Assembly (NCBI RefSeq): GCF_024653915.1
Contig: NZ_JANLGY010000027.1
Location: forward strand, 1-56,498
Direction of reading: 5' to 3'
Length of the DNA: 56,498 nt
Origin: Sulfuricaulis sp.
GTDB lineage: Bacteria > Pseudomonadota > Gammaproteobacteria > Acidiferrobacterales > Sulfurifustaceae
Below the pieces are notes generated by a model that saw only the letters and a list, made by a program, of their open reading frames with translations, was not told where the DNA came from and did no database searches. This document shows positions 1-56,498 of this stretch, piece after piece. Within the stretch, counting starts at the first letter, position 1. Each line of letters starts with the position of its first letter. A program made the position numbers and the translations under genes.

Positions 1-1
1 T

Positions 2-982
2 TATCAGGGTCAACTGGGCAGTCAGCTGATCTACGTGACGTATTCGGCGAACAAACCGGCGGAGGCGGCGCAGGTGGCGAACACGGTGGCGGAGGTTTAC
101 AAGGAACAGGACTATATGCGCTCAACCGGCCCGCCAAGTGAGCGCGCCAAGCGTTATGCGGAACAATTGAGCGAACTCAAGGGCAAGGTCGATCAGGCGC
201 AGAAACAAGTCACGGCGTTTCATCAGCGAAACAATCTGATTGACGAGGGGAACAAGACCAACGTCGATGTGGTTTTGCTGGCAACTCTCGAGGGGCGCTT
301 GCTGGAAGCGCGGAATGCGCGTCGTGCCGCCGAGGCGCGGGCGTCGGGCGACCAGTCTGTCAACGATCAGGTGCTGTCTTCAACCCTGATTCAGTCGTTG
401 AAAACACAACTCGCCACCCAGGAATCGCGTATGGCCCAGCTTAATACGGCCTATGCTCCGCAACATCCCGACATCCTGGAGTTGCAAGCGCAAATTGATG
501 CCAGTCGGCACTCGCTTGCGGTTGCTCTGCAAAGCTACACCGCCAACGCATCGGCGGGACTGAGCGTGGCGCAGCGGCTGGAACAGGATCTGCAGCGGGC
601 GGCCGCGGAACAGCGCGCGAAGGTGCTTGCCATGGGCCGGCTGCACAACGATGCCGCGAAATATCTTCTGGAACTCGAATCCGCGCAGGCCGTATACAAG
701 CGCGCGCTCGAAGGTTACGACCAGATCATGTTCGCCTCCGCCGGCCACTACACCAACGTCAGTTTTGTCAGCCGCGCCACGCCGCCGGTAAAGGCCAGCA
801 AGCCCAAGGTATTGACCGGGATTGTTCTCGGCTGCATCGCGGCCGGGGTGCTGGGACTGGGCATTCCGCTGGGTTACGAACTTTTCAATCGCCGCGTGCG
901 CTGCCGCGATGATCTCGAGCGCCATCACGGGATTCCGGTGCTGGCGGAATTTGGCGCGTTACCGATGAGGACAACCGCATGA
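2..982 (+). CDS. epsF: EpsF-like polysaccharide chain-length determinant (5' end outside window)
   Basis: This is an inner-membrane Wzz/GNVR-type protein that sets polysaccharide chain length together with a tyrosine kinase. The frame is open to the window edge, so the N-terminus (first membrane helix and Wzz domain) lies upstream; 326 residues are visible. A long Gln/Ala/Glu-rich coiled-coil periplasmic region covers about residues 20-240. It is followed by the conserved SRATPPVKASKPK segment and a C-terminal membrane helix (TGIVLGCIAAGVLGLGIPLG). The stop overlaps the start of the EpsG-type kinase as ATGA, the pairing known from exosortase-type EPS loci. The gene name rests on this pairing and the overall pattern. 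Confidence 0.85.
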   Translation, partial: YQGQLGSQLIYVTYSANKPAEAAQVANTVAEVYKEQDYMRSTGPPSERAKRYAEQLSELKGKVDQAQKQVTAFHQRNNLIDEGNKTNVDVVLLATLEGRLLEARNARRAAEARASGDQSVNDQVLSSTLIQSLKTQLATQESRMAQLNTAYAPQHPDILELQAQIDASRHSLAVALQSYTANASAGLSVAQRLEQDLQRAAAEQRAKVLAMGRLHNDAAKYLLELESAQAVYKRALEGYDQIMFASAGHYTNVSFVSRATPPVKASKPKVLTGIVLGCIAAGVLGLGIPLGYELFNRRVRCRDDLERHHGIPVLAEFGALPMRTTA

Positions 983-1719
983 ACATAAAAACTGCCAGCC
1001 ACAACACCGTAGATTCAAAACACGCGTCGCATGGAGGCTCTGACCAGGCGTCGAGGTTGAGGGGCGAAATTACCTCGATCGAACCCATGGTGGAGCCGAG
1101 TGACCGGTTGATCGTGGCGCACGACCCTTACGATCCACGCTACGAAAAAATCCGTGCGCTGCGGACCGAGCTGCTGTTGCGGCGCGAGTCGACCGATCGC
1201 GCCGACATCATCGCGTTGTTGAGCCCGTGTCCCGGCGAGGGGCGCTCGCTGCTGGCGGCGGAACTCGCCATTGCCTTCGCGCAGATGGGACGTCCGACCT
1301 TGCTGGTGGACGCGGATTTGCGCCGCCCGCAACAGCATTTGCTTTTCGGCACCGACAACCGCGTGGGGCTGTCGCAGGCGATCGAGTACGGCACCAAACC
1401 GCAGCTGCATACCGTGCGCGGCTTGCCGCGAATGTCGGTGCTGACGGCGGGTGAGGTTCCGGCCAATCCGCTGGAGTTGCTGTCTAGCGGTAACTTTGTC
1501 TCGATGATCGAGGATTGGCGCGACAATTTTGAGTTCGTCCTGATCGACACGGCCCCGGTCATGCATTTTTCGGATGGACTGGCGGTCGCCAGTCTCGTCG
1601 GCCGCGTACTGGCGTTGAGTCGCGCGCAACACACGCCTTACAAGGACATGCAGGATATGTTGCGGCGACTGGCGGCCACGCGTTCACAAATCTTGGGCGC
1701 CGTCATCAGCCATTTCTGA
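979..1719 (+). CDS. epsG: EpsG-type chain-length tyrosine kinase (BY-kinase/ParA-like)
   Basis: Cytoplasmic P-loop partner of EpsF, 246 residues. It carries a Walker A-like loop SPCPGEGRS (about residues 82-90), the A' motif LLVDAD (108-113) and Walker B FVLIDTAP (186-193). The usual P-loop lysine is arginine (GEGRS). From memory this is common in the EPS/PEP-CTERM EpsG subfamily, so it is not evidence of inactivation by itself. The C-terminus ends in LGAVISHF without a tyrosine cluster, again as in EpsG-like members. The start overlaps the epsF stop by 4 bases, suggesting translational coupling. Confidence 0.85.
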   Translation: MNIKTASHNTVDSKHASHGGSDQASRLRGEITSIEPMVEPSDRLIVAHDPYDPRYEKIRALRTELLLRRESTDRADIIALLSPCPGEGRSLLAAELAIAFAQMGRPTLLVDADLRRPQQHLLFGTDNRVGLSQAIEYGTKPQLHTVRGLPRMSVLTAGEVPANPLELLSSGNFVSMIEDWRDNFEFVLIDTAPVMHFSDGLAVASLVGRVLALSRAQHTPYKDMQDMLRRLAATRSQILGAVISHF

Positions 1720-1785
1720 TTTTCATGCCGGTTCGCTGCATCGTTTTACCCGGCGCCGGCGTCCCACCCAGCAAAAGCGATAGTT

Positions 1786-3219
1786 ATGGATCTGAAAACA
1801 TCGAACACGGCGCAGCCCAACGGCATGGCGTGGCTGCGAGACGACCGGCATTCCCTGTTCCTGGGGGGAATGATGTGGGTGCTGATCGTGCTGATGATCG
1901 TGCCAGACGGCTTCGATTACCAAAGCCTCGGGACGACCAGCGCGCCCAGCTCTGGCGGGCCCATCAGCCGCATGCTGTGGCTGGTGCTGCTGGGGCTGGG
2001 CGTCGTCATCATATTCTGGCGCGCGGGTCTGGCCTGGCTGCTGGCACGCGCACTGAATCCGTTTTTCATTCTGTTCGTGGCGCTCGCGGTCGTCAGCGTC
2101 GCCTGGTCCATTGACCCGACACTGAGCATTCGGCGTCTTATCCGGCTCGGCACGATCGTGCTGGCATGCACCGGGTTCGTGTTGATGAGCTGGCACGCGC
2201 GGCGCTACCAGAACGTCGTGCGCCCGATCCTTACCCTCGTACTGCTGGGTTCGATTGTTTTTGGTCTCGTGTTTCCAGCGCTCGCCATCCATCAACAAAC
2301 CACGCCGGAGCTGATCGGCGCGTGGCGCGGGCTCGCCAATCACAAGAACGGTCTTGGCGCCCTGGCCTGCATATCCCTGATTTTCTGGTTTCATGCCTGG
2401 CTCACCCGGGAGGTCAGGTTTCTGCCGGCATTGGCCGGCGGCACGATCGCCGCGGCCTGCCTGGTGCTGTCGCGCAGCTCGACATCGCTGGCGGCCACCC
2501 TATTCGTGATGGTCTTTCTGGTCATGCTGTTGCGTTCGCCCCACGGTCTGCGTCCATATATGCCCTATCTGGTCGCGATGCTGGTGGCGATACTCCTTAT
2601 GTACGCTCTCGTCGTCCTGAACCTGATCCCCGGAAAGGGAACCTTGATGGCCCCCATCACCCTGCTGACCGGCAAGGACATGTCGCTCACCGGCCGCACC
2701 GAAATCTGGGCGATCCTTTCCGAGCATATCAGTTACCGTCCCTTCCTCGGCAGCGGCTACGCAGCCTATTGGACCGCCGGACCGGTGGCCGGTACGGACT
2801 CCTATGCATTCGTATGGCACATGGGTTCCTTTTACCCCGGCTCCGCCCACAACGGCTATCTGGAAATCGTGAACGATCTGGGATGGGCCGGCCTGCTGTG
2901 CCTGATCGCCTATATCGTCATGCATGTCCGGCAATCGCTGCAGTTGCTGGGAATAGACCGCCATCAGGGCGCCCTGTACCTGGCGCTGTTCTTTCAGCAG
3001 GCGATCACGAACTTGTCCGAAACGCACTGGTTCAGCGTGCTGAGCGTTGACTTCGTGATCATGGCGCTGGCGACGACGGCGCTGGCACGCAACCTTCTGG
3101 AACACCGGTTGCACCTGGTATTTGGTCAACCCCAGGTCTCCACGAGCGAGCCGGTCCATGTCATGGCCATACCGCCGGCGCGCAAATCTTTCACGCGCGC
3201 AGAGGGCGGCGGAGCCTGA
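1786..3219 (+). CDS. O-antigen ligase/polymerase family membrane protein (ExoQ/Wzy-like)
   Basis: Multi-spanning inner-membrane protein of 477 residues with about ten hydrophobic segments. The long periplasmic loop near residues 300-370 holds the family signature: LTGRTEIW, then FLGSGYAAYW, then HNGYLEIVNDLGWAGL. Proteins of this type polymerise lipid-linked repeat units (ExoQ/Wzy) or ligate glycans; the position next to EpsF/EpsG favours repeat-unit polymerisation. It starts 66 bp after epsG and ends 4 bp before the acyltransferase, in one operon. Polymerase and ligase cannot be separated from sequence alone. Confidence 0.82.
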   Translation: MDLKTSNTAQPNGMAWLRDDRHSLFLGGMMWVLIVLMIVPDGFDYQSLGTTSAPSSGGPISRMLWLVLLGLGVVIIFWRAGLAWLLARALNPFFILFVALAVVSVAWSIDPTLSIRRLIRLGTIVLACTGFVLMSWHARRYQNVVRPILTLVLLGSIVFGLVFPALAIHQQTTPELIGAWRGLANHKNGLGALACISLIFWFHAWLTREVRFLPALAGGTIAAACLVLSRSSTSLAATLFVMVFLVMLLRSPHGLRPYMPYLVAMLVAILLMYALVVLNLIPGKGTLMAPITLLTGKDMSLTGRTEIWAILSEHISYRPFLGSGYAAYWTAGPVAGTDSYAFVWHMGSFYPGSAHNGYLEIVNDLGWAGLLCLIAYIVMHVRQSLQLLGIDRHQGALYLALFFQQAITNLSETHWFSVLSVDFVIMALATTALARNLLEHRLHLVFGQPQVSTSEPVHVMAIPPARKSFTRAEGGGA

Positions 3220-3223
3220 TGCC

Positions 3224-4348
3224 ATGATGCCCGCCAGCGGCCATCCCCAATATGCCACCGGCACCATCCCGTCCCTGGATGGCATCCGCGCGATCGCGGT
3301 GGCGCTGGTGTTCTTCGCCCACAGCGGGTTCGACGATCTCATTCCCGGCGGCCTCGGCGTCACCATTTTTTTCGTGCTGAGCGGCTACCTGATCACCACG
3401 CTCATGCGCATCGAACACGCCCGCGGCGGCGGCATCAGCTATCGCGGCTTTTACCTGCGCCGCCTGCTACGGCTGATGCCGCCATTATTTATCGTGGTGG
3501 CCGTAGCCGGCCTGCTGGCCGCCCTGTCCATCATCGATGGCGGTTTCACGCCGGGCGGCTTGTTCTCGGCTCTGTTCTATTTCGGCAACTATCATGTGAT
3601 CGCGAATGACTACCATGGCATGCCAGCGGGCCTCGGCGTGATATGGTCACTGGCCATCGAGGAGCACTATTATCTTTTTTATCCTCCGCTGGCGGCGTTG
3701 TTGTTGCGGGTCGGTCGCGTCGGACTGTCCGTCACCGTGCTCTCGATACTCTGCGTGGCCGTTCTGGCCTGGCGCTACTGGCTCGTGTTTCATGGCGGTT
3801 CGGAAGCGTATATCACCGTGGCAACCGACACGCGGGTCGACGCCATTCTGATCGGATGCCTCATGGCGTTGTTGCTCAACCCCTGGCTTGATCCGATCCC
3901 GCCCCCGAAAGCGCTTAACGACTGGGGAATCGCCGCGATCTGTGTTGCCGTGCTAATGGGCACCTTGTTATATCGCGACGAAGTCTTCCGGCTCACGGCC
4001 CGCTACACCCTGCAATGCCTGGCAATCGCGCCCCTGATCTATCTGGCCGTGGCGCGGGCGGAACGGCTGCCGTTTCGCTGGTTGAACGCCCGGCCGCTCG
4101 TGTATATCGGAACGATTTCCTACACCATCTATCTTTCGCATCACGTCATTCTGCTGGGCCTTGCCAAACACTGGCCGCAGCTGGGCTGGATCGGGCTGAC
4201 GCTCGCGGGAGCCGCCGTGACGCTGGCGGTGGCGGAGCCGATGCGCCGTTGGGTTGAACAGCCCTGCGCCAGATTGCGCAAGCGACTGCATCGAAAAACC
4301 CTCGTGCGCCAGCCGGCGCCGGGCATTCTCCCCGTGGGTGCGCCATGA
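3224..4348 (+). CDS. Acyltransferase 3 (OafA/YrhL-like) membrane protein
   Basis: Integral membrane acyltransferase of 374 residues, likely O-acetylating the exopolysaccharide repeat unit. It begins IPSLDGIRAIAVALVFFAHS, the diagnostic motif with the proposed catalytic histidine. GGLGVTIFFVLSGYLIT, YLRRLLRLMPP and WSLAIEEHYYLFYP follow, all standard for the family. The frame is open further upstream into the preceding gene, but ATG 3224 (or 3227) just after the previous stop puts the N-terminus where homologs start. The stop overlaps the next gene as ATGA. No SGNH domain is attached. Confidence 0.88.
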   Translation: MMPASGHPQYATGTIPSLDGIRAIAVALVFFAHSGFDDLIPGGLGVTIFFVLSGYLITTLMRIEHARGGGISYRGFYLRRLLRLMPPLFIVVAVAGLLAALSIIDGGFTPGGLFSALFYFGNYHVIANDYHGMPAGLGVIWSLAIEEHYYLFYPPLAALLLRVGRVGLSVTVLSILCVAVLAWRYWLVFHGGSEAYITVATDTRVDAILIGCLMALLLNPWLDPIPPPKALNDWGIAAICVAVLMGTLLYRDEVFRLTARYTLQCLAIAPLIYLAVARAERLPFRWLNARPLVYIGTISYTIYLSHHVILLGLAKHWPQLGWIGLTLAGAAVTLAVAEPMRRWVEQPCARLRKRLHRKTLVRQPAPGILPVGAP

Positions 4349-5784
4349 AATGCGCTGAAGTCATCACACCGCACGACGTGTCCCCGGAAGCGGCCATCAG
4401 CGCCATCCTGAGCCACGGCGGGCCGGTTCTGCTCGACCTGGATGAAACGCTGTATCTGCGCAACTCCACCGAGGACTTCATTGACTCGGCGCGTCCGCGC
4501 CTGCCGGCGCTGGTGCTGATGAGGATGCTGGATGCCGTCAAACCGTGGCGCTGGACCGGCGGCGAAACCACCCGCGACGTGTGGCGCGTGCGCCTCATCG
4601 CGACATGCTTTCCCTGGACCGTGAGGCGCTGGAAAAACCAGGTTACCGGGCTCGCAAAAAACTTCACCAACCTGCGTCTGATGGAAGCGCTGAAAACGCC
4701 GGGTACGACGCCGATCATCACCACCGCCGGATTCCAGCCGATCGTCGCGCCGCTGGTGGCGGCGCTGGGTCTGCCGCAGGCGCAAATAATCGCCGCGCGC
4801 CTGTCGACCTTCGCCGACCGCCGCAATGGAAAACTTCATCGGGTCGTCGGCGCGCTCGGTGATGACACCGTGCGCCGCGCGCTCGTGCTTACCGATTCGG
4901 CGCAGGATCTGACACTGCTCAACGCGTGTGCACGCCCGTTGCGGGCGGTGTGGCCGGAGGCGCGTCACCAGCACGCCTTGAGCGGCGTCTACCTGCCCGG
5001 TCAGTACCTGACGCATGTCAAACGACCCGGCGCGCGCTATATCGTCCGCGGCATCCTACAGGAGGATTTCGCGCTCTGGGTCTTGAGCTCGATGGCACTG
5101 GCGGCGCTGCCGCTGCTGCATGTCCTGGGTCTGCTGTTCCTGCTGGTGTCGTTCTGGGCGATCTACGAGCGCGGCTACGTCGACAATGATCTAATCGCGG
5201 CGCGTTTCGAGGCAGACCCAAAACTCAGCGCGGCATTCCTGGATTCCCAGGTGGCCACACCGCGTTGGCAGCCGTGGATCTGGGCGTTTGCCTGCGGCGC
5301 GATCGCCATTGCTCTGCTGCGCTGGCCGATGACCCCGGTGCCCACGGACTTCGCCGCGTGGGTCGCGGTACTTCTGGCAACCCATGGATGGTTCGCGCTG
5401 TACAACCGCTTCGACAAAGGGGCGCGGATCTGGATGTTTGCGGGATTGCAGTTTGCGCGCAGCGCGGCCTTTGTCGCGCTGGTGCCGATCGCTCTGATCG
5501 GCGCGGTCGCACTCGGCGCTCACGTCCTGGCGAAGTGGGTGCCCTATTACGTATACCGGCTCGGCGGCAAGGAATGGCCCGAGGCACCGTTTCATTTGAT
5601 ACGTTTGATGTTCTTCGTGGTGCTGGCGCTGTTGCTGGGGTTATCCCAGGGGCTCACGTCGCTGTTGAGCTGGACCGCGTTGGCGCTGCTGGTCTGGAAT
5701 TTATTCAGGGCCCGCCAGGAACTGGCCGCGGCTTTGACGACGGCCAGACGTCTGGACCGAACCGACACCCGGCCCCCACCATGA
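4345..5784 (+). CDS. HAD-like phosphatase domain fused to a polytopic membrane domain
   Basis: A 479-residue fusion. Residues 1 to about 225 form a HAD-superfamily domain: motif I LLDLDETL (about 33-40), motif II TTAGF near 132 and motif IV VLTDSAQDL near 180. Residues from about 240 hold roughly seven hydrophobic helices. HAD domains fused to UbiA-type prenyltransferases are known, but I do not see the UbiA Asp-rich motifs: DNDLIAARFEAD near 273 is only a loose resemblance. A lipid-phosphate step in repeat-unit assembly is inferred from context. The 4-bp overlaps at both ends place it firmly inside the EPS operon. Confidence 0.7.
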   Translation: MKCAEVITPHDVSPEAAISAILSHGGPVLLDLDETLYLRNSTEDFIDSARPRLPALVLMRMLDAVKPWRWTGGETTRDVWRVRLIATCFPWTVRRWKNQVTGLAKNFTNLRLMEALKTPGTTPIITTAGFQPIVAPLVAALGLPQAQIIAARLSTFADRRNGKLHRVVGALGDDTVRRALVLTDSAQDLTLLNACARPLRAVWPEARHQHALSGVYLPGQYLTHVKRPGARYIVRGILQEDFALWVLSSMALAALPLLHVLGLLFLLVSFWAIYERGYVDNDLIAARFEADPKLSAAFLDSQVATPRWQPWIWAFACGAIAIALLRWPMTPVPTDFAAWVAVLLATHGWFALYNRFDKGARIWMFAGLQFARSAAFVALVPIALIGAVALGAHVLAKWVPYYVYRLGGKEWPEAPFHLIRLMFFVVLALLLGLSQGLTSLLSWTALALLVWNLFRARQELAAALTTARRLDRTDTRPPP

Positions 5785-6701
5785 ACATCAGCCTGTGCAT
5801 TGCCACCTATCACCGGCCGGAACGGCTGGGCGCACTGCTCGATGACCTCGTCAAACAGCAGCAACTTCCAAAAGACGTCGTGGTAGTCGATAACGATGCC
5901 GCGGGCAGCGCACGCGCCGTGGTGGAACGGCGGCGCATGTTGGGTGCTCCATTTCCGATTCACTACGATATTCAGCCAGAGAAAAATATTTCTCTGACAC
6001 GCAACCGCACTGTGGCGCTGGCGAGCAGCGACTGGATCGCCTTCATCGACGACGACGAACGCGCGCCGGCAGGCTGGTTAAAAAAACTGTCTGAAGCCGC
6101 TATCCGCTGCAATGCCGATGGCGTGCTGGGTCCGGTCGAGCCGGTTGTACCCGCCAATGCGCCGGCATGGATCCAGCACGGTAGCTTTTATGATTGGTGG
6201 CGAATGAAAACCTGCGCCATCATTCCTCCCAATAAACTGCGCTTCGGCAACGTGCTGCTGCGGGGCGCGCTCCTGCGCGATACACCGACACCCTTCGATC
6301 CGGACTACGGCCTGACCGGCGGCGAAGACGGCGATCTGCTCGGGCGCCTGGTACAGCAGGGCGCGCGCATCGTGTGGTGCGACGAAGCCATCGTGCACGA
6401 GCCGGTCGAAGGCGCGCGCCTGTCGTTGCGCTGGCTGCTGCTGCGGGCATTGCGCGGCGGACAGGACTTCGCGCGACACTGGCTGGCGGGAAGTTATGGA
6501 CAACTCACGTCAACCGGGCGTGTGCGCCTTTTTCTGCGCGCACTCCTGCAGTCGGCGCTGGCGGCCGGGTTGGCGTTGCTGTCCTGGCCACTCGGCCGGC
6601 ATCGCGCCGTGTATTGGCTGCTGAAGGCATCAGCCAATATCGGAAAAATATCGATTTTACTTGGTTGGCATTACCGTGAATACGGAGGCAAGGACACATG
6701 A
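5781..6701 (+). CDS. Glycosyltransferase family 2
   Basis: GT-A fold glycosyltransferase of 306 residues. It starts MNISLCIATYHRPERL and carries the acceptor-side VVVVDNDAAGS and the metal/nucleotide-sugar motif AFIDDDERAP. GGEDGDLLGRL in the C-terminal half is the expected GED-type acceptor/catalytic motif. The start was chosen at ATG 5781, which overlaps the upstream stop as ATGA; the longer open frame upstream is the shadow of the previous gene. A hydrophobic C-terminal stretch (ALLQSALAAGLALLSW) suggests membrane association. The sugar specificity is unknown. Confidence 0.87.
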   Translation: MNISLCIATYHRPERLGALLDDLVKQQQLPKDVVVVDNDAAGSARAVVERRRMLGAPFPIHYDIQPEKNISLTRNRTVALASSDWIAFIDDDERAPAGWLKKLSEAAIRCNADGVLGPVEPVVPANAPAWIQHGSFYDWWRMKTCAIIPPNKLRFGNVLLRGALLRDTPTPFDPDYGLTGGEDGDLLGRLVQQGARIVWCDEAIVHEPVEGARLSLRWLLLRALRGGQDFARHWLAGSYGQLTSTGRVRLFLRALLQSALAAGLALLSWPLGRHRAVYWLLKASANIGKISILLGWHYREYGGKDT

Positions 6702-7882
6702 CGACCATGGCGCATCTGATCTTGTTTGTGCTGGCGCTGCCGGCAACCGCGGTGAGTTTATATTTGCTGTTGTTTACGCTGCTGTCGCGTGCACCACCGG
6801 CGGCACTGCGCTCGTCACGACGGTTACGCTTTGATATCGTCATTCCCGCTCATAACGAGGCAACGGTCATTGAAAGCGTCATCGCCAGCCTGCGCCAGCT
6901 TGATTGGCCAGCCGATAATTTCCGTGTGCTGGTGGTCGCCGACAATTGCACTGATTCCACGGCGACACTCGCGCGCGCAGCCGGCGCCGAGGTGCTGGAG
7001 CGCCACGACACCAAACACCGCGGAAAAGGTCACGCACTGGACTTTGCATTCCAGGCGAGCCAGGCGCACGGTTGGGCCTACGCCGTTGTCGTCGTGGATG
7101 CCGACACAAAGGTCTCGCCGAATCTGCTCGAGGTATTTGCCGCGCGCATCGAGAACGGAGCCAAAGCTATCCAGGCGCACTATGAGGTGCTGAATGCACA
7201 AGTATCGTGGCGCACGCGTCTCATGACCATCGCCCTGGCTTCGTTTCACCGGGTGCGTTCGCGCGCGCGCGAACGCTTGCAGCTTTCCTGTGGAATACGC
7301 GGCAACGGCTGGTGCATTACGCACCGGTTGCTGCGCCAGGTGCCGTATCGGGCTTACTCCCTGGCCGAAGATATCGAATACGGAATCGAACTGGGCCTCG
7401 CCGGCTTTCGCGTACATTACGCCGATGAAGCGCACGTGGCCGCCATGATGGTGTCGGGTGAGCAGGCGGCAAGTACCCAACGCCAACGCTGGGAGGACGG
7501 ACGCTGGCAGCTGATCCGCTCGAAAACCCTGCCACTGTTGCGGGCGGCCATGGGTTCCGGCGGCGGAGTCTGTCTGGATCTGGCGCTCGATCTATTGGTG
7601 TTGCCCTTGTCCTACGTGGCCGTGAATGTTGCGCTATTGACTGTCCTCGCCGGTGTCGCCTTGCTCTGGGAGCCTTCCATGGAGATATGGTTGTGGCTGG
7701 GAATTGGCGGCGGCATGAGCCTGCTGCTCTATGTGTTGCGCGGCTGGCAGCTCAGCGGCGTCGGATTACGCGGTCTCGTGGATTTGTTGCATGCTCCGTT
7801 TTTCGTGCTTTGGAAAGTACTGCTGATGTTGCGTGCGCGCAGGTCAGCGGAGTGGGTGCGTACCAAACGGGAACCATCGTGA
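6698..7882 (+). CDS. Membrane glycosyltransferase family 2
   Basis: A processive-type GT2 of 394 residues. It has an N-terminal membrane helix (about residues 5-28), the GT-A start FDIVIPAHNEA, the motif VVVVDADTKV, a later AEDIEYGIEL and the QRQRWEDGRW (QxxRW-like) motif. Two to three C-terminal membrane helices follow. These are hallmarks of enzymes that work at the inner face of the cytoplasmic membrane on lipid-linked or growing glycans. The start overlaps the previous stop as ATGA and its own stop overlaps the flippase GTG, continuing the tightly coupled operon. The sugar substrate is unknown. Confidence 0.87.
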   Translation: MTTMAHLILFVLALPATAVSLYLLLFTLLSRAPPAALRSSRRLRFDIVIPAHNEATVIESVIASLRQLDWPADNFRVLVVADNCTDSTATLARAAGAEVLERHDTKHRGKGHALDFAFQASQAHGWAYAVVVVDADTKVSPNLLEVFAARIENGAKAIQAHYEVLNAQVSWRTRLMTIALASFHRVRSRARERLQLSCGIRGNGWCITHRLLRQVPYRAYSLAEDIEYGIELGLAGFRVHYADEAHVAAMMVSGEQAASTQRQRWEDGRWQLIRSKTLPLLRAAMGSGGGVCLDLALDLLVLPLSYVAVNVALLTVLAGVALLWEPSMEIWLWLGIGGGMSLLLYVLRGWQLSGVGLRGLVDLLHAPFFVLWKVLLMLRARRSAEWVRTKREPS

Positions 7883-9156
7883 ATGACCGCCGTCGCCGGC
7901 ACTTCGCCTTCGCGCGCCTGCTCAGCAGCGCGGTAGTCAGTCAGGCCCTGCTTTCCGCCGCCAGCTTTGCCATCGGCCTGATCCTCATTCGGGGCACGAC
8001 CGACATTCAGTACGGCTATTACATTCTGGCGTCGAGTGCCATTCTTCTGCTGGTTTCTCTCCAGAACGCATTTTTCGGTCCTCCCCTGGCGATTCGCCTG
8101 ACGCGGCTCGATCGTGCGGGACGCGGTGAACTGGTCGGCGGCCTGTACCGCGAGCAACGCCGGTTTCTGCCGGTGCTCGGCGCCATTACCGTCGTCATGG
8201 CGCTCGGCTTGTGGTACGCCCGGGTGCTGGACACCCACACCGGGCCGCTGGTGCTCGCCACGGTGGTCGCGGCGCTGACGATCCTGCATCGCGAGTATTT
8301 TCGCATGGTGCTGTTCGCGCACCGCCGGCCGCATGACGTGCTCCGCACCGACATGTTCTATGTCGTGCTGATGGTGGCGGGTGTTTTTGCCGCGACCCTC
8401 ACGCCAGCACCGGCGGTTACCGCCGTCTTCGCGCTCGGTCTCGCCGCGGTGGCGAGTGGAATCCTGTTGTCGCAGACATTACACCGTCATGAACCCTGGA
8501 ACATTCAGGGCGCGCCAGGCATCCTGCAAGAAATTGCCCCGCTCGCTGCCTGGTCCACCGCGGGCGCGGCCATTCACTGGACCTTCAGCCAGGGATATAT
8601 TTATCTGGTCGCCGGTACCCTCGACATCGCCGCCGTGGCGGCGATCGCGGCCACGCGCCTGCTGCTGATGCCCGTGAATCTGCTTTCAACGGGAATCGGC
8701 ACGCTCATGATGCCGCTGGCATCGGGTTGGCTGCATCGGCACGGCGCCTCGCTGTTGCGGCGACGCCTGAGCCTGTTGGCCTTGGCCCTGGTCGCGGCGA
8801 CGCTATGCTACTTCGCCGTCCTGTGGTTTTTGCGCGATTGGATTTTTGCCGTCGTTCTCAAGAAGCAGTTCGTGCAGCGTGATGCATTGCTAATGCTGTG
8901 GGGAGCCATTCTGCTTGTGACGGTGATCCGCGGCCAGCTGATTTATCTGCTGGCGGCACAAGGACGTTTCCGCGTCCTGACCTTGCTCACGCTCGTGAGC
9001 GCCGTGATTGCGCTCACCGCCAGCTACTGGGGAATGCGGCAGTTCGGCGTGGCCGGCGCGCTGGTGGGCATGCTGATTGGCGAACTGATCAATGCGGCGG
9101 GTATCGTGATCCTTTCATTCCGTAAAGCACCGCACCCGCTCACCGCCCCGGCTTGA
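7879..9156 (+). CDS. Polysaccharide flippase-like protein (MOP superfamily, Wzx-type)
   Basis: Integral membrane protein of 425 residues with about 12 predicted helices and few polar loops, typical of Wzx/oligosaccharide flippases that move lipid-linked repeat units to the periplasm. GTG 7879 was chosen because it overlaps the previous stop as GTGA and gives the N-terminus NDRRRRHFAFARLLSSAVV, a positively charged stretch before the first helix. An in-frame start further upstream would bury the N-terminus in the previous gene. It is the last gene of the plus-strand EPS run; the next genes are convergent. Confidence 0.8.
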   Translation: MNDRRRRHFAFARLLSSAVVSQALLSAASFAIGLILIRGTTDIQYGYYILASSAILLLVSLQNAFFGPPLAIRLTRLDRAGRGELVGGLYREQRRFLPVLGAITVVMALGLWYARVLDTHTGPLVLATVVAALTILHREYFRMVLFAHRRPHDVLRTDMFYVVLMVAGVFAATLTPAPAVTAVFALGLAAVASGILLSQTLHRHEPWNIQGAPGILQEIAPLAAWSTAGAAIHWTFSQGYIYLVAGTLDIAAVAAIAATRLLLMPVNLLSTGIGTLMMPLASGWLHRHGASLLRRRLSLLALALVAATLCYFAVLWFLRDWIFAVVLKKQFVQRDALLMLWGAILLVTVIRGQLIYLLAAQGRFRVLTLLTLVSAVIALTASYWGMRQFGVAGALVGMLIGELINAAGIVILSFRKAPHPLTAPA

Positions 9157-9206
9157 ACACAAAGGGGCACTGCGGTTCAACACATTCTGTATAAGTTCCG
9201 GTATGC

Positions 9207-10550
9207 TCAGAGCGCACGTTTCATCTTGATTTTCGGTATCCGCTGCGTCTCGAATGGCATCACCGCGGCCAGCTCCGCCTTGGACAGGAACTCACCCCGG
9301 CCTTTCCGGGCCTCGGCAATCAGCGCGGCGATGCGCGCTCGTTCCTCAGGGCTTATTTGGAGTTCGGGAATCATGTCGGGCTCCGTCTGCCCGTCCTCGT
9401 GCCCGTTGACATTCCGGCGTATGGGATTGAAGCGCACGGGCGCTTTCTTCGGCTTGGCAGTAAATACCCGACGCTTCCAGTCTCCGAGCGTCCGGCGCCA
9501 GAATAAAAGACTGCCCACGCGGTATATCTGCGCGAATCGGGTTTCGGTTATTTCCGCCAGCCAGCGAACTTTGTAATATCCAAAACCTGAAAGCATATTG
9601 AAGAACGTGTACCGGCCGTCAATGGCCTGACGCATGCCCATCAGCAGCATGGCTGAACCAGGCGCCAATCGGTTCAGGCGTTCATCGTAGGCCATGTTCA
9701 ACGCGTAGAGCCCTTGCTTGAACGCACCGCTGATGAATCCGGCGACGGGTATTCCATTGAACAAGAGCACCTGAATCGATACCCGCATTGGCTGCCGTGC
9801 ATCGAGCAATCCCTTGACGTACTCGACCCGCTCAGGATGCCGGCCAATGTTCGCGTTCGCCTTCGACTGCCAGCTGTGGGGTTCGATGCAGCGGTAGAGT
9901 TCAAAAAGCGCCGGGGTGATGGCCGGGTCTGACGACGCCAGCAACTCCACGTTGCCAGCGGCGAGCAGGTGGCGCATCTGTCGGCTGACGTTGGAACGGA
10001 ACTTATGCTGCAGCGCACAAAAGTACTCGCGCAATGTGCCCCAGCGTATGTGTATGGTGCCGTTCTCCAGGCTCGACCATTGGCGCACCAGATACTCCTT
10101 GAGATCGACCGCGGCCGGCGGCGGAAACAGCGATGATGTGTCGTCCTGCTGTTGAAATTGCAGAAAACTCCATTCCTGTTTGCGTCCGAGCAGATAAGCA
10201 TAAAATGCTTCGCTGACCTGGCTCAGACGCTCGGGCCTCGCCACCACATGCGGCCGATCGGTGTCGTGGGTAACCAGGAAGCCGATTTGGGATGTCCGCA
10301 GTCCCAAAATTTTTTGCGTGACCTGTTTGAGTGCCAGGTAGCCGGCGAGCCGGCCGTCGAGAAAGGCAGCGAGGAACCACAGGCGCACACCCCGGCCTCC
10401 GGGAAAGCACTCGTCATGCCGGATAAAGTTTTCGAAGAACTCGAAGGTCGAGAAGGGATCCGGCCGCGTGGATGCAAGATTCAACGCGTTGACCTCTTCC
10501 CGGAGAGTTTCGGCCTCTTCGAGAGCATGGAAACATCGAACCTCGATCAA
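9207..10550 (-). CDS. FemAB/GNAT-like acetyltransferase (BioF2-like domain)
   Basis: Soluble protein of 447 residues. The middle (about 180-330) resembles the GNAT-like domain found in EPS-associated FemAB proteins: KFRSNVSRQMRHL, then LFNGIPVAGFISG, then LNMAYDERLNRLAPGSAML. A Lys/Arg-rich tail follows. It probably transfers an acyl or aminoacyl group to a sugar or peptide; the substrate is unknown. The start is TTG (10550-10548) preceded by GGAGACAGGTAT. It lies 23 bp after the cupin-like gene on the same strand, so the two form an operon convergent with the EPS operon. Confidence 0.72.
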   Translation of the reverse strand: MIEVRCFHALEEAETLREEVNALNLASTRPDPFSTFEFFENFIRHDECFPGGRGVRLWFLAAFLDGRLAGYLALKQVTQKILGLRTSQIGFLVTHDTDRPHVVARPERLSQVSEAFYAYLLGRKQEWSFLQFQQQDDTSSLFPPPAAVDLKEYLVRQWSSLENGTIHIRWGTLREYFCALQHKFRSNVSRQMRHLLAAGNVELLASSDPAITPALFELYRCIEPHSWQSKANANIGRHPERVEYVKGLLDARQPMRVSIQVLLFNGIPVAGFISGAFKQGLYALNMAYDERLNRLAPGSAMLLMGMRQAIDGRYTFFNMLSGFGYYKVRWLAEITETRFAQIYRVGSLLFWRRTLGDWKRRVFTAKPKKAPVRFNPIRRNVNGHEDGQTEPDMIPELQISPEERARIAALIAEARKGRGEFLSKAELAAVMPFETQRIPKIKMKRAL

Positions 10551-10573
10551 ATACCTGTCTCCATCGATTCACT

Positions 10574-11560
10574 TTATTCCTCGAGCGCCACCACGCCTCC
10601 GGGGGCGTCGGGGGCAACCCGCATCGAAGGGGAGTGTTGTTTTGTCTGCAAATGGTCCAGCCCGGCTTTGCGCGCCAGTCGCTGCACCACTGTTTTAAGC
10701 ATCGCCGCCGTCCCGTCCTCGCGCGTCGACAACCCGCGCAGGCCGAGCCGGGTACGGAAAAAGCGGTTGGCGACGTAGACTCGCGCGCGCTGCCGGCTTT
10801 GCCTGGTAAAGTGCTCGGTCGAGAGCGAGACATTCACGCTGTCCAGGTTGGTCACGCGGTGTGGCGCATTCTGGGGCCAGGCCACCCACTGCCCCGGCTC
10901 AAGATCGTAGACCACCGCTGCCAGGTCAAAATCGTTCTCGTAGGGCAAATACTCGTGCCGGACACCGGCGAAGATGTCTTCCAGGAGCTCGCGCTTCACG
11001 TAACGCTCGTCGTGCGCGGGGTAAACCCAGACTCGCTTGCGTCCCCGGATATGCCACAGCACCGAGGCCGGGCCGTCGGCATGGTAGTAGACGAGCGTGT
11101 GCGGCGACGAGATGAGCAGCGTTCCCTGGCTGAAGTCGGGCATGAAGTCGGGCATCTGCTCCGCGAGCCGTGCATAGAGCTGATCAATGAGCACGCGATA
11201 ACGCCGGTCGGCGCGGTCGACCCGGGTGACGTTGAGCCACAAGCGTCCGTTCTTGACTGCCTGCAAAAGCTCGGCACCGCTCACTCCGTCGTGGAGCGCG
11301 AGCCGGTTTTCGATCCGGGCAGGATCGGAGCCCATGGTCAATGCGTAGAGGTTTTTCCGGGGGAAATGGTCGAGCAGATCGATCAGCGCGGCGTCCGTAA
11401 ACAGATCCAGCTCATGCAGATTGTGGGTCGCCACCAGCGGCCGCCGGCCGAAGTCGGCTTTATTTACGTCAAACAACCGGACCGCCGGCATCAGCCTCAG
11501 GTGTTCTTTCTGTGGAATTGCCCAGGCGGTGACAAAGAGATCCGCCGGAGAACTCGCCAT
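10574..11560 (-). CDS. Cupin-like / JmjC-fold domain protein
   Basis: A 328-residue protein with a likely Fe(II)/2-oxoglutarate-oxygenase (JmjC/FIH-like) core. YYHADGPASVLWHIRGRKRV offers the HxD metal-binding pair and NAPHRVTN the distal histidine, with DLEPGQWVAWP between them as in cupin-8 proteins. ATG 11560 follows AAGGATGGAGG; ATG 11611 is an alternative. It may hydroxylate a protein or a cell-surface precursor; nothing here names the substrate. It sits just upstream of the acetyltransferase on the same strand. Its upstream flank runs into a PAS-domain relic. Confidence 0.65.
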   Translation of the reverse strand: MASSPADLFVTAWAIPQKEHLRLMPAVRLFDVNKADFGRRPLVATHNLHELDLFTDAALIDLLDHFPRKNLYALTMGSDPARIENRLALHDGVSGAELLQAVKNGRLWLNVTRVDRADRRYRVLIDQLYARLAEQMPDFMPDFSQGTLLISSPHTLVYYHADGPASVLWHIRGRKRVWVYPAHDERYVKRELLEDIFAGVRHEYLPYENDFDLAAVVYDLEPGQWVAWPQNAPHRVTNLDSVNVSLSTEHFTRQSRQRARVYVANRFFRTRLGLRGLSTREDGTAAMLKTVVQRLARKAGLDHLQTKQHSPSMRVAPDAPGGVVALEE

Positions 11561-11814
11561 ATGCCTCCATCCTTGACTGAATATGCCGGCTTTGAGCTCA
11601 GAAGAGGCCATAAGTACCTGCCTGGTAGAGATATGCGAAATCGCGCAAACCGCCCTGCCAGATTTGCAGCTTGCGGCAAACTGAATACGCAAACGGGTTT
11701 GGGTCGGGAAACAAGAATGCGCCCAGGAACCGGGCGCGGTCTGTTCGATAGCGTACTAAATGACCTTTCCTTGTCGCTACAGACAGGAAGAAAGCGCCAT
11801 TTGGGTGGAGCAGA

Positions 11815-11939
11815 TACTCTAAATCAGTTTCGCGCAGCGCGATCTCGGCACGCTGGCGCCGGGTGATGTCCAGACCGTTACCGTGAAAGCCGGTGAAGGC
11901 GCCGGCATCATCGTAAACCAGCGCTGTGCTTTTCCTGGT
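11815..11939 (-). pseudogene. Relic of a PAS/PAC sensor domain
   Basis: Read on the minus strand from 11921, the frame encodes LVYDDAGAFTGFHGNGLDIT followed by RRQRAEIALRETDLEYLL. This is a textbook PAC end of a PAS domain as found before GGDEF or kinase domains. A stop lies just upstream (11940-11942) and no sensor gene surrounds it. The frame stays open to 11598 without recognisable content. Best read as a fragment left by deletion of a signalling gene. Confidence 0.6.
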
Positions 11940-12269
11940 TCATCGGTTGTTTGCGGAGAAGACAGCGGATTTTACCCTGCACTCCGTGCGCACTATGTTC
12001 ATTAACGCGCATAGTGTATGGCACGCATAGGTAGCCGTATATCGCCATCCGATGAGAGTCTGTTGATGGTTCACACATCCGATGATGTTGATTCACATGC
12101 CGAATATCCCACGCCGGTGTTACACGGACTGCCGTTTGTGCGAGCACCCGGTCTTCATCTTGATGGATTTTCTTTGTAGGCCGCGTTTTCCAAGAAGCCC
12201 ATGGGCCTGGCCCGGGTCTTGGCTTGCCTAGCCCTGAAAAAACCGAGCAATCCAGCGGTTAAGGGGTCG
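11940..12269. other. Gene-poor stretch without recognisable features
   Basis: Short open frames exist on both strands here (for example 11908-12147 on the minus strand), but none has a convincing ribosome-binding site, domain or codon pattern. Together with the relics on either side this looks like a decayed junction between the EPS region and the stress-protein genes. Confidence 0.4.
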
Positions 12270-12508
12270 GTCTTCCAAGAATTTCTGTCGCGTGTGCGGG
12301 TTACGGGAGCCGTGCGACCCCACGTTCCATGCCCTGTCGTCCGGGCAGGACGGTGCTGGATGCCGTGCTGGAAGCAGGCGGTATCAATGATTTTGCCTCA
12401 CCGAACCGGACCAAGCTGTATCGCAAGGGAAAAAAACCGACTTACTCGATGTTCGATAACGCACAGAACCCACGCGTCCGTGCGTATATCGTGCGCAGTT
12501 CAGTATGA
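12270..12508 (+). pseudogene. Frameshifted relic of a polysaccharide export protein (Wza/EpsE type)
   Basis: Frame 12270-12329 reads VFQEFLSRVRVTGAVRPHVP, resembling the VxVTGxVxxPxxIP strand of an SLBB domain. The sequence then continues in another frame (12329-12508) as PCRPGRTVLDAVLEAGGIND, FASPNRTKLYRKGKK and a stop. Export proteins carry GxTVLDAxxxAGGxxxFA in exactly this position. The frame change near 12325-12335 and the missing N- and C-terminal parts mark it as a broken fragment. It lies 3 kb past the EPS genes, probably from an ancestral or duplicated EPS locus. Confidence 0.6.
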
Positions 12509-12600
12509 GCAGAAGCCGAGACCGCCGCCATGGTATTCACAGGTGTTGTTCGATGGCACGATCCTGGTACTTGAAACGAATCTAACGAGAGGAATCTATT

Positions 12601-12912
12601 ATGAAAAATCTATTTGGCAGAAGCTGGGTATGGATGGCTGTGTTGCTGATTGGCCTGGCAGGTTGTGCGGGTACGTCGTCACGCGATAGCACCGGTGAGT
12701 ACATCGATGATGCCGCGATTACCACCAAAGTAAAGTCTGGAATGTTTGCCGATAAGGAAGTGAGTGGCCTCAATATCAGCGTTGATACCATTAAAGGCGT
12801 CGTTTATCTGTCTGGAACCGCCGCCACGAGACAGGAATCCAACAAAGCGGCAACGATTGCGCGTAATGTCGCCGGCGTAAAATCGGTCGTCAACAAGATT
12901 CAAGTCAAGTAG
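12601..12912 (+). CDS. BON-domain lipoprotein (OsmY-like)
   Basis: A 103-residue protein with a lipoprotein signal (MKNLFGRSWVWMAVLLIGLAGC, lipobox LAGC) and one BON domain: DDAAITTKVKSGMFADKEVS, then VYLSGTAATRQESNKAATIA, then VKSVVNKIQV. BON domains bind phospholipid surfaces, and such small lipoproteins are usually envelope-stress proteins. A good ribosome-binding site (GAGAGG) precedes the ATG. It leads a run of four small stress-type genes. Single-BON length is shorter than E. coli OsmY, which has two. Confidence 0.85.
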   Translation: MKNLFGRSWVWMAVLLIGLAGCAGTSSRDSTGEYIDDAAITTKVKSGMFADKEVSGLNISVDTIKGVVYLSGTAATRQESNKAATIARNVAGVKSVVNKIQVK

Positions 12913-12930
12913 CAGATGCAGGAGGCTTGT

Positions 12931-13101
12931 ATGAATTGGGACATTGCCAGAGGTAACTGGACCTTGTTCAAGGGAAACGTGAAGTGGCAGTGGGGCAAGC
13001 TGACCCATGATCACCTGAGCAAGATTGCCGGCAGACGTGACCAGCTGACCGGCAAAATGCAGAAGGCTTATGGCGCCACAAAACAGGTAACAGGTAACTG
13101 A
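12931..13101 (+). CDS. CsbD-like stress protein, C-terminus shortened by a frameshift
   Basis: A 56-residue protein matching the CsbD/YjbJ pattern: MNWDIARGNWTLFKGNVKWQ, then WGKLTHDHLSKIAGRRDQL, then GKMQKAYGATKQV. GGAGG lies 6 nt before ATG 12931. The frame ends early at 13101 right after a tandem AGGTAACAGGTAAC (13085-13098). With one 7-nt copy removed the frame would continue TEEQAKEFFGPHKDQGPRV to a TAG at 13154-13156, which restores the expected family C-terminus. The function of CsbD proteins is unknown beyond association with general stress. Confidence 0.75.
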   Translation: MNWDIARGNWTLFKGNVKWQWGKLTHDHLSKIAGRRDQLTGKMQKAYGATKQVTGN

Positions 13102-13247
13102 AGAGCAGGCCAAGGAATTTTTCGGGCCGCATAAGGACCAGGGTCCTCGTGTTTAGCGTTGCTTGAGGAAAAAGAGGTTGCGCACGGGGCTGCCGCGCAT
13201 AGCTTCTCTGCTTAGTGGCAACAATGCATTAAAAAAAGGAGTTAATC

Positions 13248-13424
13248 ATGCTTTACTACGCTGCAGTATTTTTCGTGATCGCTATCATCGCCGGGATCTT
13301 CGGGTTTGGCGGCATCGCCGTGGGCGCCGCCGAGATTGCGCGAATCCTGTTTTTCATCTTTATCGTGATATTTCTCGTCAGTCTCATTATGGGTCTCGGT
13401 AAAGGTAAATGGCGCTCCAGATAA
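13248..13424 (+). CDS. DUF1328 (YtjA-like) small membrane protein
   Basis: A 58-residue protein starting [20 protein letters not shown] and continuing [18 protein letters not shown], then [12 protein letters not shown]. It consists of two membrane helices around a small glycine-rich turn, the complete DUF1328 pattern. AAGGAG lies 7 nt upstream of the ATG. The family is common next to BON and CsbD genes in proteobacteria, consistent with an envelope-stress role; the molecular function is unknown. Confidence 0.88.
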
Positions 13425-13476
13425 GGGCGACTCAGGAAGTTTGAAATACATTCACTCACAATTCAGGAGCTCTAAA

Positions 13477-13878
13477 ATGCAAATACTTCGTCGCCTCACC
13501 AAACCCGTCAGTCACCTGGTCGTCCTCGGTCTGCTCGCGCTGAGCCTGCATTTACCCGCGGCGCAGGCCGGCATGATCGGCACCGAAGCGGTGGTCAACG
13601 CCGCGCAGGCGCAGCAAAACCGCGAGCGTTTGCACAACGCGTTCAGCCGTGACGACGTGCAGGCCCAGCTCCTGGCCCGCGGCGTGGATCCGGCGCAGGT
13701 TCAGGCGCGCATGGACAGCCTGACGGATGAAGAAGTGCAGACTCTGGCGAGCAACATGGATCAGCTGCCGGCCGGCGGTAGCGTTGTCGGTGCCCTGGTA
13801 TTGATCTTCCTTGTGTTGCTGGTCACTGATCTTCTGGGCCTGACCAACGTTTACCCGTTCGTCAAAAAAAGCCGTTAA
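13477..13878 (+). CDS. PA2779-family exported protein
   Basis: A 133-residue protein with a cleavable signal (VVLGLLALSLHLPAAQAG), a helical middle with the family's VDPAQVQARMDSLTDEEVQ segment and a C-terminal membrane helix (GALVLIFLVLLVTDLLGL) followed by TNVYPFVKKSR. ATG 13477 follows CAGGAG; the frame is open further upstream without a ribosome-binding site. In Pseudomonas the homolog neighbours a PA2778-type peptidase, which is absent here. Function unknown; last of the stress-type run and followed by a hairpin terminator. Confidence 0.8.
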   Translation: MQILRRLTKPVSHLVVLGLLALSLHLPAAQAGMIGTEAVVNAAQAQQNRERLHNAFSRDDVQAQLLARGVDPAQVQARMDSLTDEEVQTLASNMDQLPAGGSVVGALVLIFLVLLVTDLLGLTNVYPFVKKSR

Positions 13879-13907
13879 TCGCATCGTTTTGTATATGATT
13901 GAGGTTT

Positions 13908-13935
13908 AAGCTGCTCGGAATATTCCGAGCAGCTT
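13908..13935. terminator. Perfect palindrome, probable bidirectional terminator
   Basis: AAGCTGCTCGGAAT is followed at once by its reverse complement, a perfect 28-nt palindrome between the convergent PA2779-like gene and the alternative oxidase gene. The T-run is weak (TTTCAGTTTA), so termination efficiency is uncertain. The location fits a shared terminator. Confidence 0.6.
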
Positions 13936-14071
13936 TCAGTTTATTGCAGCGAGGATAGTGACCACCAGTCTTTCTTTATCCATCCAGAAAATTGGCGCGC
14001 AACAGACCAGTGTTCTGCGCTCCCTGGTTTGCTAATAGATGGTGTCTGCTTATTGCTTATTCTTCCTGAAC

Positions 14072-14668
14072 TCACGTCATTCTATCGGCATAAGCATGAT
14101 TGACATCGCGATGACGGACTTCGTCTCCCCGAATTGCAATGACAAGATCATGCAGCGAAGCGCCCACCGGTAAGCGCCAATACTCGATTGCAATATGCGG
14201 CGCCGGAATGTTCTTGATGGAACCGCTGCCGATTTCCGCCAGATATTCTGTATATGAAACAATAGCTTCTTCTTCCAGATATCCGACAATTCGATGACAT
14301 GTTTTTGGGGTTATCAAATACAAGAAGAAATAGAGGTTGTACATCAGACCTTGCACTATCAGTACGATCATTCTCTCCAGCCATGTCGGCTTGGCAATTT
14401 CGATGAACGTCATCAGGTGCATGCGCTCATTTTCCGCTTCATCGAGTAGCGTTTTGATTTTACCGCGATCATCTTGCATGGTGCGCAGGGATCTCAAGTG
14501 TTGCAGTGTGCCACCCACCATTCCGGGTACGGCTGCTACCGTCTCCAGAACCACCGCCCGGTGACCATAGCGCTTGGCGAAGAAAAGATCTGCGGGAACG
14601 CGCATTGCCTTAACAACGGCTAAGGCGATGTAATCAGAAATGGTTTTCGGTACATGGTGGATAGCCAT
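14072..14668 (-). CDS. aox: Alternative oxidase (cyanide-insensitive quinol oxidase)
   Basis: Di-iron quinol:oxygen oxidoreductase of 198 residues, membrane-associated and non-proton-pumping. All ligand motifs are present: LET (41-43), NERMH (80-84), LEEEA (131-135) and DEVRH (182-186), with GYLEEEA and EYW typical of the family. The last motif reads RGDEVRH instead of the common RADExxH, a conservative change next to the ligand. Length fits short bacterial forms that lack the plant N-terminal extension. It is monocistronic and convergent with the stress genes. Bacterial alternative oxidases are sporadic, so acquisition by transfer is possible. Confidence 0.9.
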
Positions 14669-14878
14669 AAATCAATCCAGACTTGCATGTGGCGCCATAA
14701 GTACAAGTCCCGCACAAGATTCCATGGATATTTTAATGAGAGAGAAAGCTTACAGTTAAAACTTATTGCCGTATGTGCGAGATCGTACAGAGGATCTTGG
14801 GATGGACGAGTGGAAATTCCATGACGTCACGAGTAATAATGAATGTGCTGTATTCCAGGACATTTGGAAGCGCCACTT

Positions 14879-16306
14879 TCATTTCGGCGGCGCGACCGAA
14901 CCGGCGTAGAAGACTTCACACTCTCCGCCTGGAAACAGGCCTCTTCCCTTCTTGAGCAGCTTGAGTGCTGGTCCGGCGAGGGACTTGAGGATATTCGGCT
15001 TCTCCACCACCGGTTTCTGGAAGGGGCCGCGTATTTTTTGCCGCACCGTGGCGCAACCCTTGGCGTCGATCAGCGCCATGGTCATGTCATCGAACTGTTC
15101 ATTGATGAAATCAAGTCTTCCTGCCAGGGCGACCCGGTTTTGTTTCGTCGCCATGGCCACGTCCTGTGCCTGTGCCATGCCGTGCTGGAACTTCCAATCG
15201 GAGACAACCGTCCGTATTTCGCTGCGCCCCCCCGATTTCCGGAGGATGCCGGCGAAGTCGTACCCCTTCGTGGCTGCCAGGCCCAGGGGGCCGACAAAGA
15301 AGAAGGCGCCTGCGTCGACGAGGCTGAAGTTCTGGCTGGATTTGAAGCGGGCGAACTCCTTGTCGAGATCGCTGCCATGGAACGTGAGGTTCTCGCCTCG
15401 CAGGGAAATATCTCCGTCCGCGGTCTGCTTCATCTCCCTCGCGGTCTTTCCCTGCATCGACAGGTTCGCGGAAAAATTCATCGTCCCTTCCGCCATCTTC
15501 TGTGGCGATAACATTTTTAAGAACTCCTCGACGTGGAATTGCGGCAGAGCGTATCGAACATGGTAAAGGGGAACAGCGCCTGAAAAGTCCGCCTGCATAC
15601 TTCCCGACCCCTGCGCGCCGAAAATATGCATCGTGACCGGTTTGAGATTGAAAACCCCATTCTTCCCGTCGGCTGAGAACTTCAAATCGGACATCGTGAA
15701 GTCGTTATTGCGTATTTCCTTGCACGAAAGTTCCGCCGTGAAGGAAAGATTCATCAAGAGATCCGGGCTTTTCCCGCCAGGGAATCGAAGGTGGCGCACA
15801 TCCACGTGGCAGCCCCCGGCCTTGAATTCTCCTCCGGATTGCTTGTCCGTGTAGACGAGAGTCGCGTCCGAAAGGGAAACCTTCGCCAGGTCCAGGACGG
15901 CTAACGTTTTCCCGGCTGTGTCCGGGTTCTCGAAATTGAACTTGCCGTCGAGATCCCGTTCGATGGAAATAGCAGGGCGCTTCAACGTGATCTTCCCGAT
16001 CCGGATTTCCTTTCGGAGCAGCGGAAGAAGATCGATCCCAAGACTGGCCCGACTCGCAGAAACGAGGTCGACACCACGGTTGCGGATGTGCGCATCCTCC
16101 AGCGTGACATGCAGCCCCGGAAAGAAGCCAAACTCCAGACTTCCGCCAACGCTGACTTCCATGCCCAAGGCTTCCGAGGCGGCCGCTTCCAGTCGGGGCT
16201 TGTTGCTGTCGGCGTCCACGAAAAGAAGCAGAGCTACCGCGACGAGAACGAAGAGTCCCACGAGTCCGCCGACAACGTAGAAAGTGATTTTCAGTGTTTT
16301 TGACAT
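14879..16306 (-). CDS. AsmA-family protein
   Basis: A 475-residue protein with one N-terminal membrane helix (FYVVGGLVGLFVLVAVALLL) and a long beta-rich region. SLGIDLLPLLRKEIRIGKIT followed by LKRPAISIERDLDGKFNFEN is the AsmA/YhdP-like signature. AsmA-like proteins bridge the periplasm and take part in phospholipid transport or outer-membrane homeostasis. The C-terminus ends in a short Gly/Pro tail. A second, separate AsmA protein lies at 22390-24093; the two are only distantly similar. Confidence 0.85.
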   Translation of the reverse strand: MSKTLKITFYVVGGLVGLFVLVAVALLLFVDADSNKPRLEAAASEALGMEVSVGGSLEFGFFPGLHVTLEDAHIRNRGVDLVSASRASLGIDLLPLLRKEIRIGKITLKRPAISIERDLDGKFNFENPDTAGKTLAVLDLAKVSLSDATLVYTDKQSGGEFKAGGCHVDVRHLRFPGGKSPDLLMNLSFTAELSCKEIRNNDFTMSDLKFSADGKNGVFNLKPVTMHIFGAQGSGSMQADFSGAVPLYHVRYALPQFHVEEFLKMLSPQKMAEGTMNFSANLSMQGKTAREMKQTADGDISLRGENLTFHGSDLDKEFARFKSSQNFSLVDAGAFFFVGPLGLAATKGYDFAGILRKSGGRSEIRTVVSDWKFQHGMAQAQDVAMATKQNRVALAGRLDFINEQFDDMTMALIDAKGCATVRQKIRGPFQKPVVEKPNILKSLAGPALKLLKKGRGLFPGGECEVFYAGSVAPPK

Positions 16307-16441
16307 GAGTTGGATCCGGATTTACAGGAATCACAAGAATCAGTGGATCAGAGCTGTTGAAATGCTAAACGTTCACTCCCCGCTACAGCCCGCGCGAAAC
16401 TTTCGTTGTTGGGCAAAGTTCAAAGGCTTATTCATTTGAGT

Positions 16442-17809
16442 TCACTGGCGGCTCTGCGAGCGACTCGCAACGGTCGCATCCCCGCTGCGCGGGGCCCCTG
16501 CTTCCTGCTCGCGCACGCCCTTCCACAACGGCATCACCACCACGCGCAAGCAGGCGTGTGCCGCGCGTAACGCCGCCTCCGCTTGTGCAGCGCTTGGGGC
16601 GCGCGCGAAAATAAATCCGAGATAACTCGAACCCTCCGGCAAGGGCACCAGCTCGTAGCCCTCGCGCACGTTAATTACCACTTCCTCGATGTACGGCACT
16701 TTCCCGGCCGCCAGCACGCCTTCGACGCGCCGCAGGATGCCGGCCTGCGGGGTCGGGATCATCAGCACTCCCGCGCCGCCGGCTTCGCTGTTCAGCTCCG
16801 GGCGTTCGCCCAGAGCATGCCGCAACACCAATTCTTCCAGGCTGGAACCGGTGCCAAAGCGCAGCAGGCGTCCGCATAATCCGCCAATCGTGCGCGCGGC
16901 AACTTCCAGTATCCATACTCCATTTTCATTAATCCGGCATTCGGCGTGGATCGGCCCTTCGCGCAGTCCATAGGCCGCGCAGGCGTTGGAGATAGTTTCG
17001 CGCAAAGTTTTTTGCGTTGGCGCATCCAGCCGTGACGGCGTGATGTAATACGTCTCTTCGAAATACGGGCCGTCCAGCGGATCGGGTTTGTCAAAGATTG
17101 TCAGGATTTCGAGGTTCCCGTTGGTTAACAGACCTTCCACTGCAACCTCAAAGCCGGGAATATATTCCTCCACCAGAATGGTTTCGCGTTCTTCGGCTTC
17201 ACGCAGCCCGGCACGTGACAGCAATACCTGGATGCGCGCCGCCGCCTGCGTAAGTTGGTCTGGATTATCGGCGCGGATCACGCCGCGGCTGGCCGTGAGC
17301 GCCACCGGCTTGAGCACGCAGGGAAAGCGGATGTCCCCGGTCTGCGCGGCCAAAGGGCGCGTGAGATCGAGCGTCCAGTGACGTGGCACCGGCACATGGG
17401 CCTCGGCCAGCCGATCGCGTGCCAAGTCCTTGCGCCGCGCCAGATGCACCGCTGCGGTGGGATTGTGGGGCAGGCCGAGTTCGGCGGCGGCGAGTGCCGC
17501 GATTTCAGTGCTGGCGTCATCGCTGCCGAGCACGGCCGCGAACGGGCGCTGTTGCGCTTCGTGCAGGATGGTTTGCAGGGAGGCTTGGATATCGCCGAGG
17601 TCGAGGTGCAGGCCATCGACGTAGGCACTTACTAAAGAATGCTTGGCCTCGGAGGCGACCAGGACTTCGATGCCGCGGGCCTTGGCCGCCGCCAGGAACG
17701 GCGCAGTGCGATAACTGTCGTGCGGAGCGATCAGCAGAATGCGGCGCGGGGCCGCATTCCGAACGGGTGCCGTGACCGCTTTAGAAACCGCCGCCGCCGC
17801 ATCCGCCAC
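16442..17809 (-). CDS. ATP-grasp domain protein
   Basis: A carboxylate-amine/thiol ligase-type enzyme of about 455 residues. It starts with a Rossmann-like domain (RRILLIAPHDSYRTAPFLAA), then the ATP-grasp core: FPCVLKPVALTASRGVIRA, ILVEEYIPGFEVAVEGLL and the metal-binding IHAECRINENGVWILEVAAR. The substrate is unknown. GTG 17809, inside the end of erpA, is the likely start; there is no ATG in frame near the N-terminus, so translation is probably coupled to erpA. The product may act on a metabolite or peptide with the nearby radical SAM protein; that is inference from proximity only. Confidence 0.75.
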   Translation of the reverse strand: MADAAAAVSKAVTAPVRNAAPRRILLIAPHDSYRTAPFLAAAKARGIEVLVASEAKHSLVSAYVDGLHLDLGDIQASLQTILHEAQQRPFAAVLGSDDASTEIAALAAAELGLPHNPTAAVHLARRKDLARDRLAEAHVPVPRHWTLDLTRPLAAQTGDIRFPCVLKPVALTASRGVIRADNPDQLTQAAARIQVLLSRAGLREAEERETILVEEYIPGFEVAVEGLLTNGNLEILTIFDKPDPLDGPYFEETYYITPSRLDAPTQKTLRETISNACAAYGLREGPIHAECRINENGVWILEVAARTIGGLCGRLLRFGTGSSLEELVLRHALGERPELNSEAGGAGVLMIPTPQAGILRRVEGVLAAGKVPYIEEVVINVREGYELVPLPEGSSYLGFIFARAPSAAQAEAALRAAHACLRVVVMPLWKGVREQEAGAPRSGDATVASRSQSRQ

Positions 17810-18146
17810 AGGTGCCTTTGCCGCCAACCGCCTGGAACACCTTGTCGAACACAAAGCTCGAATTGGCGAAATCGATCTCGCTGCCTTGCAGATAATTGAG
17901 CGCGACCGGGTCGACGAAGACCTTGAAGCCCGGGCCTTCGAGCACGCTGTCGTATTCGTTGTCCACGCTGCTGGCGTAGGTCATGTCGTAGGTCATGCCG
18001 CTGCAACCACCGCCCGAGACGAATAAGCGAATGCCGGCGATGTCGCTGTCAGCCTCCTTCAGCAGCTCGGCGAACTTGGCCTGCGCCGTCGGGGTGAGCC
18101 GCATTTCGGCATCGCCGATGCGGGTGGAATATTCAATTGCGCCCAT
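17781..18146 (-). CDS. erpA: Iron-sulfur cluster insertion protein ErpA/IscA-like
   Basis: A-type Fe-S carrier of 121 residues. Three conserved cysteines are visible: GGGCSGM in the middle and GTCGGCGGGGF at the C-terminus (CxC-type pair). It begins MGAIEYSTRIGDAEMRLTPT, with GAGGAG 7 nt upstream of ATG 18146. Such carriers deliver 4Fe-4S clusters to apo-enzymes. It is the first gene of a minus-strand pair with the ATP-grasp protein, and divergent from a YggX-like iron protein and a radical SAM protein that needs such a cluster. Confidence 0.85.
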   Translation of the reverse strand: MGAIEYSTRIGDAEMRLTPTAQAKFAELLKEADSDIAGIRLFVSGGGCSGMTYDMTYASSVDNEYDSVLEGPGFKVFVDPVALNYLQGSEIDFANSSFVFDKVFQAVGGKGTCGGCGGGGF

Positions 18147-18269
18147 AACATTACTCCTCATTCATGAATCCAGATGTAAAGCATGGTACCCGATTCGACT
18201 GGAATCAAGAAACCGGCACCATATCACCGCATTTACTGTGGCAATGAACTGTAGCCCTGTAAACCTAAT

Positions 18270-18284
18270 ACAATGCATCATTGT
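18270..18284. promoter_or_regulatory. Inverted repeat ACAATG-CAT-CATTGT, possible operator
   Basis: A perfect 6+3+6 inverted repeat lies 22 bp upstream of the yggX-like gene and in the divergent gap to erpA. Its left half overlaps TACAAT (18269-18274), which could be a -10 box for the plus-strand genes. A repressor bound here would block that promoter. No known regulator site is matched. Confidence 0.35.
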
Positions 18285-18306
18285 CATTTACACATAAGAG
18301 GATCGA

Positions 18307-18591
18307 ATGGCACGCACCGTTCGCTGCGCCGTACTGAAACGCGAGGCCGAAGGCCTGGAGCGCCCGCCGCACCCGGGGGCGTTGGGCCAACGCATTTTTG
18401 AAAACGTTTCCAAGGAAGGCTGGAAACAGTGGCTGGCACGCCTGGCCACGATCATCAACGAGAACAAGCTCAGCAGCGCCGACCCCGGCAGCATCAAGGT
18501 GATCGAGCAGCATATGCTCGGGTTCCTGTTCGGCGAAGGCGCTATGGGCCAGCTCCCGGCCGGCTTCCAGGCCGCCGGCGCCAAAAAATAA
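18307..18591 (+). CDS. YggX-like Fe(II)-trafficking protein, second copy
   Basis: A 94-residue YggX-family protein: MARTVRCAVLKREAEGLERP, then PPHPGALGQRIFENVSKEGW. It keeps the conserved Cys7 and the KREAEG and SKEGWKQW blocks. The family protects Fe-S enzymes from oxidants and may donate iron. It differs clearly from the canonical copy at 20360-20635. Placement 42 bp before a radical SAM gene and divergent from erpA suggests it serves that enzyme's cluster. AAGAGG precedes the ATG. Confidence 0.85.
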   Translation: MARTVRCAVLKREAEGLERPPHPGALGQRIFENVSKEGWKQWLARLATIINENKLSSADPGSIKVIEQHMLGFLFGEGAMGQLPAGFQAAGAKK

Positions 18592-18632
18592 CTGCGCCTG
18601 AAAACCCGACGCTGTCGCTCGCGTCTGCTCGC

Positions 18633-20021
18633 ATGAAAGTCGTCCTGATCAATCCCTACGAGATTGGCCGCCAGCCCTTCGGCCTGGCCGAGCCGGCGGC
18701 GTGGCTCGCGCGCGCCGGCTGCGAGGTGCATTGCCTCGATCTCACCCTGCAACGCCTCGACCCCGAAGTGCTGCGCGACGCGCGTGTGGTCGCCATCTAT
18801 GTCGCCATGCACACCGCCACACGCATTGCGATTGAGGCGATACCGCGGGTGCGGGAACTGGCGCCCAAGGCGCATCTGTGCGTTTACGGGCTGTACGCGC
18901 CGATGAATGAAAAGTTGCTGCGCGAGTTGGGCGCGCAAACTGTGCTCGGCGGCGAAGTCGAGCCGGCGCTGGTGTCGCTGGTAGAACGCCTTCGCGCCGG
19001 CGATGGCAAAGTCCAAACCGAGCCGGTGGTGAATCTGTCCAAGATAGAATTCATGACGCCCGATCGCCGCGCGCTGCCGCCGCTGGAACGCTACGCGCAT
19101 TTGCAACTGCCGGACGGCGGCCGCAAGACCGTCGGCTTTGCCGAAGGCACACGCGGTTGCAAGCACCTGTGCCGTCATTGCCCGGTGGTGCCGGTGTATC
19201 ACGGCACGTTCCGCGTCATCCCGGTGGTCACCGTCATGGCCGATATGCGTCAGCAGGTGGCGGCCGGTGCGCAGCATATTTCCTTCGGCGATCCGGATTT
19301 CCTCAACGGCCCGACCCACGCGCTCAAGCTGGTGCAGGCCCTGCACGCTGAATTCCCGGATATTACTTACGACGCCACGATCAAAATCCAGCACATCATC
19401 AATCACGCCGAAATGTTGCCGGTATTGAAAGCCACCGGTTGCCTGTTCATCACCGCCGCAGTGGAATCGGTCGACGACCGCGTGTTGGAACGGCTGGCCA
19501 AGAACCACACGAACGCTGATTTCGCGCGCGCCCTGGCGCTGTGCCGCGCGGCCGGCATCGCGCTCGCTCCGACCTTCGTAGCGTTCACGCCATGGGCCAC
19601 GCTGGAAGGCTACATCACGTTGCTCAAGCGCCTGCTCGAACTTGATCTGGTCGAGAGCGTGCCGCCGATTCAATTGGCCATCCGCCTGCTGATCCCGCAA
19701 GGTTCGCTGCTGTTGGAGTTGCCTGACATGCAAACCCATATTGGCGAGTTCGATTCCAGGCTCTTGGGTTATCCATGGAAAAATCCTGACGCGCGCGTTG
19801 ATCGCCTGCAGCTTGCGGTACAAGACTTGGTGATGAAAACCGAAGCGGAAAAATCAAGCCGGTGCGAAATCTTCGCATCAATTTGGAAACTGGCGCATGC
19901 GGCGCTCGGCGCGGAGATTCCGGAACTGGTGAATAGCGGGAAGAGTGCACCAATCCCGCGCCTGTCCGAACCTTGGTATTGCTGCGCCGAACCGACGCAC
20001 CAGCAACTGCAAAGTTTCTAA
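18633..20021 (+). CDS. Radical SAM protein with C-terminal CCAEP motif (CUAEP/CCAEP-tail type)
   Basis: A 462-residue radical SAM enzyme. Its N-terminal Rossmann-like domain (MKVVLINPYEIGRQPFGLAE) resembles B12-binding domains but lacks the DxHxxG motif. The 4Fe-4S motif GCKHLCRHC (CxxxCxxC) sits near residues 176-183. The C-terminus ends WYCCAEPTHQQLQSF, matching the tail I recall for the CUAEP/CCAEP-tail radical SAM (seleno)protein family, in which some members use selenocysteine. Both positions are TGC cysteine codons here. The reaction is unknown. ATG 18633 follows the YggX-like gene; a longer open frame upstream is its shadow. Confidence 0.82.
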   Translation: MKVVLINPYEIGRQPFGLAEPAAWLARAGCEVHCLDLTLQRLDPEVLRDARVVAIYVAMHTATRIAIEAIPRVRELAPKAHLCVYGLYAPMNEKLLRELGAQTVLGGEVEPALVSLVERLRAGDGKVQTEPVVNLSKIEFMTPDRRALPPLERYAHLQLPDGGRKTVGFAEGTRGCKHLCRHCPVVPVYHGTFRVIPVVTVMADMRQQVAAGAQHISFGDPDFLNGPTHALKLVQALHAEFPDITYDATIKIQHIINHAEMLPVLKATGCLFITAAVESVDDRVLERLAKNHTNADFARALALCRAAGIALAPTFVAFTPWATLEGYITLLKRLLELDLVESVPPIQLAIRLLIPQGSLLLELPDMQTHIGEFDSRLLGYPWKNPDARVDRLQLAVQDLVMKTEAEKSSRCEIFASIWKLAHAALGAEIPELVNSGKSAPIPRLSEPWYCCAEPTHQQLQSF

Positions 20022-20058
20022 AGCCCGGAAAAGAGTAGTTGCCGCAGTCTGGGAAAAA

Positions 20059-20134
20059 TGGTGGCCGGGGTCGGAATCGAACCAACGACACGCGGATTTT
20101 CAATCCGCTGCTCTACCAACTGAGCTACCCGGCC
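20059..20134 (-). tRNA. tRNA-Phe (GAA)
   Basis: On the minus strand this 76-nt sequence folds as a complete tRNA. The acceptor stem is GGCCGGG/CCCGGCC, the D-arm GCTC-AGTTGGTA-GAGC and the anticodon arm GCGGA-TTGAAAA-TCCGC with anticodon GAA. The T-arm is GTTGG-TTCGATT-CCGAC, and the 3' CCA is encoded. The good promoter for this unit lies at 20291-20320, upstream of a truncated tRNA and a repeat element, so tRNA-Phe is probably transcribed through both. Confidence 0.96.
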
Positions 20135-20175
20135 ATGCGATTACGGCTTACGTCCATCCCTGTAGGGCCAATCTG

Positions 20176-20250
20176 GCCCGGCCTTCCATGGCCGGGCGCT
20201 CGGCGGCGCAAATGCACGTTAAGTGCATTTGCGAAATCTCCGCCTCTCCC
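20176..20250 (-). repeat. Three-helix structured repeat, copy 1
   Basis: Read on the minus strand: GGGAGA, helix C 5' strand GGCGG, spacer AGATTT, hairpin A (11-bp stem CGCAAATGCAC, loop TTAAC), helix C 3' strand CCGCC, linker GAGC, hairpin B (8-bp stem GCCCGGCC, loop ATGGAA). All three helices are fully paired. Copies 2 (20709-20783) and 3 (56402-56475) have the same fold with different stem sequences. This copy abuts a tRNA 5' fragment directly. Confidence 0.8.
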
Positions 20251-20278
20251 GCTGCTCTACCAACTGAGCTACCCGACC
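20249..20278 (-). pseudogene. Truncated tRNA 5' portion (tRNA-Phe-like)
   Basis: Thirty nucleotides on the minus strand match the 5' end of the neighbouring tRNA-Phe with one difference (GGTCGGG for GGCCGGG). They run from the acceptor 5' strand through the D-arm into the anticodon stem. The match stops exactly where the structured repeat begins. A near-consensus promoter precedes it, so this is probably the original tRNA start, now separated from its 3' part. Confidence 0.75.
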
Positions 20279-20290
20279 GGGGAGCGGCGC

Positions 20291-20320
20291 ATTATAGAAG
20301 AAGCGGTGGGAGTTTGTAAA
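20291..20320 (-). promoter_or_regulatory. Sigma-70 promoter for the tRNA-Phe unit
   Basis: On the minus strand TTTACA (20320-20315) and a perfect TATAAT (20296-20291) are spaced 18 bp apart. They are followed by GCGCCGC, a GC-rich discriminator typical of stable-RNA promoters. The first downstream feature is the truncated tRNA, then the repeat, then intact tRNA-Phe. Confidence 0.75.
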
Positions 20321-20359
20321 AAAGTGTCCGAAAAATCAGCGTCAGGCTGAAATGCGGCT

Positions 20360-20635
20360 TTATTTGCTGGCTGGCGGGACGTAACCTTCCGGCAGCTGCG
20401 AGCCCTCGCCGAAGAAATATTTTTCCATCTCGCCCTCGATCATCTTGCGTGCCTTGGGGTCCATGGGGTTGATGCGGTACTCATTCATCAGCATGGTTTG
20501 ATGGCCGAGCCACAGCTTCCAGGCTTCCTTCGAGACGCTTTCCCAGATGCGCTTGCCGAGCTCACCAGGGTAAGTCGGGTAATCCAGTCCCTCGGCCTCT
20601 TTGCCGAGCTTCACACATTTCACCATATGGGCCAT
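20360..20635 (-). CDS. yggX: Fe(II)-trafficking / oxidative damage protection protein YggX
   Basis: A canonical YggX of 91 residues: [20 protein letters not shown], then [19 protein letters not shown], with Cys7 and the C-terminal EGYVPP. It protects labile Fe-S clusters, including that of MutY, whose gene lies just upstream as in E. coli mutY-yggX. Here a structured repeat sits between the two genes. GAGGA precedes the ATG. A divergent paralog lies at 18307-18591. Confidence 0.93.
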
Positions 20636-20708
20636 TAGTAATTCCTCAAATAATAAAATCTTATACCCGCCATCCCTGGCGTTACGTTCGTTGATTCGAT
20701 CAACCCCG

Positions 20709-20783
20709 GCCGCGCCATCCGTGGCGCGGCGCTCGTCAGCGCGATGACACGTTAAGTGTCATCGCGAATTCCCTGACTCGCCC
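20709..20783 (-). repeat. Three-helix structured repeat, copy 2
   Basis: Minus-strand order: GGGCGA, helix C GTCAG/CTGAC, spacer GGAATT, hairpin A (stem CGCGATGACAC, loop TTAAC), linker GAGC, hairpin B (stem GCCGCGCC, loop ACGGAT). All helices pair perfectly but differ in sequence from copies 1 and 3. It overlaps the last codons and the stop of mutY, so the element forms the mutY 3' end. Similarity to copy 3 continues past hairpin B (TTCGAT motif at 20695-20700). Confidence 0.8.
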
Positions 20784-21829
20784 CCCATTCTCAACTGTTC
20801 AAGCAGATGTTTCACCGGTGCGCTGAATCCACGCCTGTCCGGACGGCGGACGTTATACCAGACTGTTTCTTCATTCTCCATTGCCTGATTTGTTCCCCCT
20901 ACCAGCTGCGCGGGTATGGGCGTGATGTCGAGATGAAAGTGACTGAAGCTGTGGCGCAACGTTGGCCATGGCGATTTTGTCTTAATGTTGATCCCCAGTG
21001 TTTTGCGACACCATTGCCGCGCGTTGCCGTTAGTGCATTCGGGAAATCCCCACAGACCGCCCCATAGCCCCACTGGTGGACGGCGTTGCAGCAGCACACG
21101 TCCGCGCGTATCGTGGATCATGAGCATGTGCGTGGCCTTGACCGGCGTTTTCTGCTTCGCGACCCGTACCGGAAAATCCTGCGGCGCGCCAAGCTGAAAG
21201 GCGTGGCAGGTTTTGCGAAGCGGGCAAAGCGCGCATTGCGGCTTCGTGCGTGTGCACACGGTTGCGCCGAGGTCCATGATCGCCTGCGTATAGTCGGCGA
21301 CGCGTTGGCGCGGTGTGTGTTTTCCCGCAAGTTGCCACAGGCGTTCTTCCGTCTCGCGCTGGTTGATCGGCGTGCCGACAGCGTGGTAACGCGCCAGTAC
21401 GCGTTTGACGTTGCCATCGAGAATCGGGTGGCGCTGCTCGAAGGCCAGCGACAGAATGGCGCCGGCGGTGGAAGGGCCGATGCCCGGTAACTCCACCGCT
21501 GCTTCGAGGCGGCGCGGGAAATCTCCCGCATATTCCTTCACGATATATTGCGCCGCCTGGTGCAGATTGCGCGCGCGGGCGTAGTAACCGAGGCCGGTCC
21601 AAAGATGCAGGACTTCGTCGAGATCGGCGCGCGCCAGCGAACGCACATTGGGAAATTGCGCGATGAAGCGTTTGAAATAGGGGATGACTGTCGCGACCTG
21701 AGTCTGTTGCAGCATGATCTCCGACACCCAGATGCGATACGCATCGCGCTTGAGCTTCCACGGCAGGGTTTTGCGGCCATGGCGGTCGTACCACGCGAGC
21801 AGCCGCTGACTGAGTGAAGCTTTACTCAT
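20759..21829 (-). CDS. mutY: A/G-specific adenine glycosylase MutY
   Basis: Removes adenine mispaired with 8-oxoguanine. 356 residues. Visible are the catalytic Glu37 (SEIMLQQTQ), the HhH motif LPGIGPSTAGAI (114-125), catalytic Asp138 (LDGN) and the 4Fe-4S ligands Cys192, 199, 202 and 208 (CTRTKPQCALCPLRKTC). The numbering matches E. coli. A C-terminal NUDIX-like 8-oxoG recognition domain follows (MLMIHDTRGRVLLQRRPP). The last residues (GESGNSR) and the stop are encoded by structured repeat copy 2. The start overlaps the preceding gene by 8 bp. Confidence 0.96.
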   Translation of the reverse strand: MSKASLSQRLLAWYDRHGRKTLPWKLKRDAYRIWVSEIMLQQTQVATVIPYFKRFIAQFPNVRSLARADLDEVLHLWTGLGYYARARNLHQAAQYIVKEYAGDFPRRLEAAVELPGIGPSTAGAILSLAFEQRHPILDGNVKRVLARYHAVGTPINQRETEERLWQLAGKHTPRQRVADYTQAIMDLGATVCTRTKPQCALCPLRKTCHAFQLGAPQDFPVRVAKQKTPVKATHMLMIHDTRGRVLLQRRPPVGLWGGLWGFPECTNGNARQWCRKTLGINIKTKSPWPTLRHSFSHFHLDITPIPAQLVGGTNQAMENEETVWYNVRRPDRRGFSAPVKHLLEQLRMGGESGNSR

Positions 21830-22376
21830 GGTTCGCCAGGGCCTCCACCTCGAGAGCAGTGAGCCGGATTTCCCGGCGCAGGAAGTATTTCACCACCACC
21901 GGGCCGATCAGCGGCGGGATGAAAAAATCCGGCACCAGTTCGGCAGTGTAATGCAATCGGGTTTTCGCGCCCTCGGCCGCCACACGCCAGTGCTCGCTGC
22001 CCTCCCGGAAGTCGCTCTGGCCGGGTACCTCGGTGACGAGAATTTCCGTCTGCGGGCGGGCCTCGATATCCACCATGCGCTTGACGGTCTTGCAGAAGAT
22101 CAGCACGCAGGCCTCGAGCGTGACGCCCACGCGATGCCGATTGGCGTCCTGCTGTTTCAGGACTTGGCTCTCGACGATAATTTTTGAAACCCGCGGCAGG
22201 TGTTCGTAGTCCGTCATGATCTGCCAGACCTTGTCGCGCTTGGCATCGAGTACCACTTCGAACGACACCGTGTAACGGCCGTCGGCATGCGTGGTTTCGA
22301 GCAGCTCGATGGTACCGGCCGCGGAAGCAGGGGCCCACAGACCAAGAGCCAGCAAGGCTGTTGCACGGAGCGACAC
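21822..22376 (-). CDS. Exported SRPBCC/START-like protein
   Basis: A 184-residue protein with a signal peptide (LRATALLALGLWAPASAAG) and an SRPBCC (polyketide cyclase/START-like) domain: VVLDAKRDKVWQIMTDYEHL, then PRVSKIIVESQVL, with a hydrophobic pocket segment later. It probably binds a lipid or other hydrophobic ligand in the periplasm. It lies between the AsmA-like gene and mutY on the same strand, overlapping mutY by 8 bp. The role is unknown. Confidence 0.72.
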   Translation of the reverse strand: MSLRATALLALGLWAPASAAGTIELLETTHADGRYTVSFEVVLDAKRDKVWQIMTDYEHLPRVSKIIVESQVLKQQDANRHRVGVTLEACVLIFCKTVKRMVDIEARPQTEILVTEVPGQSDFREGSEHWRVAAEGAKTRLHYTAELVPDFFIPPLIGPVVVKYFLRREIRLTALEVEALANHE

Positions 22377-22389
22377 GTTTTGTCGCCGG

Positions 22390-24093
22390 CTATTTTTTGA
22401 AGAACTTGAGCTTGTCTTTCAGTTTTTGCTCCAGCTTCTGTTCAACTTTCTCCTTCACCTCGGTTTTCTTTTCTTCCACCTTGCTCTTGATGAGCGCGCT
22501 GGTGTCCACCCGGAATTTGAGTTTGGCAAAGGGGCCGGAGATGACGACCGGGTACTGTCCAACCGTAACCCGGTAATCCAGGGTTGCCTTCGGCAGGTCG
22601 GCGGAACCCGCGCCGCTTACGTTCACCAGATCCGGGCTCTGTATCTTGAGATCATTGTTCTGCACGATGCCGTTTTTTATCTGCGCGGTTCCGCTCAATT
22701 GCGAGAAGGGTGTTTCGTCTACAGCCTGGGGTTTGAGTTCCGTCAGTTTCTGCAACAGGTTGTCGCGTTGCGCGGTTTTGACAGTGTCGATCATCTTCTT
22801 CAAGTCCATGCCCTTGACGGCGCCTTTTTGCACCGAAAACGCCGCAGTGCCATTCAGGGTTTCCATGATTTGGCCGGCATCCAGTCCTTGGGCCGTTACC
22901 TTGGCACTTAAATCTGCGATGCCCGTGAACTTGTCGAATTGAAGGGCATCCTTGAGCATCGGCGCCAGTTCTACCGCGCTGACCGATTCATCAACGGCCA
23001 GCAAAGGGGTTTTGCCACGCACATCGAGCGAAGTTTTGCCGGCATATTTGCCGTTGTAGAGCTTGGCCTGGTTCGGGCCGAGTGTGATCAGGCCGTTGTT
23101 GGCGGTGACTTGTATCGCCACATCGCTTGAGTGCAGGTTCATGGCCTTGAGTTTCTGGATGCGCAGCTTGCCCTGGACGTCGAGCGAGCGCAGCAGGCTC
23201 AACGGTATTTCCACCGGCGCTGCCGGTGCCGCGGGTGTTTTCGCGCCGGGCGTGGCTGGAGGAGGCGCCGGCATATAGCGGTCCAGGTCAATCTGGTCCA
23301 GTGCCAAATCCACACGGTAACCCGGCTTCTCGAAATTCTTTATGGCGAGTGTCCCGGTCAGGCGGCTCTCATCAAAGCCCAGCGCCAGATTCGTGACTTC
23401 CAGAGATTGGGTCTTGAGATCGAGTTTAATCTGTGACTTCAGGTCCAGGTGTTTGCGCACGGGCGGCTTACCACTCTCCACATCGAATGCAAGCTGCACA
23501 TCCACCGGTTCACCAACAACGATCTTTCCGGTCTGGAGATCGAGATTGCGCACGGCGTATTGGGTGTTGCTGGCCTGATCTTTCCAGGTCAGGTCAGCTT
23601 TTCGAATATCAATTTTGTTGACGCTGATGCCGCCGATGCCGGGTTCTTTGCCGGGAACGGTTTTCTCGGCGGCGGCTTCCGTTTTGGATGGGGTAACGAG
23701 ATCGTCCCAGTTGGTTTTGCCGGCGGCGTTTTTCGCGAGATTGAGCTTGAGTCCGTCGAGGAAAACGGTGTCCACGATTACGCGTTTGCGCAGCAATGGC
23801 AGCAGCTCCACTTTGGCGCCGGCAGCGTTGATGCGTACAAAGGGCTCTTTGCCGAATCCCGGTGCGTTGCTGAGTTCGAGCTTGCCGGTCTCGATGCCGA
23901 TCCAGGGAAAGAACGACCAACCTAGCTTGCCCTCGATGGTCAGCTCCCGTCCGGTCTTGTCTTTGACCACTTCTATAATCTTGCCCTTGTAATCGTTGGG
24001 ATCGAAGAGCAGCGTCAGGGCGACGGCGAGGACGATGAAAAGAGTTAACAGCCCGCCGAACACAATAGCCAGAATTTTCAGGGTTTTTTTCAA
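22390..24093 (-). CDS. AsmA-family protein, TTG start behind tRNA-Gly
   Basis: A 567-residue AsmA-type protein with an N-terminal membrane helix (ILAIVFGGLLTLFIVLAVAL), then FDPNDYKGKIIEVVKDKTGR and LSNAPGFGKEPFVRINAAGA, classic AsmA patterns. The C-terminal AsmA domain (VQKGAVKGMDLKKMIDTVKT) ends in a Lys-rich coil. The open frame extends into the tRNA-Gly gene, but TTG 24093 follows GGAGGG at 5 nt and fits the family N-terminus. The tRNA 3' end lies only 17 bp upstream, so the mRNA probably starts from tRNA processing. Periplasmic lipid transport is the family role. Confidence 0.85.
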   Translation of the reverse strand: MKKTLKILAIVFGGLLTLFIVLAVALTLLFDPNDYKGKIIEVVKDKTGRELTIEGKLGWSFFPWIGIETGKLELSNAPGFGKEPFVRINAAGAKVELLPLLRKRVIVDTVFLDGLKLNLAKNAAGKTNWDDLVTPSKTEAAAEKTVPGKEPGIGGISVNKIDIRKADLTWKDQASNTQYAVRNLDLQTGKIVVGEPVDVQLAFDVESGKPPVRKHLDLKSQIKLDLKTQSLEVTNLALGFDESRLTGTLAIKNFEKPGYRVDLALDQIDLDRYMPAPPPATPGAKTPAAPAAPVEIPLSLLRSLDVQGKLRIQKLKAMNLHSSDVAIQVTANNGLITLGPNQAKLYNGKYAGKTSLDVRGKTPLLAVDESVSAVELAPMLKDALQFDKFTGIADLSAKVTAQGLDAGQIMETLNGTAAFSVQKGAVKGMDLKKMIDTVKTAQRDNLLQKLTELKPQAVDETPFSQLSGTAQIKNGIVQNNDLKIQSPDLVNVSGAGSADLPKATLDYRVTVGQYPVVISGPFAKLKFRVDTSALIKSKVEEKKTEVKEKVEQKLEQKLKDKLKFFKK

Positions 24094-24110
24094 GGGTCCC
24101 TCCGGGGAGA

Positions 24111-24184
24111 TGGAGCGGGTGATGGGAATCGAACCCACATCTAAAGCTTGGGAAGCTTTCATTCTGCCACTGAACTACACCCGC
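24111..24184 (-). tRNA. tRNA-Gly (CCC)
   Basis: A 74-nt minus-strand tRNA with encoded CCA. The acceptor is GCGGGTG, the anticodon arm AAAGC-TTCCCAA-GCTTT with anticodon CCC, and the T-arm GTGGG-TTCGATT-CCCAT. It closely resembles E. coli glyU. The AsmA-like gene follows 17 bp downstream on the same strand. Confidence 0.96.
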
Positions 24185-24259
24185 TTAAGTGGCTAATTCT
24201 ACGGGGGGGCGCCAATAGCCGCAATTGGCCCAAGTATTGCAAGATTATTGGAGAAACCA

Positions 24260-25360
24260 GTGCCAGCTGAAAATAGCCGGCATGGGAAGGAGTCTGCCTT
24301 GACTGCCCGAAACATTATGCCGCAAGCGCCAAAGGAAGCTGATCCATTGCTGATCAGCTATCTCGATGCCATCGTGGCGCTGACATGCCAGCGTGAAGCG
24401 CATGGGCTCACGGCGTCTCTGATCGATTCCTTGTGCCAGCACGTGCAGGCGGAGCGATTCCGGTTGCTGGCGGTTTCTCATCTGAACAATGATTCCGATT
24501 TTGACGAAAACAACATTCAGGGAGCCGTCGTACGCGATTGGCTCGATCCCCTGTCCACGCCGATTCCGATCAGGCACGACAAGGACCTGCTGGCCTGCGC
24601 GCGCACCAAGGACAGAATTAGTCGCAAGATTCCCGTTACCGGCGGCCGCCGACTGGTTCTGCCGATTTTGGGCGTGAGCAATGTCACTGCGTTGCTGGTG
24701 ATCGAAGGAATGCGCGAGCTTGGCAGTGAAGACGGGGTGCTCGCGCGGCTTGTGCAAATATTCAGTAATCAGTTGTATCTGCTTTCCCGCAACGAGCTGG
24801 ATGGGCTGACCGGCTTGTATAACCGTCAGTCATTCGACGAGCGCATTAAACATCTGGTGCTCAATGCAGGGCATGATGAGCGGCGCGCGCGCTCATCTGT
24901 CGCGGCGCCACATAACTGCCTGGCTCTGCTAGATATCGATCACTTCAAAATGGTGAATGACAGGTACGGGCATCTGTACGGCGATGAAGTGTTGGTGCAA
25001 TTTGCGCGTCTCATGAGCCACTCGTTTCGGCATCAGGACATGATGTTCCGTTATGGCGGTGAGGAGTTTGCCCTGGTCCTGGTCGGCATGACCTCCGAGG
25101 CCGCCGTACCGGCGCTGGAATTTTTTCGCCTGTCCTTGGAGGCTTACGAGTTTCCGCAGATTGGTTGCAAGACCGTGAGTATTGGTGTGGCGGGCATATC
25201 CCCCGGTGAGAGTGTGGATACGATCATCAACCGGGCCGACAAGGCGATGTATCACGCCAAGCAAAACGGGCGCAATCAGGTGTGTTGTTACGAGACGCTG
25301 GTGGCGAGAGGAAAACTTGCCCCGGTATCGGTGATCACGGGCGACATTGAGTTGTTTTGA
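24260..25360 (+). CDS. Diguanylate cyclase (GGDEF domain)
   Basis: Makes cyclic di-GMP. About 366 residues: an N-terminal GAF-like sensor region (about 40-170), then a GGDEF domain starting DGLTGLYNRQSFDERI. The active-site motif is GGEEF in RYGGEEFALVL. RHQD five residues upstream is a complete RxxD inhibitory site, so product inhibition is expected. GTG 24260 follows GGAGA; TTG 24299 after AAGGAG and ATG 24317 are alternative starts. Divergent from tRNA-Gly. The cyclase and the HD-GYP protein at 33282 are the two c-di-GMP genes seen here; the EPS locus is a plausible output. Confidence 0.9.
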   Translation: MPAENSRHGKESALTARNIMPQAPKEADPLLISYLDAIVALTCQREAHGLTASLIDSLCQHVQAERFRLLAVSHLNNDSDFDENNIQGAVVRDWLDPLSTPIPIRHDKDLLACARTKDRISRKIPVTGGRRLVLPILGVSNVTALLVIEGMRELGSEDGVLARLVQIFSNQLYLLSRNELDGLTGLYNRQSFDERIKHLVLNAGHDERRARSSVAAPHNCLALLDIDHFKMVNDRYGHLYGDEVLVQFARLMSHSFRHQDMMFRYGGEEFALVLVGMTSEAAVPALEFFRLSLEAYEFPQIGCKTVSIGVAGISPGESVDTIINRADKAMYHAKQNGRNQVCCYETLVARGKLAPVSVITGDIELF

Positions 25361-25361
25361 T

Positions 25362-25382
25362 CGCACGCCTCTCCGGCGTGCG
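25362..25382 (+). terminator. Hairpin terminator after the diguanylate cyclase gene
   Basis: CGCACGCC and GGCGTGCG form an 8-bp GC-rich stem with a 5-nt loop, starting just after the stop codon and followed by TTATT. The T-run is short, so efficiency is uncertain. Confidence 0.6.
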
Positions 25383-25457
25383 TTATTCCAAGGCTAGCAT
25401 TACAATACTTGCACTGATCGCGCCAGCTTGCCTGTTGCTGGATGTTATCCCTAATCC

Positions 25458-25670
25458 ATGAAGATCATACTCAACGGTCAGGAAAAGAGCTTCAAGGCCC
25501 CGGTGACGATAGCCGCGTTGGTGCAGGAAATGGGGCTATCCGAGCGGCGTGTGGCGGTCGAGGTCAACCGGGAAATCGTGCCGCACAGCCGGCACGGCGA
25601 GGTTGTACTGAAAGACAATGATCGCGTAGAGGTTGTATTCGCTATTGGAGGAGGCGGCAAATGGCGGTAA
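25458..25670 (+). CDS. thiS: Thiamine sulfur carrier ThiS with a C-terminal KWR extension
   Basis: Ubiquitin-like sulfur carrier for thiazole synthesis, 70 residues: [20 protein letters not shown], then [12 protein letters not shown]. ThiS normally ends in Gly-Gly, whose carboxylate becomes the thiocarboxylate; here the frame reads on to GGGGKWR. The codons for the glycines (GGAGGAGGCGGC) also supply the ribosome-binding site of thiG, and the KWR codons overlap the thiG start by 10 bp. The tail must be trimmed, or activity is changed. Confidence 0.88.
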
Positions 25671-26473
25671 CCGCTGAAACAATCCGTAAGACCACGGACG
25701 ACCCGCTGGTGATCGCCGGGCGGATGTATTCGTCGCGCCTGCTGGTGGGCACCGGCAAGTACAAGGATCTCGAGGAGACCCGGCGCGCCGTGGAGGCGAG
25801 CGGGGCCCAAATTATCACCATTGCGGTGCGTCGCACCAATATCGGCCAGAATCCGAACGAACCGAGCCTGACCGACGTCTTGTCACCGGAAAAATACACG
25901 TACCTTCCCAACACCGCCGGTTGTTACAGCGCCGAGGACGCCATACGCACCTGCCGCCTCGCGCGTGAACTGCTCGACGGTCATGATCTCGTGAAATTGG
26001 AAGTTCTCGGCAGCGAAAAAACGCTATACCCGGATATCCCCCAAACGCTGGCGGCGGCCGAAGTCCTGATCAAGGACGGCTTCAAGGTCATGGTGTACAC
26101 CAATGATGATCCAATCGTGGCCAGGCGTTTCGCCGAAATGGGCTGTGTGGCCGTTATGCCGCTGGCCGCGCCAATAGGTTCCGGGTTAGGCATTCGCAAT
26201 CCGTACAACATCCGCTTTATCGTGGAAGAAGGCACGGTGCCCATTCTGGTGGACGCCGGGGTAGGCACGGCCAGCGACGCGGCGATTGCCATGGAGCTTG
26301 GTTGTGACGGCGTGCTGATGAACACCGCCATCGCCGGGGCACAGAACCCGGTGCTCATGGCGCAGGCCATGAAAAAGGCGATCGAGGCCGGCCGCGATGC
26401 CTTTCTCGCCGGGCGCATGCCGCGCAAGCAGTATGGTTCACCGTCCTCGCCGCTCGGCGGGACGTTTTTTTAA
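25661..26473 (+). CDS. thiG: Thiazole synthase ThiG
   Basis: Condenses deoxyxylulose phosphate, dehydroglycine and ThiS thiocarboxylate into the thiazole of thiamine. 270 residues, TIM-barrel. The Schiff-base lysine lies in DLVKLEVLG, and the phosphate-binding end reads [20 protein letters not shown] followed by [14 protein letters not shown]. The C-terminus is full length. It overlaps thiS by 10 bp, and trmB follows after an inverted-repeat element, as in the thiS-thiG-trmB order of other gammaproteobacteria. I see no TPP riboswitch upstream of thiS. Confidence 0.95.
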
Positions 26474-26481
26474 TAGCGTTT

Positions 26482-26560
26482 ACCGCGGGGGACGCGGAGA
26501 ACGCAGAGAAAGACAAAAATTAACTTTTTAAATCTCTGCGTGCTCTGCGATCTCTGCGGT
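26482..26560. repeat. Intergenic inverted-repeat element with CGCAGAG-type arms
   Basis: Arms 26482-26509 and 26533-26560 are 28 nt each and match in inverted orientation with a few differences. Each arm is three copies of a 9-10-nt CGCAGAGA-like unit. The centre is AT-rich (GACAAAAATTAACTTTTTAA). The pattern resembles short dispersed repeats I know from several bacterial phyla. Confidence 0.7.
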
Positions 26561-26572
26561 GAAATTTCTTAA

Positions 26573-27265
26573 ATGGCCGAGCACATCAGGTCGCTCCGAA
26601 CCATCCGCAGTTTCGTGCGCCGTGACAGTCGCATCACGCCGGCGCAGGCGCGCGCACTGGCACAGCTCTGGCCTCGCTATGGCATTCCGGAAGGGCCGGA
26701 ACCACTGGATTGGCCGACCGTTTTTGGACGCCGTGCAACAGTGGTTCTCGAAATCGGTTTCGGCAATGGCGAGGCCCTGGCCGCGGCGGCTGCGGCGCAT
26801 CCGGAAAATGATTATCTGGGCATCGAAGTGCACCGCCCTGGCGCGGGCAGTCTGCTGCGCCGACTGGAGGCGCAGGAACTGGGCAATGTGCGCGTGATGT
26901 TGGCCGATGCGAGCGAGGTTCTGGCACAGCGAATTGCCGATGCGTCACTCACGGCGGTGCATCTTTTTTTCCCCGACCCCTGGCCCAAGAAACGCCATCA
27001 CAAGCGTCGTCTGGTGCAGCCGGAATTCGCCGCGCTCGTGACACGCAAACTTGTAACGGGCGGTTTTTTTCATCTGGCGACGGACTGGCTGCCATACGCG
27101 GAACACATGGTAGCGGTATTGTCGCGCACCGAGGGGCTGGTTGACGCGAGCGGGACGGCGTTGATTCAGAAGCTGGTGGCGGAGCGTTTATCGACCCGCT
27201 TCGAGCAGCGCGGGCGCAGGCTGGGCCATGAGGTGCGGGACCTGGTGTATCTTCGAAAGGCCTGA
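26573..27265 (+). CDS. trmB: tRNA (guanine-N7-)-methyltransferase TrmB
   Basis: Methylates G46 of tRNA. 230 residues: the SAM motif VVLEIGFGNGEALA, EIHR-like GIEVHRPGAGSLL, and the signature LFFPDPWPKKRHHKRRLVQP for tRNA binding. The acceptor end is HLATDWLPYAEHM. The start at 26573 lies directly after the inverted-repeat element, so the leader is short and the ribosome-binding site weak. It follows thiG as in many gammaproteobacteria. Confidence 0.95.
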   Translation: MAEHIRSLRTIRSFVRRDSRITPAQARALAQLWPRYGIPEGPEPLDWPTVFGRRATVVLEIGFGNGEALAAAAAAHPENDYLGIEVHRPGAGSLLRRLEAQELGNVRVMLADASEVLAQRIADASLTAVHLFFPDPWPKKRHHKRRLVQPEFAALVTRKLVTGGFFHLATDWLPYAEHMVAVLSRTEGLVDASGTALIQKLVAERLSTRFEQRGRRLGHEVRDLVYLRKA

Positions 27266-27589
27266 TCAGGCTCCGCGGCTGCTTAATTTTCCCCGATTGA
27301 CGAGCTCTTCTTTTTCCTTGCGCGACAGCAGGCGCAATGAACATTCGCGAATCAGCGCCTGGGAACGGCTTTCGCAGACTTCCTGATAGCGCAGAGTGAC
27401 CGGCCGGCGACTGCGCGTGTAGCGCGAGGCGGTGCCCTCATTGTGCTGCTGCTGGCGGCGCTCCAGATCGTTGGTGATGCCGGTGTAGAACGAGCCGTCG
27501 CTGCATTCGATGATGTACACGAACCATGGCTGATCCGCGGCGGCAGCGCTGCCATCCCGGCGGACTTCGGGTCGATATTCCTGTGGCAT
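27266..27589 (-). CDS. GIY-YIG nuclease-like protein (UPF0213 type)
   Basis: A 107-residue single-domain protein: FVYIIECSDGSFYTGITNDL (the VYI...YTG core), then ERRQQQHNEGTASRYTRSRR. This is the complete YhbQ-like GIY-YIG pattern. The catalytic Arg (ERR) is retained. E. coli YhbQ is a structure-linked DNA nuclease of unclear role. The stop touches the convergent trmB stop. It is the last gene of a minus-strand run with SirB1 upstream (6 bp apart). Confidence 0.88.
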   Translation of the reverse strand: MPQEYRPEVRRDGSAAAADQPWFVYIIECSDGSFYTGITNDLERRQQQHNEGTASRYTRSRRPVTLRYQEVCESRSQALIRECSLRLLSRKEKEELVNRGKLSSRGA

Positions 27590-27595
27590 GAGAAC

Positions 27596-28438
27596 CTAAT
27601 TGAGGTTGGCGACGATCTGTCTCAGCTCGGCAATGCGTTTGTGCACGTCAGGCGCATCGCCCGAACCCGGTCTCTGGCTGAGATAGGATTGATAATTTTC
27701 CAGCGCGGCACGGAAGCACTCAAGTTGTTCATAGATGCGGCCGCGATCGCGCACTTCATCGGGTTGCTCGGGCTGGATCAGCAAAATCTGGTCAACCACG
27801 CTGAGCGCCTTGTCGAACTGTTCGCGGCGCAGGTACGCGCCCTTGAGGTTGCGCAGCATGCGCACCAGGATTTCCTTCTTGCCGGCGGCGGTGAGCAGGC
27901 GTTCGAGTGGCGCGTTCACGGATTCGGCCGGGCCGTAGGTCTCCTCGAGAATCTCTTCGAGGTCCTCCTTGCTAAGCAGGCTCCCGCCGGAGAACGGGTC
28001 GAGCACGACCTCGCCTTCGCGGGTGGCAAATTTAACCAGAAAGTGGCCGGGAAATGACACGCCTTTGAGCGGCAGGCCCAGGCGGCGTCCGACTTCCATG
28101 TAAATGATGGAGAGCGTGATGGGTATGCCGCGCTTGCGATCCAGCACTTCGTTCAGGAAGCTGTTGCGCGGATCGTCGTAGTTCTCGGTGTCGCCGGAAA
28201 AGCCCTGTTCCACGAACAGGTACTGGTTGAGGGTTACCAGGGTATCTTCCAGACCGGCCTGCGCGGGCAGCCGCTGTTGCACGCTGGTGGCAAGCTCATC
28301 AATCTGCCGCAAGTAGGCATCGACGTCCAGACCGGGGTATTCCTCGATCGCAATGAGAAGGGCTGCTTCTGCCAGATTCAGGTCCTGCTCGGAGGTTTTG
28401 GCGATTTGGGCGAGACGTTCGTGCATGAGTGATTCCAT
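27596..28438 (-). CDS. SirB1-like transglutaminase-fold/TPR protein
   Basis: A 280-residue protein of the SirB1 family: LAEAALLIAIEEYPGLDVDA, LNQYLFVEQGFSGDTENYDD and VGRRLGLPLKGVSFPGHFL (transglutaminase-like core). C-terminal TPR-like helices follow (ALSVVDQILLIQPEQPDEVR). ATG 28438 or 28468 could be the start; the frame is open further upstream without support. Such proteins are common in gammaproteobacteria next to prmC or alone; the molecular function is unknown. Confidence 0.82.
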   Translation of the reverse strand: MESLMHERLAQIAKTSEQDLNLAEAALLIAIEEYPGLDVDAYLRQIDELATSVQQRLPAQAGLEDTLVTLNQYLFVEQGFSGDTENYDDPRNSFLNEVLDRKRGIPITLSIIYMEVGRRLGLPLKGVSFPGHFLVKFATREGEVVLDPFSGGSLLSKEDLEEILEETYGPAESVNAPLERLLTAAGKKEILVRMLRNLKGAYLRREQFDKALSVVDQILLIQPEQPDEVRDRGRIYEQLECFRAALENYQSYLSQRPGSGDAPDVHKRIAELRQIVANLN

Positions 28439-28598
28439 ATTCAGCCGTCCATGACGGCGCAGTTCCATAATGTTCTGGTTAAGGATAGCAGACGTAGGAA
28501 AGCGCGGACGGCACCGGCGGGTCCGGAGAAACACAAGGCCATTCAGGGAGTTGAACGGTATTTTTGGTGTGAAACCGAAAATGAAAACGTGTGGAGGG

Positions 28599-28847
28599 CT
28601 ATTTGAGGCACGCCGGCACGATGGCGATTTCCATTTTGTCATTGACTGCCGTGTCGACCACGGCGAACTGCCGATTGACTGTGACTTGCACGGTGTCTTC
28701 CTTGAGCGCGTTTTCCCAGTTTCCGCCGCGTGCTCGTAGCCACTCCAGGAGCGCGCACAAGTCGGCGACCGACTCCGGTAACGCGACCTCCTCGGACGAG
28801 GAACCCACCTTATCCACAAGTGTTAAAAAATAAAGGATTTTTGCCAT
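28599..28847 (-). CDS. MoaD/ThiS-like beta-grasp protein without the Gly-Gly end
   Basis: An 82-residue protein with the MoaD pattern: MAKILYFLTLVDKVGSSSEE, then LCALLEWLRARGGNWENAL, then VTVNRQFAVVDTAVNDKMEI. True MoaD ends PPVTGG; this one ends IAIVPACLK followed by a stop, and no reading frame nearby restores Gly-Gly. So it cannot form a thiocarboxylate in the usual way. No moaE, moeB or molybdoenzyme gene is adjacent. It could be a binding or regulatory protein. The ribosome-binding site is weak. Confidence 0.68.
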   Translation of the reverse strand: MAKILYFLTLVDKVGSSSEEVALPESVADLCALLEWLRARGGNWENALKEDTVQVTVNRQFAVVDTAVNDKMEIAIVPACLK

Positions 28848-28937
28848 ATTGACGGGTCCGGGATGTCAATATTGAAGCGTGTTTGGGTGTGTTTTAGCTG
28901 TGTTTACGCAAGTGGCGCGCCACTATTTAACCATCCA

Positions 28938-29882
28938 TCAGGGCGTAAAACAGTCGAGATCATTGGCGAATTGCGTCGGCCCGGCATAGTGCTGACGAAC
29001 GGCGGCCAGAGTTTCCTCCTCCTTCCCCAGCGTGCGCAGCATGCGGTGCGATAGAACCAGTTGCTTCACCTGCGCCTGCTGCGCGATTCGCCCAATGATC
29101 GAAGGCGGCATGTGCAGATCACGTTCGACGCCGCTGGCGCCCTCGGGCACGGCGTTGTGTGCAATCAGGATATCGGCACCCTGCGCCAAGCGCCCAAGTT
29201 GTTCGCCGCGACCGTTGGTGTCACCGCTGAAAACCATGCTTTTCCCGCCCGCCGTGATGCGCCAAGCCAGCGCCGGAATGTTTCCGTGGGTCACGGGGAT
29301 GGCGCTGGCATACAGTCTGTTATTGGCAAACGGATACACGATTTCATCTCCCGGTTTACGACCGGTTTTGAGCTTGTCGGATAACGGACGCACGTCCTGC
29401 GGTTGGAGTTTGTAGTCGCCGCGTCCCAGCGGATTCAAAAAATCACCGAGATAGCGATAGGCGCCGCGCACGCTATCGAACAGAGCGCGTACGAACGAGA
29501 CCGTGGACGGCATGAACTTGTTTCCGGTGGGACCGTAGATTGGCAGCGGTCGCGAGCGGTCCTCGAAGAATGACGACTTGATCAGTGCCGGCAGGTCGGC
29601 GGTGTGGTCGGCATGCAGATGCGTGAGCAGGATGACATCGAGATCCGATACTGTGGCTCCGGATTCACCGAAACGCAGCGCGCCGCCGCCGCCCATGTCT
29701 ACCAACGCTCGCGGCTTGCCTTCCACCCACACGAGATAACTGCTTGAGGCTCGGCGGCCCTGCAATTCCGGACCACCGGAACCCAGCACCTGCACCTGGA
29801 CCGGCGCGGTGCCGCAGGTCTGCGCCGGTGCGGTCGAAAGCCAGACAAGGCCGAGCAGGCCCACTACCAGACGCGCGGTCAA
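28938..29882 (-). CDS. Exported metallo-beta-lactamase-fold hydrolase (RNase Z-like)
   Basis: A 314-residue MBL-fold protein with a signal-like N-terminus (TARLVVGLLGLVWLSTAPA). The metal motif is THLHADH, with VTHG and FSGDTNGRGEQ as further metal-binding motifs and LVLSHRM at the end. The exosite pattern resembles RNase Z-like arylsulfatases/phosphodiesterases. TTG 29882 overlaps the Rof stop as TTGA and follows GGAA, so it is preferred over the longer frame. Substrate unknown; periplasmic location inferred from the signal. Confidence 0.75.
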   Translation of the reverse strand: MTARLVVGLLGLVWLSTAPAQTCGTAPVQVQVLGSGGPELQGRRASSSYLVWVEGKPRALVDMGGGGALRFGESGATVSDLDVILLTHLHADHTADLPALIKSSFFEDRSRPLPIYGPTGNKFMPSTVSFVRALFDSVRGAYRYLGDFLNPLGRGDYKLQPQDVRPLSDKLKTGRKPGDEIVYPFANNRLYASAIPVTHGNIPALAWRITAGGKSMVFSGDTNGRGEQLGRLAQGADILIAHNAVPEGASGVERDLHMPPSIIGRIAQQAQVKQLVLSHRMLRTLGKEEETLAAVRQHYAGPTQFANDLDCFTP

Positions 29883-30130
29883 GCCAGTTCCATTCGCTGG
29901 ATGCGATCGAGACGGATGCTCAGGGTTTCGTCCTGGCTCCCGCGGCAAATGAGGAACTCCTCGTGATTGATGGTTTTGAGATCGAGCGGCAGCACTACCT
30001 GATCGTAATGCACGTTGGCATCGTTCCAGCGCAGATGCAGTTTCTGCCGGTGCATGATGGCCAGCTCGTATTCTGAATGGCGTGCGCAGGCGATCGGGGA
30101 ATACGAATCCTGATTCAAGGGTTCAGTCAT
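29879..30130 (-). CDS. rof: Rho-binding antiterminator Rof-like
   Basis: An 83-residue Rof/YaeO-like protein: YSPIACARHSEYELAIMHRQ, KLHLRWNDANVHYDQV and TLSIRLDRIQRM match the family's YxPIxC, ELA and RLDxI positions. Rof binds the Rho RNA-binding site and inhibits termination. ATG 30130 overlaps the CPXCG stop by 8 bp; the Rof stop overlaps the hydrolase TTG. The acidic patch that contacts Rho cannot be judged. Confidence 0.78.
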   Translation of the reverse strand: MTEPLNQDSYSPIACARHSEYELAIMHRQKLHLRWNDANVHYDQVVLPLDLKTINHEEFLICRGSQDETLSIRLDRIQRMELA

Positions 30131-30311
30131 TTTCGCGTTGTACCTCAAGGCTCGTCAGTTCGCCATCTACGTCGACCTCGACTCGAAACACAATTGGCCG
30201 GCAGCAGACATAGCAGTCTTCCACGTATTCCTGGTTTCCGCCCGAGGTGTCGACCCCGGTCTCAAACGTTTCACCGCAATAGGGGCACTGTACGTTTTGC
30301 AGATTGGTCAC
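30123..30311 (-). CDS. CPXCG-motif cysteine-rich small protein
   Basis: A 62-residue protein with a zinc-ribbon-like pair: CPYCGETFETGVDTSG near the N-terminus and CYVCCRPIVFRVEVDV in the middle. This is the family named for the CPxCG motif, usually found next to small housekeeping genes; the function is unknown. It heads the rof-MBL minus-strand run and is divergent from lexA. Confidence 0.85.
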   Translation of the reverse strand: MTNLQNVQCPYCGETFETGVDTSGGNQEYVEDCYVCCRPIVFRVEVDVDGELTSLEVQREND

Positions 30312-30425
30312 TACCAGCAGTCTAACAGGGTTTTTTCATGCCCCTTCAGAAGGCCCGGGGTTTCCGACACGGTTGCATCGGGCCCGGGGAAGGCTTAAGC
30401 TGAGTGAGAACAAAAGGAGAACATT

Positions 30426-31028
30426 TTGCCGACCGACCGTTCCCGCCAGGTATATGACTTCGTCCGCGCCTACACCCTGCGCCACGGCTATGCACCCAAG
30501 CTGCGGGAGATCGCCGGCCATCTCGGCATTCGCTCGCGCGGCGTGGTGCACCGCCACCTGCGCGCGCTGGAAGACGAGGGGTTGTTGCGCATTGAGCCGG
30601 ACCGGGCGCGCGGCGTACGCCTGCGCGGGCGGGTGGCCGCGGGACGCCCGCTGACGTTGCCCCTGCTCGGGCGCATCGCCGCGGGGCAGCCGATCGAGGC
30701 CATTCCCGGCGAGGACGAGATCGATCTTTCCGAATTTTTCGTCAACCGCAACCGCTTCGTGCTGCGCGTGGCGGGCGACTCCATGATCGAGGACGGCATT
30801 CTCGACGGTGACATGGTGGTGGTGGAAAAACGCGACTCGGCCGATAACGGTGAGATCGTGGTGGCGCTCATCGACGGCACAGAGGCCACGCTCAAGCGCT
30901 TGCAGAAGAATCGTGATGACAGTGTCACCCTGCGCCCGGCTAACAGCCGCCTGTCGCCGATGCGCTACGCGGCCGCGCGCGTGCGTATTCAGGGGGTAGT
31001 CGTAGGGCAATTCCGTTCGTATCGGTGA
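30426..31028 (+). CDS. lexA: LexA repressor (SOS regulator)
   Basis: Self-cleaving SOS repressor of 200 residues. The N-terminal winged helix is RSRQVYDFVRAYTLRHGYAP, then LREIAGHLGIRSRGVVHRHL. The cleavage site is Ala86-Gly87 (RIAAGQP), with nucleophile Ser119 (GDSMIEDG) and Lys157 (EATLKRL). The start is TTG with AAGGAGA 6 nt upstream. No CTGT-N8-ACAG-type box is visible upstream, so the operator may differ from that of E. coli. dinB follows, making a lexA-dinB pair typical of a damage-inducible cassette. Confidence 0.93.
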   Translation: MPTDRSRQVYDFVRAYTLRHGYAPKLREIAGHLGIRSRGVVHRHLRALEDEGLLRIEPDRARGVRLRGRVAAGRPLTLPLLGRIAAGQPIEAIPGEDEIDLSEFFVNRNRFVLRVAGDSMIEDGILDGDMVVVEKRDSADNGEIVVALIDGTEATLKRLQKNRDDSVTLRPANSRLSPMRYAAARVRIQGVVVGQFRSYR

Positions 31029-31058
31029 GGAACAAAGTGCCAAGCGCACGAAGAATTC

Positions 31059-31127
31059 ACAGGATTTACAGGATTGTTCAGGATTAACTGGATAACTTTC
31101 AAAAATCTTTAATCCTGTTAATCCTGT
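31059..31127. repeat. Intergenic inverted-repeat element with ACAGGATT arms
   Basis: Arms 31059-31075 (ACAGGATTTACAGGATT) and 31111-31127 match inverted at 16 of 17 positions; each is two copies of an 8-9-nt ACAGGATT unit. A third partial unit (CAGGATTAA) follows the left arm. CTATTTTTTTACG after the right arm makes it a possible terminator of lexA. Confidence 0.7.
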
Positions 31128-31147
31128 CTATTTTTTTACGTCTTGCG

Positions 31148-32395
31148 ATGAACGAACCCGGGAACTACTGGCCGCGGGCCATTCTGCACATCGACATGAA
31201 CGCCTTTTTCGCGTCGGTTGAGCAGCGTGATTTCCCCGAACTGCGTGGCAAGCCGGTCGGCGTCACCAACGGCGAGGTTGGCACTACGCTTATCACCTGC
31301 TCGTACGAGGCGCGCGCTTTCGGCGTGAAAACCGGCATGCGCGTGTACGAGGCACGCCGGCTTTGCCCCAAGCTCATCCAGCGCCCGGCGCGGCCCAAGG
31401 TCTATGCCGCTGTCTCCACGCGCATCATGTATGCGCTCCGCGACATCAGTCCGGACATAGAGGTGTTCAGTGTGGATGAGGCCTTCATTGACGTCACCCA
31501 TTGTCAGCGCCTGCACGGAAGCCCTGAGCACATCGCGCAGCTCGCGCGCCAGCGCATCCATGACATTAGCGGCGGGTTGCCCTGTTCCATCGGTCTGGCC
31601 GGCAACAAATCCACCGCCAAGATCGCCTCGGACCTGAAAAAGCCCAATGGCCTGACCCTGATCCCGCCGTGGGAAGCGCGTGAACGCCTGAACGAAATTC
31701 CAATGGAGAAACTGTGTGGCCTGGGCCCGCACATCGCTGAATTTTTATCCTTATACGGCGCACGCACCTGCGGCGATGTTGCGCGCCTGCCCCTGACGGT
31801 GCTGGCGCGCCGTTACGGCGTGACCGGGAAATACCTGTGGCTTGCCTGTCAGGGCCGGGATACCGAACCGCTGCTCACCGAAGTCGCCCCACCGAAATCC
31901 GTCGGCCACGGCAAGGTGCTGCCGCCGCATACCGCCTCGGCGCCGGTGATCGAGGTTTACCTGCGGCACATGTGCGAGAAGGTGGCGGCGCGCCTGCGCC
32001 GTTACGACATGCAGGCGGGACGGCTGTACGTCGGCCTGCGGCTGGAGGCGTCTGGCGAAACCGTCGACCAACTGTTCGCGTTGCCGTATGGACCGCCCGA
32101 CGGCAAGCGGCTGTTCGGGCTGGCGTTGAAGTTTCTCCGGTGTCGATGGCAGGGCGAAGCCGTGACTCACGTGCAGGTGACGGCCCTGCGTCTGCGGGGC
32201 GCCTGCGGGCAGCTCGAGCTTTTCCCTGCGCGGGATAACCGTGTTACGCGCCGTGTCGGCGCCATTGACCGCATCAACCTGCGTTATGGCGAATTCACCG
32301 TCGCCCCGGCGACCCTGCTTGAACGTTCCACCATGCCCAATGTCATCGCCCCTGCCTGGCGCCCGGATGGGCACCGGCAGCACATACCGGATTGA
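31148..32395 (+). CDS. dinB: DNA polymerase IV-like Y-family polymerase
   Basis: Error-prone translesion polymerase of 415 residues. The catalytic carboxylates lie in HIDMNAFFASVE and SVDEAFIDVT. SYEARAFGVKTGMRVYEAR is the finger region, and GLAGNKSTAKIASDLKKPNG the thumb/HhH entry. GQLELFPA near the end is a clamp-binding-type motif (QLxLF). Its place behind lexA points to SOS control. The C-terminal region shows normal DinB length. Not an ImuB, because the catalytic residues are intact. Confidence 0.92.
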   Translation: MNEPGNYWPRAILHIDMNAFFASVEQRDFPELRGKPVGVTNGEVGTTLITCSYEARAFGVKTGMRVYEARRLCPKLIQRPARPKVYAAVSTRIMYALRDISPDIEVFSVDEAFIDVTHCQRLHGSPEHIAQLARQRIHDISGGLPCSIGLAGNKSTAKIASDLKKPNGLTLIPPWEARERLNEIPMEKLCGLGPHIAEFLSLYGARTCGDVARLPLTVLARRYGVTGKYLWLACQGRDTEPLLTEVAPPKSVGHGKVLPPHTASAPVIEVYLRHMCEKVAARLRRYDMQAGRLYVGLRLEASGETVDQLFALPYGPPDGKRLFGLALKFLRCRWQGEAVTHVQVTALRLRGACGQLELFPARDNRVTRRVGAIDRINLRYGEFTVAPATLLERSTMPNVIAPAWRPDGHRQHIPD

Positions 32396-32424
32396 GCGCA
32401 GGGTCGGTCAACTGCGCAAATAAA

Positions 32425-32452
32425 AAAGGGTTAGCGTTTCCGCTAACCCTTT
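32425..32452. terminator. Bidirectional rho-independent terminator
   Basis: AAAGGGTTAGCG-TTTC-CGCTAACCCTTT forms a perfect 12-bp stem with a 4-nt loop. A-tracts on the left and T-rich sequence on the right serve both dinB and the convergent TusA-like gene. Confidence 0.9.
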
Positions 32453-32472
32453 CTATTTAGATCAGGAGATAA

Positions 32473-32970
32473 CTATTTCTTGATGTAGTAGCGGTACACG
32501 CCACGCGAGTCTTCCGTCATGCCAAGCAACTTGTGCCCGGTGGAATTGGCCCAAGTGCTTACCTCGCTGGGAGAGGCCTGGCAGTCACTGATCAGCTTGA
32601 TATTCTGATCTGTCTTTATCTGTGTCATTACCTTGTTGGCTTCCAGCACGGGAGTGGGGCATGGATGACCCGTGACGTCCACCGACCGTTCCACCGGCCA
32701 GAGGTCGCCTTTCAGGATATAAAAGCCGAAGCCCTTGGGCCGGGTCCGGTCGATGAACAGAAGCTGGTTGTTGGTCTGTTTGGCCCAGACGTAAAGATCA
32801 TTTTCCATGCTTGGATAGTCGCTGATCAGCAGCAGCACCTGGCCTTCCTCCAGCGTGCGCATGGTGCGGCGCAGCGAAGGTAGCGGTCCGGGTGATGCCA
32901 GTCCGTTCAGATCGAGCGTGATCTGCGGCTTCATGGCAGGCATGGCATGGGTTTTGGTGTTAGCGGTCAT
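32473..32970 (-). CDS. Tandem TusA-like protein, first domain lacking its cysteine
   Basis: A 165-residue protein with two TusA-like domains. The first (about 15-80) reads LDLNGLASPGPLPSLRRTMR, where the CPxP cysteine is serine (SPGP). The second (about 95-165) reads VTGHPCPTPVLEANKVMTQI with Cys and PxP intact. TusA proteins carry persulfide sulfur in thiouridine synthesis or dissimilatory sulfur oxidation. A tandem form with one inactive half may act as a sulfur shuttle with a docking domain. The neighbours are not sulfur genes. Confidence 0.78.
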   Translation of the reverse strand: MTANTKTHAMPAMKPQITLDLNGLASPGPLPSLRRTMRTLEEGQVLLLISDYPSMENDLYVWAKQTNNQLLFIDRTRPKGFGFYILKGDLWPVERSVDVTGHPCPTPVLEANKVMTQIKTDQNIKLISDCQASPSEVSTWANSTGHKLLGMTEDSRGVYRYYIKK

Positions 32971-33281
32971 GTTTTATGCCTCGTGTCCTTGGGGTTTCAA
33001 AATAGTCAGGCATTAACTTGCAAAGGGCATGCCAGCTGCTTTCAGGCCGGATTTATTAGCCAAATCAAAGAGAAATTCAAAGCGGCATCGGCAGAAGCGG
33101 GGACAGGGCCGGTAGAAATGCCGGAGAAAAGACGGACAAAAGGCGTATTCGGCATGTAATCGGGTTTCTGACCGTACCAGAGGGCTGTGAATCAGGTCGA
33201 CCATGATGGTGAGATTGAGCCATGTCTCTGGCACGGAACTTGAATCACTTTTCACCATAACAAGCATTAAGGGGTGCCGTT
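32971..33281. other. 311-bp leader without a supported gene
   Basis: Lies between the TusA-like gene (minus) and the HD-GYP gene (plus). Small frames (33013-33267 minus; 32947-33159 plus) lack ribosome-binding sites and recognisable content. Presumably it holds the divergent promoters; AAGGGG 7 nt before the HD-GYP ATG is its ribosome-binding site. Confidence 0.5.
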
Positions 33282-34382
33282 ATGAATCCGATCGTTCTCC
33301 TATTGGACGACAGCAGGGAGAATCATGAGTTACTGCCACGGATGCTTAAGGGATTGCCCGGAATGGAAACCATTCAGACCGTGTGTTTCGCCAGCGGTGG
33401 CGAGGCGCTGAGCTGGTGCCGCGAAAACGAACCCGACCTGTGCGTGGTGGATTACCACATGCCAGGCATGGACGGCATTACTTTCATTACCGAGGCCCGC
33501 AAACTCTCCCGTTTCGGCGGGATTCCCATGATCATGATCACCGGTGCCGCCGACCTGGACTTGCGGCAGCGCGCTATCATGAGCGGCGCTAACGATTACC
33601 TGACGCGCCCGGTGGATGCGAATGAACTCAAAATGCGCGTCTACAGTTTGCTGTCGCTACGCGTGAGCCTGGTCAATCCGCTGGAGCGGGTAGAGCGCCT
33701 GGCGCACGATGTGGAGCTGCTCGAGCGCCAGGCGCTCGAGCGCGAGCACGAACAGATCATCTTCAAACTTTCCCAACTCAGCACCTCGCGCGACGAGGAA
33801 ACCGGCAACCACATGCACCGGGTGGCGCACATCTCGCGCCTGATCGCGCAGGAGCTGGAACATGACGACCCGTTCTGCGACATGATTTATCTTGCGGCGC
33901 CGATGCACGATATCGGCAAGGTCGGTATTCCGGACAAGATCCTGCTCAAGCCCGGAAAGCTCACGCCCGAGGAATGGGAGGTCATGAAGACGCATACCAC
34001 CATTGGTTATGACGTTCTCAGGGATTCCAGCTCACCGCTGCTGCGCATGGGCGCAGACATAGCGCACTCGCACCACGAAAAATTCAACGGTCAGGGATAT
34101 CCCCGGGGTTTGGTGGGTGAAGCGATACCGGTGGTGGGACGCATCGTGGCCGTAGCGGATGAACTGGATGCCCTGCTGTCCGTGCGCCCGTACAAGCAGG
34201 CGTGGAATCTCAAGGATGCGCTGGAACAGATGCGGCGCGGGAGCGGGCGGCACTTCGACCCTGCCTGCATCGATATCATGTTGCGGCACATCGATACGAT
34301 TCTGGATATTCAGAAAAAATTTGCCGACGTATCCGAAGCGGTTCAGTCTGTCGTATCGCCTCTGCGGCGCGGCGTAGCCTGA
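33282..34382 (+). CDS. Response regulator with HD-GYP domain (RpfG-like)
   Basis: A 366-residue receiver plus c-di-GMP phosphodiesterase. The receiver has LLLDDS and phospho-acceptor Asp57 (VVDYHMPGMDG). A helical linker follows, then the HD-GYP core: HMHRVAHISR, His209-Asp210 (HDIGKVGIPD), HSHHEKFNGQGYPRG (GYP motif) and VVGRIVAVADELDALLSVRP. All catalytic motifs are present. No kinase gene is adjacent. It may oppose the diguanylate cyclase at 24260. Confidence 0.93.
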   Translation: MNPIVLLLDDSRENHELLPRMLKGLPGMETIQTVCFASGGEALSWCRENEPDLCVVDYHMPGMDGITFITEARKLSRFGGIPMIMITGAADLDLRQRAIMSGANDYLTRPVDANELKMRVYSLLSLRVSLVNPLERVERLAHDVELLERQALEREHEQIIFKLSQLSTSRDEETGNHMHRVAHISRLIAQELEHDDPFCDMIYLAAPMHDIGKVGIPDKILLKPGKLTPEEWEVMKTHTTIGYDVLRDSSSPLLRMGADIAHSHHEKFNGQGYPRGLVGEAIPVVGRIVAVADELDALLSVRPYKQAWNLKDALEQMRRGSGRHFDPACIDIMLRHIDTILDIQKKFADVSEAVQSVVSPLRRGVA

Positions 34383-34406
34383 CCATCCGGCGCGAAGGCG
34401 TCGGGT

Positions 34407-35225
34407 TCAGCGTGCGGGAACTGGTGCTGCTTCAGGAGCCGGTACCGGATTCTCGAACTTGCGTTTGTACCAGAAAAGCCCCAGACGTTCGCGCAAAGCA
34501 CTGCTGCTCAGATGTAATCCGTAGGCAGACGGAAAATATCCCAGCGTTTCACGGTCTTCCTTGTTGAGTGTGGCGAATCCCGTTGGCGCCGGAATGGTGC
34601 CGATGCCCTGGTTCTCGAATGACCACACGGCACGCGGCATGTGCGCGGCGTGAGTGACGAGATAGACGTGCCGTACTCCCGCCTCGGCCAGCATCTTTTT
34701 CGTGTAGCGTGCGTTTTCATGGGTATTGGCGGATTTGTCTTCCATCCATTTAACCTCGACCCGGAAATCCTGCGTCAGGGAGTCCTTCATCAGTTCCGCC
34801 TCCGGGGATTTTTCGCCGTAGGGAGCGCCGCCACTGACCAGAATGGGCAGGCCCGTGAGACGATGCAGATGTGCGCCATAGCGCAGGCGCTCCAGTGTCG
34901 CACGGTTTACGCTATCGCCAGCGCCATATTCCAGCGCCTCGGTGTAGCGACCCCCACCCAGAATGACGATGGCACCCGGCAGTGATGCGGTGTCGGTCGC
35001 GGGCGTCAGCCGCAGCGGTGGAAAGCGCGACTCAATTCCTTGCATCAGCTGATATCCGGTCAGCGGCAAACTCAGAACCAGCAGAGCAGCGAGACTGGAA
35101 AAAACGATGAGACTGCCGACCAGCAGCCAGCGGATCTGGATAAGAAATCCCAGGAAGGCGATGACGATAATAATGCCCGGTGGAAGCAGGAAAAGCGCCT
35201 GTAACTTGGGAATGACATCCACCAT
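34407..35225 (-). CDS. YdcF/ElyC-like DUF218 membrane protein
   Basis: A 272-residue protein with two N-terminal membrane helices (PPGIIIVIAFLGFLIQIRWL, then VGSLIVFSSLAALLVLSLPL) and a DUF218 domain: AIVILGGGRYTEALEYGAGD, PILVSGGAPYGEKSPEAEL and VYLVTHAAHMPRAVWSF. ElyC-type relatives influence peptidoglycan and envelope biogenesis. It is the last gene of the long cell-wall/lipoate minus-strand operon, 3 bp after lipA. Confidence 0.85.
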   Translation of the reverse strand: MVDVIPKLQALFLLPPGIIIVIAFLGFLIQIRWLLVGSLIVFSSLAALLVLSLPLTGYQLMQGIESRFPPLRLTPATDTASLPGAIVILGGGRYTEALEYGAGDSVNRATLERLRYGAHLHRLTGLPILVSGGAPYGEKSPEAELMKDSLTQDFRVEVKWMEDKSANTHENARYTKKMLAEAGVRHVYLVTHAAHMPRAVWSFENQGIGTIPAPTGFATLNKEDRETLGYFPSAYGLHLSSSALRERLGLFWYKRKFENPVPAPEAAPVPAR

Positions 35226-35228
35226 AAA

Positions 35229-36185
35229 TTAGAAGGAATGTCCGGCCGCCTGCTGGTCGGCGTGATAGGAGGAGCGCACCATCGGCCCGCTGGCGACGTT
35301 GCGGAATCCCATCGCACGTGCTGCCTGGGCGAACTGATCGAATTCCTCGGGTGTCACGAAGCGCACTACCGGCAGATGATGCCGGCTCGGCTGCAGATAC
35401 TGGCCGACAGTGAGCAGTTCGCAACCGTGTTCGTGCAGATCACGCATGACCTCCAGAATCTCTTCATTGGTTTCGCCAAGGCCGACCATCAGGCCGGATT
35501 TGGTCGGGATGCCGGAGTGACGCTCCTTGAAGCGGCGCAGCAGTTCCAATGAGTGCCGGTAATCCGCGCCCGGGCGCGCGGCCCTGTACAGACGCGGTAC
35601 GGTTTCCAGATTGTGATTGAACACGTCGGGCAGCGCCGCGCCCAGGGCATCGAGCGCCACCTCCATTCGTCCGCGGAAATCCGGCACCAGAATCTCGACC
35701 GAGGTCGCCGGTGTATGCCGGCGCACCGCGCGAATGCAGTCGGTAAAGTGCGCGGCGCCACCGTCGCGCAGGTCATCGCGGTCGACCGAGGTGATGACCA
35801 CGAATTTGAGTTTCATCTCGGCCAGTGCGCGCGCCAGATTTTCCGGTTCATCGGGATCGAGCGGCAGTGGACGCCCGTGCGCCACGTCGCAGAACGGGCA
35901 ACGGCGCGTGCACAGACGGCCCATGATCATGAACGTGGCGGTACCGTGACTGAAGCATTCGCCGAGATTCGGGCACGAGGCCTCCTCGCACACCGTGTGC
36001 AGCGCATGCGCACGCAACAAATTTTTCAAGCGGCCGACCTCGGGATGGGTCGGGCTCTTGGCGCGTATCCAGGCCGGTTTACGCAGCAGATCGGTCTGCG
36101 GCACGATTTTGATGGGTATGCGCGCGGTCTTGGCCGCACCTTTTTGGTCGATGGGTGCGCGAGTTGGCGATTTGTCGTTGTTCAC
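35229..36185 (-). CDS. lipA: Lipoyl synthase LipA
   Basis: Radical SAM sulfur-inserting enzyme of 318 residues that makes lipoyl from octanoyl-protein. The auxiliary cluster motif is [13 protein letters not shown] and the SAM cluster motif [10 protein letters not shown]. The signature [20 protein letters not shown] leads into [17 protein letters not shown]. Two 4Fe-4S clusters are therefore bound. Lies 5 bp after lipB and 3 bp before ydcF. Confidence 0.97.
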
Positions 36186-36190
36186 GCTAT

Positions 36191-36862
36191 TTACTGGGGG
36201 TTATCCGGTGAATCGTTGCAGTCAGTATAACCCAGCTCGCGGGTCAGTTTTCCGATCAGTCCCTGGCCGATAGTCTTCAGGTTGGCGTGGACGTCCAGAT
36301 CGGCCAATTGCGTGACCGGCTGTCCGTGATAACCGCAGGGGTCAATGCGGGAGAATGGCCCAAGGTCCATGTTTATATTGAGCGCCAGACCGTGATAGCT
36401 GCGCCCCTGTTTCACGCGCAGTCCGAGCGCGGCAATTTTGCCCGCCGCCGTGTAGACCCCGGGCGCGCCCACGCGGCGCTCTCCCTGGATTCGGTAGTCG
36501 GCCAGCAGGTTGATAACCGCCTGTTCCATGGCGGTGACGAGGCGTTTCGGCCCCCAGCCACGGCGCTGCAGATCCATGAGAATGTAAATCACGATCTGAC
36601 CCGGTCCATGATAAGTAATGTCACCGCCGCGATCGGTGTATGCCAGCGGAATGCCATCGATATGTGTTTGCGTGCCATCGCGGCCCTTGAGGCCCATCGT
36701 GAATATCGGGGGATGTTCAAGCAACCAGATTTCATCCGTTGTATCGGGGGTGCGCGCCAAGGTGAATTGTTGCATGGCACGAAACGCATCGGCGTAATCC
36801 ACGCGCCCGAGAGTGCGCAGTGTCACGGTTTCGGCGGATGCGGCGCTGTGTGCCGCTCGCAT
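36191..36862 (-). CDS. lipB: Octanoyl-[ACP]:protein transferase LipB
   Basis: Transfers octanoate from ACP to lipoyl domains. 223 residues: [35 protein letters not shown], catalytic Lys in [13 protein letters not shown] and Cys in DPCGY. Starts within the stop of dat (TGATG overlap). Upstream of lipA, as in E. coli. The N-terminal extension before [11 protein letters not shown] is short. Confidence 0.97.
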
Positions 36863-37734
36863 CAGTCCGCCTTTCCCTGGATGAAGGCCTGCTTGTAATC
36901 CTTGTATAGCGCGAACATCCTGGTATGCATTGGGCCCGGTTTGCCGTTGCCCACCGGTTTGTCGTCGATGCGCGTGATTGGCAGAATCTCTTTAGTGGAA
37001 CTGGTCAGCCATACCTCGTCTGCCGAGGACAGCGTTTCAAGTTTTACCGGCAGCTCATCGCAGTTGATGCCGTGAGCACGCGCGATCTCCACGACCAGGT
37101 CGCGCGTGATGCCCGGTAGAATGAAAGATCCCTTCGGCGCCGTGATGAGACGGCCGTTTTTGACGACAAATATGTTGCTGGCGGCGCCCTCGGTAACGAC
37201 TCCGTCGCGCACCAGAATCGCCTCCACGGCGCCCTGGTCAATCGCCTGTTGGCGCAGCAGGGCGTTGGCCAGCAGGGCAATCGCCTTGATGTCGCAACGC
37301 GCCCAGCGGATGTCAGCCGTGGTCACGGCCGCCACGCCCTGCGCCAGTTGCTCCGGTGGGGAATATTTGAGCGGCTGGGCGTAGGCAAATACCGTGGGTG
37401 TGATATTGGGCGGGAAGGCGTGGTCGCGCGGCGCCACGCCGCGCGTAATTTGCAGGTATATGGACTGATCGTCTTTGCCGTCCTTTTCCAGCAGGCGCGT
37501 GAAAATGCTGTTCCACTCCTGCGCCGTGTGCGGATTGCGCAGACGAATGGCGGCCAGGCTCGCATCCAGACGCGAAAGATGGTGCGCCAGGCGGAACAGA
37601 CGGCCGCCAAAGACCGGAATCACCTCGTAGATACCATCACCGAAAATGAAACCGCGATCGAAGACAGATACCCTGGCCTGATCGGGCGGGAGATACTGGC
37701 CGTTGAGATATACCTGTGACATGGGATGGGTCAT
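36862..37734 (-). CDS. dat: D-amino-acid aminotransferase-like class IV PLP enzyme
   Basis: A 290-residue class IV transaminase: VYLNGQYLPPDQARVSVFDR, GFIFGDGIYEVIPVFGG, PLP lysine in RCDIKAIALLANAL and TEGAASNIFVVKNG for cofactor binding. The YEVIPV pattern fits D-alanine transaminase, in line with the neighbouring D-Ala-D-Ala carboxypeptidase. It could serve D-alanine/D-glutamate supply for peptidoglycan. Overlaps lipB by 1 bp. ATG 37722 is a possible alternative start. Confidence 0.87.
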   Translation of the reverse strand: MTHPMSQVYLNGQYLPPDQARVSVFDRGFIFGDGIYEVIPVFGGRLFRLAHHLSRLDASLAAIRLRNPHTAQEWNSIFTRLLEKDGKDDQSIYLQITRGVAPRDHAFPPNITPTVFAYAQPLKYSPPEQLAQGVAAVTTADIRWARCDIKAIALLANALLRQQAIDQGAVEAILVRDGVVTEGAASNIFVVKNGRLITAPKGSFILPGITRDLVVEIARAHGINCDELPVKLETLSSADEVWLTSSTKEILPITRIDDKPVGNGKPGPMHTRMFALYKDYKQAFIQGKAD

Positions 37735-37746
37735 GCGTGATAACCG

Positions 37747-38883
37747 TTACTGTAACCAGAGCTGAACCCGGTCGATAGTGCGCTGGAAAATATTGCCCAT
37801 TCCAACCTCCTGCAGCGCCACCAGGGGGTATTCGGCATATGGTTTCCGGTCCAGTTCAAGCGCCAGGGTGCCCATGACCTGTCCCTGTTGCACGGGTGCG
37901 GACAGTGTCTCCTTCACCACCAGTCGTGCATGCAGTTTTTCATGCCAGCCACGCGGGAGGGTGAGGTACAGGTTGTGACGTATGCCGAGCGGCAGCATGG
38001 ATTGATTGCCCATCCACAGGCGTACGCGCAGCGCGGGAACATCGGCGGCGTAGAGCAGACGCGTCTCAAAATGGCGGAAGCCGTGCTCCAGGAGTTTCTG
38101 TCCGGCGCTTACCCACGCGCTTTCATCTCGCGCGCCGAGCACCGTGGCGATGAGTCGCATACCGTCATGGTTGGCCGAGGCGCTGAGACAGTATCCCGCC
38201 GATCGGGTCTGTCCGGTTTTCACGCCATCGACACTTGGATCCCGCCATAACAGTGCGTTGTGGTTGTACTGGGTAATATCGCGGTAGGTGAATTCCTTCT
38301 GCGCGAACCACTTGTAGTATTCCGGAAAATCCCGGATCAGCGCCGAAGTCAGGCGCGCGAGGTCATGCGCTGTTGATGCATGCCCCTTCTCATCATGGCC
38401 CGTGACATTCACGAACACGGTCTGGCGCAACTCAAGTGCGCGTGCTGTCACGTTCATTTCCATGACGAAATTGGCTACGTTTGTTGCTGCGTGTTCCGCG
38501 AGCGCGATGGCCGCATCGTTGGCAGAAACCACGATCATGCCCTTGAGCAGTTCTTCTGCACTGGCGGTGGTTCCGGGGCGCAGGAACAGCCGCGCACCGC
38601 TGGTTTTTGCGGCTTTTGGGCCGATGGCAATCTTGTCATCGAGCTGAAATTTTCCGGTCTTCAGTTGCCCGAAGAGCACATAAGCGGTCATGAGCTTGGT
38701 GAGGCTGGCGGGAGCCAGCGGCTTGTCACTGTTCCGTCCCGCCAGTATCTGGCCGCTGTCGTGATCCACGAGTATCCAGGCCGGGGCATCGATGTCAGGT
38801 GGGGGAATCTCGGGAGGCGCCGCCGCGGTACGTCCGCAAAGCAGCCCCACAAGTAGCAGGCCGAAAAATTTCTTAAAACCCAT
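37747..38883 (-). CDS. dacC: D-alanyl-D-alanine carboxypeptidase (PBP5/6 type)
   Basis: Trims pentapeptides in peptidoglycan. 378 residues: signal peptide (FGLLLVGLLCGRTAAAPP), SxxK in PASLTKLMTAY, SxN in VSANDAAIALAEH, KTG in VDGVKTGQTRSAGY. A beta-rich C-terminal domain and an amphipathic end (FQRTIDRVQLWLQ) suggest membrane anchoring. The dacC/dacA distinction cannot be made. First gene after the IR element at 38898-38989. Confidence 0.94.
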   Translation of the reverse strand: MGFKKFFGLLLVGLLCGRTAAAPPEIPPPDIDAPAWILVDHDSGQILAGRNSDKPLAPASLTKLMTAYVLFGQLKTGKFQLDDKIAIGPKAAKTSGARLFLRPGTTASAEELLKGMIVVSANDAAIALAEHAATNVANFVMEMNVTARALELRQTVFVNVTGHDEKGHASTAHDLARLTSALIRDFPEYYKWFAQKEFTYRDITQYNHNALLWRDPSVDGVKTGQTRSAGYCLSASANHDGMRLIATVLGARDESAWVSAGQKLLEHGFRHFETRLLYAADVPALRVRLWMGNQSMLPLGIRHNLYLTLPRGWHEKLHARLVVKETLSAPVQQGQVMGTLALELDRKPYAEYPLVALQEVGMGNIFQRTIDRVQLWLQ

Positions 38884-38897
38884 AACAAAATGAATTC

Positions 38898-38989
38898 AAA
38901 CCACGGGGAACACGGGGAAAGGCAGATAGAAGCAAGAGTGGTCTTTCTGTTTTTCCAATATCCTTCACTCCCCGTGCTCCCCGTGGTTT
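38898..38989. repeat. Intergenic inverted-repeat element with CACGGGGA arms
   Basis: Arms 38898-38918 (AAACCACGGGGAACACGGGGA) and 38969-38989 match inverted at 20 of 21 positions; each arm contains two CACGGGGA units. The 50-bp centre is unremarkable. Lies between rlpA and dacC. Confidence 0.75.
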
Positions 38990-39024
38990 ATGATTTTTTT
39001 TTGTGGGTTCACGGTAAGTTATGG

Positions 39025-39906
39025 TCATTCGACCACGATCCGGGCATTGGGAACGCCAAGCTGCGTGGCGCGCTCCGCCAGTCGATCACCTTCTTCCACA
39101 CTGGCCAGCGGGCCGATGCGCACACGATAGATGCGAGCGACATCGGCGCCGTTGTTTCCGGCTGTTTGTGACGACTGGACGAATATCGGACGCAGTGCTT
39201 CGCGATCAAGGCGATTACGCAGACTGACAGCGTTGTCCTGCTGTGAGAACGCTCCTACCTGTAGATATAATTTGGGACTGACAGCCGGTGACAGCGAATC
39301 AGGTATTTTCTCGGCCGCCGCGGCGGGCGGAATGATCTGAAGCGGATAGATTTTGACCTCAGCCACCTGAGTCGTTGTTTCACCCGGGCTGACGGCTTCG
39401 ATTTCGACCACGCCGGTGCCGGTGCCAAGGATGTCGAGCTTGGCGGCGGCGGCATAAGACAGGTCAATCAGACGGTTGTGCAGGAACGGCCCGCGGTCAT
39501 TGACGCGCACCACAACAGTGCGGTTGTTCTGCATATTGCGCACGCGCACGTACGAGGGCAACGGGAGTGTCTTGTGTGCCGCCGTCATGGCGTACATGTC
39601 GTAGGGTTCGCCGCTCGAAGTGCGACGTTCGTGAAATTTTTTTCCATACCAGGAGGTGATACCGCGCTCGCGGTAACCGCTGGTTTCCGAAAGCGGCGTG
39701 TAGGTAACGCCGAAGACCGCGTAGGGTTTGTTGCCGGAGGCGGAACGGGGCTCAAGCTTCGGGACGGCATCCGGAATGCCGGCGATGTCTGCCGGCGGAC
39801 TGGTTTCGGGGCCGTCGTCTTCGTAATAACCACCGGGTTGTTGCAGGGTGCCGCAACCGGTAATCAGGACCAGCAGCGGAAGCAGAATAATCCAGTGAAA
39901 TTTCAT
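39025..39906 (-). CDS. rlpA: Septal ring lytic transglycosylase RlpA (lipoprotein with SPOR domain)
   Basis: A 293-residue outer-membrane lipoprotein: lipobox in LLVLITGCG, RlpA double-psi barrel (TSWYGKKFHERRTSSGEPYD, then VRVNDRGPFLHNRLIDLSY) and a C-terminal SPOR domain (YLQVGAFSQQDNAVSLRNRL) that binds denuded glycan at the septum. Acts on peptidoglycan strands lacking stem peptides. Starts within the mltB stop (ATGA). Confidence 0.95.
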   Translation of the reverse strand: MKFHWIILLPLLVLITGCGTLQQPGGYYEDDGPETSPPADIAGIPDAVPKLEPRSASGNKPYAVFGVTYTPLSETSGYRERGITSWYGKKFHERRTSSGEPYDMYAMTAAHKTLPLPSYVRVRNMQNNRTVVVRVNDRGPFLHNRLIDLSYAAAAKLDILGTGTGVVEIEAVSPGETTTQVAEVKIYPLQIIPPAAAAEKIPDSLSPAVSPKLYLQVGAFSQQDNAVSLRNRLDREALRPIFVQSSQTAGNNGADVARIYRVRIGPLASVEEGDRLAERATQLGVPNARIVVE

Positions 39907-40913
39907 GTTGGCGAATTTTCCTCTCTGTGGCGGCGTATCATTTCGCCCAGTTCGACCACGGCCATGGCGTAACGTTTGCTGAGATTATAACGGGTGATTA
40001 CGTAGAAGTTGTTGAATCCCAGGCGGTGGAAAGGCCCGTACTCGCCTTCGAGCGAAATGAGTGCGCCGCGACGTTCCGGATTATCCAGTTGGCGCGGAAA
40101 GATTCCATATTCCGCCAGTTGTCGCACGGACAGAGCCGGTTTGATGCCAAGTTTCTCCACCCAGAAATACAGTGTCCCTTCCAGTTTTACTTCCTCGACG
40201 ATGGGCGCGCCCGTTTCCCAGCCGTTGTTGCGGAGATAATGCGCGATGCTTCCAATGGTGTCCGCGGGGTTGTCCAATAGATCGCGTCTGCCGTCGCCAT
40301 CAAAATCCACCGCCAGCCGGCGGTAACTGCTGGGCATGAATTGCGGCAGGCCCATGGCGCCGGCGTAGGAACCCTTGACCTCGCAGGGATTGACGTCGAT
40401 TTCACGTGCCAGCAGCAGGAATTCTTCCAGCTCCTTGCGAAAGAATTCCGAGCGCGGCGGATACTCCAGCGTCAGCGTGGCCAGCGCGTCAAGTACGGGA
40501 TAACCGCCCTTGCTGCGTCCATAGCGGCTTTCCACGCCGATGATCGCCAGGATGATTTCGGGGGGGACGCCGTAGTGTTCTTGCGCGCGGGCGATATCCC
40601 CGGCGTGCTCCTTCCAGAATCGGGCGCCGCGTCGGGCGTTATCCTCGGTAACGAAAATTTTCTGGTATTCATGCCACGGGAGCAATTCCCGGGGGCGCTC
40701 CATGGCCTCGATAATGTCGGGACGAATCGTGGCGCAGCGGAACACCCGTTTTAGTTTCGAGACGGAGAATCCGTGCTTCTCGGCCATATCGCCGGCAAAG
40801 GTGCGCAAGGCGGGATATTTTCTGAAATCAAGTGCCTGTGCGTCGGGGGCGATCGCCAGCATCGCCAGGACAATGCAGACAACCAAAAATCTTTCCGGAG
40901 TGGCAATATGCAT
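39903..40913 (-). CDS. mltB: Lytic murein transglycosylase B
   Basis: A 336-residue exported transglycosylase: signal segment VVCIVLAMLAIAPDAQA, catalytic Glu in LAIIGVESRYGRSKGG, then GAMGLPQFMPSSYRRLAVDF and DGDGRRDLLDNPADTIGSIA. No lipobox cysteine follows the signal, so it may be soluble periplasmic (SltB-like). Starts 6 bp after rodA. Cell-wall remodelling role. Confidence 0.93.
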   Translation of the reverse strand: MHIATPERFLVVCIVLAMLAIAPDAQALDFRKYPALRTFAGDMAEKHGFSVSKLKRVFRCATIRPDIIEAMERPRELLPWHEYQKIFVTEDNARRGARFWKEHAGDIARAQEHYGVPPEIILAIIGVESRYGRSKGGYPVLDALATLTLEYPPRSEFFRKELEEFLLLAREIDVNPCEVKGSYAGAMGLPQFMPSSYRRLAVDFDGDGRRDLLDNPADTIGSIAHYLRNNGWETGAPIVEEVKLEGTLYFWVEKLGIKPALSVRQLAEYGIFPRQLDNPERRGALISLEGEYGPFHRLGFNNFYVITRYNLSKRYAMAVVELGEMIRRHREENSPT

Positions 40914-40919
40914 GCGGGC

Positions 40920-41996
40920 CTATTCGGCGATCTTGCGATGCGTCTGGATGCTCATGAGAATACCGAACGCGGCCATGATCGTAACGATCGAAGTCCCGCC
41001 ATAACTCATCACGGGCAGAGGAATACCGACAATGGGCAGGATGCCGGTGACCATGCCCATGTTTACGAAAAAATACAGGAAGAAGGTGAGGCCCAGGCTC
41101 CCTGCCAGCAAGCGCGTGTACGTGTCTTGGGCGAGATAGGCAATCAGCAGGCTGCGCCCAACGAGAATGGTATAAATCGACACCAGCAGCAGGCTGCCGA
41201 GCAAGCCGAATTCCTCCGCGTACACGGCAAAGATGAAATCGGTGGAAGACTCGGGCAGGTAATCAAGATGCGCCTGACTTGAATTGAGCCAGCCCTTCCC
41301 GTAAATGCCGCCGGAACCGACGGCGATCATCGCCTGGATGGTGTGATAACCGGTGCCGAGCGGGTCGGCTTCCGGGTTGAACATCGTGAGGACACGCTGG
41401 CGCTGGTAGTCATGCAAAAGATTCCAGGCAAAGGGGGCGGCGACAGCGATGCCAGCGAGCAGGGCGATAATCACCCGCCAGCGCATGCCCCCGAGGAAAA
41501 GAACGAACGTGCCCGCGCCGAACACGAGCAGTGCTGTGCCGAGATCGGGTTGTTTCATAATCATGAGCGCCGGTACTGCCATCATGAGGAAAGCCGTAGC
41601 CAGCCGTAGCAGCGTGGGCGGGAGGTTCTTTCGCGCCAGAAACCAGGCCAGCATCATCGGCACCGCCAGTTTCATGATTTCGGACGGCTGGAATCGGATA
41701 AAGCCGAGGTCCAGCCAGCGCTGCGCGCCCTTGCCGATCACGCCGACGGCAAGCACGGCGATCAACAGCAGCATGCCGACAATAAAAATATATGGCGACC
41801 AGCGCTCCAGGATTTCCGGACGAATCTGTGCCACGACCAGGAGAATGGTGAAGCCGAGCAACAGCCGGATGAGATGGCCAAAAGTGGCGTTTAGGTCTTT
41901 GGCGCTACCGCTGTAAACCACGAACAGGCTGATGATTGCCAGCGTTAGCAATGCGTAAAACAGGGTTTTATCGAGATGCAGCCGTTGCAGATTCAT
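40920..41996 (-). CDS. rodA: Rod-shape peptidoglycan polymerase RodA
   Basis: A 358-residue SEDS glycosyltransferase with about ten membrane helices. It works with PBP2 in elongation. Diagnostic: LGFIRFQPSEIMKLAVPMM, KQPDLGTALLVFGAG and ESSTDFIFAVYAEEFGLLGS. The C-terminal GIPLPVMSYGGTS is present. Gap of 42 bp after mrdA. Confidence 0.96.
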   Translation of the reverse strand: MNLQRLHLDKTLFYALLTLAIISLFVVYSGSAKDLNATFGHLIRLLLGFTILLVVAQIRPEILERWSPYIFIVGMLLLIAVLAVGVIGKGAQRWLDLGFIRFQPSEIMKLAVPMMLAWFLARKNLPPTLLRLATAFLMMAVPALMIMKQPDLGTALLVFGAGTFVLFLGGMRWRVIIALLAGIAVAAPFAWNLLHDYQRQRVLTMFNPEADPLGTGYHTIQAMIAVGSGGIYGKGWLNSSQAHLDYLPESSTDFIFAVYAEEFGLLGSLLLVSIYTILVGRSLLIAYLAQDTYTRLLAGSLGLTFFLYFFVNMGMVTGILPIVGIPLPVMSYGGTSIVTIMAAFGILMSIQTHRKIAE

Positions 41997-42038
41997 ATCG
42001 GTACTATTTAATCCCGGAAGTATCCATTAATTTCAGTT

Positions 42039-43925
42039 TCATTCGTCATTTTCCGAAGCGGGTGCTGACGCGCCGGGTGTGGCGGCAGTTTTGCCCAGAA
42101 TCACGTGGTCCATGATCTTGCGCGCGATCGGTGCGGCGGCGGAACTGCCGTGTCCGCCGTTTTCCACGATGACGGCCACCGCTACCTTCGGGTCACCGAC
42201 CGGTGCAAAGGAGACAAACAACGCGTGATCGCGGTAGCGCTCCGGCGTCAGTTTCTCACTGTAAAACTGGCCCTGAGCGATGCTTTTCACCTGCGCCGTG
42301 CCGGTCTTTCCGGCAATCTTGTAAGGGGCGTTGTAGCCGATACCGTAGGCGGTTCCCTTGTTCGTGTGCACCACGTCCATCAGGTTCTGAATATGGACAT
42401 CGAGATGCTGTTTGTCTTTGAGTGGAATCGGTGGAAATGATTCGGTGACTGTCGCACGCGCGATGTTGGTTTTGGCGTCGATGAAGGCACGTACCAGCTG
42501 TGGTTTCGTGCGCACGCCATGGTTGGCCAGCGTGGCGGTAGCGGCTGCCAGTTGCAGTGGTGTTACCAGGATCGCGCCTTGACCAATGCCGGTGATGACG
42601 GTCTCGCCGGGATACCATTTCTGTCCACGCGCCCGTTTCCATTCCAGCGATGGCAGCAGCCCATCCGATTCGTTTAAAAGATCTATCCCGGTCTTATTGC
42701 CGAAGCCGAATGGCTCGAGAAATTTTTTCATGGCGTCGACCTCCATGGCCACCGCGAGCTTGTAAAAATATACGTCGCAGGATTGCACCACGGCGTCGTG
42801 CAGGCTCACGGTACCGTGCCCGGTCTTTTTCCAGTCGCGAAACTGGTGAGAACTTCCTGGCAGCGTGAACCATCCGGGACAGGAGATCGGTTTGCTGGGG
42901 TCAAAGTTCTCTATTTCCAGCGCCGCCAGCCCGAGGAAGGCCTTGATGGTGGATCCCGGTGAGTACTGTCCATTGAGCGCACGGTTGATGAGCGGTTTGT
43001 CAGGATTGTTGAGCAGGGCATTATAGGAATCCGGATCAATACCGTTGATGAAGGAATTGGGGTCATAAGTGGGCGTGCTGACAAAGGCAAGTATCCCGCC
43101 AGTCGAGGGGTCCATGGCGATCACGGCCCCGCGTCGATTGCCCAGTGCCTGCTCTGCCAGCGCCTGCAGCTTGGCGTCGACATAGAGTTGCAGGTTTTTG
43201 CCGGCAACCGGGGCGATACGTTCCAGAATTCGCAAAGAGCGTCCGTGAGCGTTGGTTTCCACCTTTTCGAAACCAACCTGACCAAGCAGAGCTTTTTCGT
43301 GGCTGACCTCGACACCCAGCTTGCCAATGTGTTGCATGCCGCGATAGGTGGCCTTGTCGATGCGCTCAAGTTCCTGTTCGTTAATGCGCGCGACATAACC
43401 AATGAAATGCACGCCCAGGCCCGCCAGGGGATAATGCCGTTGCAGGCGCGCTTCGAGTTCCACGCCGCTGAAATAGGTGCGCCGCACGGCGAGCCGAGCC
43501 GCCTCTTCTTCGGTCAGGTTCGAGCGCAGCAGCAGGTTTTCGAATCGTGGACGCTCGCGCAGTTGCTTGCGGAAGTTCTTGAGGTCAGCCTCGTTCAGAC
43601 TCACCACCTGCTTTAATTCCTCCAGCAGCGAATTCATGTCGTCTACTTGCTCGGGGATGATTTCCAGCGTGTATACCGGATAGTTCTGCGCCAGAATGAC
43701 TCCGTTACGGTCGAGAATCAGGCCGCGCGGCGGCTGGATCGGCAGAGGCTTGATGCGGTTGGCCTGTGACAGCGTTTCGAAATGGCGGTAGGCGAAAACC
43801 TGCAGGTAGGTCAGCCGCAAAAACAGCGTCAGAATCAAAATCAGCACAATGACGCCGACCACCATCATTCGCGCATTAAACAGCCGGGTTTCCCGGAAAT
43901 GATCCTTGATCGGGATATTGAGCAT
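42039..43925 (-). CDS. mrdA: Penicillin-binding protein 2 (MrdA)
   Basis: Elongasome transpeptidase of 628 residues: one N-terminal membrane helix (RMMVVGVIVLILILTLFLRL), pedestal domain, SxxK in YSPGSTIKAF, SxD in VQSCDVYFYK and KTG in AGKTGTAQV. Forms the synthase complex with RodA and MreC/D. Full length; C-terminal tail Ala/Pro-rich. Starts 3 bp after mreD. Confidence 0.97.
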   Translation of the reverse strand: MLNIPIKDHFRETRLFNARMMVVGVIVLILILTLFLRLTYLQVFAYRHFETLSQANRIKPLPIQPPRGLILDRNGVILAQNYPVYTLEIIPEQVDDMNSLLEELKQVVSLNEADLKNFRKQLRERPRFENLLLRSNLTEEEAARLAVRRTYFSGVELEARLQRHYPLAGLGVHFIGYVARINEQELERIDKATYRGMQHIGKLGVEVSHEKALLGQVGFEKVETNAHGRSLRILERIAPVAGKNLQLYVDAKLQALAEQALGNRRGAVIAMDPSTGGILAFVSTPTYDPNSFINGIDPDSYNALLNNPDKPLINRALNGQYSPGSTIKAFLGLAALEIENFDPSKPISCPGWFTLPGSSHQFRDWKKTGHGTVSLHDAVVQSCDVYFYKLAVAMEVDAMKKFLEPFGFGNKTGIDLLNESDGLLPSLEWKRARGQKWYPGETVITGIGQGAILVTPLQLAAATATLANHGVRTKPQLVRAFIDAKTNIARATVTESFPPIPLKDKQHLDVHIQNLMDVVHTNKGTAYGIGYNAPYKIAGKTGTAQVKSIAQGQFYSEKLTPERYRDHALFVSFAPVGDPKVAVAVIVENGGHGSSAAAPIARKIMDHVILGKTAATPGASAPASENDE

Positions 43926-43928
43926 GAA

Positions 43929-44420
43929 TCAACTGATATCGCCGCGCCGCCGCAGATCACGCAGAATGACGAACAGCCACGGCCACAACAGGGCGCCGAC
44001 GATGCTGGGCGTCCAGTAACTGATCGTTTCCGGGGCTTGCCCAATGGCGCCGCGGATCCACAGCACCAGCAATTGATTGGCCACGAGTAAACCGAGCACC
44101 GATACCGCCTGTTGCCAGCGTGGAAACATGCGCAGTTGCAAATGCAGCCGGACAGCGAGGAACGCCACCAGTGTTTTGGCAAGTGCGTTGCTGCCGAGCA
44201 GTGAGCCATACAGGATGTCCTGGAGGAAGCCGAGCAGCCATCCGGTACCGACAGAGACACGCTCGGGAATAGCGAGGCACCAGTAAATCAGTACCAGCCC
44301 AACCCAATCGGGCCGGAACGGCTCGGCCCAGACGGGAAATGGCATGATGGCGAGAATCACGGCGGCGGCAAAAGTGCCGATCAGCGTCGCGCGGCGGCGC
44401 CCGTCCGGGCCCCATCTCAT
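43929..44420 (-). CDS. mreD: Rod-shape-determining protein MreD
   Basis: A 163-residue membrane protein with five to six helices: PDWVGLVLIYWCLAIPERVS, GWLLGFLQDILYGSLLGSNA and LLVANQLLVLWIRG fit MreD. It couples MreC to RodA-PBP2. Start overlaps the mreC stop as ATGA. Confidence 0.94.
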   Translation of the reverse strand: MRWGPDGRRRATLIGTFAAAVILAIMPFPVWAEPFRPDWVGLVLIYWCLAIPERVSVGTGWLLGFLQDILYGSLLGSNALAKTLVAFLAVRLHLQLRMFPRWQQAVSVLGLLVANQLLVLWIRGAIGQAPETISYWTPSIVGALLWPWLFVILRDLRRRGDIS

Positions 44421-45274
44421 TTGGATTTCCCTCCGCTCTTGGGCACGTTTCCGCGCCAGATGAGCAGCACCTGTTTACCATGATTGAGTTGCGCCGCGGG
44501 TTTCGCGGTAATGGACAGGAACGATTCGTTCGGGTCGTTGACGATCTTCAGCACTCGCGCCACCGGATAATCCGGCGGGAAAGTTCCGCCCATCCCGGAA
44601 CTCACCAGCAGGTCACCTTCCTTGATATCGGCATTGGCCGTGAGGTACGGCACCTTGACCGTGTCGGGGTTGCCTGTGCCAAACACGAGGGCGCGCAGAC
44701 CGCTGCGGTTGTTGAGGACGGGAATGGCGTGGCCGGCGTCGGTGATGAACGTCACACGGCTGACGCGGCCGGCCACTTGAGTCACTTGCCCCATGATGCC
44801 GTGCGCGTCGATCACCGACTGGCCGACATAGACCCCGTCCTGGCTGCCCTTGGCAACGACGACCTTGCGCGTGAATGGCTCGGCGCTGACTTCGACGAGT
44901 TCGGCCGCGATGGCCTTGTCGGCCACCAGCGCGGCGCTGACCAGCATATTACGCAGGCGCTGGTTTTCCTGCTCCAGGGCGTCGAATTGTTGCAGCTTGG
45001 CCAGCAGCGCCTGGCGCTCGTCTAACAGTTTTTCGTTGTCCTCGCGCAGGGTGCCGCGGGTGGTAAAAAGGTCGGCGATGCTACGGCCCACGTACGCCGG
45101 CGTGGAGGCAATCAGCTGAATGGGATAAGCGAGGGCGTTCAGGCCGGCGCGGATTTTTTCGAGGTGATGCCCACGGTGATCGAGCATCATCAGCGCCACC
45201 GAGAGGATCGATAGCAGTACAAGCCGAGTGAGATGAGACGGCGCCCAGATGGACCGGCCAAAGACGTTAATCAT
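44417..45274 (-). CDS. mreC: Rod-shape-determining protein MreC
   Basis: A 285-residue bitopic protein: N-terminal helix (RLVLLSILSVALMMLDH), a coiled coil (LREDNEKLLDERQALLAKLQ) and the two beta-barrel domains (VVVAKGSQDGVYVGQSVIDA, then GIMGQVTQVAG). The C-terminus ends Lys-rich. Scaffold between MreB and PBP2. Lies 68 bp downstream of mreB. Confidence 0.95.
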   Translation of the reverse strand: MINVFGRSIWAPSHLTRLVLLSILSVALMMLDHRGHHLEKIRAGLNALAYPIQLIASTPAYVGRSIADLFTTRGTLREDNEKLLDERQALLAKLQQFDALEQENQRLRNMLVSAALVADKAIAAELVEVSAEPFTRKVVVAKGSQDGVYVGQSVIDAHGIMGQVTQVAGRVSRVTFITDAGHAIPVLNNRSGLRALVFGTGNPDTVKVPYLTANADIKEGDLLVSSGMGGTFPPDYPVARVLKIVNDPNESFLSITAKPAAQLNHGKQVLLIWRGNVPKSGGKSK

Positions 45275-45342
45275 TGAGTGGGCGCGCGGCCGTGGCGCGG
45301 GGGCAGGTGCAGGTGACGCCGGGCGGGGATGCCGGGATCAAC

Positions 45343-46422
<1,080 letters not shown>

Positions 46423-46511
46423 CTAACTGTATCAACCGCAGTCGGGCGGTTCAACCGGCGGGACGAATATGATAGTTTTCGATTTCATTCCTATTCCTTG
46501 AACGAAATCGC

Positions 46512-46799
46512 ATGTCTCTGGACCGCGAACAGGTACGCAAGATTGCGCATCTTGCGCGTTTGCACATCACCGAGCAAGAGGCTGACGCCTATGCCGAGAC
46601 GCTTTCCCGCATCCTCGGTCTGATCGAGCAGATGAACGCCGTGGATACCACCGGCGTTGCCCCCATGGCCCACCCGAACGAGGCCGGTCTGCGGCTGCGC
46701 GAGGACAAGGTCACCGAGTCCAACCAGCGCGAGAAGTTCCAGAAAATCGCGCCGGCGGTCGAGGCCGGCCTGTACCTGGTCCCCAAGGTCATAGAGTAG
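46512..46799 (+). CDS. gatC: Asp/Glu-tRNA(Asn/Gln) amidotransferase subunit C
   Basis: A 95-residue Gat[21 protein letters not shown], the belt region [20 protein letters not shown], then [20 protein letters not shown]. It stabilises GatA-GatB in making Gln-tRNA(Gln) and/or Asn-tRNA(Asn). Ribosome-binding site weak. Leads the gatCAB operon. Confidence 0.96.
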
Positions 46800-46827
46800 T
46801 TTTCGCCGCCCGGACGTCAAGAACCGC

Positions 46828-48282
46828 ATGTTTGAAAAAACCGTTGCCGAGCTATCGCGCGCCCTGGGCCGCAAGGAAATCTCCAGCGTCGAGCTGACTC
46901 GCGCCTTTCTGGAGCGCATTAATAAGTATAAGGACCTGAACGCCTTCATTACGCTGGAGCCGGAGCGCTCGCTGGCCCAGGCCCGGGCCGCCGACGCCCG
47001 GATCGCGAAGGGCGAGGCCGGCGCGCTGACCGGCATCCCCATCGCCCAGAAGGACATCTTCTGCGCCGACGGTTGGCTGACCACCTGCGGCTCGAAGATT
47101 CTGTCCAACTTCGTCGCCCCGTACGATGCGACGACCATCGAAAAATTCAACCAGGCCGGCGCCGTCTGTCTCGGCAAGACCAACATGGACGAGTTCGCCA
47201 TGGGCTCGTCCAACGAGACTTCCTATTATGGTGTGGTGAAGAACCCGTGGGGCACCGACAGGGTTCCCGGCGGCAGCTCGGGCGGGTCGGCCGCGGCAGT
47301 GGCCGCGCGCCTGGTTCCGGCCGCGACCGGCACCGACACTGGCGGTTCCATCCGCCAGCCCGCCTCGCTCACCGGCCTGACGGGACTCAAGCCGAGTTAC
47401 GGACGTGTCTCGCGCTACGGCATGATCGCCTTTGCTTCTTCGCTCGATCAAGGTGGGCCCCTGTGCCGCACCGCGGAAGACTGCGCTTTGCTGTTAAATA
47501 CCATGGCCGGCTTCGATCCGCGCGATTCCACCTCCGTGGACGAGCCGGTCCCGGATTACACCCAGGGTCTTAATCAGGATATCAAAGGTCTGCGCATTGG
47601 CTTGCCCAAGGAATATTTCAGCAAGGGCCTGAGTTCCGAAGTGGCGAAGGTGGTTGAGACTGCCATCGCCGATTACAAAAAGCTTGGCGCGCAGGTGGTC
47701 GAGGTGAGTTTGCCCAACAGCCAGCTGGCAATTCCCTGCTATTACGTGCTGGCGCCGGCCGAGGCGTCATCCAATCTTTCGCGTTTCGATGGTGCACGCT
47801 ACGGTTACCGTGCCAGCGACTACAAGGATTTGCTCGACATGTACTGCAAAACCCGTGCAGAAGGTTTCGGCGCCGAGGTGAAGCGCCGCATCATGATCGG
47901 GACCTATGCGCTGTCCGCCGGCTATTACGATGCCTATTATCTGAAGGCCCAGCAGCTGCGCCGTCTGATCGCACAGGATTTCGAGCGCGCCTTCCAGTCC
48001 TGCGATGTCATCATGGGCCCGACCAGTCCCACGACCGCGTTCAAGATCGGCGAAAAGAGCGACGACCCGGTGGCCATGTATTTGAGCGATATTTACACCA
48101 TTTCCGTGAATCTCGCCGGCCTGCCGGGCATGTCCATCCCTGCCGGTTTTGCCCCCGACGGCCTGCCGGTGGGCCTGCAACTGGTCGGCCGCTATTTCGA
48201 CGAGGCGCGCCTGCTCAACGTCGCGCACCGCTATCAGCAGGCGACGGACTGGCACCAGCGCATGCCGAAGGGGTTCGACTGA
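46828..48282 (+). CDS. gatA: Asp/Glu-tRNA(Asn/Gln) amidotransferase subunit A
   Basis: A 484-residue amidase-signature glutaminase: catalytic Lys in [10 protein letters not shown] and the Ser-rich [20 protein letters not shown], then [19 protein letters not shown]. The Ser-cisSer-Lys triad is intact. Generates ammonia from glutamine. Stop overlaps gatB as TGATG. Confidence 0.97.
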
Positions 48283-49715
48283 TGGAATGGGAAACCGTCA
48301 TCGGTCTTGAAGTCCACGCCCAGCTCATGACCCGGAGCAAGGCGTTCTCGGGCGCGGCCACGAAATACGGCGCCGAGCCGAACACCCAGGCGTGCGCGGT
48401 GGATATTGCGCTGCCGGGCGTGTTGCCGGTGTTCAACAAGGAAGCCGCGCGCATGGCGGTGAAGTTTGGGCTCGCCATCGGCGCCGCCATCAATCACCGC
48501 TCGGTGTTCGCGCGCAAGAATTATTTCTATCCGGATCTGCCCAAGGGCTACCAGATCAGCCAGTACGAGCTGCCGATCGTGGCCAAGGGCCAGATCACGA
48601 TTGACGTGGATGGTGTGGAAAAAACGATCGGCATCACCCGCGCGCATCTCGAGGAAGACGCCGGGAAGAGCCTGCACGAGGATTTCCACGGCATGACCGG
48701 CATCGATCTCAACCGCGCCGGCACGCCGTTGCTGGAAATCGTCTCCGAGCCCGACATGCGTTCGGCGAAAGAGGCCGTGGCCTATCTCAAGAAAGTGCAT
48801 GAGCTGGTGCGCTATCTCGAAATCTGCGACGGCAACATGCAGGAGGGCTCGTTCCGCTGCGACGCCAACGTTTCGGTGCGTCCGAAAGGCGAGAAGAAAT
48901 TCGGCACCCGCGCGGAACTGAAGAACATCAATTCCTTCCGCTTCGTCGAGAAGGCCATTGAATTTGAGGTCGAGCGCCAGATCGACCTGATCGAAGGCGG
49001 CGGCAAAGTCGCACAGGAGACACGCCTGTACGATTCGGACAAGGACGTCACGCGCTCCATGCGCAGCAAGGAAGAGGCGATGGATTATCGCTACTTCCCC
49101 GACCCCGACCTGCCGCCGCTGGTGCTGGAAGAGACCTTTATTGCCGACGTTAAAAAGACCTTGCCGGAACTGCCGGACGCCAAGCGCGCGCGTTTCATGA
49201 AGGATTACGGCCTCAATGCTTATGACGCAGGCGTGTTGACCGCGTCGTGCGAACTGGCGGATTACTACGAACAGTTGGTGCGTGAGTCCGGTTCCGACCC
49301 CAAGATCGCGGCCAACTGGGTCACGGGTGAACTGGCGGCGTTCCTCAACCGTGACAACAAGGATATTGCTGCGTCACCGGTGACGGTGGCGATGATGTCA
49401 GGTCTTCTGAAGCGCCTCGCTGACAACACCATCTCCGGCAAGATCGCGAAAGAAGTTTTCGAGGCCATGTGGAACGGTGAGGGTGACGCCGACACCGTGA
49501 TTGCGAAGAAGGGTCTTAAACAAATTACCGACACCGGCGCGATCGAGAAGGTGATTGACGAAATCATCGCCAGGAATCCCAAGCAGCATGAGCAATACCG
49601 CGCCGGCAAGGAAACCTTGTTCGGTTATTTCGTGGGCCAAGTGATGAAGGCGACCCAGGGCAAGGCCAATCCGGCACAGGTCAACGAGCTGCTTAAAAAG
49701 AAACTCAGTTCATAG
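48282..49715 (+). CDS. gatB: Asp/Glu-tRNA(Asn/Gln) amidotransferase subunit B
   Basis: A 477-residue Gat[61 protein letters not shown] and the C-terminal YqeY-like tail domain ([20 protein letters not shown]). It phosphorylates and amidates mischarged tRNA. The 3' end overlaps the convergent tonB-like gene by 11 bp. Confidence 0.97.
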
Positions 49716-50355
49716 CCGATTCGTTAGCGTCCTTCGCTCCGTAACCGGCGCCTCCCTGTGCCGCTTCTCGCAACCGGAAGGTGATAGGGATTTCCACCCA
49801 AGAAGCCACGGCCGTTTCACCGCGCGACGCGGGGATGAAACGCCACCGCCTGACGGTCTGGAGGGCGGCGGCATCGAGCAGTTCGTAGCCACTGCTTTGC
49901 CTCAATTGCACGTCGGTGCATTGCCCGTTTTCACGCACGTGCGCACGCAAGATCACGCGACCCTCCATGCTGAGCCGCCGCGCGGCGAGCGGGTAGGGTG
50001 GTTTGGGGTTGTTGAGCGAGCGGACGTCATAGCGCGTTTCCACCAGCGGTTCTTCATTCTGGCTCGAAGAGGAGGCGCGCGCCGGTTCGGCCGCGCCAGT
50101 TTCGGTTTGCGATTCCTCCGGGTTAACGGCGCGCGGGTGGACAGGGAGCCGCAGCGCGGATTTCAGGGTATGTCGCGGTGCCGGTTCGCTCACCAGCGCC
50201 ACCTCAATGGGCTCAAACGCCGCGGCTTGGGGCGCCCGGATCGTCACCGGTCCAAACCAGAGCATCAGCCCCACGTGCGCCGCGACCGAGAGAGTGAACG
50301 CCGTCAGCGTGGCCGGCGGCATTTCGTGCAGTTTGGCGGCGAGATGGATTGTCAT
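49705..50355 (-). CDS. TonB-like energy transducer
   Basis: A 216-residue TonB-family protein: N-terminal helix ([19 protein letters not shown]), a Pro/Glu-containing periplasmic spacer and the TonB C-terminal domain ([20 protein letters not shown], then [19 protein letters not shown]). Start ATG 50355 overlaps the previous stop as ATGA. No exbB or exbD is adjacent, so it must use ones elsewhere. Last gene of the TonB-dependent receptor operon, so probably dedicated to that receptor. Confidence 0.87.
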
Positions 50356-50852
50356 GGATGTTTCGCGAGCGCCATTTGCTGTTCGATCCATGGCTGCAGT
50401 TGCGATGCCGTCAGCTTTCCGCTGATGCCACGGACGGTCCCGTCGGTGCTGTACAGATAAGTGCGCGGCAGCTCGCCGCGCCATTGCCGATCGATGGCGT
50501 AGCGCAGCTGTTCGCTGAAGGCGTCGGCAAACACCCAGGCCTCAGCCTGTTCGAGACGATGGCGCGCGAGGACCGTGGAGATGGCCGGTATGTCTTGCGG
50601 TGTGTCGGTGGAGATGAGCACGATGTCCAGTTTGGGATATTTTTTTGACAGTTCGCCGAACAGGATGAGATCGTCCGGGCAGTGTGGACAGCTGAGCGAC
50701 CACAGCGCCAACACGAACGGACGTGGCTGGAGCGCGGCCACGATCCGGCTCAGGCTGCTGGATTCGAAGGGCTTGATTTCCTGCGCGGCGAGCGGTGTTG
50801 CCAACAGCAAGAGGCAGAACAAAAAAGCAGCTTTGCCGGCGCCCCGGGTCAT
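50352..50852 (-). CDS. Exported thioredoxin-like protein (TlpA-type)
   Basis: A 166-residue protein with a signal peptide (AAFLFCLLLLATPLAAQE) and a thioredoxin fold: VLALWSLSCPHCPDDLILF gives the CPHC active site, then IVLISTDTPQDIPAIS and the cis-Pro region LPRTYLYSTDG. Probably periplasmic; reduces or exchanges disulfides, for example the cysteine cluster of the upstream propeller lipoprotein (inference). Start overlaps that gene as ATGA. Confidence 0.82.
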   Translation of the reverse strand: MTRGAGKAAFLFCLLLLATPLAAQEIKPFESSSLSRIVAALQPRPFVLALWSLSCPHCPDDLILFGELSKKYPKLDIVLISTDTPQDIPAISTVLARHRLEQAEAWVFADAFSEQLRYAIDRQWRGELPRTYLYSTDGTVRGISGKLTASQLQPWIEQQMALAKHP

Positions 50853-52069
50853 GATTTTTCTCCCTGCAGGGTGATCAGGCGGTAACCTTGTTTTACCGTG
50901 TTCCAGGACAAATAAGCCTTCACGCCATCCGAGAACAACAGTGGGTGATCCGAGGCCCCATCCGTCGAGGCGAGGACGGCCGGGGTGGACCACGAAAGCC
51001 CGCTATCGGTCGAATGCATGATCTGGACGGTGGACTCACGTCCGTCGAATTCCTTCCACGCGAGCCACACGCGGTTTCCCAGGGCCAGCACCTGCGGGTG
51101 TGCCGCCTGTGCCTCGCTGTTGCCAAATCCCAGAGGGGAGGAAAAGCGTCCGCCGCGGTCGGTGGTGCGCGAATAATTAAGTCCGACGCGTCCCGTCGCG
51201 CCGTTGAACCAGGCGAGATGATAAATGCCATCGGTCCCGATGGAGAGACTCGGGCCGTGATGCGGACAGGCGTCGACCCCCCAGTCGTCGTGACTGACGC
51301 GCGCCGGTTTAGACTTTCCGTCGAGCCGCACCAGCGCGTGATCGCGTGTATTCCTGCCGAACACGTGGCGCCAGAAGATGACCGGGACATCGTCGGTGTC
51401 GAGCGCGATGGCGATGCGGCAGCATTCGCAAGAGTGTTCTGCTATCTGGTGGTTGGCGTCAAAACTTTTACCGCCATCGCGCGAGACGGCGTGATATACC
51501 GAAATCCCCGTATATGCCTCGCCGCGTTGTCTCGCCCGCGCCGCATCGCGCCGATCCAGCCAGGCGAGATGGATGGCGCCGCGTCGGTCAACAATCATGG
51601 ATTCGAAACGATGGCTGATAAGTTCGCGATTGTCGTTGACGGTGACCGGCAGGGAAAAGGTCCGGCCGCCGTCGAGCGAACGGCTGAAGCGCACGTGGCC
51701 GCTGAACGGTTGTTCCAGGCTCTGGGTCCAGGAAACGTAAATCTCACCGCCCGCGCCAAAGGCGATCTTCGGGCGGTTCTCGCCTTCGGCCGCTACCCGC
51801 TCCGGATCGGGATTCACCCGCACCGGCGTGCTGAAACTGGCGCCACGGTTCTCCGAAATGCTCAACAACACGTGACCGCCCTCGACACGCGCCAGCCACA
51901 GCCGACTGCGTGCGTCGAACGCCGCGCTCACGGCAAGCGGGGGGCGAGCCAGTGACTTCTGCCACGTGGCGGCGTGATCGTGCTTTTCCGGTGCACGCGG
52001 CGGTCCGACCACGGCGGCGCAGCCCGCCGTGGCGAAGGCGAGCGTGGCTATCAGCGCCGCGCGCCGCAT
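50849..52069 (-). CDS. Sialidase-fold (BNR/Asp-box) lipoprotein with a CECC cluster
   Basis: A 406-residue lipoprotein: lipobox ATAGC after MRRAALIATLAF, then a beta-propeller with Asp-box repeats SENRGASF, SLDGGRTF, SRDGGKSF, TTDRGGRF and STDSGLSW. HSCECCRIAIAL near the middle provides a Cys-rich cluster and possible metal site; HDHAA near the N-terminus and CPHHGP add histidines. Sialidase activity is doubtful: the Arg triad cannot be assigned. Location after a TonB-dependent receptor suggests a surface or periplasmic binding protein. Confidence 0.72.
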   Translation of the reverse strand: MRRAALIATLAFATAGCAAVVGPPRAPEKHDHAATWQKSLARPPLAVSAAFDARSRLWLARVEGGHVLLSISENRGASFSTPVRVNPDPERVAAEGENRPKIAFGAGGEIYVSWTQSLEQPFSGHVRFSRSLDGGRTFSLPVTVNDNRELISHRFESMIVDRRGAIHLAWLDRRDAARARQRGEAYTGISVYHAVSRDGGKSFDANHQIAEHSCECCRIAIALDTDDVPVIFWRHVFGRNTRDHALVRLDGKSKPARVSHDDWGVDACPHHGPSLSIGTDGIYHLAWFNGATGRVGLNYSRTTDRGGRFSSPLGFGNSEAQAAHPQVLALGNRVWLAWKEFDGRESTVQIMHSTDSGLSWSTPAVLASTDGASDHPLLFSDGVKAYLSWNTVKQGYRLITLQGEKS

Positions 52070-52079
52070 GCGAGAGGTC

Positions 52080-54188
52080 TCACCATGTCGCTTCCACGCC
52101 TGCGTACAGCGTGCGAGGCAGGCCTGGCGCGAATACCGGCGTGCTGGAGCTGATGGAGGCGCTCTCCGCGTAACGCACGTCGGTCAGGTTGTGCACGCTG
52201 CCGAAGACCGAGAGGCGCGACGCGAGCGGCCAATTGGCGCGCAGATTAAACAGGTTGTGTCCGTCGTATTGGGTGGTGTTGGCCTGATCCATCCAGTACG
52301 ACCCCAGGTTCACCCATTCCAGTTGCACGCGCCTGCCTGCCGCCGGCACCCACGACAGCCGCGTGTTGCCGATTCGCCGCGGCGCCGATTCGATTTCCTT
52401 ACCGTTCAAATCGGCGGTTGGTGAAACCTGCCATTCTCTATAGAAATGTGTGGCGTAGGACAACGCGGCATCGAGGCGAAGCGCACCGCCGAGCGGAATT
52501 CCCAGCCCTGCCTCGACACCGCGGTGCAGTGTCTCACCGGCGTTCATGGACTGGGTGACGTTGGTGGCGGGATCGCGAAACGACACGATGTCATCCTGCT
52601 TGCTGAGATAGTAAACCGCGAGATCATAATTCATTCCCGCCGCGCGCCCGCGCGCGCCCACTTCGAACTGGTCGGCCTTGATCGGATCCAGTCCGAGGGC
52701 CGACTGGGCGTTACCCTGCGCGACGACTGCGCTGGTCGCGCGCGTGGGCCGGAACAACTGGCTCTCCGAGGGGGCGCGGAAGCCGTGGTTCCAGGCCGCA
52801 AACACGCTCGTGTTCTCCCCGACGGCGTAAGTCGCGCCGAGTTTGGGGCTGACGTGGCTGAAATTGACAGAGGTGTCGGCGGCGTGGCCATAGAAACTGC
52901 TACCAACCTGCAAGGCATTGTCGGTCAGATTGTTGTCGTAGTCGTAGCGCATGTCGTCGTAGCGCAGTCCCGCCGTCACGCGCAGCCGCTCGCTCGGCGA
53001 GAATTCTGCATGCAAGTAGGGCGAGACAGCCAGGAACGCAACATCATATTCATAGGTGCGCGGCCCAACGGTATAGCTCGTGAACACGCGTGAGGCACCT
53101 GTGCCGGTGCTGGTGACGGTGAGGCTGTTCTCCTCGCGCCCTCCCGGGCTGTAATCGAGATCGAGGCCCACGATCAGGCGCGCGCGCAGCGGCTCGAAAT
53201 CCTTGCGCCACTTGCTGAGCACCCCGAACGACTGGTTCGAGGTGGTGTACAGCTGCGGATCGAAGCTCAGCGTGAAGTTCGGCAGAAGCGTCATGCTGTC
53301 GTCGCGGACGTAGGGAATCACCGACACCAGCGTGTCGCCCGACTCGCGCTCGAAGGCGCTCGACAGGCGCACCGCGTCCACCTCGCGGAAGGCGATGGAG
53401 TGATAGTTCTTCGTCGGATGGTTATCGTAATCGTCCTGGATCAGCGGCGCGTTGGCGCCGGTCTGCTGGTCGATCGTCGAGTACGAGAGCACGGTTTTCG
53501 CGACTGCATTGTCGCCGAAAGCGTGGTCCCAGCGTGCGGTCGCGCTCTGGCGGTCGTAGGCCGTGGCATCGCGCCAGCCGTCCGAGTCGGTGAGGTTCAC
53601 ATCCGCGCGCCAGGCATCGACACCATGCGTGTTGCCGCCACCCGCGAGTATGCGCTTCCAGCCATGCCCGCCGGCCTCGGCGCTGGCAGTGACCTCGCCG
53701 GTCGCGGGCGGGGTGCGTGTCAGCACGTTCACCACGCCGCCGATCGCGTCCGAGCCGTAGAGCGCGGTGCCCGGGCCGCGGTTGATTTCCACGCCGCCCG
53801 CCTGCGGCACGTTGATCTCGTAGAGCGCGTTGTGGTTGAAGAAACCGGTTGAGCGCACCGGCACGCCGTCTTCCAGAAAGAGATAGACCGGGCTGGTCGT
53901 GATCGGCTGGCGTATGGCGGTCATGTGGCCTTCGCCGTTGGTGATGTTGACGTGCACGCCGGGCACCTGGCCCATGACCTCGGTAGGATGGGCGGGTTTG
54001 TCCTGGCGCAGAGTCTCGCCCCCGACGATACCTATCGAAGCCGGCGTTTCGGCGAGCGTTTGGGCTTCACGTGTGCCTGTCACGGTGACTTCTTCATGCC
54101 GGGTCACGGCTGTATCTGACAATTCTGCCGCCCTGGCTGTGGCAACCATTAACAGGCAGACCGAAAGAAGAGACAGGTAAAGCCTCAT
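52080..54188 (-). CDS. TonB-dependent outer-membrane receptor
   Basis: A 702-residue receptor: signal peptide (LSLLSVCLLMVATARAAE), TonB box region EEVTVTGTREAQT, plug (GVEINRGPGTALYGSDAIGG, then VVNVLTRTPP) and a 22-strand barrel ending LYAGVEATW with the terminal aromatic. No N-terminal signalling domain. Ligand unknown: siderophore, metal chelate, cobalamin or glycan. First gene of a tight four-gene operon with its own TonB; the array of tandem repeats lies directly upstream. Confidence 0.9.
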   Translation of the reverse strand: MRLYLSLLSVCLLMVATARAAELSDTAVTRHEEVTVTGTREAQTLAETPASIGIVGGETLRQDKPAHPTEVMGQVPGVHVNITNGEGHMTAIRQPITTSPVYLFLEDGVPVRSTGFFNHNALYEINVPQAGGVEINRGPGTALYGSDAIGGVVNVLTRTPPATGEVTASAEAGGHGWKRILAGGGNTHGVDAWRADVNLTDSDGWRDATAYDRQSATARWDHAFGDNAVAKTVLSYSTIDQQTGANAPLIQDDYDNHPTKNYHSIAFREVDAVRLSSAFERESGDTLVSVIPYVRDDSMTLLPNFTLSFDPQLYTTSNQSFGVLSKWRKDFEPLRARLIVGLDLDYSPGGREENSLTVTSTGTGASRVFTSYTVGPRTYEYDVAFLAVSPYLHAEFSPSERLRVTAGLRYDDMRYDYDNNLTDNALQVGSSFYGHAADTSVNFSHVSPKLGATYAVGENTSVFAAWNHGFRAPSESQLFRPTRATSAVVAQGNAQSALGLDPIKADQFEVGARGRAAGMNYDLAVYYLSKQDDIVSFRDPATNVTQSMNAGETLHRGVEAGLGIPLGGALRLDAALSYATHFYREWQVSPTADLNGKEIESAPRRIGNTRLSWVPAAGRRVQLEWVNLGSYWMDQANTTQYDGHNLFNLRANWPLASRLSVFGSVHNLTDVRYAESASISSSTPVFAPGLPRTLYAGVEATW

Positions 54189-54283
54189 TTTTTATTCCCC
54201 CAGTGGTTACGTCATAGTTATCGATTTGTCGCCATCCTAGCGTGCGTTTCCGGTTGCCTGAATGCGGTAAATCGTCGCGCGAC

Positions 54284-54540
54284 AATTTGTCGCAGACCAT
54301 CCTTGGTCTGCGCCCTCTGGGCGCGCTAAAGCGCGACCAAATTCGCTCCCGGCGAATTTGTGTCACACCCATCCCTGGGTGCGACCCCTCCGCACTTCGT
54401 GCTCCGGGGCCGGCCTTCGGCCGTCCAAATTTGTGTCGCAGGCTGTCTTTGGCCCGCGCCCTTCGGGCGCGCTAAAGCGCAGCCAAATTCGCCTGGAGCG
54501 AATTTGCAAAGTCCATTCCTGGTCTGTGGCAAAATGCCTC
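54284..54540. repeat. Tandem array of hairpin-rich units with a period of about 72 bp
   Basis: AATTTG recurs at 54284, 54355, 54428 and 54501 (spacing 71, 73, 73). Units 1 and 3 share GCGCTAAAGCGC and a 9-bp hairpin CAAATTCGC/GCGAATTTG; unit 2 is more diverged. Near each unit start a hairpin appears with an ATCCNT-like loop (CAGACC-ATCCTT-GGTCTG; CACCC-ATCCCT-GGGTG). The array fills most of the 368-bp gap between the divergent receptor and regB genes. Confidence 0.75.
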
Positions 54541-54556
54541 TAAAGAAAGGTACCTC

Positions 54557-55837
54557 ATGGAGCCAATGCCCTCGCTGCCGTCCACGAACGCCATCAACCT
54601 GCGGCGCCTGATCGTGTTGCGTTGCATCGCGCTGGCCGGACAGTTGTTGGCGGTGTGGGTGGCGGTGACCAGTTTGCACATGGCACTGCCGTTGCGGCCG
54701 CTGATCGGCATCATCGCAGCGATGGCGCTGTTCAACTTCATGACGTGGCTGCGGTTGCGGCGTCCCTGGCCGATCTCCGAAGCCGAATTATTCGGGCATC
54801 TGGTTCTGGACGTAGTGGCGCTGACTGCGCTGCTTTATTTCAGCGGCGGTTCGACCAATCCGTTTGTGATTTTGTATCTGCTGCCGCTGGCGCTGACCGC
54901 CGCCGCCTTGCCCGCGAGTTACGCGTGGGCGATGGTGGCGGTGAGCATGGCCTGTTACACCTTATTAATGTTTTTTTATGTCCCGCTGCCGCACAGCCAG
55001 GCTGAACATGATGATTTCGGCCTGCACGTGCTTGGGATGTGGCTCGGTTTTCTGCTGAGCGCGGCATTGATCGCCTGGTTTGCCGTGCGCATGGGTGAAA
55101 CGCGCCGCAGCCGCGACCGCCTGCTGGCGCAGATGCGCGAGGACGAGCTGCGCAACGAGCGCATCGTGGCGCTCGGCACGCTCGCCGCGGGTGCGGCACA
55201 TGAACTGGGCACTCCGCTGGCTACCATGGCGGTGCTGGCCAAAGAAATGGAGCGGGACGCGATGGCCGCGCCGCCACTGCGCGATAATCTGCGTGTCCTG
55301 CGCGAACAGATTGACCGCTGTAAATCCATACTTTCATCGCTGTCGGCCTCGGTGGGCGCATCGCGTGCCGAGGGCGGTCGGAGCGTACAGCTGGAAAATT
55401 ATCTGGCCGATGTGGTTACGCATTGGCAGGGCATGCGCCACGGCGTTTCCGTGCGGCGTCATTTCGAGGGCACGCGACCCTCGCCCGAAATCGTCGCGGA
55501 GCAGACACTGAGCCAGGCCATCGTGAATATATTGAACAATGCGGCCGATTCCTCGCCCGATAATGTCGAAATCAGCGCGCGCTGGAACGAGCAGGAGCTG
55601 GTGCTCGAGATCAGCGATCGCGGCGCGGGACTGACGCCCGATGCGGCGCGCACTGCCGGTCAGCCGTTCTTCTCCACCAAGGCGCCGGGGCAGGGTCTTG
55701 GTCTGGGATTGTTTCTGGCGCACGCCACGTTGCGCCGTCTCGGCGGGTCGGTGCAAATGTATAATCGCGAAGGCGGCGGCCTGTGCACGCAGTTGATCAT
55801 GCCCCTGTCCAGTCTGCGCGTGGAGAGACCTTCATGA
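54557..55837 (+). CDS. regB: Redox-sensing histidine kinase RegB/PrrB-like
   Basis: A 426-residue kinase: six membrane helices, the quinone-binding motif GGSTNPF (97-103), H-box AAGAAHELGTPLA with His215, the redox-active cysteine Cys255 in IDRCKSIL and an ATPase domain (NILNNAADSS, ISDRGAGLTPD, GQGLGLGLFLAHA). These features define the RegB group that senses quinone/oxygen state. ATGA overlap with regA. Possible targets here include the alternative oxidase (inference). Confidence 0.93.
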   Translation: MEPMPSLPSTNAINLRRLIVLRCIALAGQLLAVWVAVTSLHMALPLRPLIGIIAAMALFNFMTWLRLRRPWPISEAELFGHLVLDVVALTALLYFSGGSTNPFVILYLLPLALTAAALPASYAWAMVAVSMACYTLLMFFYVPLPHSQAEHDDFGLHVLGMWLGFLLSAALIAWFAVRMGETRRSRDRLLAQMREDELRNERIVALGTLAAGAAHELGTPLATMAVLAKEMERDAMAAPPLRDNLRVLREQIDRCKSILSSLSASVGASRAEGGRSVQLENYLADVVTHWQGMRHGVSVRRHFEGTRPSPEIVAEQTLSQAIVNILNNAADSSPDNVEISARWNEQELVLEISDRGAGLTPDAARTAGQPFFSTKAPGQGLGLGLFLAHATLRRLGGSVQMYNREGGGLCTQLIMPLSSLRVERPS

Positions 55838-56385
55838 ATACCGAGCATACGTCGGATAAACCGTCCCTGCTTCTGGTGGACGACGATGCCACCTTCTGCC
55901 AGGTATTGTCAGCGGCGCTCGAGCGGCGCGGGTTTTCGGTGCGCGTGGCGCACAACGTTACCGAGGGTTTCACGGCGGCGGAAAGCGACTCACCCGAGTA
56001 CGCCATCGTTGACCTCAAGATGCCCGGACCTTCGGGTCTTGAGCTGGTGAAAAAATTGAAGGATCTGGATACGCACACCCGGATCGTCGTGTTGACGGGT
56101 TACGCCAGCGTTGCCACGGCGGTGGAGGCCATCAAGCTCGGCGCCATTCATTACCTCGCCAAGCCCGCGGATGCCGATGAGATCGTCGCCGCTTTCCAGC
56201 GCGACAGCGGTAACGCGGCAGTGCCGGTGGAGACCAAACCCCTGCCATTGTCGCGCCTGGAATGGGAGCACATTCAGAAAGTGCTGACGGAATGCGGCGG
56301 CAATATCTCGGAAACCGCGCGCCGGCTTGGCATGCACCGGCGCACGCTTCAGCGCAAACTTGCAAAAAGACCGGTAAAAGCTTAA
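55834..56385 (+). CDS. regA: Response regulator RegA/PrrA/ActR-like
   Basis: A 183-residue regulator: receiver with DDD (16-18) and phospho-acceptor Asp60 (IVDLKMPGPSG), and a C-terminal Fis-type helix-turn-helix (ISETARRLGMHRRTLQRKLA) that is nearly invariant in RegA. ATG 55834 overlaps the regB stop. Partner of RegB in redox control of respiration and carbon fixation genes in relatives. Confidence 0.95.
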   Translation: MNTEHTSDKPSLLLVDDDATFCQVLSAALERRGFSVRVAHNVTEGFTAAESDSPEYAIVDLKMPGPSGLELVKKLKDLDTHTRIVVLTGYASVATAVEAIKLGAIHYLAKPADADEIVAAFQRDSGNAAVPVETKPLPLSRLEWEHIQKVLTECGGNISETARRLGMHRRTLQRKLAKRPVKA

Positions 56386-56401
56386 TTGACAGGATTAAGC
56401 A

Positions 56402-56475
56402 GGGCGAGCCGGAAACAGACGAAGACACTTAACGTGTCTTCGTCCCGGCGAGCGCCCCGCCACGGATGGCGGGGC
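56402..56475 (+). repeat. Three-helix structured repeat, copy 3
   Basis: Plus strand: GGGCGA, helix C GCCGG/CCGGC, spacer AAACA, hairpin A (stem GACGAAGACAC, loop TTAAC), linker GAGC, hairpin B (stem GCCCCGCC, loop ACGGAT). All helices pair perfectly. Lies 16 bp after the regA stop and may serve as its 3' end. Similarity to copy 2 extends beyond hairpin B (ATCGAA motif). Confidence 0.8.
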
Positions 56476-56498
56476 CGAGTGTATCGAAGCCTCCGTGG

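Follow-up and report, generated by a model that had tools for sequence, protein, structure and literature searches.

Results

Organization of the tRNA-Phe locus

The locus lies in a 56,498-nt stretch of Sulfuricaulis sp. DNA, called the window below, where the gene order is mutY, yggX, tRNA-Phe. Positions 20360-20635 correspond to the NCBIfam 'oxidative damage protection protein', which we take to be YggX. A repeat, termed element E, lies between an intact tRNA-Phe gene and a partial copy of its 5′ end, termed the stump. The features are as follows.

20291-20320, minus strand: sigma-70-like promoter TTTACA-18-TATAAT, 11 of 12 consensus matches
20249-20278, minus strand: stump, nucleotides 1-30 of tRNA-Phe, with a sole mismatch at nucleotide 3 (T for C)
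20135-20248, minus strand: element E, 114 nt, separating the stump from the intact tRNA; matched by covariance model R1 at 20161-20248 (67.9 bits, this copy being one of the 40 training sequences of R1)
20197-20248, minus strand: hairpin H1 of E, GAGAGGCGG...CCGCCGAGCG
20177-20196, minus strand: hairpin H2 of E, CCCGGCC ATGGAA GGCCGGG
20154-20167, minus strand: H3-like sequence CCCTACAGGGATGG in the tail of E, by eye the counterpart of CGCCAGGGATGGC in other copies
20135-20153, minus strand: final 19 nt ahead of tRNA position +1, dissimilar to the leader preceding the stump
20059-20134, minus strand: intact tRNA-Phe (GAA) with encoded CCA, identified by Rfam
20694-20781, minus strand: second copy of E at the mutY/yggX junction (R1, 62.3 bits), with a clear gene-end duplication absent
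56404-56490, plus strand: third copy of E, at the edge of the window (R1, 64.9 bits)

The initial annotation of this DNA had described a near-perfect minus-strand promoter, 30 nt matching the 5′ end of tRNA-Phe but for one base, a repeat starting inside the anticodon stem, about 40 nt more and then the full tRNA. All of these features were recovered, and the repeat and the 40 nt are recast here as one element made of two hairpins and a 42-nt tail. E starts at 20248 and splits the anticodon stem of the tRNA sequence between nucleotides 30 and 31. The promoter motif occurs once in the window, against 0.2 expected from shuffles. A match of 29/30 nucleotides situated 144 nt upstream of tRNA-Phe is beyond chance.

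No terminator-like site was found inside the window copy of E, and it is plausible that the old promoter would read through stump and E to tRNA-Phe. RNAfold predicts that the stump pairs with the 3′ strand of the tRNA acceptor stem, the whole folding at -106.4 kcal/mol versus -101.2 kcal/mol when stump plus E and the tRNA are folded separately; such pairing may carry a cost. An Rfam scan of the window returned two tRNAs only. Two ORFs cross E on the opposite strand and are mechanical. Elsewhere in the window, a second YggX-like stretch (18307-18573, plus strand, 48% identity) overlaps the start of a CUAEP-tail radical SAM ORF (18429-20021), and positions 54288-54506 contain two direct repeats of 73 nt, 79% identical and 146 nt apart from start to start.

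Structure and distribution of E

An alignment of 40 copies of E folds as H1 (G-Y-GA-GGCGG ... CCGCC-GA-R-C) followed by H2, with changes on both sides in 17 of the 23 pairs. Its covariation score is 0.552, compared with a mean of 0.192 for shuffled alignments, none of which (0/500) reached the observed value, and with at most 0.135 for slid alignments. One measure of the five is weak: 17 pairs have both sides changed, where shuffles give 14.8 and 25 of 500 reach 17. The Y-R pair of H1 is C-G in 19 copies and swaps for U-A in 18. The opposite strand could not form the GA/GA internal loop, which makes E strand-specific. The covariation thus indicates that E is a strand-specific palindrome with conserved secondary structure.

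R1 (E-value at most 1e-4, 12 candidates scored per genome in the class sample) matched 41 of 369 genomes of the class. Seven of 299 genomes were matched in the phylum sample, the window genome included, and two of these lie outside the class and score at most 54 bits. The pattern TAGCTCAGYYGGN{0,30}GAGGCGG matched 3/57 genomes of the order (4 places) and, in the class, 13/369 genomes at 15 places; four of these places, as read, are tRNA-Arg genes matching by themselves. The pattern AGCTCAGYYGGGYGAGGCGG returned 15 loci from the named genome collection, 10 being real insertions and 5 chance matches. E passes no Rfam gathering score: at the 20 E loci scanned, the tRNA alone was above it. Most elements at tRNA genes measure about 107-135 nt, and some stand in tandem arrays.

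The left junction is constant in most copies. GG directly precedes E in 97 of 102 distinct R1 matches against a background of 8%; R1 itself does not contain GG, but some loci came from patterns that do. GG is missing at a parE stump and at two tRNA stumps (L242, L243). E then usually begins with G[C/T]GAG (GAGAG in the window) and continues into H1; the first four nucleotides of the 102 copies are GTGA in 56, GCGA in 33, GAGA in 6 and other sequences in the rest. A promoter borne by the right end of E (TATAAT after H3, seen at L050) was considered and discarded, being inconsistent across copies by eye.

Empty sites in related genomes

A YggX protein search of 41 genomes gave 30 loci, and all 21 of those with tRNA-Phe were compared. 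Seven of the nine genomes of the genus (G001 to G007) lack both stump and E, the leader running directly into an intact tRNA-Phe; in G001, G003 and G006 (L018, L019, L020) the same promoter leads straight into the gene. Both are present in the other two, the window genome and G008. No stump without repeat, the outcome that would have spoken against an insertion, occurs among the nine. This pattern supports the proposal of the initial annotation that a tRNA gene had received an insertion with partial duplication, and the co-occurrence indicates that stump and E arrived together at tRNA-Phe.

E-type repeats are present at 4 of the 21 tRNA-Phe loci: in the window, in G008, in G013 (another genus) and in G038 (another family). 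In G013 the insertion follows nucleotide 19 and its sequence is unlike that of the window; as insertion point and sequence both differ, the arrangement appears to have arisen more than once. Comparison of G008 with the window at the same tRNA-Phe site revealed one E nested in the H2 loop of another E, with no duplication.

Insertions in other tRNA and rRNA genes

The same layout, with tRNA fragments beside the repeat, was found at many tRNA genes. Genes for ten tRNA species were found to contain E, which almost always enters after GG within an arm. In 37 rows of our compilation E precedes a tRNA end that its stump matches, a few of the copies being counted against two tRNAs. Sense entry takes place after nucleotides 18-19 in Arg, Lys, Phe, Thr, His, Met and Gly genes, mostly at G19 of the D-loop; after nucleotides 29-30 in Met, Trp and Phe; after nucleotide 10 in Ser; and after nucleotide 5 in Gly. 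All seven antisense rows (Arg, Met, Pro) have E 16 nt from the CCA end, in the T arm. Among 29 scored junctions, the sense insertion point k is 19 in 20 cases, 30 in two, and 18, 10 and 5 once each; the four antisense junctions have k=16. The value k=19 is over-represented because the pattern searches demanded a D-loop, and loci found via R1 alone also have mostly k=19, plus 5, 18, 29 and 30.

The window genome carries three tRNA-linked copies of E, at Phe (window), Ser (L068) and, in antisense, Arg (L003). In S. limicola HA5 a single tRNA-Arg (L066) is flanked by E at both ends and tRNA-Thr contains a copy too, one tRNA-Ser (L271) received two successive insertions, and at L240 a tRNA-Phe-like stump is located between two E copies ahead of tRNA-Met. 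The initial annotation had also suggested a tRNA-linked attachment. The link to tRNA genes is right, given that the layout recurs at many of them, and an integrase-type site does not fit an element of 114 nt found in varied tRNAs at varied insertion points. Its other suggestion, a tRNA-derived element, is not supported: many E copies lie outside tRNA genes without adjoining tRNA sequence.

Some further arrangements were observed. At L238 (G075 C1:1015895-1016852, a single-contig genome) seven E units with a period of about 145 nt precede a tRNA-Met-like gene, which has two opposite-strand E copies on its 3′ side. E is found twice in tandem beside an antisense 5S rRNA (Rfam) at L244, and beside an antisense 5S rRNA at L163. 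In S. variabilis tRNA-Ser (L420, G011 C1:2010729-2010997), a partial tandem copy has a different hairpin element in its anticodon loop.

Insertions at protein genes

In S. variabilis, E follows the first 76 nt of rng, twice in tandem, ahead of a complete rng, and at L277 it follows a 28-nt parE stump that is similar over its first 23 nt. L094 contains two units with the first 38 nt of a PPi-phosphofructokinase (pfk) gene. Differences between stump and intact gene fall on third codon positions in 4/4 cases for parE and 4/5 for the inner pfk stump, next to the gene; the outer pfk stump has four third-position differences by eye. The rng stump differs once in 76 nt, at a second codon position. 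Dead stumps should decay evenly, and the bias, from few sites, suggests that two functional alleles have met. A separate copy in S. limicola (L254, G005 C1:1459801-1459886) resides in frame inside uvrC (NCBIfam), adding about 40 residues and no stop.

Extent of the duplicated segment

The tRNA is usually complete behind E, its end up to the insertion point being repeated. We hand-picked 31 junctions among those listed, merging orthologues and excluding most loci with upstream E remnants; 29 were scored, since L232 gave no tRNA call and L248 could not be aligned usably. Within arrays, a stump was compared with the next stump, not with the intact gene. Unbroken stump identity extends 0 nt past the gene end at 14 of the 29 junctions and at most 2 nt at 21; it overruns by 3-9 nt at six and by more than 9 nt at two. 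Although insertion points range from 5 to 30 nt, on these alignments the duplication is seen to stop exactly at or close to the 5′ end of the mature tRNA, or at CCA when E is antisense. As set by the insertion point, the repeated part ranges from 5 to 42 nt at tRNA genes and spans 78 nt at rng.

There are exceptions. Identical leader is duplicated over 23 nt at L060 and trailer over 12 nt at L237, and at L246 the match continues 17 nt past the end with one mismatch. About 55 nt of leader are duplicated at L420, with the element other than E. The repeat at L163 is of 10 nt, inside the 5S rRNA and short of its end, and only 5 nt are duplicated at L252 (antisense Ser). The uvrC copy, like the nested copy revealed by G008, has no duplication.

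Discussion

A single insertion of E, a strand-specific hairpin-forming mobile repeat, into tRNA-Phe between nucleotides 30 and 31 is the best explanation of the locus as a whole, and we give it a probability of about 0.72. The left end of E would be joined directly 3′ of GG in the stem or loop of a tRNA arm, presumably while the target strand was single-stranded or extruded as a hairpin. An event would survive when E is followed by a further copy of the gene end as far as the insertion point, whether this copy was made anew by strand or template switching or came in together with E from another allele. Transcription from the old promoter probably runs through to the tRNA, which normal 5′ processing would then release.

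Two of the accounts that we weighed fit the locus poorly. The stump might be a tRNA pseudogene, formed by tandem duplication, that a repeat entered later, as the partial tRNA-Ser copy of L420, with its other hairpin element, could illustrate; nothing of tRNA nucleotides 31-76 lies behind the window E, and the nine genus genomes have stump and E together or neither, which makes this origin improbable. Bacterial tRNA genes also host genomic islands and prophages; these encode an integrase and usually rebuild the gene at its 3′ end. E resembles them in that the tRNA is split and restored and direct repeats flank the segment, and differs in leaving a 5′ stump and in its size here, the 114 nt between stump and tRNA being too short for an integrase gene or a large insert. 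With similar elements at many tRNAs, varied insertion points, lengths of mostly about 107-135 nt and tandem arrays, the remnant of an island after deletion is very improbable.

The remaining accounts differ in how the gene end was doubled. Plain target duplication does not predict a stop at the gene terminus. If the end were simply copied, leader repeats could have any length. The gene-end stop and the third-position bias are both expected if E was imported with a foreign gene end: E would recombine in together with its leader and the initial part of a foreign gene copy, the left end at GG and the right end by homology within the gene, so that the stump would be native, the intact 5′ end foreign and identity would start at the gene terminus. 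The third-position differences of parE and both pfk stumps agree with this, as do the tRNA-Phe-like piece between two E copies before tRNA-Met at L240 and tRNA-Ser stumps that differ from the intact copy of their own genome. Against it, the third-position sample is small, the single rng difference is at a second position, identical leader is duplicated (L060, and L420 with its other element) and a clear stump-less E before a tRNA, the expected donor form, is absent among the loci read (L252 is antisense). Import is one possible route, less likely than not. Rebuilding from RNA predicts stops at RNA ends: E, as a bacterial counterpart of tRNA-gene targeted retroelements, would nick tRNA genes at the GG of an arm and the end would be remade from mature or precursor tRNA. 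A template of this kind would account for duplications that end at +1, at CCA or a few nucleotides into leaders or trailers; it fits start codons poorly, and we consider it unlikely. HUH/Y1, REP-like transposition in trans is a doubtful candidate: Y1 would join folded E to GG on a single strand, the right end re-priming upstream and duplicating the gene end. The strand-specific hairpin, fixed left end and flank recall the logic of IS200/IS605 and REP elements, as set out in PMC8266576 and PMC6006769, and Y1 genes were seen in 14 of the 20 genomes that were checked among the 41 with E. None was found in the other six, three of which are at least 97% complete; G067, G188 and G300 are genomes without a Y1 gene found. 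R1 matches 1 of 24 Y1-transposase loci (L153), four of the 24 being from genomes with few or no E, and the 11 RAYT-size genes whose flanks were inspected adjoin, by eye, GTAG repeats of their own (on one side only at L143, near a contig end), the tag GTAG being absent from E. Y1 transposases are thus candidates for moving E, untied to it so far, and RAYT as the mover was set aside.

E is a non-coding repeat that has repeatedly entered tRNA genes in many Gammaproteobacteria with a complete tRNA kept. Annotation of tRNAs can be misled by the stumps and by the arrays, in which as many as seven stump-repeat units occur. The gene-end stop of the duplication offers a testable choice between copying, import and RNA templating.

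Among known systems, REP/REPIN elements with their RAYT (TnpAREP) are the closest in kind to E. Both are short, strand-specific, dispersed palindromes with a constant left flank, some in coding sequence, and the covarying H1 with its GA/GA internal loop has this strand-specific character. E differs in having two or three hairpins and neither a GTAG nor a CGTC tag (GTAG is not among the first-four-nucleotide classes listed for the 102 copies), in entering tRNA arms after GG with gene-end duplication, and in that the RAYT genes here adjoin other repeats. Lacking the tag and, at the loci seen, a cognate gene, E is not filed as REP. Rickettsia palindromic elements share in-frame residence in proteins, as with E in uvrC; they are unlike E in their CGTC tag (PMC3733652). 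E does not behave as a DNA transposon or MITE, the repeated part having no fixed length. We know of no tRNA-arm insertion by the Rickettsia elements, nor of a described bacterial element with this habit of E. A literature search, with most subscription journals outside its reach, found no E-like element in bacterial tRNA genes.

A preference for tRNA or small RNA genes is common to E, which is non-coding and bacterial, and to several eukaryotic elements. Ty3 and TRE5 retrotransposons target tRNA genes, inserting upstream of the gene (PMC5911963), and Dada transposons, with a DDE transposase and 6-7 bp duplications, prefer tRNA and other small RNA genes (PMC3706591). E offers a parallel in bacteria to the way in which tRNA genes are targeted in yeast and Dictyostelium.

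As to carriage of E by viruses, a pattern scan of viral contigs yielded at least 120 stretches, and R1 run over 80 of them gave one weak match (28.8 bits). At the one Y1 locus with E (L153, G006 C298), E precedes the Y1 match by about 120 nt. RAYT-type genes at L138, L139, L144, L145 and L149-L152 have flanking GTAG repeats of several different sequences, by eye. The Xanthomonas sX9 RNA (Rfam RF02228) was rejected as the identity of E: one copy has a sub-threshold match (39.1 vs 44 bits) that spans the host repeat around E, and the other 19 loci tested have none. At L090, E lies within an element with ends AGAAGCTGTCTCAAAAAC and overlaps the sub-threshold sX9 match.
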